From Lepiota brunneoincarnata (Eukaryota > Basidiomycota > Agaricomycetes > Agaricales > Agaricaceae): a stretch of DNA of 64,000 nucleotides. The notes beneath the pieces were generated by a model that searched no databases, had not been told where the DNA came from, and saw only the letters and a program-made list of their open reading frames with translations. The stretch lies in contig JAEBUN010000019.1 of NCBI GenBank assembly GCA_023014365.1, positions 186,001-250,000 on the forward strand, in the 5' to 3' direction. Positions 1 through 64,000 of this stretch are shown here, piece by piece. Both the position numbers and the translations under genes were made by a program. The stretch's first letter is position 1, and the number at the start of each line of letters is the position of its first letter.

Positions 1-1743
1 ACTTGAGCATGTTGATTAGCATGTCATGGTGGTGTGTCTCAGGGCTAGAGAATACATCTCTGAGGAAGAACTAGTAATGTTATTTGTTAGGCTTGTGGGA
101 GGCCACCCTGGAATGGGATATTGTACCTGTAGTATTTGAGAAACCATTAAAATGATGGCAGGTGGATGCGAAGCCTAAAATCTAATAGCTACTACTTATA
201 CCTGACTGCTCTATTATTGTGTTCCTTTCCACTCAGAACAAGTTTGTCACCACTGTGACACCTGCTTGGGATGTCACTATTGTTGGGATGTCACTTTTGT
301 GACACCCACTTGATTGTCACAAGTGAGAACAAGGTGCCAGATGACAATAAAGTTGTTATGGGATACCTGGATACATTGTAGCCAACACATTTAAGTGCAA
401 GTTGGTGCTAGTGATACTACATACATACCATGACTGGAAGTTTCAGAATGCTATGAACCATATTCCCAGAACCAGCAGTTCCTAGAATCCATGCATCCTT
501 GAGGGCCACCTACCCCATAGTTGGAATGGGGAGTGATGATGGAGGCCTTGCGAGGATTGCAGGTGAGGTTGTGATGAAGCTGAGGGGGGAGTTGGGGCAT
601 CTTAGTAGCAGAGGATATTCATTGAGAGAGGTACTTGCTTGGGATAAAGTGACATACAAGGCTGTTCAGGTAGATGTCTTGCTTCATGTTTGAAATATCC
701 TGATCCCTGGCAGGAGTGCATTCATAGAGCGATAAACACTCATCTAGAACCTAATGAACCTTTTATAAAGCAAAGTTCAGAAAAGATCAAGATAGTTTGC
801 AAAGAGGTACATAGCTCAATGACTGCATCATGCAATCTAACTATGTCTATAGGTAAATAGTCAGTATCTGATTTTAAATAAATACCACAACAATTGGGTG
901 ACAATTGACTTTATACATGGTTTGCTTTGGAACTGCCAATGTAATAGATAAACTAGAGACTGCAGAGGCATAGCACAGACTTCACTTTTGCAAGGCTGTT
1001 TGTGCTAAAATCAAATTATTGCAAAGTCCACTTTAGAAGGGGTATCAAATCAAGACTGCTTGTCAATAGGAGCACATTTACAAGTTTTGCAAATGCTCCA
1101 TCCATGTCAGGCTCCAATATCTTTGGGATGTTGAGGAGAGGTATGTAGAGTGGAAGGCCATGGTTTGATGCCCATGTAAAAAAGTGGATTAGAATGGTTT
1201 GTATGGTTCCTGGAAGCAAATCGCTTGACAGCATCAAGTGGAATGCTATGTGGTAGCATCTGAACCTAGCATGCAGTTGCATATGTACCATCAGCAATTT
1301 TCCAGGTGGGCAATGACTTGAGGTAAGGATGACCAGTGAAGCATTCGTGTTCAGAGAGCAAAGTTGTTCTTGATCCAGAATGAGCTGATGATGTGAATCA
1401 GCATTCAATGCATTGAAGAGGGCATCTATGCTCTGTTTAGAGTGGTCAAACTACATGCTTGATGTCAATGGGAGATATTTTATTGTGGGATCATACATCA
1501 AGAGGGTATTAAGAAACATTGACTGGGACCCATGTGAATGAGATGCTCCAATACACATTTGCTTTGTGAGAAACTGGCAAGGGCAATAGGCATTGTTTTA
1601 CAGCTATTGATGAAAAGACAAAGCCTGGCTTGAGTGTGGGTACAAGGGGATATGTTTGCAGAAGATGGGATCTGAAAATAGGGAAAAGCTCTCCAAAACC
1701 ATATCCACTTGCAGAGTTCAGGACTCACATCCTCCAATGTAGG
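1..1743. other. Flank left of chromovirus A1, no assignable gene
   Basis: This sequence is split from 11401 onward by the A1 insertion; GTAGG at 1739-1743 is repeated at 11401-11405. Weak open frames exist on the plus strand (499-693, 64 aa) and the minus strand (1016-1408 and 1498-1851). None shows a motif I recognise, and the minus frames are interrupted. It may be a decayed gene or an older repeat. Confidence 0.4.
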
Positions 1744-2129
1744 TGTTACCCAGGTTAGGGGTTCGCTCTTGAGTAGCATGGCGTTCGTGGCAGGATGTCT
1801 ATACAGACTTGGTCCTGTCCTACTAGGCGTGACTTGGAGACGACGGAGCACTATAGTCCAGCTGGTTTAGAGGCAAAGAGTTATAGGAGGCAAGAACTTT
1901 ATAACACTAAGATAAGGATACAAGGTAGTGTACTGTATCCTTATATACTTCTAAGTGTGGCTGTACTCCTACTATAATAGTTTGGACCAGAGTAACTATG
2001 AGTCAGAGATAAGAAGACATGAGGCATATACTAAGAATAGTCCTTCTGATGTACACTACTGATGGTTTCATAGTGACATGGGAATGTAACCTAAAAGTAA
2101 CCATCCTTCTGATGTGGTTTCTGATAACA
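1744..2129 (-). repeat. A1 3' LTR
   Basis: 386 bp. It matches the LTR at 11015-11400 nearly base for base and also those at 51256-51641 and 58981-59262. The termini are TGTTACC and GATAACA on the plus strand. Confidence 0.95.
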
Positions 2130-2166
2130 TTAGGTCTGTTTCTAGAGTTGTTTTCCATACAACTCG

Positions 2167-3539
2167 TTAGTTTCCTTCTTCCAGGTATTTGGCTAGGTAG
2201 TTTGGTTCATAGTAATCGATCTGTGGTTGGTCGGTGGAGTCTGGTCTGGGGGGAATGACGGGAGAGAAGGTGGGAGTGGGGGTTCTGTGAAGATCGAGTA
2301 TAGTGGCAGTTTCTGGGGATGGGGGTTGTCCTGGATAAAAGATGTCATATAGAAGGCATCTGAAATGGGGACTTTCAATTCTTTCTTCTGGTGGGGTGAT
2401 TGGATTTTCTTCAGAAGGAACCGCATGGTTCTCCTGTAATGTTTGATTCGGCCACATCATCAGTAGCATTCCTCGTAGTAATCGTCATGGGTGAGGTCAA
2501 TGTATTGATGGTGAGTTGTGGGAGTGGTCGAGGGACAGGTTGTAGGATTTCTGGAGTAAGGGGCATGTCGAGTCTTTCGACTTGGGCATTTGGTCCATTT
2601 ATGGCATGGTTGGAAGACAGGCGCAGTGGGGACATCTATATTTGATGCAGTCATATGAGTAATGCCCTGGGGCATATTGCTTGCATCCGAGGCAGGCAAA
2701 TTGGGGGCAATCCATGGCCCAGTGTCCTGTGTGTCTGCATTGGATGCAGACTAATCTGTCAGGTGGTTTGGGGGTTGGTTTGTGAGTGAACGGGGTTGGG
2801 GGAGTTCCGAATCGGGACATTGTTATTGGCGACAGTGTGGGTGGTGTCCTTGGTGGGGGTGAGAAGTCTGAAGGGATTTCTGATACTGGTGGGCTTTCTT
2901 CCCTTGTTGGGGATGGTGGTGATGATAGCGGCAGTGGTCATCATGGTAGTGGTGGGAATGGTTGTGGTGGGGGACTGCAAGGTATGTACCTCATTTTGTT
3001 TGGGTAGGTTCTTCAACACCTCAGACATGAGGCCTGATCTTGAGTGGAGAAGTCGCTCAAGTGATTCTGCCCAGGCACATTGCATATTGTACGCAGTAGC
3101 GAGAGCCTTAGTCTGTCGTACGTGGTGGGTATAGTCGTACCAGAGTTGTCAGGTTGTATTCTGAAATTGAAGTGTGTTCCAGTTTAGTTGTAAAGGCTCC
3201 GTCGGTGGCAGCCTCACACAGATCTCTGTCAGAAGGGTGATCTGGTCCATATGATCGTACTCCAGCTGTATGGTATCTAAGGGAGGTGGCTGGGGCAGCT
3301 GTTGGTTCTGGGGTGTTGTTGGGGTCAGGGGTCTTGTCCCTGAGGGAGGCGTATGTTGCGGCGAAGGTGTGAGAAGGGGTGTAGGGAGATGGGGCTGGAA
3401 CAGGAGTTGTCTGAAGTGTAGTATGTTCGATGCTTGCATTGTTTATGATGATGACAGAGGATGATGAGGAAGTTGGTGAGGGTGTTGTTGAAAAAGGGGG
3501 AGTAGTTTGGGGGCGAGTGAGGTCAAGGTTCATGGGCAT
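2167..3539 (-). pseudogene. A1 extra 3' ORF with tandem zinc knuckles
   Basis: A sense-strand ORF between the chromodomain and the 3' LTR, the position an env gene takes in other retroelements; nothing here looks like an envelope protein. The start at 3539 gives MPMNLDL, conserved in A2 at 53032. The protein would be Pro/Ser/Thr-rich at the N-terminus, then a gag-like stretch (about 3060-3250), then a proline-rich linker. Near 2590-2760 come cysteine motifs in a row: a classic CX2CX4HX4C knuckle, then a CX2CX6HX4C motif, and the start of a third. Frameshifts break the frame near 3110 and near 2600. The role is unknown; RNA or DNA binding is inferred from the knuckles. The matching region of A2 has the same order, so this is a family trait. 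Confidence 0.7.
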
Positions 3540-3752
3540 CTTTAAGTACTGTTTGGTGTGGGAGCGAAGTTGTCTTTGGTTGGTTCTGGTGGATTCCTGT
3601 TCTTTCTGGAGAATTCCATGAGCTTCTTTATACTCGGTTAAGTATTCTTCGGCATTTGCGTGGAGTGTTTCATCAGGTGATCCATTCAGTTCTCCATGTG
3701 GGAGTATCCTTTCCATTTGATGTAATATTGAAGTTTTCCACAGTGTTGGCGG

Positions 3753-5065
3753 TGATACGCCAATTTCACGCCTATACATGAATTCTGTACTCCGGAATGA
3801 TTCTCTACATAGAATCATTGGCTATATCATTAAAGAACTCTATAGAGGATTGGTACTATATCCTGTAGTAGCCAGTTTGACCGAACTAAGGATATTCAAG
3901 CCTTGGAAGTGTTCAAACCAGCTCATTATCACTAAGCTTAGTGAACCAAGCTATCAGAATGCTCTCCGGAGGGATTCAGGACTCTACATAGCCTATCGAG
4001 TATACCCCGGTCACATCAAGGGACCTTACGAGCAGTTTTCTGATGAACCCGAATGCGTTTGAACATAAAAGAATGTACCTAGCAGCTGTCGCAGGCGTAT
4101 TACGTCTATAGCGAGTGCAATAATGATGACCGGGCCACAGAATGGAACGTCCAACGTTCGGGAGGCAATACCCTGATGCCCAAAACCCTAGAAATATCAA
4201 AAACTCCTAATTAACAAGTGCTTTGTGGGTCCCGGCACTTCGGCATACTGCTTAACTGAGATTAATTACAACTGGATCAAGGGATTGTCCATCCAGCTAT
4301 ACATTCCGATCATAATTGATCCAGGAAACTTAACTGCGCTTGCGTGGACGCAGATAATGCAGACGAGCACGGAACATGTCTGGCTGGATTGCCATTCGTT
4401 AATCAGAGAAAAACCCATAACCCAGGGTGAGGTAGAAATGCTGCTGAACCTTCCAAAATGTTCTACAATGCCTGTAACAATTAAGCTTATTGTTTTCTAT
4501 TTCATATTTACTATCTCTCGTATGTATCTAAACAATATAAATACGGTTCGCACTTGTTCGTGAAGAAGGAAGAGGTCTCACCCCCGCTTCCACATGCAAG
4601 TCTGCCGAGCCAGTGATCAAGAACATGGTTTCAGAGGGCTATTTAGTGTGCGTCGTTAAGTGTGATTTCTTCGGTCGTCGACCAACCCAGAGACAGAGAC
4701 AGAGACCAGAGTTTAGAGTTTAGAGTTCCAGAGTGCTTAGAGACAGAGACAGAGACAGAGACCAGAGTTCAGAGACCAGAGACCAGAGACCAGAGACCCA
4801 GCGCTTTGAATTGGCAGGGATTGTCCTTTCATTGTTACACCGTACAGCTAAGATAACTTCAACGGCTGTTTGTTAACCTCTAAAAACACTACTCTCTTGA
4901 ATTTCGCTGTCAGAACGCACCCCCAGAACACCCTAAAAGATGAAACTGTTCATTATCTATCTCATTCCACTTGTATTAGCTTAAGCTTATCGAATTGCGG
5001 CTAAGCTTAGTGAAAACAAGCCCACTATCTATATTAAAACCTACGAAAGTTTCTCCACCTTTTCA
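3753..5065 (+). repeat. Solo LTR B1 (long LTR family B)
   Basis: 1313 bp, starting TGATACGCC and ending CCTTTTCA. The same unit occurs at 21712, 35878, 44633 and 59263, always on the plus strand. A2 provides the empty site (TTGGCAGGTGATTT near 53241-53256). Here the GCAGG lies after the right end (5066-5070), with a one-base-shorter copy GCGG before the left end, so this is a target duplication. It contains a TATA-like AATATAAATACGG near 4535 and an AGACAGAGAC-type simple repeat near 4680-4800. It has no internal coding region, so I call it a solo LTR. Confidence 0.85.
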
Positions 5066-5114
5066 GCAGGTGATTTAGAATGGCTTCTATTTCGTATTCT
5101 TCTTCTTCATTGAT

Positions 5115-5502
5115 TGTTATCAGAAACCACATCAGAAGGACGGTTACTTTTAGCTCACATTCCCATGTCACTATGAAACTATCAGTAGTGTACATCAGAA
5201 GGACTATTCTTAGTATACGCCTCATGTTTTCTTATCTCTGACTCATAGTTACCCCTGGTCCGAACCATTATAGTAGGAGTACAGCCACACTTAGGAGTAT
5301 ATAAGGATACAGTACAATACCTTGTATCCTTATCTTAGTGTTATACAGTTCTTGCCTCCTATATCTCTTTGCCCTTAAACCGGCTGGACTATAGTGCTCC
5401 GTCGTCTCCAAGTCACTGCCTAGTAGGACAAGACTAATGTCTGTATAGACATCTTGCCACGAAAGCCAGTGCTACTCAAGAGCGAACCCCTAACCCAGGT
5501 AA
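5115..5502 (+). repeat. Solo LTR A', inverted family-A LTR inside A1
   Basis: About 388 bp. It is the reverse complement of the A1 LTRs, starting TGTTATCAG and ending CCCAGGTAA. A2 has the uninterrupted site (TTCATTGATGATATCTGG near 53284). Here TTGAT precedes the LTR and TGATGAT follows it, so a 5-bp duplication with a small loss at the right end fits. It lies only 49 bp from solo LTR B1, in the chromodomain-coding part of pol. Confidence 0.85.
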
Positions 5503-5504
5503 TG

Positions 5505-8500
5505 ATGATGTCTGGTGGTGGTGGAGTCGGATGAGATCCGTATGCTTCTTTTTCGGTATATGGGGTTAGAAGGTTTCTGTGGAATACCGGGTGTATTTTC
5601 CATTTGATCGGAAGTTTTAGTTTGTAAGTGAGTGGTGATAAGACTTCTGAGATAAGGAAAGGTCCTAGTCATTTTGGGGATATTTTGTTGGAAATGAAGG
5701 GGAGTTTGAGGTTCTTGGCTTCTAGCCATACCTTTTGACGTGTTTCAAGGGGTTTGACGGTTCTTCTGGTTCTTTGTTTCATAATATTGGCGGAGAGTTG
5801 ATGTGCCGCATGTGCTTCTTTTCTGGCATCATCAAGGAGTCTGATACGTTCATCTACTGATGGAAAGTTTGATGTTTCCATTACCGTGGGTATTGGCAGA
5901 GGGTTGTATCCCATGATTAGTTCAAATGGGGATTTCTGCCTTGAGGCATGTATTTTGGAGTTGTGTGCAAACTCAGCAATAGGAAGGGTTTCTGACCAGT
6001 CAAGAGGGTTTCTGGTGCAGTATATGGCGAGGTAGGTTTCGATTTCCTGATTGTATTGTTCGGTGGAACCATCTGTCTGGGGATGGTATGCAGTTGAGAA
6101 TGCCTGTTGGATGTTTAGACGTTTGGTTAGTTGTCGGAGGGAGTTGGCAGCAAATCTGGGGTCTCGATCCAATATGATTTTATCAGGGTAATCCAAATCT
6201 GGTGAAGACCTTTTTCTATTAATAGTCAGTCCGATGTCATCGGTGTTTGATTGATCTGATGTTGGGATGAAAATTACCCCCTTCGTAAGGCTGTGGTCCA
6301 CCACGGACAATATCGTGTTATGGCCGGCACTAGGCGGTAGACTGGTGATAAGATCCCATGAGATCTGGGCAAATGGGCGTTTGGAGGATGATGGCGGGAC
6401 CGGTTGAGTTGGTGCGTGGTCCGGTCTGCATATGATCTTGTGTTGCTGACATTCTGGACAGCCTTTGACATAGTTCTTTATGAACATCGACATTCCTGGC
6501 CAATATACTTCTTTCTTGGCAAGGTGGTATGTTTCCTGTTCTCCAGGGTGGCCATGTGTAGGGTGGTCATGGTATCTTGCGATGACATTGTGTCTGAGTT
6601 GGAGGTCTTCTGGAATGATGACACATTCTTGGAACGTGAGGAGTGGACCATTTGGGGTCGGAACTGTTCTGAAGTCTTTATCGGTGGCGTTAGGATGGGT
6701 TTCTTTCAGGAGTTTGAACATTTTGGTGGTTCTAGCGTCATATTTGGGTGATTCCATGATTCTTTCTTGGAGTTTCATATCGACAATGGCGATAAAGAGG
6801 TGTTCTGGGAGTATTGTGACTAAGTGTTGATCTTCCATGTTGACCGTGGTGACAAAAAGGTTTTTTGGAAGTATGGTGACATCTTCGTTATCTTTATCCT
6901 CATCAGGGATGTGGTCTGGATGTCTTGATAGGGCGTCTGGTGCAGGAATTTTTGATCCTGGGATATGTTCCAGTTTGAAGTTGTAGTCGGCGAGGGTCTG
7001 TACCCATCGTGCTTGTCAGCAGTTGATTTTCTGGGGTTTGCACCAGTATGTGAGGTTCTGGTGGTCTGTTCTGATATGGACGGTATGGGGGCTGCCAAGG
7101 AGGTAATGGCGCCATTCTTTGAGGGCTCAGATAATAGTGAGGAGTTCCCTGTCATCGATATCGTAGTTACGTTCCACTGGTCCAAATGTTTTTGAATAGA
7201 ATGATATGGGTTTTCATATGCCATTGATGTCATATTGGTATAGGACAGCTCCTGATGCAAATTTGGAAGCGTCGGCTTCTATTTCGAAGGGTTTTGTGGA
7301 GTCAGGCATGAGTAATACTGGTTCCTTTAAGAATTCGTTCTTGAGCGTTTCGAACGCTTTCTGTTGTTCTTCTTTCCATTCAAATTTGTTCGATTTTGAA
7401 AGGAGTTGGTTCAGGGGTTTGGTGTGGTGGGAGTAGCTGCAGATGAACTTCCAGTAGAAGTTACAGAATCCGATGAATTTCCGAATATGTCAGACTGTCT
7501 TCAGCACTGGCCTAGTCTTCTATCCCCTTGAGTTTTCCGGGGTCCATTTTGATCTTGTCTGGTGTGATGATCATGCCGAGATATTTGAGTTGTTGTTTGT
7601 TAAACTTGCATTTCTCCGTTTTGAGGTAGAGGTCGTTTTCCTGCAGGATCTGCAGTACTTTTTCCATAAGTCAGTCGGTTTCTTCTTGAGTTTTACCATA
7701 GATTAGGATATCATCCATGTAGATGATGATTCCTCCTTTCTCCATTATTTCGGAGAATAATGTGTCCATCATATGTTGGAATGTTGTGGGACTATTGCAG
7801 AGTCCGAAAAACATGACAGTCGGTTTGAAAAGACCCATGGGAGTCTTGAACGCTGCTTTCCATTGATCGCCATCTTTGATTCTGACGTTATTGTATCCTA
7901 GGCAGACATTGAGCTTAGTAAAGTACTTAGCTCCTTTGAGTTTGTCCATGATAGAGGAAATCATGGGGATTGGGTAGGCATTTTTGACTGGTGTGATTGT
8001 TTAGATAATGATAATCTTGGCAGGGTTGGAGGTCTCCTCCTTTCTTGGCAACAAAGAAGAAGGGTGATGCCATAGGGGATCTTGAGGGGCGGATGTACCC
8101 TTTTCAGGAGGTTTTCGTCTATGAATTCCTTTAGTGCTTTTTCTTCGGCAGGTGCCACTTAATAGGGTTTCATCGATTTTGCTTCAAATGTTGGTTTTAG
8201 TTTGATTTCATGATCAAACGTTCTTGATGGTGGGAATCATTTGGAGGCTTTCTTGTTGAATATTTTAGCCCATTGGGCGAATCTCTGAGGAATCTCAGGG
8301 TGGTTCCTTGTTTGATTCTGGTTGTTTCCCTTTTTGGGTTGCCAATTTTGTTGGGTTGTGTTGTTCGTTGTGGAGCAGTTGTGGCATGTGTTGCTTTGGC
8401 AGTTTACTTCTAATGGGATTAGAAGCATCGGGTTCATTTCTCTTTCTAAAGAGAAGGTGTCGAGGTCAACATTTGACAGGTTGATGTATTCTTCAGGGTT

Positions 8501-8925
8501 TTCCTTGGGTTGGGAGGTCTTTCCAGCCATTATATCCATGGCAATGGAATTGAGTTTGACAGGTCATTGCAGGGTCCTGAGGAGTTTGGAAAAGTCCTAG
8601 GTGGTTGATTTGGGGTTTCCAAGAGAACGTCTTGGTCTTTCAGTTGATGTCAGGGGTTGTATTGTTCCAACCAGGGAAATTCGATGATGAGGTCTTTCTC
8701 ACCAGTGTTTGTGACATACGCTTCTAACATGCAGTCTCTTCCATCGATGATGGTTCTGATTTTGATGTATTCATGGATCTTGCCATGTTGATTATCAGTT
8801 CCGTCAACATTACTGAGTGGAATTGGTTGGTCTAGTCGCTTGGTTTGATAACCATGTCGTTCAACAACTTTGTGGGAAATGAAGTTCCCTTGGGCTCCTG
8901 AGTCTATCAGGGCGGTGATGGCCAC
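5505..8925 (-). pseudogene. A1 pol: protease, RT, RNase H, integrase
   Basis: The polyprotein that copies and inserts the element. Protease: 8650-8925, active site DSGAQGNF. RT: 7671-8158, catalytic YMDD present, but the upstream FTKLDV motif reads FTKLNV. RNase H: about 6820-7260. Integrase: 5669-6838, with the zinc-binding HPTHGHPG...CPEC motif, WDLIT (first Asp), LDRDPRF (second Asp) and DGSTEQ (Glu). The chromodomain begins EYEIEAILNH at about 5066-5110 and, after the two solo LTRs, continues upstream near 3600-3750 (IKWKGYSH, then NAEEYLTEYKEAHG in another frame). Many frameshifts and stops separate the domains, so no functional product is expected. Confidence 0.9.
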
Positions 8926-9101
8926 GGGTTTTGATGTCTGTTCACTCCAAATTTCAATGGGTAAGAAAAGGGATCATTTATTCGGGGATAGTCATAATTG
9001 TACAGAGTTTATCGAGAAAGTGTCCTTCTGGGAGTGAGAGTACGAAATATCCTTCTGAGTTCTGGAACGTGCAGGGGCACATTGATCAACAGCATTCCTT
9101 T

Positions 9102-10640
9102 TTAAAAATCCTGAAATGGACGCATCTCCGGATCCTTGGCTAGTGCAGAGTGGAGTTCTTGTTGGAGCTCAGGATCAAGATCATTGACCATTTGGTGCAT
9201 CTGAGATGTGACTTCTGCGACAGCAAGGGAATACTTGCATTGTGGTGATTGTTGTGTATTCCGGTTTGGAAATCCAGGACGGGTGTTTTGTTGTCCAGGG
9301 AAGGGACGATTGGGGTTTCTTGCAGGGTGAGGGGGATTAGTACGCATTCCTGGGAAGTGTCTAGCTGGTGGTGGTTGAGGGCATTTGCTAACCCAATGAT
9401 CCTTGGCTCCACATCGGAAGCATTCTTGATTTTGGTATGATTTCATTTGTTGTCTGGTGACAATGGCATCTAGTTCCAATGATTCTTGAGTGGAGTTTTC
9501 TTCGGCATATTCCAGTTGGGGTATTTCAGGGTAAGGATCTTCGAAGCCTTCTTCTACTGTTGCATGGTCTATTTCCATGGTGTGAGCCAGTTTGTTGGCT
9601 CAGGTGTACCAAGCAGCAATAGTTGTTGGAGGATTTTCCGATTTGTCAATCTTCATGGCAATATGGTGGTCAATTGCCTTACAGTATAGATTGATCAGGG
9701 TGCGATCTTCATTTAGCCCAGATTGACAGACAAGTTCTTTGAACTGAGCGTTGAATTCAGTCATTGGTTTGCCTGCTTGGTGCAGGGTTTGAAGTCTGGT
9801 ATGCGCGTACGCATGTTCATCTGCTGGGGTGAAGTTGGCTCTGAGCCGGGCAGTGAAGTTGTCCCATGACTCCATGGCTATAGGTTGCCCTTGTTGGGTT
9901 TGGGCATTTCTCTCATGAAGGTATTGTCTAGCCCAGGCTCAGGCATCTCCTGATTGCATTGTCAAAAGGACAAATAGGGTCCTGGTGAGGTCAGTGTTGT
10001 AAGTGGTCGCATTAGCGAGCACGTAAACTTTGCATTGGAAGATCCAATCTTTGAACAGTCTTCTAGTTCCATCGAAGGCAATGGGTTTGAGGAGTCCTGC
10101 CAGTAAGGCTAGGGTGCGGTTGGCGCAGGTAATGCAGGTGGTTGTGGATCGGAATCCGATTGGTTGTCGTCTGTTATATAGACGTCAGAGTCGTTATCTG
10201 CTGGGGGAGTTCTTCCCTGATTTACTGCATATTCGTGGTGTGTGAGTAAGTTTTCTTCCAATTTGGAAAGCTCTCTTGGTTGTTTAAGGGCGTATTCAAG
10301 TCTTTGAAGTTTGTAGTCATTTAATGGGTTGACTTTAGCACGGTATTCTTTGGCTTGTTTGCGTCTTCTTTCTTCTTGTTCATAGTGTTCCTTTAATTCT
10401 CTTTCGTGTTGTATTCTTTGTTGTTCTGCTAGTTCGTCGGCAAAACTTGTTCTTGTGCATGTTGATGTACTTGGAGTGGGTGAGTTGAATGGAGATGGAG
10501 GGTAGAATGGGGATGGTGTTTGAGTGGGAATAGGATTTCTTCTGGGATCCGGGTTTTGGGTTCCTGATCCTGAGATTCTACTTCTCGATTTGGGAGGAGG
10601 TGATGGAGTTTCTTCGGGCTGAGAATTTCTTTGGAGGCAT
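9102..10640 (-). pseudogene. A1 gag with CCHC zinc knuckle
   Basis: The structural protein that packages element RNA. A likely start at 10640 gives MPPKKFSARR; an in-frame stop follows after about 20 codons. A charged, coiled-coil-like stretch rich in E, R and K spans about 10120-10440. The retrotransposon gag core (MESWDNFTARLRANF) runs 9600-9875. A CX2CX4HX4C knuckle (CFRCGAKDHWVSKC) lies near 9385-9430. Stops near 9600 and frameshifts near 10000 break it. Relative to A2 it has lost part of a Pro/Val-rich repeat near 10110. Confidence 0.85.
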
Positions 10641-11014
10641 GGTGGCAGTTGTCTAGCAATCGATTATCGCTAGAAGGATGAAAAATTGTGTTGCAATGAT
10701 GGATATTCCTGAGTACAGGTTCCACAATCTGACGACACAGCAGTGACAAGGGCACTGTGATATGTTCAAGTTCTAAGGTGATGATTTGGTAGGCGATGAG
10801 GGATGGTGGTGGAAGTAAAAATGAAAATGAGTAGGTAAGCCAGATCTTCTGGTGGGGCGAGTTTGAGAGACATAGCGATGGCTACACAGAGAAGGCGGTT
10901 TTCTTTCATTTGTCGTTTTAAACGACCAGGGCACCTCGATGTGTTCAGTACGTCGGCAGAGCAGAGTAGAGTGGAGGGCAAGCGAGAGATAAGCAGCAAA
11001 GTATCTTAGTGTTT

Positions 11015-11400
11015 TGTTACCTGGGTTAGGGGTTCACTCTTGAGTAGCACGGCATTCATGGCAGGATGTCTATACAGACTTGGTCCTGTCCTACTAGGCG
11101 CGACTTGGAGATGACGGAGCACTATAGTCCAGCCGGTTTAGAGGCAAAGAGTTATAGGAGGCAAGAACTTTATAACACTAAGATAAGGATACAAGGTAGT
11201 GTACTGTATCCTTATATACTTCTAAGTGTGGCTGTACTCCTACTATAATAGTTCAGACCAGAGTAACTATGAGTCAGAGATAAGAAGACATGAGGCATAT
11301 ACTAAGAATAGTCCTTCTGATGTACACTACTGATGGTTTCATAGTGACATGGGAATGTAACCTAAAAGTAACCGTCCTTTTGATGTGGTTTCTGATAACA
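11015..11400 (-). repeat. A1 5' LTR
   Basis: 386 bp, near-identical to 1744-2129. The close match between the two LTRs despite a wrecked interior suggests fairly recent insertion of an already defective element, or gene conversion. GTAGG follows at 11401-11405. Confidence 0.95.
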
Positions 11401-12815
11401 GTAGGTGAGATTGATAGGTGATCCTTTAATGGTTTCCCTATGTTTGCACTTGTTGTTGTCTTGACATTTAATTGGCTGAAGGTGAGGGGATTTTGGGCAG
11501 CTATTTTGTGGTGCACAAGATCAGGATTCAAAAACTGATTTCTCAAGAACCTCAGATGGAGTGACAGAGAAGCATGATTTGGACAACTCGTCAAACATGC
11601 CATCCTCCAATGGAAGCACTGGAAGTCCAAGCAAAGGAGTATATCCCTCCTGGGATTGATAACCAATTATGCCTTGTATATGTTCAAATTCAAGTGCTGA
11701 TGCATCAAACAGGGACCCATTGGCTAGAGTTTAGTTTCAAATGTACTCCTGGGGCCACAAGCAAAACAAAGTTCACAGTGACATTCCAGAGTCATTGGGT
11801 CACCAGTGAAGGCAATGTGACCAAATTCTGGGGTTGAATCAGTTTTTGAGCTGTGTGAATGGGAGTAGGAAGCTGATATGAGAGATGGGCAGAGCGACAA
11901 GACATGATTGTGGAAGCAACTCCTGGGAATTGGAGCCTCAGATACAGCTGCCATTTGATAGACCACATCAATGACCATAGTTGAGATGGTCTTGTAGGTA
12001 ACTGATAGGACAGCTTTTGAATTCCCTGGCCAGTACACTGTATTGTCTGAGACCTTTGTGTGGTCCTCCAACAGGAATGGGTATGGCTGCAGGTATGACA
12101 GCCATTAGAAGCCATCAATTGTAAGATGATTGCATGTTTTCATATTCATTGAGCCAGATGGTCCTCCTGCTAGGATAAATGATGCAGAGATGTGAATGGG
12201 AAGATTGAAGGATATAGGAAGGGGAAGCATTGAGAATAGGTCATGGCTACTGGCAGGCAACTGGCAAGCAGCAACCCAAGCAACTGGGGGTATCCTGAGG
12301 CAATACTGTTCATGTAGTGAGGAAGGGGATGTTGCAATTTATTTGTGTACTGTGATGGAGGTGACACATCAGACTTGAGATCTGAACAGAGTGCTGGATA
12401 TTGAGACTGTATGGGCAACCCACCTAAAACCACTACCATACTGATTTCTTCTTCCGGTAGCCACCAGAATTGCATTGTGTGCACCTTGTGAGCATTACCT
12501 ATCATGCCCTTCCTCACCCCTGTGAGACCTGCACCAGAATGCCAAGAGCCAGGTGAAGTGAGGCCAAGAATGATGGGGATGTGTCATAGGGCTAATGGGT
12601 TGCATGATAGACTTGAAAGGAGAAAAGAAAACATATTGTTCAAGGAAGTGATATTAATGAAAGTTTAAAAGTTGCTGAAAGAAAAAGAGAACATAGACAA
12701 AGTAGAGGAAGGGGCTATTGATAATTGTTCACTTTTTACATAGTCTTAGCAATAGCTACTGTCTGAACCATCTATTTGGTTTGTCCAAATTTGGATCCAT
12801 ATGAACTATTGTCTG
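11401..12815. other. Flank between A1 and the KDZ element, no assignable gene
   Basis: This continues the sequence of 1-1743 and abuts the KDZ target duplication. Open frames of about 90-115 aa occur on both strands (11574-11837 plus; 11724-12118 and 12170-12517 minus). None shows a motif I know and no pair forms a convincing spliced gene. Confidence 0.4.
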
Positions 12816-12823
12816 GTTCCAAC

Positions 12824-13680
12824 CACCTAACAATCCCAAATAACCCCTCTAATTAGACTGTGATGTCAGGCCAGGGCTAGCCTCTAATTAGAGTGGTTTA
12901 GGCCCAAACCACCAAGTACAGAAAAAGTACGTGGATAGTAGTGAAAAACTTAGCGAAATCTTTGGTTTCCAGGCTCACAACAGCTGCACCCATCACACGC
13001 TCATCACATATTAGATGACACATCATTTATCACTGTCCCCTGCCTTTCCCATGCCCCATATCTTGCCCTTCCTGCACCCCATCCTTTTCCCCATGGTTCC
13101 CACACATCCATCATACCCTCCTCATTATCTTCTCATGCCTGCCCCCCACCCTCACATGACTTCTTACACATGTGACAACATACCATGCCATGCTGATTGA
13201 TGGCCAATTGATGGCCTGGCTGATGCCATTATCATGCTGTCTGATCATTGCTGTTGCCACTGCCCTCTGACCATCATCACCGTTATTATTGATTACTGTT
13301 GACTCCTGCCCCATCCTGCCCCTGCATATTTTTGTTCCCTTCTCATTGAACTTTTTTCACTATAAATTGAATAGGCAAGGCAGCATGGACCCTGCTTTGG
13401 AACCCCTCAATGCACTCTTTGGTAGCTTGTGCTCAATGCAAGTGATGACCTTGGCTGGGACAACTTACTAGGGACAGTGGCATGCAGGTATATTAAAAAA
13501 ATATATTTTGTGGGCTCTGTAAAAAAGCAGAATGAACTTTAATGTCACAAACTGCAAATTCAGAAAAAGAAAAAAACAGTAAGACAGTTGAACCATGGGA
13601 CAATTAAACAAGGTCACATGATTGATCAAATCACACAATAATCAAACACAACTTGTATGATTGGCTGGGAGATGATCAAA
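12824..13680 (+). repeat. KDZ element left terminal inverted repeat
   Basis: About 857 bp. By eye it is more than 90 percent identical to the right TIR. It starts CACCTAACAATCCC and has two copies of CTCTAATTAGA about 50 bp apart near its outer end. An A-rich tract and a run of long A/T stretches occur near 13495-13575. It contains a TATA box and a 28-codon ORF. Confidence 0.9.
13361..13471 (+). promoter_or_regulatory. TIR-internal TATA box and 28-codon ORF
   Basis: TATAAATT at 13361-13368 is followed at 13385 by an ORF (MDPALEPLNALFG..., ending TAG at 13471). The right TIR has the same ORF on the minus strand (23131-23217), identical in length and stop. The start codon sits only 17 bases after the box, close to the expected transcript start, so translation of the full ORF is doubtful. 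I read it as an inward-facing promoter present in both TIRs; the peptide may be incidental. Confidence 0.5.
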
Positions 13681-13932
13681 CAGCTGAAATAGATGGTCAT
13701 GCACAATCATCTGAGTCACTATCAACTACACTTCGACTTTGGATGGGAGCCAGAGATTTCTCATGTTTCCTTATCTTTGCTGGCTGATCTTCCATGTCCT
13801 CTACCCTCTTGCATTTACCCTTATTGCCATTACCACCCACACTCACTCTTTCGATGATGGGTTCTTCTTCAGCTCCCTTTTCAATTCCTCCACCTCATGG
13901 CTACTCATGCCTACCCAAACACACTTGCCATC

Positions 13933-15630
13933 CTAAAGAGCATCACAAAGTGTATGAACATTGTATTTGGTGGTAAGCCTGTAGGGCAATGTGAATTTGA
14001 CCTGGTCTGGCCAATTGTGCAACTGCACTCTATACTGGAGCTGAATATTGGTGTTGTACTTCTCATAGCTCATCCTCACATGCTTATTGCCAGTGATTTT
14101 CTCTGTCAAGGGTTGAGAGGTGAGATGATCTGGATGCCATTGATTTTGCTCATGCAGGCCTTCGACAATGATGTTCATGCACTTTTTCTGGACAGTTGCC
14201 AGTCTGCTTGTCTCCTGAGGCTCTGGCATGGAAGCAAGTAAGTGCCTGCAGAATGAACAAGCAGAAACAACATACTCACTACTTGTCTGAGCAATTGACC
14301 AATACTCTAGCTTACATGCAAATTCCCCCAGACTCATCCCAAACTCTTTCACAATGAACCCTCCAGCATTGTTTGATTGAACCCAGGCTGGAAACATTGT
14401 GTCATTGATATGACTGCCACCAAAGAACACCAATGCAGCAGCATCCAGTGTGCTTTGTCAGTGCCTCAACCTGTTTCTGTGAGTTTACTCTCATGCCTAT
14501 TGAAATGGATTGCTTACTTCATCCCCAATTCACATCACAGTACTTTGGAAATCCAGGTTGGCAGCATGGTTACTACATCTTACACCATTTGTCCTCATAT
14601 CTCTGTATTCTACAAGTTTGGAGAGAGCATCCAGCTCCTCTGCATTGGACCATGTCTCCAAGCACTCCTTTGCCATCATTTGAATCTCCTGGAGTGACAC
14701 TCAATTCCCTTGCTTGCAATCTAAACTTGCAAGTTAGCACTTGGCATCAGTTTGGTCAGGAGTTGGGTTACCCTTGTTGACTTGATTGCTCAACTTGTGA
14801 ACTAAGGCATTCCAAAGGTTTGGTTTCTGAGGATTCCTATAGTTTGTTTGGTGATTGATCAAATGTTCAATAGTCCTCATGGTCCTGCTATGTTTCTTTG
14901 CCAGCACCTCCATGTCTAGCCTCATCTGGTCTCAGTATGCTTGAATATCATTGTCAAAGAGCTGGTCCCTGAACTCCTTGGCTTCGTGTGCAACCATAGC
15001 TGCCAATTTGGAAACTTTCTTGCTACTGGAGAAGGGAGGAATCACAAGCCAATTGGGGTTCTGCAGGTGGTGGGATGAGTGTTTGTCGTGGTTATCACCC
15101 TTGCCCTCATTTTCATCATCCTCATCATATCTGTGATTGCTATTTGTAGGTCCAATCTTGTCTTCATTGTAAAACTTGCCTGAGGCAGTACTAGGACTAC
15201 TCACCTCAGAGACGATGCCAAGCAGAGGTCTGCCACCTAGACATGGATTTGCAATGCGCTTGGATACAGATGGTGTGTCAAGTCCATCCAAACTACATTT
15301 CCCACCAGCTCCTCCATCATGAAATTCAGATCCAGGGCCTTTCCCAGTTGTGCCTACATCCAGGCCAGGATCTGTTCCAGTGGACAGACCAGCCATGTCA
15401 GCAGTCCCAGTTGCCCAAATGGAATCCATGTCTGGCACAGTGGTGACAGCAGTGGGAGCTCCTGGTGATGATGCTAGCCGACCCTCAGTGGATAAAGGAT
15501 TTACTGCCTTGGTAGTGGCTCCAGTGGTCTTGGAGCTACTGCCTTTGTACACTGCTCCAGGACCTCCCTGGACATCACTCAAAGCTGTGGCTGCTGGGGT
15601 TGGGGTAGGATCTGGCTGACATGTCAACAT
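13933..15630 (-). pseudogene. KDZ cargo: uncharacterised Agaricomycete-type protein remnant
   Basis: Minus-strand coding blocks in order: 15630-14932 (Ser/Thr/Pro/Gly-rich, low complexity, ending in a lysine/alanine-rich segment), about 14931-14500 (KKHSRTMRTIEHLINHQTNY...), and 14433-13933 (FGGSHINDTMFPAWVQSN... to a C-terminal YNVHTLCDAL). The last block contains a short probable intron near 14240-14280. This order and the C-terminal pattern (MSYEKYNTNIQLQYRVQLHNWP, then LCDAL) match, from memory, a large uncharacterised protein family of mushroom genomes; I know of no function. Stops near 14932 and 14750 break it. It lies inside the KDZ TIRs, so it behaves as cargo. The quoted motifs are short extracts. 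Confidence 0.55.
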
Positions 15631-16189
15631 GGACTGGCTTGGAATGTTGAAAATTCATTTTGGTTACACTGACCACAACTTTATGTGAGATCTACATATT
15701 GTATACTGGTATTCAAAATTCCAGGTAAGGCATACTCATGCAATTATTTATTCTGGCTTATGGTAACTGAGTATTCAACCATTATTAAGATCCAGTGATT
15801 GCCAGCCAGAAATATATTCAAAATTTAACCCAAGCTATGTTCACACTCCACTGCGTTCAACTTATGTTCAAGCCTTTAATGATCATTCTGATCATTCCCA
15901 ACATTGTTAGTTAAGCCCTAAGCACTTGAGCCAGCTGATCCCTCCCAGCTCCACAATGCAAGCACCATGGAAACCCCAAAAGCCACCACCATACTGTATA
16001 ACTTGTTTGCCTCACTTGCATCCTTTTCTCCCCATCTCTCTCAAACAACCAAATGCCATGTCTCCAACCCACTGTCCTCTCTCCACACCAGCAAGAACAA
16101 TGAAGCATAACCCCACATGTATGTTCACCATCTCCTATCCCAGTGTTTTGACCCATAACTAAGGTGTCCAAGCCATCAAAGACAGCAAG
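15631..16189. other. Intergenic space between divergent KDZ cargo remnants
   Basis: This lies between the minus-strand remnant ending at 15630 and the plus-strand remnant near 16190. It is AT-rich. A 78-codon plus-strand frame (15926-16162) may be a degraded first exon of the next gene. No promoter motif stands out. Confidence 0.3.
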
Positions 16190-17150
16190 ATGTCACTCTT
16201 CAATGAGAGACATTTGGTCCTTGTCCATCCAAATTCTCTTAAACCTGTGAAGGATTCCAGCAAGGAGTATACTGCACCATATCCGACAGGAGTGTGGAAG
16301 GCAATGCTCTCATCCACTCCATCTGACACCAATGACTGTGTCCTCATTGCAGCCTATGTAGTGTATTATGGACAAACAATGGGAGTCTTTAAAAAATGGT
16401 AGGTTCTAAGTTGTCAATGAAACCTTTCTTATGTACTATCACAGGCATGACAGTTCAGAAACAGCTGCAAGGCTTTCCCGATGGTGACTATGAAGGTTTT
16501 CCAAGCATTTTCAGTGCCTACCAACATTGGTCTGAGTGATTGGCTAATGGGACATGGGGGTTCCCCAAGCAGTGAACCCAGAAGACCAGGCACAATAGCA
16601 CTCAGAAGCCTAGGGATGCCAGCCCTGGTCTGATTGTGAACTTAATGTAAGAGTTATGTTGCCTGCTAATAACTTCAGCTAACACTCAACACTATCCATA
16701 TTTTCTAGCTTGCCACAGACTAGGTCCCAAAATTCACCAGCAAAGGCTATACATGATGGTGGAGGTCATTCTGTATCAAGCCTACCTGACAGCATGGAAG
16801 CAGCCAATGAGAAGGATAAACAGCCTACCTCTATGGGGAGCAGCATGCAACAGGGACCCATTGCATGTGCTGTTGATGATGTATTCTACATTGTACTTAG
16901 TGGCTGATCACCAGGCATTTACAGTGGAAGGTTTGTGTTTGTCCTAGGACCTGTCTCCATCCTTTCTAACTGTACAACAGTGTTCAGGGAAAATACCAGC
17001 TATGCCTTGGGACAGAATGGCAGGGCCATTGTTTGTACAGCAAATGATCAAGCACATGCTAATATGATCTTTACCACAGCCTTTATGAATACTGAATTGA
17101 TTGCATGGGGTGAAGACAGCAAAGGGCAGATGATTGGAGCCTTAGTTTAG
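16190..17150 (+). pseudogene. KDZ cargo: viroplasmin / RNase H1 N-terminal-like remnant
   Basis: The first frame (16190-16402) ends AYVVYYGQTMGVFKKW. A probable intron (gtaggt at about 16399 to cacag at about 16453) leads to QLQGFPDGDYEGFPSIFSAYQHW. Together these give the pattern of caulimovirus viroplasmin / RNase H1 N-terminal domains: a YVV-G-x-x-x-GVF/Y strand, then Gfp-x-x-x-Y-x-x-F. The join is out of frame by one base. A second similar strand (DVFYIVLSG, stop, SPGIYSGR) occurs at about 16882-16940, followed by a 71-codon frame to 17150. The domain binds RNA/DNA hybrid or double-stranded RNA in RNase H1. Here it is damaged by at least one frameshift and one stop. Assignment is from motif shape only. 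Confidence 0.5.
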
Positions 17151-18423
17151 TTTTTTTTACCCCAGCTTTGAACTACCAAATAGTAATCGATGAATTGTTG
17201 CCCAAGACTGTTCACCTATATTCATATGGCATTACCTCTGATTATTCTCAGACCCAGTTTCACTCAGCAACATAAATATCTTATCTATTCAATCACAGAT
17301 CTCTGAATTAGATTTCCAGTGTCACAACAAATCACCTAGATCTTATAGCTAGGAAATGACAAACACCACTGGCATTGAACATGAAAGGGGGAGTTTAGTG
17401 ACCATGCCAGTATTTGTGGATTGTACTAGATATTTTTACAATAGTGGTGCAACCTGGAGGTAAGCAACTATAAGTGTAAACTAGTCACAAACAACAAGCA
17501 TGGTGGGTCCCTTTGTTGCACACAGTCCTCTGGTCATAATCCAATGTGCCCTCCATCCTAAGTAGGACTAGGTGCATGTGTTGTACAATACCATTTGTAT
17601 CAAGATCTTAAGGTTTGCATTGGTATGACAGTAATTATCTCTGAGACTCTCTGGAACAGAATTAGATACATGTTACACATCATTCTATCTCCCATATCTC
17701 CTAGGACAAACTAGCTACATGTTCAAGGGTCCTGTCAACTTGACAATCCATGCACCACTAACACATTGGATAGGGATTACCCTGCAATAAGTCTATTAAA
17801 AGCAAGTTTGGGGCGACTTTTCAGTTCTAATGCACTTAATGTCCATACAGCTCAAGTTTTGAGTGTCCTCCTCTGACTTCCTACCCAGTTGACTTATCAC
17901 ACAAATACTCCTTCCCTCTTGTCCATTGTTCTGGACTCCCATGATTTACCAACTGACAAGTCTGGGATCACTGGCAATTCATTCTATTACAACCATATTC
18001 AAAAACCAGAAACTGAGGAGGCATTTTCTGTGTTTCTCATCATACAGATCCAGGGAGCCCTGCAACCAAACCCCTCACAACACTTAAAGTATAACTGGGT
18101 CCAAGTGGATGAGCTCAGCCTGCACCACTGAATAAAATGCCTCCATAACACCCAACCAGGTGTGTCCACCTACCTCCACCCAGCCAAGCCTGCCTAGAAT
18201 GTCCAGCTGAATGTGCCCTTAGGTAGGCCCAAGCAATTCTTGCCTAGAGAAAACTCTCTGTGCCTTTGATTAACAGCATTCCCAAATTGATCTATACTGT
18301 GTGTGGTATTAGGTATGTAGGGAGTGCAAAGAGCGATGAAATGGGATAACCTCCAGAGCTATGTGTGTGAACAAACCATCATATCTTGTGACACACATAA
18401 CAACAGCCCTTCAGTGATTTGTA
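17151..18423. other. Gap before the KDZ transposase, no clear gene
   Basis: This probably holds eroded 5' exons of the transposase. A plus-strand frame at 17889-18131 (80 aa) has no motif I recognise. I found no complete Cys-rich (CxC) domain of the kind that often precedes KDZ transposases. Confidence 0.35.
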
Positions 18424-21400
18424 ATGAAGCATTTCAAGTTTGAGCATGCTTCAGGATCCTGTTCCAAGTATGGGCTTGAGATATCTGTGAGTGACCACTG
18501 GGATGCAAAACAGGCAAATGTCTTCAGGTATAGTGCTCCAGCACTGCACAAGGAGATCTCAACTTCCTTAGCAAAGAACCAGGCAGGTGAGTCTAATGGT
18601 TTCTGAAGGCTGTGGTGACTCTCGCCGACTGTAAATACAGAGGGGCAGGGGACTCGAGGAGTACCTGATTACCTAGATTTACTGGATCACCAGTTTCAAA
18701 GCACAAGTGCCAAACTAGTTCAGCTAGGGGATATTCTCAAGGGCAGTGCTGAGCTCCCCATTAGCCACAAAGGAGGAGAATTTTTACATATCCTTCTTGA
18801 TGAAATGGGTGAAGCAGATGCTAGTTCTAGGTGGGCAAGCATTCTCCCTCTGCAAAATTTGCCTAACAGTTATCTTAGGAAATATGTTGAACAATGAACA
18901 CAGTTGTGATCAACTGGAGCAGCTGCCAGGATGGTTTTAACTGACAAATGGACATGATGACGGATGCATATGTTTGATGGGAAGCATCTTTGGGCTCAGG
19001 TGGCTTAAAAGATGCTGCTCCTCCACCAGATTCCTGTGTGGAGGGCCATCAGCTTCAAGTTATTGATGTGTTTTGTAGGTTGTGTCCTTGCCCCTGTTTA
19101 TACTTTCCTCATTCTGTATAGGCACATCAGTCATACAGATGGGGGTTTGGGATGGGCCATTGGGGATAGCTGCTGGCCTAATTGAAAAAGGCCTCATTTC
19201 CTGTGCACCATTCTACCCAATGCTTGCTGTTAGCACATGCATTCTGGAGCTTTTTTGGACTTCACACACATGCTGTCTTCATCTATCAATCCAAGCCTTC
19301 ATCAAGGCACTATCTGATCTTCATGATTGTGCATACTGACCCTCCCTCGCTCAACAATTCATGATGTGCCATGATCTCTACCTCAAACTTTGTGTAGGGG
19401 CCCAACAGCAGGTTGAAAAGGTACTGAAGCATGATGCTCCTAATTGGAGGCTATGCAATGCTTGTCCAGCATGTACCTACAAGCTGGAGGGTGAAGATGC
19501 TCAGATATTTGACATGCTCGTAACTATGGATGGCAATGATTCCCTCAAGCATATTCACCATAAAGAGACAGTTGCTGATGATACCTATCATAGTACTAGG
19601 TCAATCGAGTCTGTGGACAAGCGCAAAACACAGGGTGACTACTATCTTGACCATGAGAAGGTCAACCACTGGGTTCAAGATCAGCCAGATAATGCCATTG
19701 GTAGTTTGGCAGAGGGCAAAGACACTCCATGTGCATCACACTGGGCAAACATGGCCAGTGACATTACCAAGTGTATGTGGGATGTTTTTGATGAGACAGG
19801 GATTTTCCTGGCCCTGTGTCATCATGGGTTTGTGTTGGTGGTGGTTGACATGGTTCATAGCAGAGAATTGTGAGTACCACATGCTGTATCCATCGTTCTG
19901 GTATGATAATTATTATCAACAGGATGGCATACCCTTTGGCCATCAGTTGAGGCCTTACTTGATGCCTTTGGCGCAGGAATTGGTGGAGGATATGACATTG
20001 GGTGCAGGTTCCAGCACACTCTCACCCAAAGTGCTTTGAAGGATCAGGCTTCAGGAGTTGTGTTATATGCCACTCATTGGCTCATTTCATGGACATGCAC
20101 ACAATCATTTGTGCCAGCTTTTGCACCTTGCAACCTACGTTGAAGGCATGGGCTTGGAGGACTTTGAAGGTTGTGAGCATTTCTTCTCCAAATCCATTGC
20201 CCTTGCCTCCTCAGTGAGATATGCAAGTTGCTTCCACCAACAGCAGAGCATTGTTGAATATGTAAAGTATATGGATATGACAGAAACATCTCTGAACCTC
20301 AGTAAGTACCCATGCTCTTGACACTAATATCCTAAGCTTATAGTTGACCAACAGGCTCATTCCTTTTCAGCAACTATAAACAGTCCCTTCAGGTCCTGAA
20401 TGGCAAGACTGCCCTGCTCAATGCAATGGAGAAACACAAGATTGAAGGGCCTCATGTATTCAAGCAGTGGCTAGCTGAGGAGTGTGACTACTTGCAGGGC
20501 CTCAAACATGAGCCCCCCCTCAAGGTCCTTGGAAATGGATTATTATCAGCAGCTTGTAAATCTTGCAGATTGCAAGTACATGGCTTTTGGAGACCTTTTC
20601 AGAATGCTTACCTCATCCATGATATCAGGAAGACAATTAGTGCCATTCGAATGCACCTGGATTAGTTGCAATGCCCCACAGCCAAGCCAGGCTGCTACAA
20701 AGGCCTGACAGTCAGATGCAAATCACATACTCAATCATGCCCTTGAGTTGTACCAGGTTATCTGCATGGCTGTACACAAATTGGAGGTGCACTTGCAGGT
20801 GGATGTAAGGTGGATGCCAGGAACAGAGCCATGGAACAAAGCTGCTATCCTTGTGAGCCGACATCGATATCAGAAATGCCTTGATGACTTGGAGTCACTT
20901 GTGGTTGCACAGATGTTTGAGTTGAGTAAAATGAATGTGTCGCAGACAGGTATGTTTCTCAACTTTTTTTTTTCTGTTACTTAGATGTGGAAGGATACAA
21001 GCTATGGATGCATATTGCGAATGCCCTACAGCAGTGCTCACAGGTGATACGGAATGCTCTTTTGTGATATAACAAGGCTGCCACCACTATGGATCTGCCA
21101 CATCATACCTTAGATTGGGAGGAGGTTGTCAAGTATGCTTTCCTCTCTGACTTTGACCTTCTTTGCAACAGTCAGGAGGACATCAGGGAATGACCATGGG
21201 CATGTCCAGCATTGCGTGCCATCATGGACTGCTGGTTCAACCTAGAATGTGTGGAAGAGGAAATCAAATGCCTCAACATTGAAATTCATCAAGTCATAAC
21301 CTATCTACAAGATGAAGAATGGTTCCTCAAAGCAAAGGAGGCTGAAGTAGCACAGACAAATGTACTACTTGCATTTCAGATTCACCAATACTGCCTATTG

Positions 21401-21560
21401 CATACATGCTTTGCCGATGTTCACATATGCCAGCTCAGAAAATTGGCTAATGAGCCTGGTTTTACAGGTACCATCACTTCAGGTACAAGCATCGACTGAT
21501 CCCAACATGAGAGTACTGCTGTTTGCTATGCAACTGATGTTGATGATTTGCTCATGAGTG
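18424..21560 (+). pseudogene. KDZ (Kyakuja-Dileera-Zisupton) transposase
   Basis: RNase H-fold transposase of the KDZ superfamily, which moves the enclosing element by cut-and-paste. Recognisable blocks in order: IAAGLIEKGLISCAPFYP and LSIQAFIKALSDLHDCAY (19150-19340), NWRLCNACPACTYKLEG (19440-19490), MLVTMDGNDSLKHI (19513-19555; the MDGN Asp is the expected first catalytic residue), GDYYLDHEKV, ASHWANM, GIFLALCHHGFVLVVVDMVHS (19798-19860), GGYDIGCRF (frame-shifted, about 19985-20010), PLIGSFHGHAHNHLCQL (20070-20120), EDFEGCEHFFSKS and SSVRYASCFH (20158-20240), then RLNIE-like and LRKLANEPGFTG (21250-21470). Probable introns lie near 19077-19121, 19869-19921 and 20302-20369. It is inactivated by stops (e.g. 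TGA near 19339) and frameshifts near 19950 and 20050. An acidic E/D-rich tail follows until solo LTR B2. Confidence 0.88.
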
Positions 21561-21711
21561 GTGTGGGGGAGATGGGTTCAACAGGTGGTGCTAGGGGAGC
21601 CAGGGATGGAACATACAGTAGGGAAGATGTGGTTGATGAGGAAGACATAGTTAACAAGGAAGATGCAGCCAATGAGGAAGATGTGGCCAATGAGGAAGAC
21701 GGGACTGATGA

Positions 21712-22745
21712 TGATACACCGATTTCACGCCTATACGAACCCAAATGCATTTGAACATAAAAGAATGTACCTAGCAGCTGTCACAGGCGTATTACGTCTA
21801 TAGCAAGTTCAATAATGATGACCAGACCATGGAGCGGAACGTCCAATGTTCGGGAGGCAATACCCGATGCCCAAAACCCTAGAAATATCAAAGACTCCTA
21901 ATTAACAAGTGCTTTGTGGGTCCCGGCACTTTGGCATGCTTAACTGAGATTAATTACAACGGATCAAGGGATTGTCCATCTGCTATACATTCTGATCATA
22001 ATTGATCCGGAAACTTAACACACTCATGTGGATGCAGAATAATGCAGACAAGCACAGAACACGTCTGGCTGGATTGCCATTCGTTAATCAGAGAAAAACC
22101 CATAACCCAGGGTGAGGTAGAAATGCTGCCGAACCTTCCAAAATGTTCTACAGTGCCTGTAACAATTAAGCTTATTGTTTTCTATTTCATATTTACTATC
22201 TCTTGTATGTATCTAAACAATATAAATATGGTCGCACTTGTTTGTGAAGAAGCAAGAGGTCTCACCCCCGCTTCTACACGCAAGTCTGCAAGCCATGATC
22301 AAGAACGGTTTCAGAGGGCTATTTAGTGTGCATTGTTAAGTGTGATTTCTTCAGTCGTCGACCAACCCAGAGACAGAGACAGAGACCAGAGTTCAGAGTT
22401 TAGAGTTCCAGAGTGCTAGAGACAGAGACAGAGACAGAGACCAGAGTTCAGAGACCAGAGACCAGAGACCAGAGACCCAGCGCTTTGAATTGGCAGGGAT
22501 TGTCCTTTCATTGTTGCACCATACGGCTAAGATAACTTCAACGGCTGTTTGTTAACCTCTAAAAACACTACTCTCTTGAATTTCGCTGTCAGAACGCACC
22601 CCCAGAACACCCTAAAAGACGAAACTGTTCATTATCTATCTCATTCCACTTGTATTAGCTTAAGCTTATCGAATTGCGGCTAAGCTTAGTGAAAACAAGC
22701 CCACTATCTATATTAAAACCTACTGAAAGTTTCTTCACCTTTTCA
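21712..22745 (+). repeat. Solo LTR B2, internally deleted
   Basis: It starts TGATACACC and ends CCTTTTCA like the other B LTRs, but about 280 bp after the first 25 bases are missing (it jumps to the part equivalent to 4043 in B1). It lies in the acidic tail after the KDZ transposase. Flanks are GATGA and ACGAG. A duplication of GACGA with one C-to-T change and one lost base would fit but is not proven. Confidence 0.8.
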
Positions 22746-22925
22746 ACGAGGAGCAGGATTTGAGTGACAGGTTTAATGTTATGTTTGCAGTGTCCCACTG
22801 AGCATCATTGGCACCCTCCCTCACCTTTACTCATGCCCTGCCTTGATTGTTTTTAATTTGTTTTGTATCTCAAATGATTGTCATGATTCAGGGACAATTA
22901 AGTGCAACCAGTCATGTCACATTAT

Positions 22926-23512
22926 TTTGATCATCTAGCCAATCATACGAGTTGTGTTTGATTATTGTGTGATTTGATCAATCATGTGACCTTGTTCAAT
23001 TGTCCCATGGTTCAACTGTCTTATGTTTTTTTCTTTTTCTGAATTTGCAGTTTGTGACATTAAAGTTCATTCTGCTTTTTTACAGAGCCCACAAAATATA
23101 TTTTTTTAATATACCTACATGCCACTGTCCCTAGTAAGTTGTCCCAGCCAAGGTCATCACTTGCATTGAGCACAAGCTACCAAAGAGTGCATTGAGGGGT
23201 TCCAAAGCAGGGTCCATGCTGCCTTGCCTATTCAATTTATAGTGAAAAAAGTTCAATGAGAAGGGAACAAAAATATGCAGGGGCAGGATGGGGCAGGAGT
23301 CAACAGTAATCAATAATAACGGTAATGACTGGTCAGGAGGGTAGCGGCGACAGCAATGATCAGACAGCACAATGATGGCATCAGCCAGGCCATCAATTGG
23401 CCATCAATCAGCATGGCACAGTATGTTGTCACATGTGTAAGAAGTCATGTGAGGGCAGGGGACAGGTGCAAGAAGATAATGAGGAGGGTATGATGGATGT
23501 GTGGGAACCATG
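22926..23512 (-). repeat. KDZ element right TIR, inner part
   Basis: Reverse complement of about 13094-13680. It stops at the CCATG duplication (23508-23512) of D1 and resumes at 48286. It contains the mirrored 28-codon ORF at 23131-23217. Confidence 0.9.
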
Positions 23513-23696
23513 TGTCATATCCATACCAACTATGAGCCTAATCATTAGACTTTGGCTTCTTGACTCCACCCAGCTCCACACAAGAACCCTCCAACTTGGC
23601 CCTGACTCACTCCAACCACAACCCATTGCCCTGATCACATGGTCACCTCTGCACATGCCATGGTCACCTGATCCTTGGTGACTTTACCTTCAGTTT
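23513..23696 (+). repeat. D1 5' LTR, first part
   Basis: It starts TGTCATATCC and is interrupted at 23697 by the copia element, resuming at 28671. The uninterrupted sequence is seen in the 3' LTR at 47805-47830 (ACCTTCAGTTTCTCC). Confidence 0.92.
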
Positions 23697-24023
23697 TGTA
23701 GAATAACTAAGACTCAGTAGCTCGTAATGCTGAGTACTGTATATTCTATACCTGTAGAATAACTAAGACTAACATAGGCATAAGTATCATAGTGGGAAAA
23801 ACATGAGAAGACTCTACTCACCTCAGTAGCTCGTAACATGAGTACTGAGGTGTCTAACAGCAGGCTGGTAGGTATATACACTACCGACGAATATCCATAA
23901 ATGGGCAGAAACATGCCCAGTGTCAACAAACAATGTACAAACAAAAGAATCCCTAAACGGGATATGTCACTGGAAAGCTCGACATGAGCTTTCTGGCTTG
24001 AACATGAGCTTGCTAGCTCAACA
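23697..24023 (-). repeat. Copia 3' LTR
   Basis: 327 bp. It matches 28347-28670 apart from a few substitutions and small indels. On the plus strand it starts TGTAGAATAAC and ends AGCTCAACA. Confidence 0.95.
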
Positions 24024-24165
24024 CTCCCCCTCAAGCCATGACGAGTCCGAGGGCCTGAGCAAAATGCTTGACTTTAGGTGAAGGTAATGCCTTTGTAAAC
24101 ATGTCAGCAATCATTTCATGTGTGGGGCAGTATACAAGCCTCAGCTTGCCCTCCTCGATCACCCA

Positions 24166-27100
24166 TCAAATGAAGTGGTATCGGACATCAATATGCTTCG
24201 TCCGGGCATGGTACTGGTGGTCCTTTGTGAGGGCGATGGCCAACTGGTTGTCGGAGTGAAGTGTTGTGGGGGTGGGGTCTTCTGCAAAGACCTGGGAGAT
24301 GAGGGAGCGAAGCCATAGGGCTTCCTTGGTTGCGTGCGTCGCCGCCACGTATTTGGACTCTGTAGTAGACAGGGTAACTAGCTCTTGACGCTTTGCACTC
24401 CAGGAGACAGCGCCGCCGTTGATGAGAAATGCATACCCTGGATGTGGCCCTCCTATCTTCGGCCATATTTCCATCTGCATCTGCGTATCCCTCTAGACTC
24501 CCCCTAGAACCTCCATATGTGAGTTTTAGCCCTCGCGTGCCCTTGAGATAGCGAAAAATTTGCTTTACGGCCTCCCAGTGAGCAGGGCCTGGGTTCCTGG
24601 AGAATTTTGAGACAACCTGCACAGTGTACGTGATATCTGGCCTTGTGCCAATCGCTGCATACATTAGCGTGCCCACAGCCTCCTGGTATGGGATTCTGGC
24701 CATAAATGCAATCTTGGCAGTCATTTTCGGGCTATGTTCTGAGGTAAGTCATGTGGAGGGGTCCATGGGGATTGTCACTGGTTTTTGGTCTTCAAAACCA
24801 AAACGGCGGAGCAAGGACTCTATGTAGGAGTCCTGGAACATGCTGAGGGTGTTCTGCTCACGTATGCAAGCTATCTGGATGCCTAGTAGCCAGTGGATTT
24901 CGCCCAAGTCAGTGATCTCCACATATTTGGAGATCCTTGTCTTCAGCCAGACAATGAGAGTGATATTGGTGGCTGCGAGAGTGCAGTCATCAACGTGAAC
25001 AGTGAGGATGGTGAGGTCTGGCTCATCGTGTTTGAAGAAGACACACTGGTCAACTTCACAGCACGTGAAATCAAGGTTGCTGACCAGGATCTCACATAAT
25101 CATTGATACCATCAACGACCTGACTGTTTTAGGCCATAAAGGGTCTTCCTCAACTTGCACACTTTCCCAGGGTGTGCAGGATCCTCAAATCCGGGTGGCT
25201 GGCGCATATATATAGGTCTCGTCCTCGCTGAGAACACTGTTCAGGTATGCTCCCTTTATGTCGATCTGGTGGATCTCCATGTCTCGATCTGCTGCAATTG
25301 CCAGGATTGTTCTGATCGATGGGAGCTTAGCAACAGGTGCAAACATATCAAAATAGTCCACACCAGGGACTTGGGAGAAGCCTTGTGCTACGAGGCGAGC
25401 CTTGTATTTGACCACATTCCCACTGGTGTCCTTCTTGGCCTTGAAGACCCACTTGGATCCAACCTTGTTTATGCCCTCTGGGGCATCCACTAGCTCCCAG
25501 GTTCCTGCTTTCTGGAGTGTGTTGAGCTCCTCAGCGAATTGCTTGCTCCCATAGGTGCCAGTCTGCTTGTTTTCGAGCTTCTTTTAGGTTTCGAGGCTCT
25601 AGTGCCTCAGCCTCTGCCATCTCTGCAGCAAAAATGTGGACTTCCTCCCACTCGTTTGCCTCTACAGCTATGACTGCACGACCTTCTTGAAGGTCTCGAG
25701 CTTTCTGGCTTGGCATTCGAGTACGTTGGGGACAGGGGTGTATGGTAGGCATTTTCGGCAGTGTCTGGTTGCTCTATATGTTTTGTTGAGGAGTTCTCTG
25801 GGGCTGGGGCTTGGGGTGTCACTGTCGCATTCATTGTTGCAGCAGGTATGTTTGCCTCTGCAGTCTCGTTTGCTGGTGTTGATGTTACTCTCTCCCCCTC
25901 AAGACTAGCAGTGGCGACATGGCCCTTTATATATCAAATATTTCGCTTGACAGACACTTTTCGAGTGTCAGGCCACCAAATTTGTACACCGTTGCTGGTC
26001 TCATCAAAACCCAGCCATCATCCCTCCTTTGCCCTTGCTGACAGCTTGTTACGATCCTCTACTTGCACCCACACCTTCTCTCCAAACTCGTGGACCTCTG
26101 ACATGTCAGGTTTATGACCGTGGACCATTTCATATGGTGTCTTTCCATCGAGGGCCCTTGTACTGGTTCAGGTTCATGAGCCAGATCGCATGTTTGGCTG
26201 CCTCGCCCCATAGATACTGGGGAAGCTTGCTTGCGTGGAGGAGTGCTCAGACACGCTCGAGGATGGTCCAATTTCGCCGTTCTGCTACACCATTGTTGTG
26301 GAGTGTCATGGACAGTGAGCTTTTGCTTAGTCCCTCATGATTTCAAATACTCTTTGAAATCCTTACTAGTGTACTTGCCACCACGATCCGAATGAAGGCA
26401 TTTGATCCAAGCTTCGTATTGAACTTTGCACCAGACATCAAATGCTTGGTAGGTTGCAAACACATCAGATTTGTTTGTTAGCAGCTCGAGATGGGTATAT
26501 CAGTGACCAATCGTCAGTGAAGGTGACATAGTAGCTCTTCCCCCTTCGCGTCTGTACTGGTGCTGGCCCCCACACATCGCTGTGGATCTCTTGGTCGAAT
26601 TCTGTTGCTCGATCACCTGTTTGCTCTTTTGAGATGGGCTTCCTGGTGAGTTTTGCATAAGCGCATGACTTCGCACTTGATGGGAGTATTTGCTGATAGT
26701 CTTTCGAGGTTTACACCAGTTATCATTCATCCCTCAACAAGTTTTTGGGCGATCTGGGGTGAGATGTGTCCAAGGTGGCGGTGTAGCTGGTCTAGGGACA
26801 TTGGTTCATTGATGGTATTTGCTTCTACATGTCCTTCTGCTGTCTCAAATCTGTACAGCCCTCTCTCAGAACATGGTACCTCAGCAATCTTCTTCCCTTT
26901 TGCGTTGTGGATAGTGCATTGTCCCTTGGCAAATTTTGTGGTTATGCCTTGTTCATCTAGCTTCCCCACTGATACACAAGTGTATCCTACTTCGGGTGCA
27001 TATAGGACATCCGATAGACATATGCTTGTCATTTTGGCACCATTCGGTAGGTCCACTATCATGCTTCCCTTGCCTGTAGCACTGAATTGCTGCTTGTTTG

Positions 27101-27179
27101 CAGCTCGTAGTGGCTTCAATTCAATTGTTTTGAAATCACAGGAAGGCTTCACGGTATGGGGATATGTGCCTTGCAGCAC
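24166..27179 (-). pseudogene. Copia pol: integrase, RT, RNase H
   Basis: Gag-pre-integrase with HRHLGHISPQIAQKL at 26727-27179. The integrase core lies near 26240-26620 with HSDVWGP (first Asp), HSDRGGKY (second Asp) and HNGVAERRN (Glu). The RT N-terminal part is 25185-25490 ([29 protein letters not shown]); the catalytic HVDD lies near 24990-25000, where copia usually has YVDD. The conserved RPDITYTV and RYLKGTRGLKL blocks lie in 24520-24660. RNase H is 24166-24480 (TESKYVAATHATKEALWL, DNQLAIAL, HIDVRYHFI). Stops and at least four frameshifts break the polyprotein. Confidence 0.9.
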
Positions 27180-28285
27180 TGGAGTTGATGATTATGATAT
27201 GGGGTGGGTGTTCCTCTGACTGAGCTGCAATTGGCATCTCATCACTTTTGTCTGTGAGGGCGCATTCATCGTTTTGTTCCCCACAGGTTGGGAATATGTC
27301 TGGTGAGGTAAGGTCGTCCTCATCACCCAGGGTCTCTGTTTCCACGAAAAAGGCTTCATCATCCGTTGCGACAGCATTGGCCTCCTGCCCCTTTGGGGCA
27401 CTAGCTGGTTGTTTCTTTTTCTTTGGTGGTTTTGGACAGTCCGATCTCCAGTGGCCTTTCTCATTGCAGTTAAAGCATTTTCCAGGTGGTTCCTTTGTCT
27501 CCCGTCTAGGCTTCTTGGGACCATGTTCTACTGCCATAGTGTCATCCCCCTCCAAATTCTTCGGTTTAGCCTTGGAGCTGGAACTTGACCCATGTGACTT
27601 CCATGAGCGTAGGCGATCCCATTCATCACACAACATGGTGACTAACATATCGGGGTGTACCATGCCTCCTATGATTTTCGCTGCAGATAGCTGTGATGAT
27701 GCAAAGTTTGCAAGTTGGAAGGGAAGTGATCGAAGTATTGTGCTTCGGTAGTCATCATCATTGATTGTTATTCCCATCGCATACAGCTCTGCTCTCCTGG
27801 TCCTCAGATCATTTAGGAACATCCTAATGTCACCATCCTTGGGACATCTGGACTCCAAAAACTTTGCCCACATCTCCATTTGGTTGAAAGCCCCTCGGTA
27901 TGTGAATTCTTGTACTACAGGCATCCCAGACTTCCTTGACATAGTCAAAACTCTCTGTCATTATCAGGATAGAGTCTGGTAAATGTTGCGACAGCAGGGA
28001 ACATGCTATATCCTTGTTTCTGTCCCATTCTCGGATGTCTGCATCCGTTCCTACAGGGACTGTGGGGGTAGTGCTCTTTGCTTTGCCTTTGTCGATGGAT
28101 GGGGTACCGGGAGGGGTGGTGGATGAAGTGGTAAGGGTGGGACATGGCTTGCTTCCATCAAAGTGACCCCATAGTCCTTTTCCACGTATGACGGTATGGA
28201 AACACACAGAGAATATTAGCCAGTTTGTGCCTTGGGGGTCAAGGGGTGGTACAGAGGTGGAGAGGTTGTTGTTTATGGTGTTCAT
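27136..28285 (-). pseudogene. Copia gag and protease remnant
   Basis: The N-terminal frame 27830-28285 starts MNTINNNLSTSVPPLDPQG and includes the copia gag pattern NWLIFSVCFHTVIRGKGLWG. The rest is in frame 27136-27948, with a CX2CX4HX4C knuckle (CFNCNEKGHWRSDC, near 27450-27490) and a lysine-rich stretch. The protease site reads NSSAARHISPYR near 27165-27200; the usual DSGA motif is lost, so cleavage would fail. One frameshift near 27930 separates the two frames. Confidence 0.88.
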
Positions 28286-28346
28286 GTTGTGTATGACGCA
28301 TTGTAATGAGTGTTAGAAAAATTTTTTTGGGTCGGGGCCCATAATC

Positions 28347-28670
28347 TGTAGAATAACTAAGACTCAGTAGCTTGTAACGCGAGTACTGTATATTCTATAC
28401 CTGTAGAATAACTAAGACTAACATAGGCATAAGTATCATAGTGGGAAAAACATGAGAAGACTCTACTCACCTCAGTAGCTCGTAACGTGAGTACTGAGGT
28501 GTCTAACGGCAGGCTGGTAGGTATATACACTACCGACAAATATCCATAAATGGGCGGAAACATGCCCAGTGTCAACAAACAATGTACAAACAAAAGAATC
28601 CCTAAATGGGATATGTCGTGGAAAGCTCGACATGAGCTTTCTGGCTCAACATGAGCTTGCTAGCTCAACA
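28347..28670 (-). repeat. Copia 5' LTR
   Basis: 324 bp. The bases just inside (28330-28346) read, on the element strand, ATTATGGGCCCCGACCC and are the likely primer-binding region. The matching tRNA was not determined. Confidence 0.93.
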
Positions 28671-29146
28671 AGTTTCTCCATTCTTCATCTGTAACCAGGA
28701 CACATCATCAGTCTCCATACCCATACCAGTTTCCATTCCATTTGTAATCCATTTGTAATCTGTTTGTAACCATATTGGTCTCCACTTCACTCTGTCCATA
28801 GTCAGTATGAGTCATAATTTGTAAGACCCACAGTATATATACCATAGGTACTTGGCTTGTACTCTTCAGTCTGATAATCGAATTGAGCAGCAGACCAGCT
28901 CCCTATTCCATATCCTCTCCTCTCTTCTGCCTTGCTCTGCCTTGGCCCCGACCACCTGAAATACAGACTTGGACAGTAGGAGGGCACAGCACATAAGCTG
29001 AGGCTGCAAGTCCAAACCCCTGCTCAAAGTACTCCTACCTTGGTCCCAAGGTCTATGTACTGACTTTGCCCTCTCCCCTGGTTACCTTATATCAAGGATA
29101 CCACCCCAACCCTCCACTTTGGTCCCAATCTGCACTGGCTCTAACA
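28671..29146 (+). repeat. D1 5' LTR, second part
   Basis: It continues the LTR after the copia insertion and ends GGCTCTAACA at 29146. It matches 47809-48280. The interior of D1 begins at 29147. Confidence 0.92.
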
Positions 29147-29595
29147 GTATTATCAGACTCAAACTCCTCCTGTCCACCACACTCTGAATTTTTCTAATCA
29201 TGGTCTCTCGAACAGTCACCTGTCCCACACCCTGGTAAATCCAGCCACTCACTGTAGCAAATGCATAACTTGACAACCTCCTTCTGAGGAACTGCAACCC
29301 TGGCTCCCCAAGGGCTTCTTCGCTCTCACCAACAATCTAGTGTGCCCTTGACTCCAGACTGGTTCTCTGAAGATATACAACCTTCATTATTCTGGACTCC
29401 CAATGGGCCAATGATGGCCCCAACCCCAATCCTGATCCCAGTGACCCTGGTGATCCCAACAACTATCCTGACAATGGGGACAGGCCCCTGGGCAATGACA
29501 AACCATCAGACAACAGCAACAACAACAACAACATCCCACCTAGCAACAACCGAGATGACCATGATCAACTCCTACTCCAAGTTTTCTGACACATA

Positions 29596-31199
29596 CAGTA
29601 AGGGACAAAACCCTTCCAATGATTTTTATACTTCAACAAATATGTTAATAACTGCCCACCTACTAAGGATGAAACCTTCATATTTTAATTGGGAATACCT
29701 ATATGGCTCATATATCATCCTGCCAAGTATCATTGTGTCATATGCCATTTTGGGAAGTCAGTGAATTAAACAATCATTTAAGGTCATTGGAAGGGTTTTG
29801 TCCATCTCTAAGAAATTACCAATAATTACACTTTTAGTACTTTGTATACCCTCCCCTGGCATCCAACATAGCCTGAACCCTATCAGGCATACTCTCTATC
29901 AGATTCTGACACACTTCTGCTGGAATCTGATCCCATTCCTTTTGTGTCCTATCCCATAATTCTTCCATCCCCTGAGGTAGAGTGTCATACTCCCCTAACT
30001 TGATTTTAAGGTGAGTCCACAAATGTTCAATTGGATTAAGGTCTGGAAATTGTGGGGGCCACGCCATAATCTCCATTTCAGCTGCTTTGAACCATTTTTA
30101 AGCCTTGATGCACCTATGTTTGGGATCATTATCTTGTTGAAAGACAATATCCTCCACCTCTTTGCCATACCACTCTAGGCTTCCCTTGAGTTCATCCTCC
30201 AAAATGGTGACAAATAGATCACCATCCATCTTACCATTAATCTTGGCTGCCAACCCTGGACCCTCCCACAGCATACAGCCCCATACCATGATAGAACCTC
30301 CTCTAAACTTTGTGGTTCCCTACACCAGCCTATCACTAAGCCTCTCCCCTGCTCTTTTCCAGACCCAAACCCTGCCATCTGACCCTAAGTGATTGATTTT
30401 GGTCTCATCTGACCAAACCACCCTCTTCCAGTCTTCCAGGGTCCAGTCTGCATGTGCCTCTGCCCACTCCAATCTTTTCCTCTTGTGTATAACAGAGAGT
30501 TTAGGCCTTTTCTGCTTGACTACAGCCCCCATTCCAGCTTTTTTGAGTGCTCTGCAAACTGGTTTGGAGGATAGAGGTTGGTCAATGACAGTATGAAGGG
30601 TTCTGGTGATTTGGGAGGCATTTTCAGCCTTGTGGGATATGATAAGATGAGTGGCATATTTGATATTGCCAACAGAAAGCTTGGTTGGGTGGCCACCAAG
30701 TGACTTTGAAAGTGTTGAACAATGTTTGGAGCAAAGACAAGATATAGTGCTGAGGCCAAGACCAGTGGTAAAAGCAATATGGGTAGCAGAGTGGCCTTTG
30801 TCCAAAAAGGAAAGAATATGGTTGTGTTAAGTGATAGAGAGAGATCACATGTTAGCAAAATGAGGTTGGGGGGGTGGTGTGAGCTAGGGGAGTGAGCAGC
30901 TATATTTATACATTATTCCAATCAGTCACATGACACTTATTTGCACTTATTTGGCCGTAATACACAAAATCATGTGATTAGAGTAGAGATGGACAAAACC
31001 CTTCCAATGACCTTAAATGATTGTTTAATTCACCTGACTTCTCAAAATAGCATATGACGTAATAATGTTTGGCAGGATAATACATGAGCCATATAGGTAT
31101 TCCCAATTAAGATATGAAGGTTTCACCTTTAGTAGGTGGGCAGTTATTAACATATTTGTTGAAGTATAAAAATCATTGGAAGGGTTTTGTCCCTTACTG
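29596..31199 (-). mobile_element. Tc1/mariner transposon with 215-bp TIRs
   Basis: 1604 bp flanked by the TA target duplication (29594-29595 and 31200-31201). The TIRs 29596-29810 and 30984-31199 begin CAGTAAGGGAC. Each TIR is itself bounded by the 20-mer GGACAAAACCCTTCCAATGA facing inward and outward, giving four copies in the element. It encodes a DD34E transposase on the minus strand. It is inserted in D1 gag. Confidence 0.95.
29834..30841 (-). pseudogene. Tc1/mariner DD34E transposase
   Basis: Cut-and-paste transposase. The N-terminal helix-turn-helix (FLDKGHSATHIAFTTGLGLS) lies at about 30760-30820, then the second DNA-binding domain. The catalytic triad is Asp in VVWSDETKINHLG (about 30400-30425), Asp in VFQQDNDPKH (about 30120-30150) and Glu in FPDLNPIEHLW (about 30010-30045). 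There are 34 residues between the second Asp and the Glu, counting one stop codon. The frame is open from the HTH to the C-terminus (ARGGYTKY) except for two stops, a TAG at about 30317-30319 and a TAA at about 30095-30097. The start is unclear because stops lie upstream of 30820. It is one of the best-preserved genes of the nested pile. Confidence 0.92.
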
Positions 31200-32399
31200 T
31201 AGCCGATCAAATGGACAGCCATGGGAACTCTCAAGCCCCACAGCCCCCCTGAACTCCCTGTACCAAAGCTCACAAACCTGACATCTTTACAGGTTCTGAC
31301 CCTGCCAAACTCAAACCCTTCCTCTTCCAGTGCTGACTCTACTTCTGTACTAACCCAGCTCAGTTCGCTATCCCCACCACCAAGGTCAACTTTGCATTGA
31401 CATACCTTACAGGCATGGCACAGCAACACTTCAAAATCAGCCTCAACAAGGCCAACAACCATGGAATAATACACAACTGAATTGAGGACTGGGACCAGTT
31501 CACCCTGGAACTGCAGACCAATTTTGGCCCTGCAGATCTGACCAGAGAAGCTGCTGAGCAGCTTGACTCCCTCCAAATGCAGCTATGACAAGAAGATCAC
31601 TGTCTACAACATCAAATTTCTCCATCTAGCTGGCCAACTATACTGGGGTGATGAAGTATTCTGTCACTGCTACTATAAAGGCCTCCCCAACTACATCTAG
31701 GACATTCTGTCCAATTGGCCTAATGGCAAGCCTGACACCTTCATTGAAATGCGAGCAGCAGCAATGAAGATCAATGCTTGCTACTGGGAGTGCCAGCATG
31801 AGAAGGCCTGTGCCAAAGCCACTTCAGACCCAACTGCCTCTAGAAAACCTGGAGGCAATCCATCCCCATCCACCTTGTCCAACACCCAACCTGCTGCCAA
31901 GCCTGCCAACAGTAACAACAAAGGCAGCACCCCCAACAACAACAACTACAAGGGTACTCTGCCCAACCCGTCCACTGGTCAGAAATTGGCCCCACCCAAA
32001 TCCTGACCTTACTAGTAAACTTGGTAAGGATGGTAAATTAACCCCTGAGGAACGTCAATGACATTTCAACAATAACCTCTGCCTTGTCTGCACAGATCCC
32101 AATCACAGGGCTGCTAACTGTGACAAGAAGAAATTCCCTGACACCAAGGCTAAAGGCTGACAGGCTCAGCTCCCCAAGACAGATGCACCAGCTCTCCCAA
32201 GCTCAGAAGAATAGTCAGCAGGTCCTCAGGCCTCTGCACAGACTGAGGATTGCATTGAACTCTGCTGTGCTCCAGAGAATTTCTGTCCCAATACATCCAC
32301 TCTTTCCGACCCAAACTCCTTTCATATCACATTAACTTCTCCTTTAGTTACTTCTTTATCTTCTGTTTCCACTTCCGTACTCTCTGCTTCAGACCCACT

Positions 32400-35250
32400 T
32401 TCTACCATGGACAATGTAGTTAGTTCTGATTTTTCTTCTCTTTCTCCTTTCAAAGCTCTTGTTGATAGTGGTTCTACTCACTGTTTTGTGGACTCATCTT
32501 TTGTTCATTCTCATAGTATTCCAACCTCATCCATCCTGGCTATTGAACTTCAGTTATTTGATAGGGACCTCAAATGCCTACATTCCAGAGCTTGTGCAAC
32601 TGCCTGTATCCTTCCCCTCTGGTGAATCTATCATTTTGGACACTTATGTATGTCACCCAGCTCGACTCTTCCTGTTCTGTGGTCTTAAGACACAACTGGC
32701 TCACCTGCTACAATCCAGTTGATTGACTGGGCTTTGGGCAGTATGACTTTCTAGCCATCCCTACTCAAGAATCCTGCTTCTATCTCTACCTGCATCACAC
32801 CTGCATCAGCCCCGCCTATGGCCACCCCTGACACTCCTGACCTAGGTTCACCACCCCTGTCTGGGACCTTGTCCCAATCTGTCCCCCTTGCAAAACTGCA
32901 CATATCCCTGATAAACGCTCCTGCCCTTATCCATGCTGCCAAGCTCCCTGACTCCCAACAATTCCAAATCAATCTCTCCAGCACCTCTGCATCAGGCCAT
33001 GTCTTCTTCTGTCTCCGAAGACCCAGCTGACCTCTCATCCATCCTCAAGGAATACCATGAGTTTGCTGATGTTTTCAGTAAATCACGTGCTGACACACTT
33101 GCTCCACACTGCCTTTACAACCTCCAGATTAACCTAGAGAATGGTAGTCAGCCTCCATTCAGTACCATTTACTCCTTTTCAAAATCAGAGCTTGGAGCTC
33201 TATGTGATTTTATTCATGAACATTTATCCATTGGTTTCATTTGCCCTTCCACTTCTCTTCATGGAGCCCCAGTCCTCTTTGTCAAGAAAAAGGACAGCTC
33301 CCTCTGCTTATGTGTTGATTTTAGAGGTCTCAACCATATTACCAAGAAGGACCACTACCCCCTTCTGCTCATCTCTGACCTCTTAGGCTCCCCTTGCAAA
33401 GCCCACTGTATATACCAAAATTGACCTCTGTCACACTTACCATCTGGTCTGCATTGCTGATGGTGATGAATGGAAGACTGCCTTTTGGACCTGCTACAGC
33501 TCCTTTGAATGGATGGTCATGCCTTTTGGCCTCACCAATGCCCCCACCACCTTCTAGTGGTTCATGAACAATATATTCAAGGACATGCTTGATGTCTGCA
33601 TTACTATCTACCTTGATGACATTCTGATATACTCTGACAATCATAGTATCCATTGTGACCAAGTCAAGGAGGTCCTCAAGCAGCTCCAACAACATGGTCT
33701 ATACGCCTGCCCTGACAAATACCAGTTCCACTCTGACACAGTGGAATACCTTGGCTACATCCTTTCCCCCAACGGTCTCTGAATGGACCAATCTAGGGTC
33801 GAGACCATCCAGGAGTGGCTGGAACCCAAGAAAGTCAAGGACATCCAGTCCTTCTTAGGTTTCACCAATTTCTACCATCGCTTCATTCATGGTTACTCCA
33901 ACATTGTTGTTCTGCTCACTTGCCTCACCTGCAAAGATGTGAAATGGAATTTCACTGAAAAATGTTGCAAAGCCTTTAACTCCCTGAAGGAAGCATTCAT
34001 ATCTGCTCCCATCCTCACTCCTTGGGCCCCTGATGCTCAGATCATTGTCAAGACTGACACCTCCGACTATGCCCTTGTGGCTATCCTCTCTATCATCACT
34101 GATGATGGGGAGGTTCACCCCATTGCATTCCATTCCCTGCACCTTTAACATGGCCTAAACTTGATTATGACACCCATGACAAGGAACTCCTGGCGATATT
34201 TGAGGCTTTTTGTATCTGGCGGCACTATCTTGAGGGTGCCCCTCTTACTATTGATGTAGTCACTGACCACAAAACCTCAAATACTTCTGCACCACCAAAA
34301 TCCTTACTTGCCACCAAGCTTGTTGGTCTGAGTTCCTGTCCCAATTCCACCTCGTCATCTGGTTCCAACCCGGCTGCCTTGGCACCAAGCCTGATGCCCT
34401 AACTAGACAATGGGATGTCTACCCTAAAGGGGGGAATAGTGACTATGCATCAGTCAACCCTGCACAACTTCTGGTCTGTGTTCACTCATGAACAGCTCAT
34501 GGCCTCTGTCCTGTGCCACCACTCTTTATGGCCCTTCCCTTTGTGCAGCTGTAGTCATGGACCTTGATCAGCTACACTGCGACATCCTTGCTGCTCTACC
34601 AGTGGATCTGACCACTTCCTGCCCACCTTGCCAGCCCAGAAGGCCATTGGTCAGTTAATGATAAAGGTTTCCTCCTCCTAGACAACAGAATCTACGTCCC
34701 TGATGCTGACAATCTCCAACTTTGGGTCCTCCAGTACAAGCATGATCATGTCCTAGCCAGCCACTTTGGTCATAATAAAATGCTGGAACTCATCCAATGC
34801 AAATACACCTGGCCTAGTGTCCACACCTTTGTCAAGGATTTCTGTAAGTCTTGTGTCACCTGTATGAGGTCTAAATCCCAGCACCACTGCCCCTACAGTC
34901 TCCTCAAGCAACTCCCCATCCCCAAATGCCCTTGGAATTCAATCTCCATGGACTTCATCAAAAAACTCCCTGCCTCCTCTGGCTATGACAGTCATCCTAG
35001 TAATAGTCAACAGACTCACCAAGCAATCCTTATTCATCCCCACCCACAATACCATCACCTCCTCTGACCTTGCCTGCCTATTTGTCCTCCACGTCTTCTC
35101 CAAGCATGGCATACCTGAACATGTTACCTCCAACTGTGGCTCCAAATTCATCTCTTACTTCTTCTGCTCATTGGGACAAGCCCGCAACATGAAACTACAC
35201 TTCACTTTGGGCTACCACCCAGAAGGTGATAGACAGACAGAACACACCAA
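32400..35250 (+). pseudogene. D1 pol: protease, RT, RNase H, integrase (5' part)
   Basis: Protease DSGSTHCF near 32465-32490. RT from 32933 ([31 protein letters not shown]) through MPFGLTNAP (33520) and YLDDILIY (33610-33635). RNase H with TDTSDYAL near 34050. Integrase zinc motif HDHVLASHFG with CKSCVTCMRSK (34740-34880), MDFIKKLPASSGY and YHPEGDRQTEHTN, where it stops at 35250 because element C replaces the rest. It aligns with D2 pol. Changes such as LTRKDVKW to LTCKDVKW and DECCEAF to EKCCKAF are C-to-T/G-to-A transitions. Many stops and frameshifts. Confidence 0.9.
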
Positions 35251-35468
35251 TTTTCCTTATTAATTGCCTTGCTCCCATGATTTGTCTTTTCTTCTCCTAT
35301 ACAGAAAAAACATATAAAAACTGTAGTTATTCTATTTGTAACAGTAGTGTTTTACTTTCCCCAGAAATACAATAGTCCTACCCTGTCGAATCCTTTGGTG
35401 TGAAGGTCTTCCTCTAATTTTCTCTCACTCTTGTGTGTCACAATTTGCTTCATCACGCTTGTGCCACA
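35251..35468 (+). repeat. Element C left LTR, 5'-truncated
   Basis: It matches 43662-43879 almost base for base (ATTTTCCTTATTAATTGCC to TTGTGCCACA). The first bases present in the right copy are missing here. Confidence 0.8.
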
Positions 35469-35489
35469 TATTTTTGACAGTCCACACTA

Positions 35490-38400
35490 TCAATGTTAGC
35501 TTTGACTTGTAAACTCAAGAAACCATTTTTGACTGTCCTGCTCAACGTTGGAGAGACTTTGGTCTGATCAACCAAGTATCTTGTCATTTAGCGGCTCAGT
35601 ACCCTGTACCTATATGACAACCCCTACAATATTACCTTAGAAGCTGAAAAAACCATCCTGCTGACATTGTACTTGAATCTGAACAAGCTTTCAGTGAGTA
35701 CCCAGTTCTCACTACAGGAACTGAAACAACCCCTCTCCCACTTGAAACTATGACAATGTCTCAGGAGCACCCTGACATCGTTGAGGCCCCTGTATTAAGT
35801 CCCCCTGTATTAAGTGAGACTCAGTCTCAAGTAAGGGTGGCTCCTATAGAACCCCCTTTAGAAACTCTGGGCACTGTTGATACACCAATTTCACACCTAT
35901 ACATGAATTCTGTACTCCGGAACGATTCTCTACATAGAATCATTGGCTATATCATTAAAGAACCCTATAGAGGATTGGTACTATGTCCCGTAGTAGCCAG
36001 TTTGACCGAACTGAGGATATTTGAGCCTCAGAGGTGTTCAAACCAGCTCATTATCACTAAGCTTAGTGAACCAAGCTATCAGAATGCTCTCCAGAGGGAT
36101 TCCGGACTTTACATAGCCTATCGAGTATACCCCAGTCGCATCCAGGGACCTTACAAGCAGTTTTCTGATGAACTTGGATTTGTTGGAACCTAAAGAATGT
36201 ACATAGTGGCTGTCGCAGGTGTATTACACCCATAGCGAGCCCAATAATGATGACCGGACCATGGAACAGAATGTCCAACATTCAGGAGGTAACACCCAAT
36301 GCCCAAAACCCTAGACATATCAAAGACTTATAATTAATGAGTGCTTTGTGGGCCCCGGCACCTCGGCATATTGCCTGACTGAGATTAATTACAATGGATC
36401 AAGAGATTGTCCATACTGCCATACATTCCAATCATAATTGATCTGGAGGCTTAACATGCTTGCGTGGATGCAGAATAATGCAGACAAGCACAGAACACAT
36501 CTGGCTAGATTGCCATTCGTCAATCAGAGAAAAACCCATAACCCAGGGCAAGGTAGAAATGCTGCCAAACCTTCCAAAATATTCTGCAGTACCTGGTAAC
36601 AATTAAGCTTCTTGTTTTCTATTTCATATTTACTATCTCTTGTATGTATCTAAACAATATAAATACGGTTGTGCTTGTTCATGGAGAAGAAGAGGCCTCA
36701 CCCCTGCTTCCACATGCAAGTCTGCAAGCCATGATTAAGAACAGTTTCAGAGGACTACTTAGTGTGCATCATTAAGTGTGATTTCTTTGGTCGTCGACCA
36801 ACCCAGAGACAGAGACAGAGAATAGAGTCCAGAGTTTAGAGTTCCAGAGTGCTAGAGACAGAGACAGAGACAGAGATCAGAGTTCAGAGACCAGAGACCA
36901 GAGACCAGAGACCCTGTGCTTTGAATTGACAGGGATTGTCCTTTCACTGTTGCACCATATGGCTAAGATAACTTCAATGGCTGTTTGTTAACCTCTAAAA
37001 ACACTATTCTCTTGAATTTCGTTGTCAGAACGCACCCCCAGAACACCCTAAAAGACGAAACTGTTCATTATCTATCTCATACTACTTGTATTAACTTAAG
37101 CTTATCGAATTTTGACTAAGCTTAGTGAGAACAAGCCATTTATCTATATTAAAACCCACGAATGTTTCCACCTTTTCAATGTCACAATTGCCCCAGAGCC
37201 CTGCTCATCTGGACATGGATGAAGATGTAGACCAGGAACAGTATGCTAGCACTAGACAGAATACATCAGAACAGGAATCTACTATCATGGAACATGAACA
37301 AGATACTTCCAGTAGTGAAGTAAGGGGCAATAAGATTCCGAACACTACAGACCTCACTGAAGAACAATTGAAAGCTGTACAAGTGGCTCAATCTCATTTG
37401 ACTCCAAAACAATTGGAAATAGTACAGTGCTGTACTTCTTTGTACCCTATTGGGGAAAAACCTGAAGGTTCTAAATCTAAAGGAAAAGGGATTGACCCTG
37501 AGAATTGGGGCACTCTACCCGTGTCAGAAAATGAGATTAATATAGAAGAACAATGGAAGGCACTAGAAGAACTGGCTAAGAAAAAGAAGCAAGAAAATCT
37601 TCAGAGCCAAAGTCCATTAAAGAGGAATCCTCGAAAGAACAAAACAATAACGGATTTATGCATCTGGTTAACCTGGTAGATCCCAAGAGCTATCTGGGGT
37701 GCACTTTTGAGGAAGTGCATTCATCTTCTCAAGCACCACATGACACATCAAAAATTGAAAAGAATAAACACTGTCATATGAAGAAGTCAAAGAAGCAAAG
37801 AAGTCATCACAGAAAAAAACACAATGATTCTGATTCATCTGATTCTTCCTCACCAAGTTCCCCAAGCTCACCAAGTGATTTGTCCAAATCTTCTACTGAT
37901 GAGTCGTCTTCTAAGTCCAATGCCAGTAGAATGCGGTCAAGGGCTTGTAGTATAAAAGCCCATCCCACCAGATAAATATGATGGAAGTGCAGATGCTTGC
38001 TTGTTTTTCCATTTCATAAAACAATGTTCAGAATATTTAGAAGATGGGAAGGCTCCACCTGGCCAAGCTGTTACCATTGTATCAAGATTCCTAACAGGAA
38101 AAAGTGTTCGACTTCTATACAATGGAAGTTTCATTTTGAGTAGAACAGATCTCTATGGCTGAATTTTTTGAGAAGCTTTTCAATTATTGCTTCCTAGCTG
38201 ATTTTAAATCTCAACAACACCATCAAATGATAAGGTTTAGACAAGGGGCCTTGTCAGTCCGTGAATATATTTCCCAATTGTATGAATTCTTCACTACCCT
38301 TGAATAGGATATCAAGTCCAAAGAGAGGGAAATGGTTTTGAAGCTTTGGTTTGGTTTTAATAGAGAAATCCAAGAACAATTGTGGCTACAGTGACTGAAT

Positions 38401-39345
38401 CTTGAAAGCTCATCCTTCAACAATGTAATAAAGAATGCTGAGATCGTTGAATTGTCCCTAGCCATAATTAATAGATCCTTGAATAACCCTAAGGGAAATA
38501 AAAACAAAAATAAAAGACCTGGAACTGAAACAAAGGTGGACAAATCATTGAAAGGAAATAAGAAGTCAACCTTTGGATGGAAAACTAACCATACACCAAA
38601 TTTCAATTCAAATCAATCACGCATTAATAAAACTTCAAACCCTCAGAAAACTCACACAAAGAACACATCTGAAAGAAGGGTCAAACGATCCGACAAGGAA
38701 GTAAAGAAGTTTATGACTGAGGGTCAATGTTTTAATTGTGGAGATACAGGACACATATCAAGGAATTGTCCTCATAAACAACAAGTGTCTTCATCTTCCA
38801 ATCAAAAGCCTCCAGGCATACAGAACAATAATATTAACATAACTGAAGTGGTGGATCCCACCAAAGCACTTGAAGAAGCACAAATGTTTGAATCCATTGA
38901 GGCATCAGCCGAGAATAAAAATGATGAAGATTCAAACTTGATTGAATTAGGAATGATAGCCATAGATCTCTCAACCAAGATAACTTCAGATAATGATCCA
39001 TACTTCAAGACTAATGACAATGACACTTGCCTCATGGAAATAAATGAGGCATCTGATCATAGCTCTATGCCTAGCCTAATTGCTGTTTCAAACTCAGATG
39101 ACTCAAGCGAAATCAATGAAGAGATAGAAGTAGTTGAGGTATCTGACAATGAGTATATCTCAGTCACCCAAGATTCACAAATATATGAAGAACTTCATAA
39201 GGAACCTTTGATTGACATTCATGCAAGGGTTGTTAACTGGTTAAAGAACATGAAATATCCAGAGTTCCTGTACATTAATTCATTGAGCCAGAACCACCAA
39301 TCCAGAGAAAAGACTAAACCCGTAATGCAGAAAAAACTAATGTAG
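35490..39345 (+). pseudogene. Element C gag, split by solo LTR B3
   Basis: The first part, to 35877, contains MTMSQEHPDIVEAPVLSP. After the B LTR it resumes at 37179 (SQLPQSPAHLDMDEDVDQE), then a charged region and a long Ser/Asp/Lys-rich segment (37740-37930). A CX2CX4HX4C knuckle (CFNCGDTGHISRNC) lies at 38725-38770, within the open frame 38452-39345. Several frameshifts, for example near 37670 and 38160. No close family could be named beyond Ty3/gypsy. Confidence 0.75.
35878..37178 (+). repeat. Solo LTR B3 in element C gag
   Basis: 1301 bp, TGATACACC to CCTTTTCA. The left flank is ACTGT and the right flank ATGT(C), which fits a duplication with one lost base. Gag coding exists on both sides, so this is an insertion rather than the LTR of element C. 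Confidence 0.82.
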
Positions 39346-42300
39346 ATCATCAATGAATTCTTACCTAATGAATGGAACTTTGAAGTGAAGAACAGCTGTA
39401 CAGACAAGGCTATGAAACTTTATATAAGCTCTACCAAACATTGGGGATATCTAAAAATTTGACACGAATTTGTAGAGAACTGGAAACCATCCTCGATTGC
39501 ACAGTATCTACTGTGGAAAATATATTCTGCTATCCACAGTTTAATACCTGAAGCTTTACTCGAAAAGATATTCTATAAGGCACATTGTCTTGACAATGAA
39601 GACTTTTATTTGCTGTGAGCAAAATGTATTTTAGAGGGATGCTTCAACCATCAAGACTCATTAAGCTTAAGTTACTTAGTGAATATCCATAGACAGAGTC
39701 AATTTGAACTTAATCATTGTAAAAATCTTGTAGTTGTCAGAGACAAACAGACTAAATTGACTGAAGTGCTAGAATATAAGAATTTGACAACCAACTATTT
39801 CAATCTAGTTAATTGGTTCATTAAACATCGCAACCAGAGGATGAACCAGTATAATGAACAATATGACACCTCTGACTTTTGGGTGTCAATTGGAAAATCT
39901 AGATCTGATTTAAAGGAAGAAAATGATCTTATCACCATAGAAATTAATAATGTGGATATGAAGAGAAACAAGCAACAAGACATCCAATGGAATTCAATTA
40001 TTCCGAAATCTGTTGTGAGATCAATTCCGGAACCCATTATTTTGGTTACAATAATCAATGGGCATCTGGCTAAAGCACTGCTAGACTCTGAATCTTTGGG
40101 AGACTTCATTTCAAGTAATGTAGCCCAACAACTTGGGGCACAAATAATAGAACTTGAAAACCCCATTAATTTACAACTAGCTGTACAGGGATCCAGATCT
40201 AAAGTGAACTATGGAGCTATAGTCAATTTTGAGTATCAGTCTATTAAAGAGTGGTGGTACTTTGACATAACCAACTTATCCAACTATGATTTAATTTTGG
40301 GAACACCATTCTTGAATCAACATCAAGTAACTATGTGTTTATGCCCTCGATCTATAATAATTGGGAGCACCACACCTAAAGAACTAGAGGGCCGTAAAGT
40401 CTCTCATTTGGGGAGCAAATCTATTAATGTAACTATAAGCTCACTGGAATCCATCCAGAAATAATTAATATCCTATAGTAAGAAGATCTGCCAAGATGCA
40501 ACAAGTACTCCCCTGCCCCCACTTTGAGATATCATTGGCGACCATCTAAATGTCCAGATGCACTTTGAGAGCAATGGAACAAAAAGAAAGAATCTTACAT
40601 TAAGAGTGGACGGTGGATAGTGAGGCCAGTATCAAATGCTGTACCAATGCTTTTGATCCCAAAATTAAATAGACCACAAGGAGAACCTCCAAAATTGAGA
40701 ACTGTCATTGATTTACAAGAAAGGAACTCCAACACATGAAAGCTTACATGTCCATTACCTGACATAGAATCTATTTTACAGAGAGTTGCAAATGCTAAAT
40801 TTAAATCAATTATTGATTTAGTGGATGCTTATGAACAAATCCGAGTACATCCAGAGCATATAGAGCAAACTGCTACAGCAACCCCAAGTGGAACAATGCT
40901 CAGTGCAGTTATGCAGCAAGGTGATTGTAATGCACCTGCAACATTCCAAATGATTATGACACACATCTTTGCTCCATATATTGGAGATTTTGTTGAAGTA
41001 TACCTGGATGATATAATCATTCATTTAGAGAGTTTGAAAGATCATGTAAAACATATTGAAACAATCATTGACATACTCAAATGTGAAAAATTCTACATAA
41101 GTGAGAAAAAGTTATGCTTCATAGCAGATGAAATGAAACTGTTAGGCCAGATCATTGATTCTAACAGAATTAGAATGGATCCAGATAAAGTAGATGCACT
41201 AGTATGGTGGAAGATGCCCACAAACAAGGATTTATTACAAGGATTTCTTGGTTCTGCAGGATATTTAGCAGATGACATAGACCGAATTAGGATCCCAATG
41301 GGCATCTTATCTCAAATCACAGACAGCATTGTACTGTTTAGGTGGGGATACACTGAACAGCGTGCATTTGAAGATATCAAGGAAAAGGCTCTATCTCACA
41401 AGAATCATCATCGGAAGCTACTGTCATATGAAAAGGATGCAGATCCAATCAATGTTATCACTGACAGATGCATTAGTGGGATTGGTGGTGTAATTAGCCA
41501 AGGAAAACATTGGAAAACTGCAACAGTGGCAGCATTTTATTCAGTGAAACTAAACCCAGCACAACAAAACTACCCAGTTCATGAAATAGAAATGTTTGCT
41601 GGTGTAGAAACCATGATGTGACACAGAGACATATTGCAAGGTACAAAATTTAGGTGGTTTACAGACCATAAAGGTCTTGTAAATTTATTAAACAGAAGAA
41701 CTTGTCTGGACAACAAGCAAGATGGATTGAAAAATTGTACCTTCTGGAAACCTCTACATCAGCTAGTGGGCACCCATTTGCACATGTCAAGTGCTTACCA
41801 TCCAGAATCTGATGGTTCAACTGAATGAGCCAATCGTATGGTAACTCAGATGTTAAGGCAATGTATAGACCCTGAACAAAAAACCTGGGTATCTAAACTA
41901 CCAGCAATCAAGTTCATGATTAATTCAGCTAGATCTGAAGTCACAGGATACACCCCATTCTTCTTGAACTATGGCTGAATGCCCGTTCTCTTATTTGGGA
42001 TAAAAGTTCAGAAAATGAAGAGTTTCTGGGTGTTTGAAAGTTTGCAGAAAATTTAAAAGTTGCTATCATGGCTGCTCATGACAGTATTCTATCTCACCAA
42101 ATAAAGGAGATTAAAACTGCAAATAAATGACAAAGTCCATCTCCTTTTAACATAGGAGACTTAGTATATATTTCAATGAAGAATTTTTCAATTCCTAAGG
42201 GACAAGCACAAAAATTCATACCAAAATTCATAGGTCCATATCCAATTATCCAATCCTTTGGGAATAATTTGTTCAAACTTGCATTGTCAAAAGAATTAAA

Positions 42301-42640
42301 ACAATGAGGAATTCGCAATGTTTTCCATGCATCATTGCTTAAAATACATGTCCCTAATGATGATAGATTGTTCCCTGGTTGTTTAGATTCACAGATTTGG
42401 GATATAAAGGACCCAAGTAAAGAATGGGCTGTAGAATGAATATGGTCCCACTCTGGAAACAAGAGAAGTGCCCTATTTGAAGTTGAATGGAGATCTGGAG
42501 ATGTTACATGGCTTCCTTATTCAAAAATAGATCACCTAACTATAATGGATCAATATTTAGAAGCCATAGGGGCAAAGACAATCAATAAGTTACAGACTGG
42601 AAACAAAATGGTAAATGAAACCAATGACCAAATTTGTTAG
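39346..42640 (+). pseudogene. Element C pol: protease, RT, RNase H, partial integrase
   Basis: Protease-like domain in 39679-40464, where the usual DSG reads DSESLGDF; it ends with the retropepsin-like LILGTPFLNQHQV. RT 40580-41300 includes PKLRTVIDLQERN, IIDLVDAYEQI and YLDDIIIH (catalytic YLDD, 40998-41025). RNase H near 41440-41660 (VITDRCISGIGG, WFTDHKGLVNLL). The integrase jumps from the end of RNase H to YHPESDGSTE at about 41790, so the zinc-binding region and the first two catalytic Asp are deleted. A GPY/F-like stretch (FIPKFIGPYPIIQSFG) and a chromo-like tail (EVEWRSGDVTWLPYSKIDH) follow at 42200-42540. Confidence 0.8.
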
Positions 42641-42742
42641 GAGCTTTGACTCCTGAAACATCTCAATGTATTATAAACAAACCTTGAAATACAACTTGCT
42701 TCGTAATCTTCCTCTTCCTCCTCCCCATTTATTTCATTTGGA

Positions 42743-43553
42743 ATGGGATTTTTTGGCTCTATACCATGGTCCACACAAACTGGAAAGCCCCACCTGATCT
42801 CATTCAAACGTTACATCAACATTTTCCTCACATATACACCCAAGAAGCTGTGCTTTGGACAATTCATAATCCAGACACAAATATCATCCATTATTTTTCA
42901 CCAGCGTTACTTTGAGTCTATACTTTATATGACATCACTCAATGGAATGGCAACAAATCCAAAACACTTCCAATTGGCTATAACAATTTTGTCAAACTAT
43001 TCAACTGACAAGAAACCAACTACCGCCTCACCTACCATGATCCTCATACTAAAGTGTGGATTACTCCACCTGGATCATCTCCTATCACTCATCAGGTCCT
43101 TGATTTATTGCCATTTGCTCTTGCTACACCTCCTATCAACAATTCCCTTTTAACAGGACTTGGAGTAGCAGACGAGAATGGACATCTTGTACAGAACCAA
43201 ATCAAGACTATGACTTGCACCTTACGTACATATTCTAGTCCACTGTGCAATCCCTGTCCCAGCCTGAAAACAATGGGGGGCAAGCTTCATGCATTAGAAC
43301 CAACAACCGTTACCATCCGTATCCTAATACTACCCCTTCCAATCAATCCAAATTGCCTGTCAATGATCAATACTCCTCCAAACAAACCCACCCTGATGAT
43401 GACATACTCCTACCCTACAAAGATAACACTCCTGCTGTTGCTCAAGCTATGCGCAAGATGGAAACTACCACGAAGAAGAGCACCACTAATAAGAGGAAGT
43501 CCAACAAACCTTCCAAGGACACGTCTACATCATCCACTTTGATGATGGATAAC
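42743..43553 (+). pseudogene. Element C 3' ORF of unknown function
   Basis: Coding-like blocks sit between pol and the right LTR: a segment near 42760-42960 (IHNPDTNIIHYFSPALL, YDITQWNGNKSKTLPIGYN), then VWITPPGSSPITHQVLDLLPFALATP (43052-43130), then LGVADENGHLVQ. It ends in a basic Ser/Thr/Lys-rich tail (AMRKMETTTKKSTTNKRKS, to 43553). The blocks lie in different frames, so it is degraded. I do not recognise the family. Position and sense orientation resemble the extra 3' ORF of family A, but I see no zinc knuckles. Quoted strings are partial. Confidence 0.45.
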
Positions 43554-43635
43554 TGATATTTTTCTACCTTGTTTTATTGTCTTCATTCACTTATCTATTA
43601 ATAATTCCCCAGGAAATTCTGGAGGGCATATGGAG

Positions 43636-43879
43636 TGAATCCAAATCTCGTATGTAATCAATTTTCCTTATTAATTGCCTCACTCCCGTAATTTGTCTTT
43701 TCTTCTCCTATACAGAAAAAACATATAAAAACTGTAGTTATTCTATTTGTAACAGTAGTGTTTTACTTTCCCCAGAAATACAATAGTCCTACCCTGTCGA
43801 ATCCTCTGGCATGAAAGTCTTCCTCTAATTTTCTCTCACTCTTGTGTGTCACAATTCACTTCATCATGCTTGTGCCACA
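43636..43879 (+). repeat. Element C right LTR
   Basis: The start is placed at TGAATCC after a purine-rich ATGGAG; the end is at GCCACA, just before D1 sequence resumes. The exact 5' end is uncertain by about 17 bases (a second candidate is TGTAATC at 43653). Confidence 0.7.
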
Positions 43880-43881
43880 CA

Positions 43882-44169
43882 GCCACACCTAATACCATAC
43901 CTGCCCAATTGGACCTGCCACCTGTGCCAGTTTCTATTGACGGCAAGCCAGAATACGAGATTGCTCACATCGTTGACTCAAAGATTGATCAGCACTGTGC
44001 ATGCAAACTCCTCTACAAAGTCATTTGGTTAGGTTATGAAGACACCAAAGAAGAGTCTTCATGGTTACTGGCTACCAAGCTTGAACATGCCATAGATCTA
44101 GTGGAGGCTTTCCATTCCTCTTACCCTGCTAAGCCTGGCCCCCCCCATTCACTCCAGGTTTTCCACTGA
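43882..44169 (+). pseudogene. D1 pol C-terminus with chromodomain
   Basis: It continues D1 pol after element C: ATPNTIPAQLDLPP, then the chromodomain EYEIAHIVDSKID...YKVIWLGYED...SSWLLATKLEHA. Chromodomains steer integration of chromoviruses toward modified histones. It aligns residue for residue with D2 (61490-61740). The stop at 44167-44169 (VFH*) is probably the natural end. Confidence 0.88.
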
Positions 44170-44632
44170 TCACCCACTACACCAAGAAACAAAAAATGTA
44201 TTGGACAAGTACAAACTACCTGTCTGTGTCATTCCCAGAGGTGCAGGGTGGCACCGCCACATCCTCCATCATATCTTGCACCTCCTCTTCCGAAACGCCT
44301 CCAATGCTCTCTGATTCCTCCATCTCCTCTGTCTCCATAATACCCCTACTCAACCAGTTACCATCCACCTGTGCTTCCCAATGCTGCAACTGTTCATAGC
44401 AGCCAGCCATCACTTTGATCTTATCCACCCTCTCCCCCAATCGAGTGATGGCCCATTTGAGCTGCACCTCCATAATATTGACCTGTTTGAGGGTCTTCTG
44501 GTGCCCCTCCTCAATGAGTTGCTTCAGCTCTACAGGATCATTTGGTCAGCAAACCTTGCAGTCAGAAACCCCTACTCACCTTCAAATTGGTGGTCCAGCA
44601 TACCTCCGGCCCTGCAGCATTTCTTCATTTTG

Positions 44633-46592
44633 CTATTTACACGCCTATACATGAATTCCATACTCCAGAACAATTCTCTACATAGAATCATTGGCTATAT
44701 CATTAAAAAACCCTATAGAGGATTGGTACTATGTCCCTGTAGTAGCCAGTTCGACCGAACTGAGGATATTCAAGCCTCGGAAGTGTTCAAACCAGCTCAT
44801 TATCACTAAGCTTAGTGAACCAAGCTATCAGAATGCTCTCCGGAGGGATTCTGGACTTTACATAGCCTATCGAGTATACTCCGGTCGCATCAAGAGACCT
44901 TACAAGCAGTTTTCTGATGAACTCGGATTTGTTGGAACCTAAAGAATGTACATAGCAGCTGTCACAGGGGTATTACGCCCATAGCAAGCCCAATAATGAT
45001 GACTGGACCATGGAACGGAATGTCCAACATTCGGGAGGTGACACCCGATGCCCAAAACCATAGACATATCAAAGACTCATAATTAACGAGTGCTTTGTGG
45101 GTCCCAGCACCTCGGCATACTGCCTGACTGAGATTAATTACAACGGATCAAGGGATTGTACATATGCCATACATTCCAATCATAATTGATCCGGAGGTTT
45201 AATGCGCTTGCGTGGATGCAGAATAATGCAGACGAGCACTGAACACGTCTGGCTGGATTGCCATTCATCAATCAGAGAAAAACCCATAACCCAGGGCAAG
45301 GTAGAAATGCTGCCGAACCTTCCAAAATATTCTGCAGTACCTGTAACAATTAAGCTTATTGTTTTCTATTTCATATTTACTATCTCTCGCATGTATCTAA
45401 ACAATATATATATGGTCGCGCTTGTTCGTGGAGAAGCAAGAGGTCTCACCCCTGCTTCCACATGTAAGTCTGCAAGCCGTGATCAAGAACAGTTTCAGAG
45501 GACTATTTAGTGTGCATCATTAAGTGTGATTTCTTCGGTCATTGACCAACCCAGAGACAGAGACAGAGACCAGAGTTCAGAGTTTAGAGTTCCAGAGTGC
45601 TAGAGACAGAGACAGAGACAGAGAACAGAGTTCAGAGACCAGAGACCAGAGTCTAGAGACCCCGAGCTTTGAATTGACAGGGATTGTCCTTTCACTGTTG
45701 CACCATACGGCTAAGATAACTTCAATGGCTGTTTGTTAACCTCTAAAAACACTATTCTCTTGAATTTCGCTGTCAGAATGCACCCCCAGAACACCCTAAA
45801 AGATGAAACTGTTCATTATCTATCTCATACTACTTGTATTAACTTAAGCTTATCGAATTTCGACTAAGCTTAGTGAGAACAAGCCATTTATCTATATTAA
45901 AACCCACTGTTAGAGCCGGTGCGGGTCGGAACCGAAGCGGAGGGTCGGGGTGGTATCCTTGGTATAAGGTAACCGGGGGACGGGACGACGTCAGTACGTA
46001 GACGGCGGGACCGAGGCGGAGTACTTCAGGCGGAGAGTGGACTTGCGGCCTCAGCTTATGTGCTGTGCCCTCCTACTGTCCAAGTCCGTATTTCAGGAAA
46101 TCGGGGCCGAAGCGGAGCGAGGCAGAGAGAGAGGAGGATAGGGAACAGGGGACTGGTCCGCTGCTCGATTCGATTATCAGACTGAGGAGTACAAGCCAAG
46201 TGCCTACGGTATATATACTACTAGCTCGACGAATTATGACTCGTACTGACTACGTGCGGAGCGAAGCGGAGACCCATATGGTTACAAGCAGATTACGAAT
46301 AATTTCGAATGGAATGGAGACCGGTACGGGTATGGAGACTGGTAACGTATTCTGATTACGGACGGAGAATGGAGAACTGGACAATGGGAGCACCGAGGGT
46401 CAGGTGATCGTGGCACGTGTAGAGGTAGGTCGCGTGATCGGGGCGAAGGGTTGCGGTCGGAGCCAGTCGGGGCCGAGTCGGAGGGCATAGGGTTGTCGTG
46501 TGGAGCACACGTGGAGTCGAGAAGCCGAAGCCTAATGGTTAAGCTCGAGGTTTGGTGTGGATATGACACCCACAAACATTTCCACATTTTCA
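44633..46592 (+). repeat. LTR B4, split by a solo D LTR
   Basis: It matches the other B LTRs from ACGCCTATAC onward; the first bases are missing or diverged, so the left end is approximate. It is interrupted at 45908-46568 by a D-family LTR and ends CATTTTCA at 46592. It sits in the D1 antisense gene, and compared with D2 about 400 bp of that gene were lost at the site. Confidence 0.8.
45908..46568 (-). mobile_element. Solo LTR of family D inside LTR B4
   Basis: 661 bp, TGTTAGAGCCGG to GGATATGACA, with a perfect CCCAC duplication (45903-45907 and 46569-46573). It is oriented like the D2 LTR and opposite to D1. CpG-rich and little decayed, so much younger than its host D1. Confidence 0.93.
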
Positions 46593-46829
46593 CTGTTGAT
46601 GTAGTTCAATCATCCATCACCATTCTTCCTCTTGACACTCTGCCACCAACTGCTGCTCCTCCTCTTGCCATTCCTCCTCTTCCAGCCTCTCAATCTCCAG
46701 CCACATCTGCTCCTCCTGTTCTGCCTTTTCCCTCAGTAACTGCACCTTGCACTCTGCTGTGGTTGGTTGTCAAGACAATTGACTGCTCATGGTGGTAGGA
46801 AGTCAAGTTGTGTATTTTCAGACCAAACC

Positions 46830-47528
46830 TGTTATGAACAGTCCAGACCGGGAGGAACAAGAATTACTGTTCGACTTTACAAGATGGGTACAGGAGACTA
46901 CAGACCAACTACGGGCACAAGAATACGAAGACGAGGAAGGGGAATACTACACCGCCATGCAGGACCTGGCGAGAGAAGCAGGAATGGAGATAACCTTGGA
47001 GGATATATTGGAATACCCCGAGGACGAGGAAGATAACCATGGATCAACCGATCCAACCTCCGATACGGATGGAAGCACCGAGAGAATGGAGAGCGAGAAT
47101 GGAGAAGACTCCATGGAGATACAATCGGGAGAAGGAGATTATGAGTCAGAGGAAAGCGATGGAACATCGCACAGCAGTAGCGAGAGTACTGACTCATTGT
47201 AATATAAATAACGCTAGGATGCCATCACCCAGGATGCGCATCATGGTCAGGACTGCGCACGACCAGTAGAACAGCCAAGTAACCTATAACGAGTATATAG
47301 CACCTCATAGGTATATAAAGGCCTGTACAAGTAGAGATTAAAGCCCTAAGCTTTAATCTTGTTAACAGCGGTCGTTTACCTCTCTGCCTTAACTTGGCGT
47401 CTTCCCTCGTTATCTCATTGAGCGCGATCCACTAAGCTCTATAAGGCCAACCGTCTCGGACACCTTGTAGAGTGATTGAAGGCCGTCTCCAGTTATCCTC
47501 GGATACAGAAGGAGCACGGATCATAACA
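46830..47528 (+). mobile_element. Solo LTR of family E
   Basis: 699 bp with perfect 8-bp inverted ends (TGTTATGA / TCATAACA) and an AAACC duplication (46825-46829 and 47529-47533). D2 supplies the empty site. A TATA box (TATATAAAGGCC) lies near 47311. No other family E sequence is in the window. Confidence 0.92.
46834..47202 (+). CDS. Acidic 122-aa ORF inside LTR E
   Basis: The start codon begins at the fifth base of the LTR (TGTT ATG). The frame runs 122 codons to TAA-adjacent sequence at 47202, entirely upstream of the LTR's own TATA box, so in the U3 part. The protein is strongly acidic: an N-terminal helix-like part (MNSPDREEQELLFDFTRW), then Glu/Asp/Ser-rich to SSSESTDSL. No domain recognised. 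In the full element the 3' LTR copy would directly follow the interior, so this could be the C-terminus or a separate product of an upstream gene. Intact, unlike its surroundings, because the insertion is young. Expression from a solo LTR is doubtful. Confidence 0.5.
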   Translation: MNSPDREEQELLFDFTRWVQETTDQLRAQEYEDEEGEYYTAMQDLAREAGMEITLEDILEYPEDEEDNHGSTDPTSDTDGSTERMESENGEDSMEIQSGEGDYESEESDGTSHSSSESTDSL

Positions 47529-47607
47529 AAACCAGTTCACCAGTTTTTATACTCAGGTGGATTTTTCCAATGGGCCCAGTCTAGACCGCCTAGGGCCTTG
47601 AGGCTTG

Positions 47608-47625
47608 GCCCTAAAGGGGGGGCAC
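47608..47625 (+). promoter_or_regulatory. D1 polypurine tract
   Basis: GGCCCTAAAGGGGGGGCAC abuts the 3' LTR (TGTCATATCC at 47626). It is the primer site for plus-strand DNA synthesis in LTR retroelements. D2 has the same tract, inverted, at 60218-60235. Confidence 0.8.
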
Positions 47626-48280
47626 TGTCATATCCATGCCAACTATGAGCCTAATCATTAGACTTTGGCTTCTCGACTCCACCCAGCTCCACACTGAGAA
47701 CCCTCTGACTTGGCCCCAACTCACTCTGACCACAACCCATTGCCCTGATCATGCAGTCACCTCTGCACATGCCATGGTCACCTGATCCTTGGTGACTTTA
47801 CCTTCAGTTTCTCCATTCTTCATCTGTAACCAGGACACATCATCAGTCTCCATACCCATACCGGTTTCCATTCTGTTCATAATCCATTTGTAATCCGTTT
47901 GTAACCATATCAGGTCTCCACTTCACTCTGTCCATAGTCAGTACAAGTCATAATTTGTAAGACCCACAGTATATATACCATAGGTACTTGGCTTGTACTC
48001 TTTAGTCTGATAATCGAATTGAGCAGTGGACCAGCTCCCTGTTCCATATCCTCCCTCTCTTCTGCCTTGCTCTGCCTCAGCCCTAACCACCTGAAATACA
48101 GACTTGGACAGTAGGAGGGCACAGTACATAAGCTGAGGCTGCAAGTCCAAACCCCCACCCAAAGTACTCCACCTCAGTCCCAAAGTCTACATACTGACTT
48201 TGCCCTGTCCCCTGGTTACCTTATATCAAGGATACCACCCCAATCCTCCGCTTTAGTCCTGATCCACACCGGCTCTAACA
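47626..48280 (+). repeat. D1 3' LTR
   Basis: 655 bp, uninterrupted. It shows the empty site for the copia insertion. Compared with the solo D LTR and the D2 LTR it has lost many CpG sites (for example CGGTACGGG-like stretches now read CCATACCG). CCATG follows at 48281-48285. Confidence 0.93.
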
Positions 48281-48285
48281 CCATG

Positions 48286-48552
48286 GGAAAAAAGATGGGG
48301 CATGGGAAGGGTGAGATATGGGGCATGGGAAAGGCAGGGGACAGCGATAAACAATATGTCATCTAATACATGATGAGCATGTGATGGGTGCAGCTGTTGT
48401 GAGCCAGAAACCAAAGATTTTGCCAAGTTTTTCACTACTATCCATGTACTTTTTCTGTACTTGGTGGTTTGGGCCTAAACCACTCTAATTAGAGGCTAGC
48501 CCTGGCCCAACATCACAGTCTAATTAGAGGGGTTATTTGGGATTGTTAGGTG
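48286..48552 (-). repeat. KDZ element right TIR, outer part
   Basis: Reverse complement of 12824-13090, ending GGGATTGTTAGGTG at 48552. The 8-bp duplication GTTCCAAC follows at 48553-48560. Confidence 0.9.
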
Positions 48553-48699
48553 GTTCCAACAGAAATAAGTACTGGAAGGATTTTGTGAAGCAAGGTGTTA
48601 TAAACATGCTATGGATTCAGCTGCAGCTGGTATATGGTGTGAGAAACTCAGATATAGGAAGAAAATGGCTTACCAGCTCAGGGAGTGCCCTCTGGGCAG

Positions 48700-50000
48700 T
48701 ATACTCAATAGATATCTGCTGTCCCTCAGTTAGCCCACTCTGCCAAAGGTCATCATAATAGTTTTCAAACCCCCTTCAGGCAATCATTGGGATCAACACT
48801 GTCTGATATGGTTTCCCTGTGGTGGAAATAGCTTGAGTTACCAATGGTTTTGATCTTACTATCCCCAGTGCTATCAACAAAGTCAAAAATCTTGGCAATG
48901 GCAGGGTTCTGCCAGCTTGCCCTGATGCACTGTACTTGCTTGTGCTGGGTACTGTGTGTCCTCAACCTCAGTTTCATCACCACTCATCCCCCCATCCCCT
49001 AATTCTGTAAGGAGCAAGTCAACATGATCCCAAAATACTGGATTATCTTTTCAGTGATTCACAACAATGTTCTTCCTCTGGCAATACAGCTTGCAAAAAG
49101 TTAAGCCACATATAACATGCAGTAAGGACCAAATTTGCACATACCCCTTTCCTGTGTCCAAAGATCCAATCACGCTTTTTAGCTTGATCATGCTTGGTTT
49201 GTACCCTCATTGCCTTGTGACTTGGACTCTTTGAAGTGCCTGGAGGTGGGGGCTGACCATCAAGGTAAGCAGTCCTTGTATGTTGCAGATGCTGTTCAAG
49301 GGCTTGCTTCAGTGCTAGAAGCATGATATTTGCTTGATCAACATCGAGGAGATTGTATGGGGTGCACACTGGCTCTCTGGGTTTGCCACTACATCTGGGT
49401 GTCCTGGGAAAGGCACTAAGTCCTTGTCCTTCTGCTGAGAGATTTTGTATGGTAGTCCAAATGCAAGCCTGGAGTTCCAAGGCAAGTAATACAAGCAAAT
49501 CATTGTTCTACCAAGACTTGGAGCCATTTGATAACACAGCATTCCAGTCAAATCAAGGTTTATCAACTGTGGGGCCAGGATAATCTGCTTGCCTATCCTG
49601 ATAGTTCTTGATATCTGCACTAGGCAGAGGGGGTGGGATAGTATCATGAGGGGAATGCCATAAATCTTTTCTCCTTGACAAAACCTGAAATCACCCTCTG
49701 AATAGGGCTCATTAGTTAAGGCAACTGGGGAGGTAGTAATAATTACTCACATTTAGTTGTAGGTCTGCCAGAGTCTCTTTTGATCCTTCCTCAGCAGAGG
49801 TTTGCCCATCAGATCCATCCATTGGAATATTGAGACTGTTGGAGGGATCCCACCTATATTGTGGTTTCCCAGTGTAGTGTACAGTAGGAGAGTCTAGAGG
49901 GGGCTGCTGGAGTTGACATTCAACTTGCTGCTGTACCTGCTTGTTGATTTGTTGGGAAAGGTTCTCCAACACCTGGCTAGCAATGGCAGATGACATTGCC
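48700..50000 (-). pseudogene. Uncharacterised basidiomycete protein remnant (GMSGDE family)
   Basis: Minus-strand blocks in order: 49996-49712 (Gln-rich coiled coil, ASQVLENLSQQINKQVQQ), about 49647-49315, 49300-49040 (KRDWIFGHRKGVCAN), 49020-48950 (LGDGGMSGDETEVED), then WQNPAIAKIFDFVDS and LKG...NYYDDLW near 48900-48740. The GMSGDE signature followed by a short conserved C-terminal region matches, from memory, a very common uncharacterised family of mushroom genomes. Function unknown. Many stops and frameshifts. It lies just outside the KDZ target duplication, so it is older host or repeat sequence. Confidence 0.45.
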
Positions 50001-51255
50001 AGAGTCTGATTTGGCTATGAGAGTGTTACCAGATGGAAGCCATAAACAGTCAATCCACCTACCAATAGAGTTGGGACATTTTGACTAGCTTGCTGGTTGA
50101 GAGCAGACAGCTGTAAACCAAGCTATTGGAGGCTGCTTCCAACAAGTGAACTGACTTATGATTAATGATACTAAGGCTTGTAAGATAGCAGGATTTTGGA
50201 TAATGCCCTGAGAAACTTGTGAGTATTCTGTATACTAGGTTGTGGTATGGACTCACAGCAAGTTCAGGAGGTATTGGGATAGACTAACTGCTGGTGACCA
50301 ATTGAACATATGCATGAGCTCAAGCATGTACCTCCTGAGCAGGATTCAGCAAGTTAGAATCCCCAGACAGCCAGGATGGTTGTTCTGGTGTGCTAGGGTG
50401 AGCTGCCCCATCTGTAACATGAGACTGTCAAAAGCTATCAAAACCGTACATGATGCCATAGATAACTTACTTACCCAGCATCCATCAAGGATCTCCATAT
50501 CCACATCCAAGTCTGAGCCAGATGCCCCTGTAGCTGGCATAGCATCATCACTAGTAGTTGTACTACAGCCAGACATTAATAGAGAAGGATCAAAAGAAGA
50601 AGTTACCCACCTCATCTGAGCAGGACAAGCAGAGCTATTGGGGGTGGAGTTCAGTTGCATTGTGGGTGCAGTGGTTGTATGTTCATGATGGCTTTTTAAA
50701 GGCCATTGCACTATTGTAGGGAGATGAAGGAGAGCACAATCAATAACAATTGTCCTGTGACTGGACAATGAATAGCTATAAGATAAAGTATTCATGGCTG
50801 GAGTGATTACTATAACAGGAATGGGATGAATACAAACAAGAAGAAATAATGAAACAAAAAATCACTCACCATACAATAGCATTCAGTTGTCATAGACAAC
50901 AAGGAGCAGGTTCTAAGGAAGTCCAACCACTGCCTGGGTCACACTCACCCTGCAGTTAAAGGCACCTCTACTGCCCTCCTGCTGTCAGCTCACTACCCAC
51001 AGGATGATGAGGCCAATCACTACCAGGCCACCCTTGTCATTGCTAACAACATGGGTGGGCACATGGTCAGTCATGGTGGCCATGGCCCCAAGCAGGTCAC
51101 TGACAGTAGCAGTGCTTACCTCCATGTCTACTCTGTGGCCATGGGTGGTGCTGACGAGCACCATATCTCTATCAGGAGGGACCAAGCAGCAACTTGGTGA
51201 TGCCCTTGTGGTATTAGGTAAGTGGATTGCATGCAAGTGCATCCACCTTCCCAAG
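50001..51255. other. Flank left of A2, no assignable gene
   Basis: Degraded sequence. A plus-strand stretch at 51000-51190 reads NHYQATLVIANNMGGHM, then HGPKQVTDSSSAYLHVY in one frame and looks coding, but I cannot name the family. A minus-strand frame of 149 aa (50346-50795) has no motif I know. Confidence 0.35.
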
Positions 51256-51641
51256 TGTTACCCAGGTTAGGGGTTCACTCTTGAGTAGCATGGAGTTCGA
51301 CACAGGATGTCTATACAGACTTGGTCCTGTCCTACTAAGCGTGACTTGGAGACAACGGAGCACTATAGTCCAGCTGGTTTAGAGGCAAAGAGTTATAGGA
51401 GGCAAGAACTTTATAACACTAAGATAAGGATACAAGGTATTGTACTGTATCCTTATATATCTCTAAGTGTGGCTGTACTCCTACTATAATAATCTGGACC
51501 CAAGTAACTATGAGTCAGAGATAAGGAACATGAGGCGTATACTAAGAATAGTCCTTCTGATGTACACTACTGATGGTTTCATAGTGACATGGGAATGTGG
51601 ATTAAAAATAACCTGTCCTTCTGATAAAGCTTCTGATAATA
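51256..51641 (-). repeat. A2 3' LTR
   Basis: 386 bp, TGTTACCC to GATAATA. The final TAACA has become TAATA, a C-to-T change. Confidence 0.93.
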
Positions 51642-51757
51642 TTAGGTCCGTTTCTAGAGTTGTTTTCCATTACAACTGGTTAGTTTCCTTCCTCTGGATA
51701 TTTGGCTAGGTAATTTGGCTTGTAGTAGTCGACTTGGGGTTGGTTGGTGGAGTCTGG

Positions 51758-53032
51758 TCAAGGGGGGATGACAGGGGAAAAGGTGGGAGTAGGAGTTCTG
51801 TGGAGATCAAGTATGGCGGCAGTTTCTGGGGATGGGGGTTGTCCTGGATAGAAGATGTTGTATAAGAGGCATCTGAAATGAGGACTTTCTATCCTTTCTT
51901 CTGGTGGTGTAGTTGGGTTTTCTTCAGAAGGAACTGCATGGTTCTTCCTGTAATGTTTGATTTGGCAACATTGTCGTAACATTCCTCATAGTAGTTGTCG
52001 TTGGTGAGATCAATGTATTGATGGTGAGTTGTGGGAATGGTCAAGGGATGGGTTGTTGGATTTCTGGAGTAGGGGGCATGTTGAGTCTTTCGATTTGGAC
52101 ATTTGGTCCATTTATGACGGGGTTGGAAAACTGCGCAATGGGGGCATCGATATTTGATGCAGTCATAGGAGTAGTGCCCTGGGGCATATTGTTTGCATCC
52201 GAGGCATGCAAATTGGGGGCAGTCCATGGCCCAGTGTCCAGGTATGTCTACATTGGATGCAGACCGATCTGTCGGTGGTTTGGGGGTTGGTTTGTGTGTG
52301 AATGGGATTGGGGGAGTTCTGAATTGGGATGTTGTTATTGGTGATGGTGTGGGTGGTGTTCTTGGTGGGGGTGAGAAGTCTGAAGGGATTTCTGATGTTG
52401 GTGGGCTTCTTTCCCTTGCTGGGGGCAGTGGTAGTGATTTGGCAGGGGTTGTCGTGGTAGTGGTGGGGGAGATGGTTATGGTGGGGGGCTGCAAGGTATG
52501 TATCTCATCTCATTTGGGTAAGTTCTTTGACACCTTGGACATGAGGCTCAATCTTGAGTGGAGAAGTTGCTCAAGTGATTCTGCCCAGGCACATTGCATA
52601 TTGTATGCAGTAGCAAGAGCCTTAGTCTGTCATACGTGGTGGGTATAATCGTACCAGAGTTGTCGGTCATATTCTGAAATTGAAGTGTGTTCCAATTTAG
52701 TTGTAAAGGCTCCATCGGTAGCAGCCTCACACAGATCTCTGTCAGAAGGGTGATCTGGTCCATGTGGCCGTACTCCAGCTGTATGGTATCTAAGGGAGGT
52801 GGCTGGGGCGCTTGTTGGTTCTGGGGTGGCGTTGGGGTTGGGGGTCTCATCTCTGAGAGAGGCATATGCAGGCAGCGAAGGTGTGAGAGGGGGTGTTGGG
52901 AGATGGGGCTGGAACAGGAGTTGTCTGAAGTGTAGTATGTTTGACACTAGAAGATGATGAGGAAGTTGGGGAAGGTGTTGTTGAGAAGGGGGGAGTGGTT
53001 TGGGGGTGAGTGAGGTCAAGGTTCATGGGCAT
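51758..53032 (-). pseudogene. A2 extra 3' ORF with zinc knuckles
   Basis: Counterpart of 2167-3539 in A1. The start at 53032 gives MPMNLDLTHPQ. The Pro/Ser/Thr-rich N-terminus (52847-53032) and gag-like middle (SEYDRQLWYDYTHHV near 52640) are followed by a long C-terminal frame, 51889-52494. The first knuckle is frame-shifted here (only GHWAMDC remains). The second (CLGCKQYAPGHYSYDC) and third (CPHCAVFQPRHKWTKC, both CX2CX6HX4C) are complete at about 52090-52210. With A1's intact first knuckle, the family protein would have three in tandem. Confidence 0.72.
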
Positions 53033-53099
53033 CTTTTAAGTACATTTGGTGTGGGAGTGGAGTTGTCTTTGGTAGGTTCTGGTGGGTTCCTGATCTTTC

Positions 53100-56000
53100 T
53101 GGAGAATTCCATGAGCTTCTTTATACTCGGTTAAGTATTCTTCGGCATGTTTGTGCGGAGTGTTTCATTGGTGATCCATTTGTTCTCCATGTGGGAGTAT
53201 CCTTTCCATTTGACGTAGTATTAGAGTTTTCCATGATATTGGCAGGTGATTTAGAATAGCTTCTATCTCGTATTCTTCTTCTTCATTGATGATATCTGGT
53301 AGGTGGTGGAGTTGGATGAGATCCGTATGCTTCTGTTTCAGTATATGGGGTTAGAAGATTTTGGTGGAATACTGGATGTATCTTCCATTTGATCAGAAGT
53401 TTTAGTTTGTATGTGAGTGGTGATAAGACTTCTGAGATAAGGTCCTAGTCTTTTTGGGGATATTTTGTTGGAGATGAAGGGGAGTTTGAGGTTCTTGGCT
53501 TCTAGCCATACTTTTTGACATGTTTCAAGGGGTTTGACAGTTCTTCTGGTTCTTTGTTTCATGATATCAGGCAGAGAGTTGATGTGCCACATGTGCTTCT
53601 TTTCTGGTGTCATCAAGGAGCCTGATGCATTTGTCTACTGATGGAAAGTTTGATGTTTCCATTACCGTGGGTATTGGCAGAGGGTTATATCCCATGATTA
53701 GTTCAAATGGGGATTTTTGCCTTGAGGCATGTATTTTGGAGTTGTGTGTGAACTTGGCAATAGGGAGGGTTTCTGACCAGTCAAGGGGGTTACTGGTACA
53801 GTATATGGCAAGGTATGTCTTGATTTCTTGGTTGTATCATTCAGTGGAACCATCTGTCTGTAGATGGTATGCGGTTGAGAATGCTTGTTGGATATTTAGG
53901 CATTTGGCTAGCTCTCAGAAGGAGTTGGCAGCAAATCTGGGGTCTCAATCTGATATGATTTTGTTGGGTAGTCCAAATCTAGTGAAGACTTTTCTATTAA
54001 TAGTCATCTGATGTCATCGGTGTTTGATTCGATCTGAGGTTGGGATGAAAATTACCCCCTTCAGTAAGGCCGTGGTCCACCATGGACAATATCGCATTAT
54101 GACCAGCACTTGGGGGTAGACCAGTGATAAGATCCCATGAGATTTGAGCAAATGGGCATTTGGAAGATGATGGTGGGATTAGTTGAGTTGGTGCATGATC
54201 CAGTCTGCATATGGTTCTGTGTTGCTGGCACTCTGGATAGCCTTTGATGTAGTTCTTTATGAACGTTGACATTCCTGGCCAATATACTTCTTTTTTGGCA
54301 AGGAGGTATGTTTCCTGTTCTCCAGGGTGACCATGTGTAGGGTAGTCATGGTATCTTGTGATGACATTGTGTCTAAGTTGGAGGTCTTCTGGAATTATGA
54401 CACGTTCTTGAAATGTGAGGAGTGGACCATTTGAGGTCAGGACTGTTCCAAAGTCCTTATCGGCAGCGTTAGGATATGATTCTTTGAGGAGTTTGAATGC
54501 TTCGGTGGTTCTAGCATCATACTTGGGTGATTCTGTGATTCTTTCTTGGAGTTCCATATTGATGGTGGTGATAAAGAGGTGTTCTGGGAGTACTGTGATC
54601 ATGTTTTGATCTTCTATGTGGGCTGCGGCAACAAAGAGGTTGTTTGGAAGCATGATGACATCTTTGTTATCGTTATCCTCATCAGGGATGTGGTCTGGAC
54701 ATCCTGATAGAGTGTCTGGTGCAGGGATCTTTGATCCTGGGATGTGTTCTAATTTGAAGTTGTAGTCAGCGAGGGTCTGGACCCATTGCACTTGTCAGTG
54801 GTTGATTTTCTGGGGTTTACACCAATATGTGGGGTTTTGGTGATCCATTCCTGATACGGACAGTATGGGGGCTGCCAAGGAGATAGTGGCACCATTCTTC
54901 AAGGGCTTGGATAATAGCAAGAAGTTCCCTGTCATAGATGTTGTAGTTTTGTTCTGCTGGTCCGAATATCTTTGAATAGAATGATACAGGTTTCTGTATT
55001 CCATTGATATCGTGTTGGTACAGGACAGCTCCTGATGTGAATTTGGAAGCATCGGCTTCTATTTTGAAGGGTTTTGTGGAGTTGGGCATGAGGAGTACTG
55101 GTTCCTTTGGATAGGAGTTGGTTAAGGGGTTTGGTGTGATGGGAGTAACTGTGGATGAACTTCCGGTAGAAGTTGCAGAATCCAATGAATTTCCGAATGT
55201 GTCAGACTGTTTTTGGTACTGGTCAATCTTCTATTCCCTTGAGTTTCCCAGGATCCATTTTGATTTTGTCTGGTGTGATGATCATGCCAAGATATTCGAG
55301 TCAGTTGTTTGTTGAACTTGCATTTCTCCATTTTGAGGTAGAGGTTGTTTTCCTGCAGTATTTGCAGTACCTTTTCTGTAAGTCAGTTGGTTTCTTCTTG
55401 GGTTTTACCATAGATTAGGATATCATCCATATAGATGATGATTCCTCCTTTCTCCATTATCTTGGAGAATAGCATGTCCATCATGTGTTGGAATGTTGCG
55501 GGACTATTGCAAAGTCCTGAAAAACATAACAGTTGGTTTGAAAAGACCCATAGGAGTCTTGAACACTGCTTTCCATTGGTTGCCATCTTTGATTCTGACA
55601 TTATTGTATCCTAGGTGGACATTGAGCTTAGTGAAGTACTTAGCTCCTTTGAGTTTATCCATGATAGAGGAGATCATGGGAATTGGGTAGGCATTTTTGA
55701 CAGGTGTGATTGTTTAGATAATGATAGTCTTGGCAGGGTCGGAGGTCTCCTCCTTTCTTCGCAACAAAGAAGAAGGGTGATGCCATAGGGGATTTTGAGG
55801 GGCGGATGTACCCTTTTCAGAGGTTTTCATCTATAAATTCTTTTAATGCTTTTTCTTTGGCAGGTGCCACTTGATAAGGTTTCATTGATTTTGCTTTGAA
55901 TGTTGGTTTTAGTTCAATTTTGTGATCAAACGTTCTTGATGGTGGGAATCAGTTTGGATGCTTTCTTGTTGAATATTTTAGCCCATTGGGCAAATCTCCG

Positions 56001-56633
56001 AGGGATCTTGGGTGATTCCTCGTTTGATTCCAGTTGTTATCCTTTTTGGTTTGCCAATTTTGTTGGGTTATGTTGCTCATTGTGGAGTGTTGTGGCATGT
56101 GTTGCTTTGGCATTTACTTCTAATGGGGTTAGAAGCATTGGGTTCATTTCTCTCTCTAAAGAGAAGGTGTCGAGGTCAACATTTGACAGGTTGACATATT
56201 CTTCGGGGTTTTCCTCGGGTTGAGAGGTTTTTCCAGCCATTATGTCCATGGCAATGGAGTTGAGTTTGATGGGTCATTGTAGGGTTCTGAGGAGTTTGGA
56301 AAAGTCTTGGTGATTGATTTGGGGTTTCCAAGAGAATGTCTTGGTTTTCCAGTTGATGTCAGGATTGTATTGTTCCAACCAGGGAAATCCGATGATGAGA
56401 TCTTTTTCACCAGTGTTTGTGACATACACTTCTAGCATACAATCTCTTCCATCAATGATGGTCCTGATTTTGATGTATTCATGGATCTTGCCATGTTGAT
56501 TGTCAGTTCCATCAATGTTACTGAGAGGGATTGGTTGGTCCAGCCGTTTGGTTTGATAACCATGTCTTTCAATGACTTTGTGGGAGATAAAGTTCCCTTG
56601 GGCTCCTGAGTCTATCAGGGCTGTGATGGCCAT
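53100..56633 (-). pseudogene. A2 pol: protease, RT, RNase H, integrase, chromodomain
   Basis: Protease 56274-56633 (DSGAQGNFISHK). RT around 55383-55800 with YMDDILIY, and FTKLNV where Asp is usual, the same change as in A1. RNase H 54817-55185. Integrase 53997-54791 (HPTHGHPGEQE, CQQH, WDLITGLPPS) continuing in other frames to about 53560. The chromodomain is near 53130-53280 (EYEIEAILNHLP, then VKWKGYSHMEN in a second frame). Broken by many stops and frameshifts. Confidence 0.88.
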
Positions 56634-56824
56634 GGGTTTTGATGTTCGTTCACTCCAAATCTCAATGGATAAGAAAAGGGATCATTTATTCAGGGATAGT
56701 TGTAATTGTACAGAGTTTATTGAGAAAATGTCCTTCTGGGAGTGAGAGTATGAAATGTCCTTCTGAGTTCTGGAACATGCAGGGGCACATCAGTCAACAG
56801 CGTTCCTTTTTAAAAATCCTGGAA

Positions 56825-58003
56825 TGGACGCATTTCTGGATCCTCGGCTAGCAGCAGAGTGGAGTTCTTGTTGGAGTTCAGGGTCAAGGTCATCGCCTAT
56901 TTGGTGCATCTGAGATGTGACTTCTGCGATGGCAAGAGAATACTTGCATTGCAGGTGATTGCTGGGCATTTCGGTTCAGAAATCCAGGACAAGTGTTTTG
57001 TTGTCCAGGGAAGGGACAATTGGGGTTTCTCGCAGGGCGAGGGGGGTTGGTGTGCATTCCTGGGAAGCATCTGGCTGGTGGTGGTTGTGGGCATTTACTG
57101 ACCCAATGGTCTTTAGCTCCAGCATCGGAAGCATTCCTGGTTCTGATATGATTTCATTTGTTGTCCGGTGACAACGGCATCTAACTCCAATGGTTCTTGA
57201 GCAGAGTCTTCTTTGGCATATTCCGGTTGTGGAATTTTGGGGTAAGGATCTTCGAATCCTTCTTCTACTGTGGTATGGTCTATTTCCATGGTGTGTGGGT
57301 CTCATGGGGTGAAACATGGAGCATTGCTCCTTTGGTAAAACTGTGCATATGGCATGTTGTTGTTTGGATGGTTGGGTCTGCAGTTGGGTTGGTATCGGTT
57401 CCTTTGAGGGAGCATGTTTCTGGGTGTGCTGTACAGGGTGTTGATTCTGCAGAAGTTGTCATTGAGTTTGTTGGCTTGGGTATACCAAGCGGTGATGGTT
57501 GTTGGAGGGTTTTCCAATTTGTTGATCTTCATTGTGATGCAGCGATCGATTGCTTTGTGATAGAGATCAATCAGGGTGCAATCTTTGTTAAGTCCAGATT
57601 GATGGACAAGTTCCTTGAACTGAGCATTGAACTCAGTCATCAGTTTGCCTGCTTGGTGCAGGGTTTGAAGTCTGGTGTGTGTGTACGCATGTTCATCTGC
57701 CAGGGTGAAGTCAGCTCTAAGTTGGGCAGTGAAGTTGTCCCATGACTCCATGGCTATGGGTTGTCCTGCTTGGGTTTGTGCGTTCCTCTCATGGAGGTAT
57801 TGTCTGGCCCAGGCTCGGGTATCTCCTGATTGCATTGTCAAGAGGACGAATAGGGTTTTGGTGAGGTCAGTGTTGTAGGTAGTCACATTAGCAAGTATGT
57901 AAACTTCACATTGGAAGATCCAATCTTCAAAGAGTCTTCTAGTTCCATTGAAGGTGATGGGTTTGAGGAGACCTAACTCCTTTGGGGTGTGTGTGGTGGC
58001 CAT
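56825..58003 (-). pseudogene. A2 gag
   Basis: The best-preserved gag core of family A: an open frame 57302-58003 starting MATTHTPKELGLLKPITFNG, with the gag pattern GDTRAWARQYLHERNAQ and ESWDNFTAQLRADF. The CCHC knuckle region lies near 57090-57130 but is frame-shifted. The charged N-terminal part (upstream to about 58600) and a Pro/Val/Leu repeat (about 58010-58110) are in other frames. Likely non-functional. Confidence 0.85.
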
Positions 58004-58980
58004 TATTTGTAATTGTCTGGGTGGCGGTGGCAGTGGTTGCAGTGGTTGCAGTGGTTGTACAGGTGGTACCGGTAGGGCTAAGGGTTGTACTGGTGCAGGT
58101 AGTGCAGGTGGTTGAGGATCAGGGTCTGATTGGTTGTTGTCAGTGATGTAGACGTCTGAGTTGTTGTCTGCTGGGGGAGTTCTTCCTTGATTTACTGTGT
58201 ATTCATGATGTGTGAGTAGGTTTTCCTCTGATTGGGAAAGTTCTCTTGGTTGTTTGAGGGCGTATTCGAGTTTTTGAAGTTCAAAGTCATTTAGTGGGTC
58301 TACTTTAGCACAGTATTCTTCAGCTTGTTTACATCTTCTTTCTTCTTGTTCATAGTGTTCTTTTAATTCTCTTTCATGTTGTATTCTTTGTCATTCTGCT
58401 AGTTCTTCAGCAAAACTTGTTCAAGTATGTGTTGATGTACTTGGAGCAGGTGAATTGAATGGAGATGGGGGATAGAATGGGGACAGTGTCCAAGTGGGGA
58501 TAGGGTTTCTTCTGGGATCTGGATTTTGGGTTCCTGATCCGGAGATTCTACCTCTTGATTTGGGAGGAGGTGATGGAGTTTCTCAGGCCAAGAACTTCTT
58601 TGGAGGTGTGGTGGCAGTTATCTAGCGATCAATTATTGCTAGAAGAATGAAAAATTGGGTTGCAATGATGGAGATTCCTGAATACAGGTTCCACAATCTG
58701 ACGACACAGCAGTGGCAGGGGCATGTGATGCATTTGAGTTCTAGGGTGATTATTCAGTAGGCGATAAGGGTGGCAGTGGAAGTGAAGACAAAAATGAGTA
58801 GGTAAGCCAGGTCTTCTGGTGGGGAGAGGTTGAGGGATGTAGCGATGGCTACACAGAGGGGTGGTTTTCTTTTGCACATCATTTTGAACAACCAGAGTAT
58901 CTTGATGTGTTCAGTACATTGGCAGAGCAGAGCAGAGTGGAGGGCAAGCAAGAGATAAGCAGCAGAGTATCTTAGTGTTT

Positions 58981-59262
58981 TGTTACCCGGGTTAGGGGTT
59001 CACTCTTGAGTAGCACGGAGTTGACACAGGATGTCTATACAGACTTGGTCCTGTCCTACTAAGTGTGACTTGGAGACAACGGAGCACTATAGTCCAGCTG
59101 GTTTAGAGGCAAAGAGTTATAGGAGGCAAGAACTTTATAACACTAAGATAAGGACACAAGGTATTGTACTGTATCCTTATATATCTCTAAGTGTGGCTGT
59201 ACTCCTACTATAATAATCTGGACCTGAGTAACTATGAGTCAGAGATAAGAAACATGAGGCGT
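58981..59262 (-). repeat. A2 5' LTR, interrupted
   Basis: It starts TGTTACCC and matches the other A LTRs up to GAGGCGT at 59262, where LTR B5 begins. The remaining 104 bp or so must lie beyond the window, past D2. Confidence 0.9.
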
Positions 59263-59557
59263 TGATACGCTGATTTCACACCTATACATGAATTCCGTAC
59301 TCCGGAACAATTCTCTACATAGAATCATTGGCTATATCATTAAAGAACTCTATAGAGGATTGGTACTATATCCCATAGTAGCCAGTTTGACCAAATTGAG
59401 GATACTCAAGCCTCGGATGTGTTCAAACCAGTTCATTATCACTAAGCTTAGTGAACCAAGCTATCAGAACGCTCTCTGGAGGGATTCAGGACTCTACATA
59501 GCCTATTGAGTATACCCCGGTCACATCAAGGGACCTTACAAGCAGTTTTCTGATGAA
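59263..59557 (+). repeat. LTR B5, interrupted by D2
   Basis: It starts TGATACGCTG and matches B1 3753-4047. It is cut at 59557 by the D2 LTR. The preceding GGCGT (59258-59262) is the expected target duplication. Confidence 0.85.
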
Positions 59558-60217
59558 TGTTAGAGCCGGTGCGGGTCAGGACCGAGGCGGAGGGTCGGGG
59601 TGGTAACCTTGTTATAAGTTAACCGGGGGACAGGGCGAAGTCAGTACATAGACTTCGGGACCGAGGCGGAGTACGTCGGGCGGGGGTTGGACTTGCGGCC
59701 TCAGCGTATGTGCTGTGCCCTCCTACTGTCCTAGTCCGTATTTCAGGAAGTCGGGGCCGAAGCGGAGTGAGGCAGAAGAGAGGAGAAGATAGAGAACAGG
59801 GAGCTGGTCCGCTGCTCGATTCGATTATCAGACTGAGGAGTACAAGCCAAGTACCTACGGTATATATACTACTGGCCTTACGAACTATGACTCGTACTGA
59901 CTACGTGCGGAGCGGAGCGGAGACCAATCTAGTTACAAACGGATTACAAACGGATTACGAATGGAATGGAAACGGGTACAGGTATGGAGACTAATAACGT
60001 ATCTTGACTACGGATGGGAAATGGAGATGGGGGTATGAGACACCGAGGGCCAGGTGACCACAGCACGTGTGGAGGTGGTCGCGTGATCGGGGCAGGGGGT
60101 TGCGGTCGGAGCAGGTCGGGGCCGAGTCGGAGGGCAGAGGGTTGTTGTGTGGAACACACGTGGAGTCGAGAAGCCGAAGTTTAAATGATTAGACTCTGAG
60201 TTGGCATGGATATGACA
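59558..60217 (-). repeat. D2 3' LTR
   Basis: 660 bp, TGTTAGAGCCGG to GGATATGACA on the plus strand. It matches the solo D LTR (45908-46568) closely. A TATA-like GGTATATATAC lies near 59858. Confidence 0.93.
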
Positions 60218-60235
60218 GTGCCCCCCCTTTAGGGC
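60218..60235 (-). promoter_or_regulatory. D2 polypurine tract
   Basis: GTGCCCCCCCTTTAGGGC is the reverse of the tract before the D1 3' LTR. It abuts the LTR end at 60217. Confidence 0.8.
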
Positions 60236-60292
60236 CGAGCCTCGAGGCCCAAGGCGGTCTAGGCTGGGGCCCATCGGAAAGTTCCGGCAGGG

Positions 60293-60300
60293 TATAAAAA
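60293..60300 (+). promoter_or_regulatory. TATA box of the D2 antisense gene
   Basis: TATAAAAA lies 49 bases before the start codon at 60349, inside the retroelement and on the strand opposite to pol. D1 keeps the same box in inverse form (TTTTTATA near 47546). It would place the transcript start about 25-30 bases upstream of the start codon, ideal spacing for a fungal gene. Confidence 0.65.
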
Positions 60301-60348
60301 CGGTGAACTGGTTCGATTCCAAAAAACACAACTTGACCTCTTACTCCC

Positions 60349-61412
60349 ATGAGCAGACAACCCTCCCGACAACCGACCGCCGTGGAGCGCAAGGCGCAAT
60401 TGTTGAGGGAGAAGGCGGAACGAGAGGAGCGAGAGCGGTTGGAAATCGAGAGGCTGGAGGAGGAGGAGCAACGAGAGGAGGAGGAGCGGCAGCGGATGAT
60501 AGCGCTGTGCCAGCAACAAGCGGAGGAGCGGGCGAGAGAGTGTATGGCGGAAGATATCAGGCGGCAACAAGATGAGGCTGCCGAGGCAGAGCGTCGGGTG
60601 ATCCGGGCCTGACTCATCACAACGACTACGGGGGCCTCGTCGAGCCGTCCGTCGGAAGAACCGATGCAGGTAGATACTGAGGAGTCGGATTCCGAATACA
60701 CGGATAGGGACGAGGCGGAAAATGAGGAGGAGGAGGAGGAGGACGAGGACTCCGGGGACACAGGGGGTAAGGGAAAAGCAAGGGCGAGGGCAGCCCCGCG
60801 ACGGGGCCATGCGAACATATTCGGGGGTGAGAACCCCTGCTGGAGGTGCGAGCGAAATAGGGTCCAGTGTGAGGTCGCTGGCGGGTAAGTCATTTTGAGG
60901 GTTTCCAGGCTACATACTGATAGTTTTTTAGTAACACCAGGAGTTGCCGTCGGTGCAGCAAAATGAAAAAACGGTGCAGGGGTCAAGAGGAGACGGAGCC
61001 GAGCGGGGCCGGGGGGATGTCGGGCCAACAATTTGAAGGTGAGTGAGGAATTTCTGACTGCGAGGTTTGCTGACCAAATGATCCCGTAGAGCTGAAGCGA
61101 CTTATCGAGGAGGGGCACCAGAAGACCCTCAAGCGGGTCAATATCATGGAGGTGCGGCTTGCACAGGCCATCACTCGATTGGGGGAGAGGGTGGACAAGG
61201 TCGAGCTGATGGCTGGCCGTTATGAACAGTTACGGCGTTGGGAGGCGCAGGTGGATGGTAACTGGTCAAGTAGGGGTATTACGGAGACGGAGGAGACGGA
61301 GGAGTCGGAGGAGTCGGAGAGCATCGGAGGTATTTCGGAAGAGGAGGTGCGAGGTATGATGGAGGATGCGGCGGCGCCGCCCTGTACCTCTGGGAACGAT
61401 ACGGACAAGTAG
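60349..61412 (+). CDS. Antisense Zn2Cys6 cluster protein of retroelement D2
   Basis: A gene on the strand opposite to pol, between pol's end and the 3' LTR. Exons 60349-60884, 60932-61038 and 61090-61412; introns of 47 and 51 bp with GTAAGT...TAG and GTGAGT...TAG. The spliced length is 966 bases, 322 codons, in one frame. A single TGA at 60610-60612 interrupts it, probably a mutated CGA. Domains: Glu/Arg-rich coiled coil (residues about 12-85), acidic Asp/Glu run (about 105-145), then CWRCERNRVQC...CRRCSKMKKRC, i.e. CX2CX6CX9CX2CX6C, the fungal Zn2Cys6 DNA-binding pattern, assembled across intron 1. A second helical region (LKRLIEEGHQ...GERVDKVELM) and an acidic C-terminus follow. The fold is as in fungal transcription factors; the role in the element is inferred, perhaps controlling LTR or host transcription. 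Because of the TGA, full-length product from this copy would need readthrough. Confidence 0.82.
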
Positions 61413-61471
61413 TTTGTACTTGTCCAATAATATTTTTTGTTTCTTGGTGTGGTGGGTGGTCAGCGGAAGAT

Positions 61472-64000
61472 TCAGAGTGAATGGAGGGGACCAGGCTTAG
61501 AGGGGTAAGAGGAGTGGAAAGCCTCTACTAGATTGGTAGCGTGTTCAAGCTCGGTTGCCGGTAACCATGAGGATTCTTCTTCAGTATCTTCATAACCTAA
61601 CCAGATGACTTTATAGAGGAGCTTGCATGCGCGGCGCCGATCAATCTTCGAATCGACGATGCGGGCAATCTCGTATTCTGGTTCACCGTCAATAGAAACT
61701 GGCGCAGGTGGCGGTTCCGATTGGGCGGGTATGGTGTTAGGCGTAGCCAGTTCGAGCATGGAAACATGGAAGACGGGGTGTACCCCACGCATGGAATCAG
61801 GAAGTCGGAGTGTAAAGGAATGGGTACCTGCTTGTGCAATGATCTCATAAGGCCCAAGGAACTTTTCGGAGAGTTTTTTGGAAGGACGGGTGGTGCGGAA
61901 GAATTGGGCTTTCACGAATACCTTTTGTCCAACCTTGAAGTCCGGGGCGGGGAGTCGGCGGGTGTCGGCGGAGGTCTGATACCGTTGCTGGGCTAGCAAT
62001 ATTTCAGACTTCAAGGTGGTATGTAGGTCGTCGAGGTCAACAGCAAAATGGCGGGCCCGAGCGGAGGCGAGATCGCGTTCAGGATGCACTGTGATGTTCG
62101 GATGGTATCCTTTATTAGCGAAGAACGGGGAGATACCGGTGGTGGCACTAGGAGCGTTGTTGTAAGCAAACTCAGCTAGTGGTAGTAATTCAGACCAATT
62201 GTCCTGTTGGTAGTTACAATAGACCCGGAGATATTGTTCCAGGGTCTGGTTGGTGCGTTCCGTCTGTCCGTCGCCTTCTGGATGGTAGCCCGAAGTGAAA
62301 TGTAACTTCATATCGAGGGCTTGTCCCAATGAGCGGAAGAAGTGGGAGACGAATTCGGAGCCGCGGTCGGAGGTAACATGTTCGGGTACGCCGTGCTTGG
62401 AGAAGACGTGGAGGACGAATAGGCGGGTGAGGTCGGAGGAGGTGACGGTATCATAAGTCGGGATGAAGAGGGATTGCTTGGTGAGTCTGTCAACGATTAC
62501 TAGGATGGCGTCGTAGCCGGAGGAGGCGGGGAGTTTTTCGATGAAGTCCATGGAGATTGAATTCCAAGGGCGTTCGGGAATGGGGAGTTGTTTGAGGAGA
62601 CCGTAGGGATGGTGGCGCTGGGGTTTAGACCTCATACAGGTGACACAAGACTTACAGAAATCCTTGACGAAGGTGCGGACACTAGGCCAGGTGTACTCGT
62701 GCCGGATGAGCTCCAGCGTTTTATTCTGACCGAAGTGGCCGGCTAGGACATGATCATGCTTGTACTGGAGGACCCGAAGTCGGAGATTGTCGGCATCAGG
62801 GACGTAGATTCTGTCGTCTAAGAGGAGGAAACCTTTATCATTAACTGACCAACGGCCTTCTGGGCTGGCAAGATGGGCGGAAGCGGTCGGATCTGCTGGT
62901 AGGGCGGTGAGGATATCGCAGTGTAGCTGATCGAGGTCCATGACTACAGCTGCGTGAAGGGAAGGAGCGTAAAGAGTGGTGGCACGGACGGAGGCCGCGA
63001 GTTGTTCATGAGTGAACACAGGCCGGAAGTTGTGCGGGTTGACTGATGCATAGTCGCTATTCCCCCCTTTAGGGTAGACGTCCCATCATCTAGTTAGGGC
63101 ATCAGGCTTGGTGCCGAGGCGGCCGGGTCAGAACCGGATGACGAGGTGGAATTGGGATAGGAACTCGGACCAACAAGCTTGGCGGCGAGTGAGGATTTTG
63201 GTGGTGCAGAAGTATTCGAGGTTTTTGTGGTCGGTGACTACATCAATAGTAAGAGGGGCACCCTCAAGATAGTGCCGCCAGATACAAAAAGCCTCGAATA
63301 TCGCCAAGAGTTCCTTGTCGTGGGTGTCATAATTAAGTTCGGCCGTGTTAAAGGTGCGGGAATGGAATGCAACGGGGTGAACCTCCCCATCATCAGTGAT
63401 GATAGAGAGGATAGCCGCAAGGGCGTAGTCGGAGGCGTCGGTCTCGACAATGATCTGAGCGTCGGGGGCCCAAGGAGTGAGGACGGGAGCGGATATGAAT
63501 GCTTCCTTCAGAGAGTTAAAGGCTTCGCAACATTCGTCAGTGAAATTCCATTTCACGTCTTTGCGGGTGAGGCGAGTGAGCAGAACGACGATGTCGGAGT
63601 AACCGTGAATGAAGCGACGGTAAAAGTTGGCGAAACCTAAGAAGGACTGGATGTCCTTGACTTTCTTGGGCTCTGGCCACTCCTGGATGGTCTTGACCTT
63701 AGATTGGTCCATTCGGAGACCGTCGGGGGAAAGAATGTAGCCAAGATATTCCACTGTGTTGGAGTGGAACTGGCATTTGTCGGGGCGGGCATATAGACCG
63801 TGCTGGTGGAGCCGCTTGAGGACCTCCTTGACTTGGTCACGATGGATACTGTGATTGTCGGAGTATATCAGAATGTCGTCAAGGTAGATAGTAACGCAGA
63901 CGTCGAGCATGTCCTTGAATATGTCGTTCATGAACCGCTGGAAGGTGGCGGGGGCGTTGGTGAGGCCGAAAGGCATAACCATCCATTCGAAGGAGCCGTA
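61472..64000 (-). pseudogene. D2 pol: RT (C-terminal half), RNase H, integrase, chromodomain
   Basis: The frame is open from the window end, through [17 protein letters not shown] (RT) and YLDDILIY (catalytic). It continues through RNase H (VETDASDYALAA; DHKNLEYF) to a TGA at 63128-63130, a second TGA at 63086-63088, then open again to 61472. Integrase: HDHVLAGHFG with CKSCVTCM, SMDFIEKLP, TSDRGSEF and DGQTERTN, all catalytic residues present. GPY/F (FLGPYEIIAQAG) is followed by a chromodomain (EYEIARIVDSKID...VIWLGYED...SWLPATELEHA). Both stops look like CGA-to-TGA changes; otherwise this is a complete-looking enzyme set. The end of pol and the end of the antisense gene are 59 bp apart, tail to tail. 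Confidence 0.9.

Follow-up and report, generated by a model that had tools for sequence, protein, structure and literature searches.

The window analysed here, a stretch of 64,000 nucleotides from Lepiota brunneoincarnata, holds a Ty3/gypsy chromovirus at its right end, on the minus strand, in which Pfam recognizes gag, RT, RNase H, integrase, and chromodomain. The class assignment follows from gag, the placement of RT-RNase H before integrase, the C-terminal chromodomain, and the LTRs, which occur as a pair in copies L044 and L048. The interval that separates the LTR (59558-60217) from the pol stop (61472) holds a gene on the strand opposite gag-pol, arranged as follows:

60290..60348, plus strand: predicted antisense core promoter, with TATAAAA at 60293-60299 and the ATG 56 bp downstream
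60349..60884, plus strand: exon 1 (536 nt), with a charged E/R-rich helix, an acidic segment, a basic segment, and the first CX2CX6C half
60885..60931, plus strand: intron 1 (47 nt, GTAAGT...TTAG), which interrupts the six-cysteine domain
60932..61038, plus strand: exon 2 (107 nt), with the second CX2CX6C half (SCRRCSKMKKRC) and a linker
61039..61089, plus strand: intron 2 (51 nt, GTGAGT...GTAG)
61090..61412, plus strand: exon 3 (323 nt), with a coiled-coil-like segment and an acidic tail, ending in the stop TAG at 61410-61412
61472..63085, minus strand: C-terminal part of pol, with integrase, SH3_Tf2-1, and chromodomain (Pfam), converging on the antisense gene

Read directly from the window sequence, the spliced model has three exons and GT...AG introns and amounts to 966 nt (536 + 107 + 323), the exon number and length that a sequence-only reading of this stretch had proposed. 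That reading was also right to place the gene between pol and the 3′ LTR on the opposite strand, as is clear from the positions of the pol stop and the LTR, and to spread the pattern CX2CX6CX9CX2CX6C over intron 1, as the spliced window copy confirms. However, it began the feature at 60293, which is the non-coding TATAAAA box, whereas the ATG lies at 60349. It had also described one continuous frame, but the window copy is broken by an in-frame TGA at codon 88 (60610-60612, exon 1) that went unmentioned. Among the copies with the upstream region covered, TATAAAA is found in 48 of 50 and the ATG in 50 of 50. A stem-loop, GGACAAGTA-GTTTG-TACTTGTCC, spans the stop codon of the antisense gene in the window copy (61403-61425), and the sequence of this region differs in the young copy L053. 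On the minus strand, a sense frame of 346 aa (60189-61229) is open in the window copy yet has no Pfam match, and was set aside.

The window contains further elements. Partial copies of the same family, with 83-89% identity, lie at 31200-35250, 28674-29595, 47530-48280, and 43880-44504, and a solo LTR of the family, flanked by the target duplication CCCAC and bearing CGG modules, lies on the plus strand at 45908-46568. On the minus strand, a different Ty3 element occupies 51256-59262, and its paired terminal repeats are 95-98% identical over 282 bp. Between its pol frames and repeat, this element has a minus-strand ORF (51889-52509) with zinc-knuckle-like cysteines, which scores 18 bits against zf-CCHC, below the cut-off.

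Conservation across copies and linkage to pol

The host genome (55.6 Mb in 95 contigs; the fungal Zn_clus family matches it at 25 places) supplied 58 copies for alignment: the 30 best DNA matches (the window copy, 28 near relatives, and L038), 20 members of a young subfamily, and eight others. These were selected as long matches, which keeps deletion derivatives out of the set, so fractions taken from it are not a census. Within the set, the spliced frame is uninterrupted in 24 of 58 copies, comprising two of the 29 in the old subfamily to which the window copy belongs, L038, 16 of the 20 young copies, and five of the eight others. Two of the three non-open members of this last group (L075 and L076) are represented by slices that may end too early. 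The search for an open spliced frame in other copies, which the sequence-only reading had suggested as a check, is thus answered in its favor. The summed exon length is divisible by three in 23 of 29 old copies and in all 20 young ones. Segments corresponding to both introns are present in every one of the 58 copies, GT and AG stand at all four splice sites in 56 (the exceptions being L030 and L036), and 54 of the 58 spliced copies retain all six cysteines when a middle loop of 8 or 9 residues is allowed and stops are ignored.

The old copies have decayed mostly by C-to-T change. Among the 23 of 29 old copies whose frame length is divisible by three, TGA accounts for 34 of 35 premature stops. 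In the young subfamily, 94 of the 96 variable coding columns are transitions, 77 of them at CpG (19 of 20 copies, L059 being omitted for its different length). Given this pattern, the TGA of the window copy is best read as decay and is no argument against a gene.

Selection on the frame was examined pairwise in five open representatives, namely L013 and L016 (old), L038, L053 (young), and L070. Across the resulting 10 pairs, dN/dS of the antisense frame is 0.13-0.29 and is the lowest of the six frames every time, while the other five frames contain stops in every pair. The absence of stops from the antisense frame is given by construction, since the representatives were chosen as open, but the ratio is not. 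One of the reverse frames, in which wobble positions coincide with those of the antisense frame, also shows a low ratio (0.19-0.44). It has 3-8 stop-bearing codons in each of the 10 pairs, and its ratio is therefore taken as a mirror effect rather than as a sign of coding. A chance ORF or a shadow of a sense gene is ruled out for the antisense frame.

The lineages compared for the antisense gene are separated by dS of 0.3-1.0. For pol of the same lineages, dS is 0.38-0.75 and dN/dS 0.02-0.10 (between-lineage pairs of 140-173 codons, recovered at four of nine loci tried, with the one stop in L038 pol skipped). The antisense protein changes faster than pol and is still clearly constrained. The sequence-only reading had proposed dN/dS across copies as a test, taking a value near 1 among young copies to speak against a gene. 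Between subfamilies the ratio is far below 1, as given above, but within the young subfamily pooled pN/pS is 0.55, and the pair L053 and L072 reaches 0.78. We attribute these higher values to decay, because most changes inside the young subfamily appear to post-date insertion. Across subfamilies, the frame, the splice sites, and the cysteines are retained with dN/dS well below 1. Judged by this comparison of copies, the antisense gene is a real, spliced, protein-coding gene, maintained by selection and accessory to a fungal chromovirus.

No homologue outside the host genome was found in three protein searches (at E 0.001, at E 1 with the region as query, and at E 1 with the alignment as query), which scored 7995, 264, and 7994 candidates, respectively, in collections whose only fungal proteins and genome were those of the host. 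One scan of viral contigs likewise yielded no homologue of the antisense gene.

The gene lies tail-to-tail with pol, at a distance of at most 1.4 kb, in 98 of 124 scored pol copies (those scored among 1296 first candidates; the antisense gene contributed 125 rows, 124 of them from 199 matches). Six of the 26 pol copies without such a gene row were inspected. A single deletion, common to three of these (L077, L079, and L080; G000 C25, C52, and C69), takes away both the zinc and the coil regions and leaves a remnant of 71 residues, which stays in frame throughout in L077 and L080 and has an extra stop in L079. The exact junction of this deletion occurs four times in the genome, adjoining pol frames of 1181-1286 aa, so that a derivative without the zinc and coil regions has multiplied to at least four copies. 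Of the remaining three, L081 has lost the zinc cluster through a deletion that keeps the frame, with a remnant of 219 aa, L078 has an out-of-frame deletion, and in L082 the gene is interrupted by an LTR. Because at least four copies without these regions have long pol frames, the gene is not needed in cis, and it follows that the protein works in trans, that the element can do without it, or that it is a brake from whose loss the element gains. The spread of the derivative counts against an essential role.

The gene has also been reshuffled by recombination between subfamilies, since L053 and L070 are nearly identical in exon 3 (1 difference in 308) and identical in intron 2 (0 in 51), but differ by 23% in exon 1 and by 50% in intron 1.

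The six-cysteine domain and its candidate target

The protein of copy L053 begins at its N terminus with a highly charged helix of E and R, continues through an acidic and then a basic stretch into the six-cysteine domain, and closes, after a short linker, with a heptad segment and an acidic tail. A coiled-coil-like segment and acidic regions, in line with the sequence-only reading, are thus recognizable in this copy. Its coil segment has a clear hydrophobic heptad, with a mean hydropathy of 1.31 at a/d positions versus -1.48 elsewhere. Gal4-type proteins have the same order of cluster, linker, and coiled coil.

Zn2Cys6 clusters follow the spacing rule CX2CX6C-X5-12-CX2CX6-8C, and the first half is typically basic, as in CxxCRxRKxKC. 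The spacing of the binuclear cluster (PF00172) is found in 54 of 58 spliced copies. However, the first half of the domain is not basic (for example CWRCERDGVQC), and the basic run stands in the second half (CSKMKKRC). Against Pfam Zn_clus, with its gathering cut-off of 21 bits, two full-length proteins give 12.7 bits and no match, three 60-residue slices give 21.0, 14.1, and 20.9 bits, and the slice of the window copy gives 15.9. The first CX2CX6C half aligns to profile positions 15-31, that is, to the second half of the model, while the second half alone gives no Zn_clus match. These features suggest a Zn2Cys6-like domain in which the order of the halves is reversed. The description of the domain as a canonical Zn2Cys6 cluster consequently holds for the spacing, but not for a profile score that lies at or below the cut-off or for the apparent order of the halves; the profile search that the same reading had recommended brought only its best slice level with the cut-off and left full-length proteins below it. 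A search of the PDB gave no significant relative, with Pho7 at no better than E 9.9. The protein here and the Gal4-type factors share the spacing CX2CX6CX9CX2CX6C followed by a linker and a coiled-coil-like segment, and the protein differs from them in its seemingly reversed halves, its weak Pfam score, and its being encoded by a retrotransposon.

Zn2Cys6 proteins typically read CGG triplets. The LTR carries four spaced 17-bp modules of three such triplets each, TCGGGRCCGARKCGGAG, or CGG-N2-CCG-N3-CGG:

59558..60217, minus strand: 3′ LTR, in sense TGTCAT...CTAACA, with a sense TATA-like box TATATATA at 59861
59576..59592, plus strand: CGG module 1, with 1 mismatch to TCGGGRCCGARKCGGAG in the window copy
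59655..59671, plus strand: CGG module 2, a 17-bp site
59751..59767, plus strand: CGG module 3, a 17-bp site
60116..60132, plus strand: CGG module 4, with the sense TATA-like box on one side and the antisense TATA on the other

The ends of the LTR are supported by the solo LTR with its 5-bp target duplication CCCAC; no target duplication was seen by eye at the LTR ends of L048. At least four module sites within 3 mismatches are found in 30 of 31 delimited LTRs, mostly of the old subfamily, and eight of the 31 retain no exact CGG triple. In each of five LTRs, none of 2000 shuffles reached the observed count of exact triples, a test that is post hoc because 64 triplet arrangements had been scanned before the module was found and the 31 LTRs are related copies. 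Genome-wide, the module 17-mer has 792 exact matches, and its reversed form has 0. Elsewhere in the part of the element that the window covers (60218-64000), no module occurs within 3 mismatches, and the four exact triples in the first 59.5 kb of the window all fall in the solo LTR of this family. Neither LTR of a different Ty3 element in the window contains CCG-N3-CGG. In L044, three exact triples fall in the 6.5-kb internal region.

The modules are thus a plausible candidate target of the antisense protein. The 132-bp stretch upstream of the antisense gene shows no enriched CGG arrangement. A CGG-N6-CCG site in the antisense promoter, present in 39 of 50 copies, is not enriched over shuffles and was dropped as main evidence.

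Antisense genes of other retroelements

An antisense gene is already known in a fungal chromovirus, and the zinc-cluster variety appears to be new. The known case is brtn, reportedly treated by Zhao et al. in 2011 for Boty-like elements of Botrytis cinerea and Sclerotinia sclerotiorum. In the parts of the literature available, Boty is a fungal chromovirus with brtn in antisense between pol and the 3′ LTR, and a Boty-like element is presented with both a chromodomain and brtn (PMC4227169). The available descriptions of brtn mention no zinc-cluster product, and it is by description only that the gene here is set apart from it. Among the top-ranked matches in open-licence PMC papers, judged by titles and abstract openings, none describes a fungal retrotransposon whose antisense gene encodes a zinc cluster. 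The sequence-only reading, which knew of no fungal chromovirus carrying a DNA-binding regulator in this way, therefore overlooked that brtn is already antisense, but within that search its claim holds as far as the zinc cluster is concerned.

In plants, the aORF-3R genes (Grande gene23, RIRE2, PvRetro13, and Retand ORF4) are likewise antisense, located between pol and the 3′ LTR, and kept in most copies, according to the accessible parts of two papers (PMC7264820, PMC11963269). The same parts place a promoter immediately upstream of Grande gene23 and describe its product as nuclear (PMC7264820, PMC11963269), and the Retand antisense ORF4 TRP28 proteins are there predicted to bind DNA (PMC11963269). 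The gene here compares with these through its linkage to pol (98 of 124) and its dN/dS of 0.13-0.29. TATAAAA (48 of 50) is a candidate for a promoter of its own. It differs in domains and host, and it has two introns, whereas the word "intron" is absent from the main texts of both papers (PMC7264820, PMC11963269).

Retroviruses offer a further parallel, in which the domains differ again: no bZIP domain appears in Pfam scans of the antisense protein. HBZ of HTLV-1 is spliced and encodes a bZIP protein that dimerizes. Unlike the gene here, HBZ belongs to an infectious retrovirus and has no zinc cluster, and no homology is seen between them. In the accessible text, HBZ is described as a retroviral antisense gene with a nuclear product (PMC11963269) and an antisense promoter in the 3′ LTR (PMC7264820).

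Possible functions

The best explanation of the locus, which draws on the anatomy of the gene and a candidate target, is an accessory antisense spliced gene of a Ty3/gypsy chromovirus that would encode a DNA-binding regulator acting on the element's LTR. We give this reading a probability of about 0.45. The gene would be transcribed between pol and the 3′ LTR from its own TATA-type promoter, as predicted from sequence. Its introns would persist because sense genomic RNA holds both of them reversed, where they should be unspliceable, and on established retrotransposon biology they would thus survive RNA-mediated movement. The protein would work in the nucleus, binding DNA as a dimer by means of the Zn2Cys6-like cluster and the coiled coil that follows it, and its acidic regions may contact the transcription machinery. 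Acting in trans on the CGG modules, it could raise or lower the transcription of the element family, and regulation of the LTR by the antisense protein is plausible. More doubtful is a closed circuit, in which a zinc-cluster factor with reversed halves would recognize CGG-N2-CCG-N3-CGG, four times in its own LTR, and thereby exert family-wide control in trans over the activity of copies, with the deletion derivatives as parasites or escapees.

Purifying selection and linkage to pol would suit any accessory role, and a protein with a zinc cluster, a basic stretch, and a long, charged helix would be suited to bind nucleic acid. The protein might then be a selected accessory factor other than a transcriptional regulator, one that covers or accompanies nucleic acid, delivers the integration complex to the nucleus, or anchors that complex on chromatin. 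Roles of a nuclear or accessory kind are put forward for plant antisense ORFs in the accessible part of a review. We consider an accessory factor of this type unlikely, since gag-pol already has a chromodomain and an integrase, the CGG modules of the LTR would be unexplained, and copies without the domain still spread. It is improbable that the protein is a real regulator of host genes and not of its own LTR. Three of the four modules are situated downstream of the sense TATA-like box, in sequence that is probably transcribed, so the modules may work at the RNA level or be recognized by a host factor. However, CGG is the usual target of Zn2Cys6 proteins, and the modules and the gene are in one element.

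A gene taken from the host, which would ride along without serving the element, would be in keeping with the capture of genes by retroelements, the few open copies in the old subfamily (2 of 29), and the spread of the deletion derivative. We regard it as quite improbable given the low dN/dS between lineages at dS of 0.3-1.0 and the lack of any homologue outside the family, in searches whose fungal proteins were those of the host. Least probable of all is that the antisense RNA is what matters and the protein is secondary, the transcript, which would be complementary to the sense RNA, pairing with the 3′ end of genomic RNA, feeding small-RNA silencing, or blocking sense transcription, as is discussed for plant antisense ORFs in the accessible part of the literature; a purely RNA role predicts no frame, contrary to codon-level selection, and in-phase indels and kept cysteines require translation.

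The function of antisense genes in LTR retrotransposons is called unknown in the accessible part of a review. Here a compact antisense gene shows a recognizable signature of DNA binding and a coding frame that has been retained, and its candidate target is repeated in the LTR, which turns the question of function into a binding and reporter test. Its antisense placement would also have a simple reason, as only in this way could an intron-containing gene pass through the RNA intermediate unspliced. A retrotransposon-borne regulator that possibly acts on its own element is rarely documented for fungal retrotransposons, and if the circuit is true, it would represent an element-encoded transcription factor in fungi with a logic comparable to that of retroviral antisense regulators.
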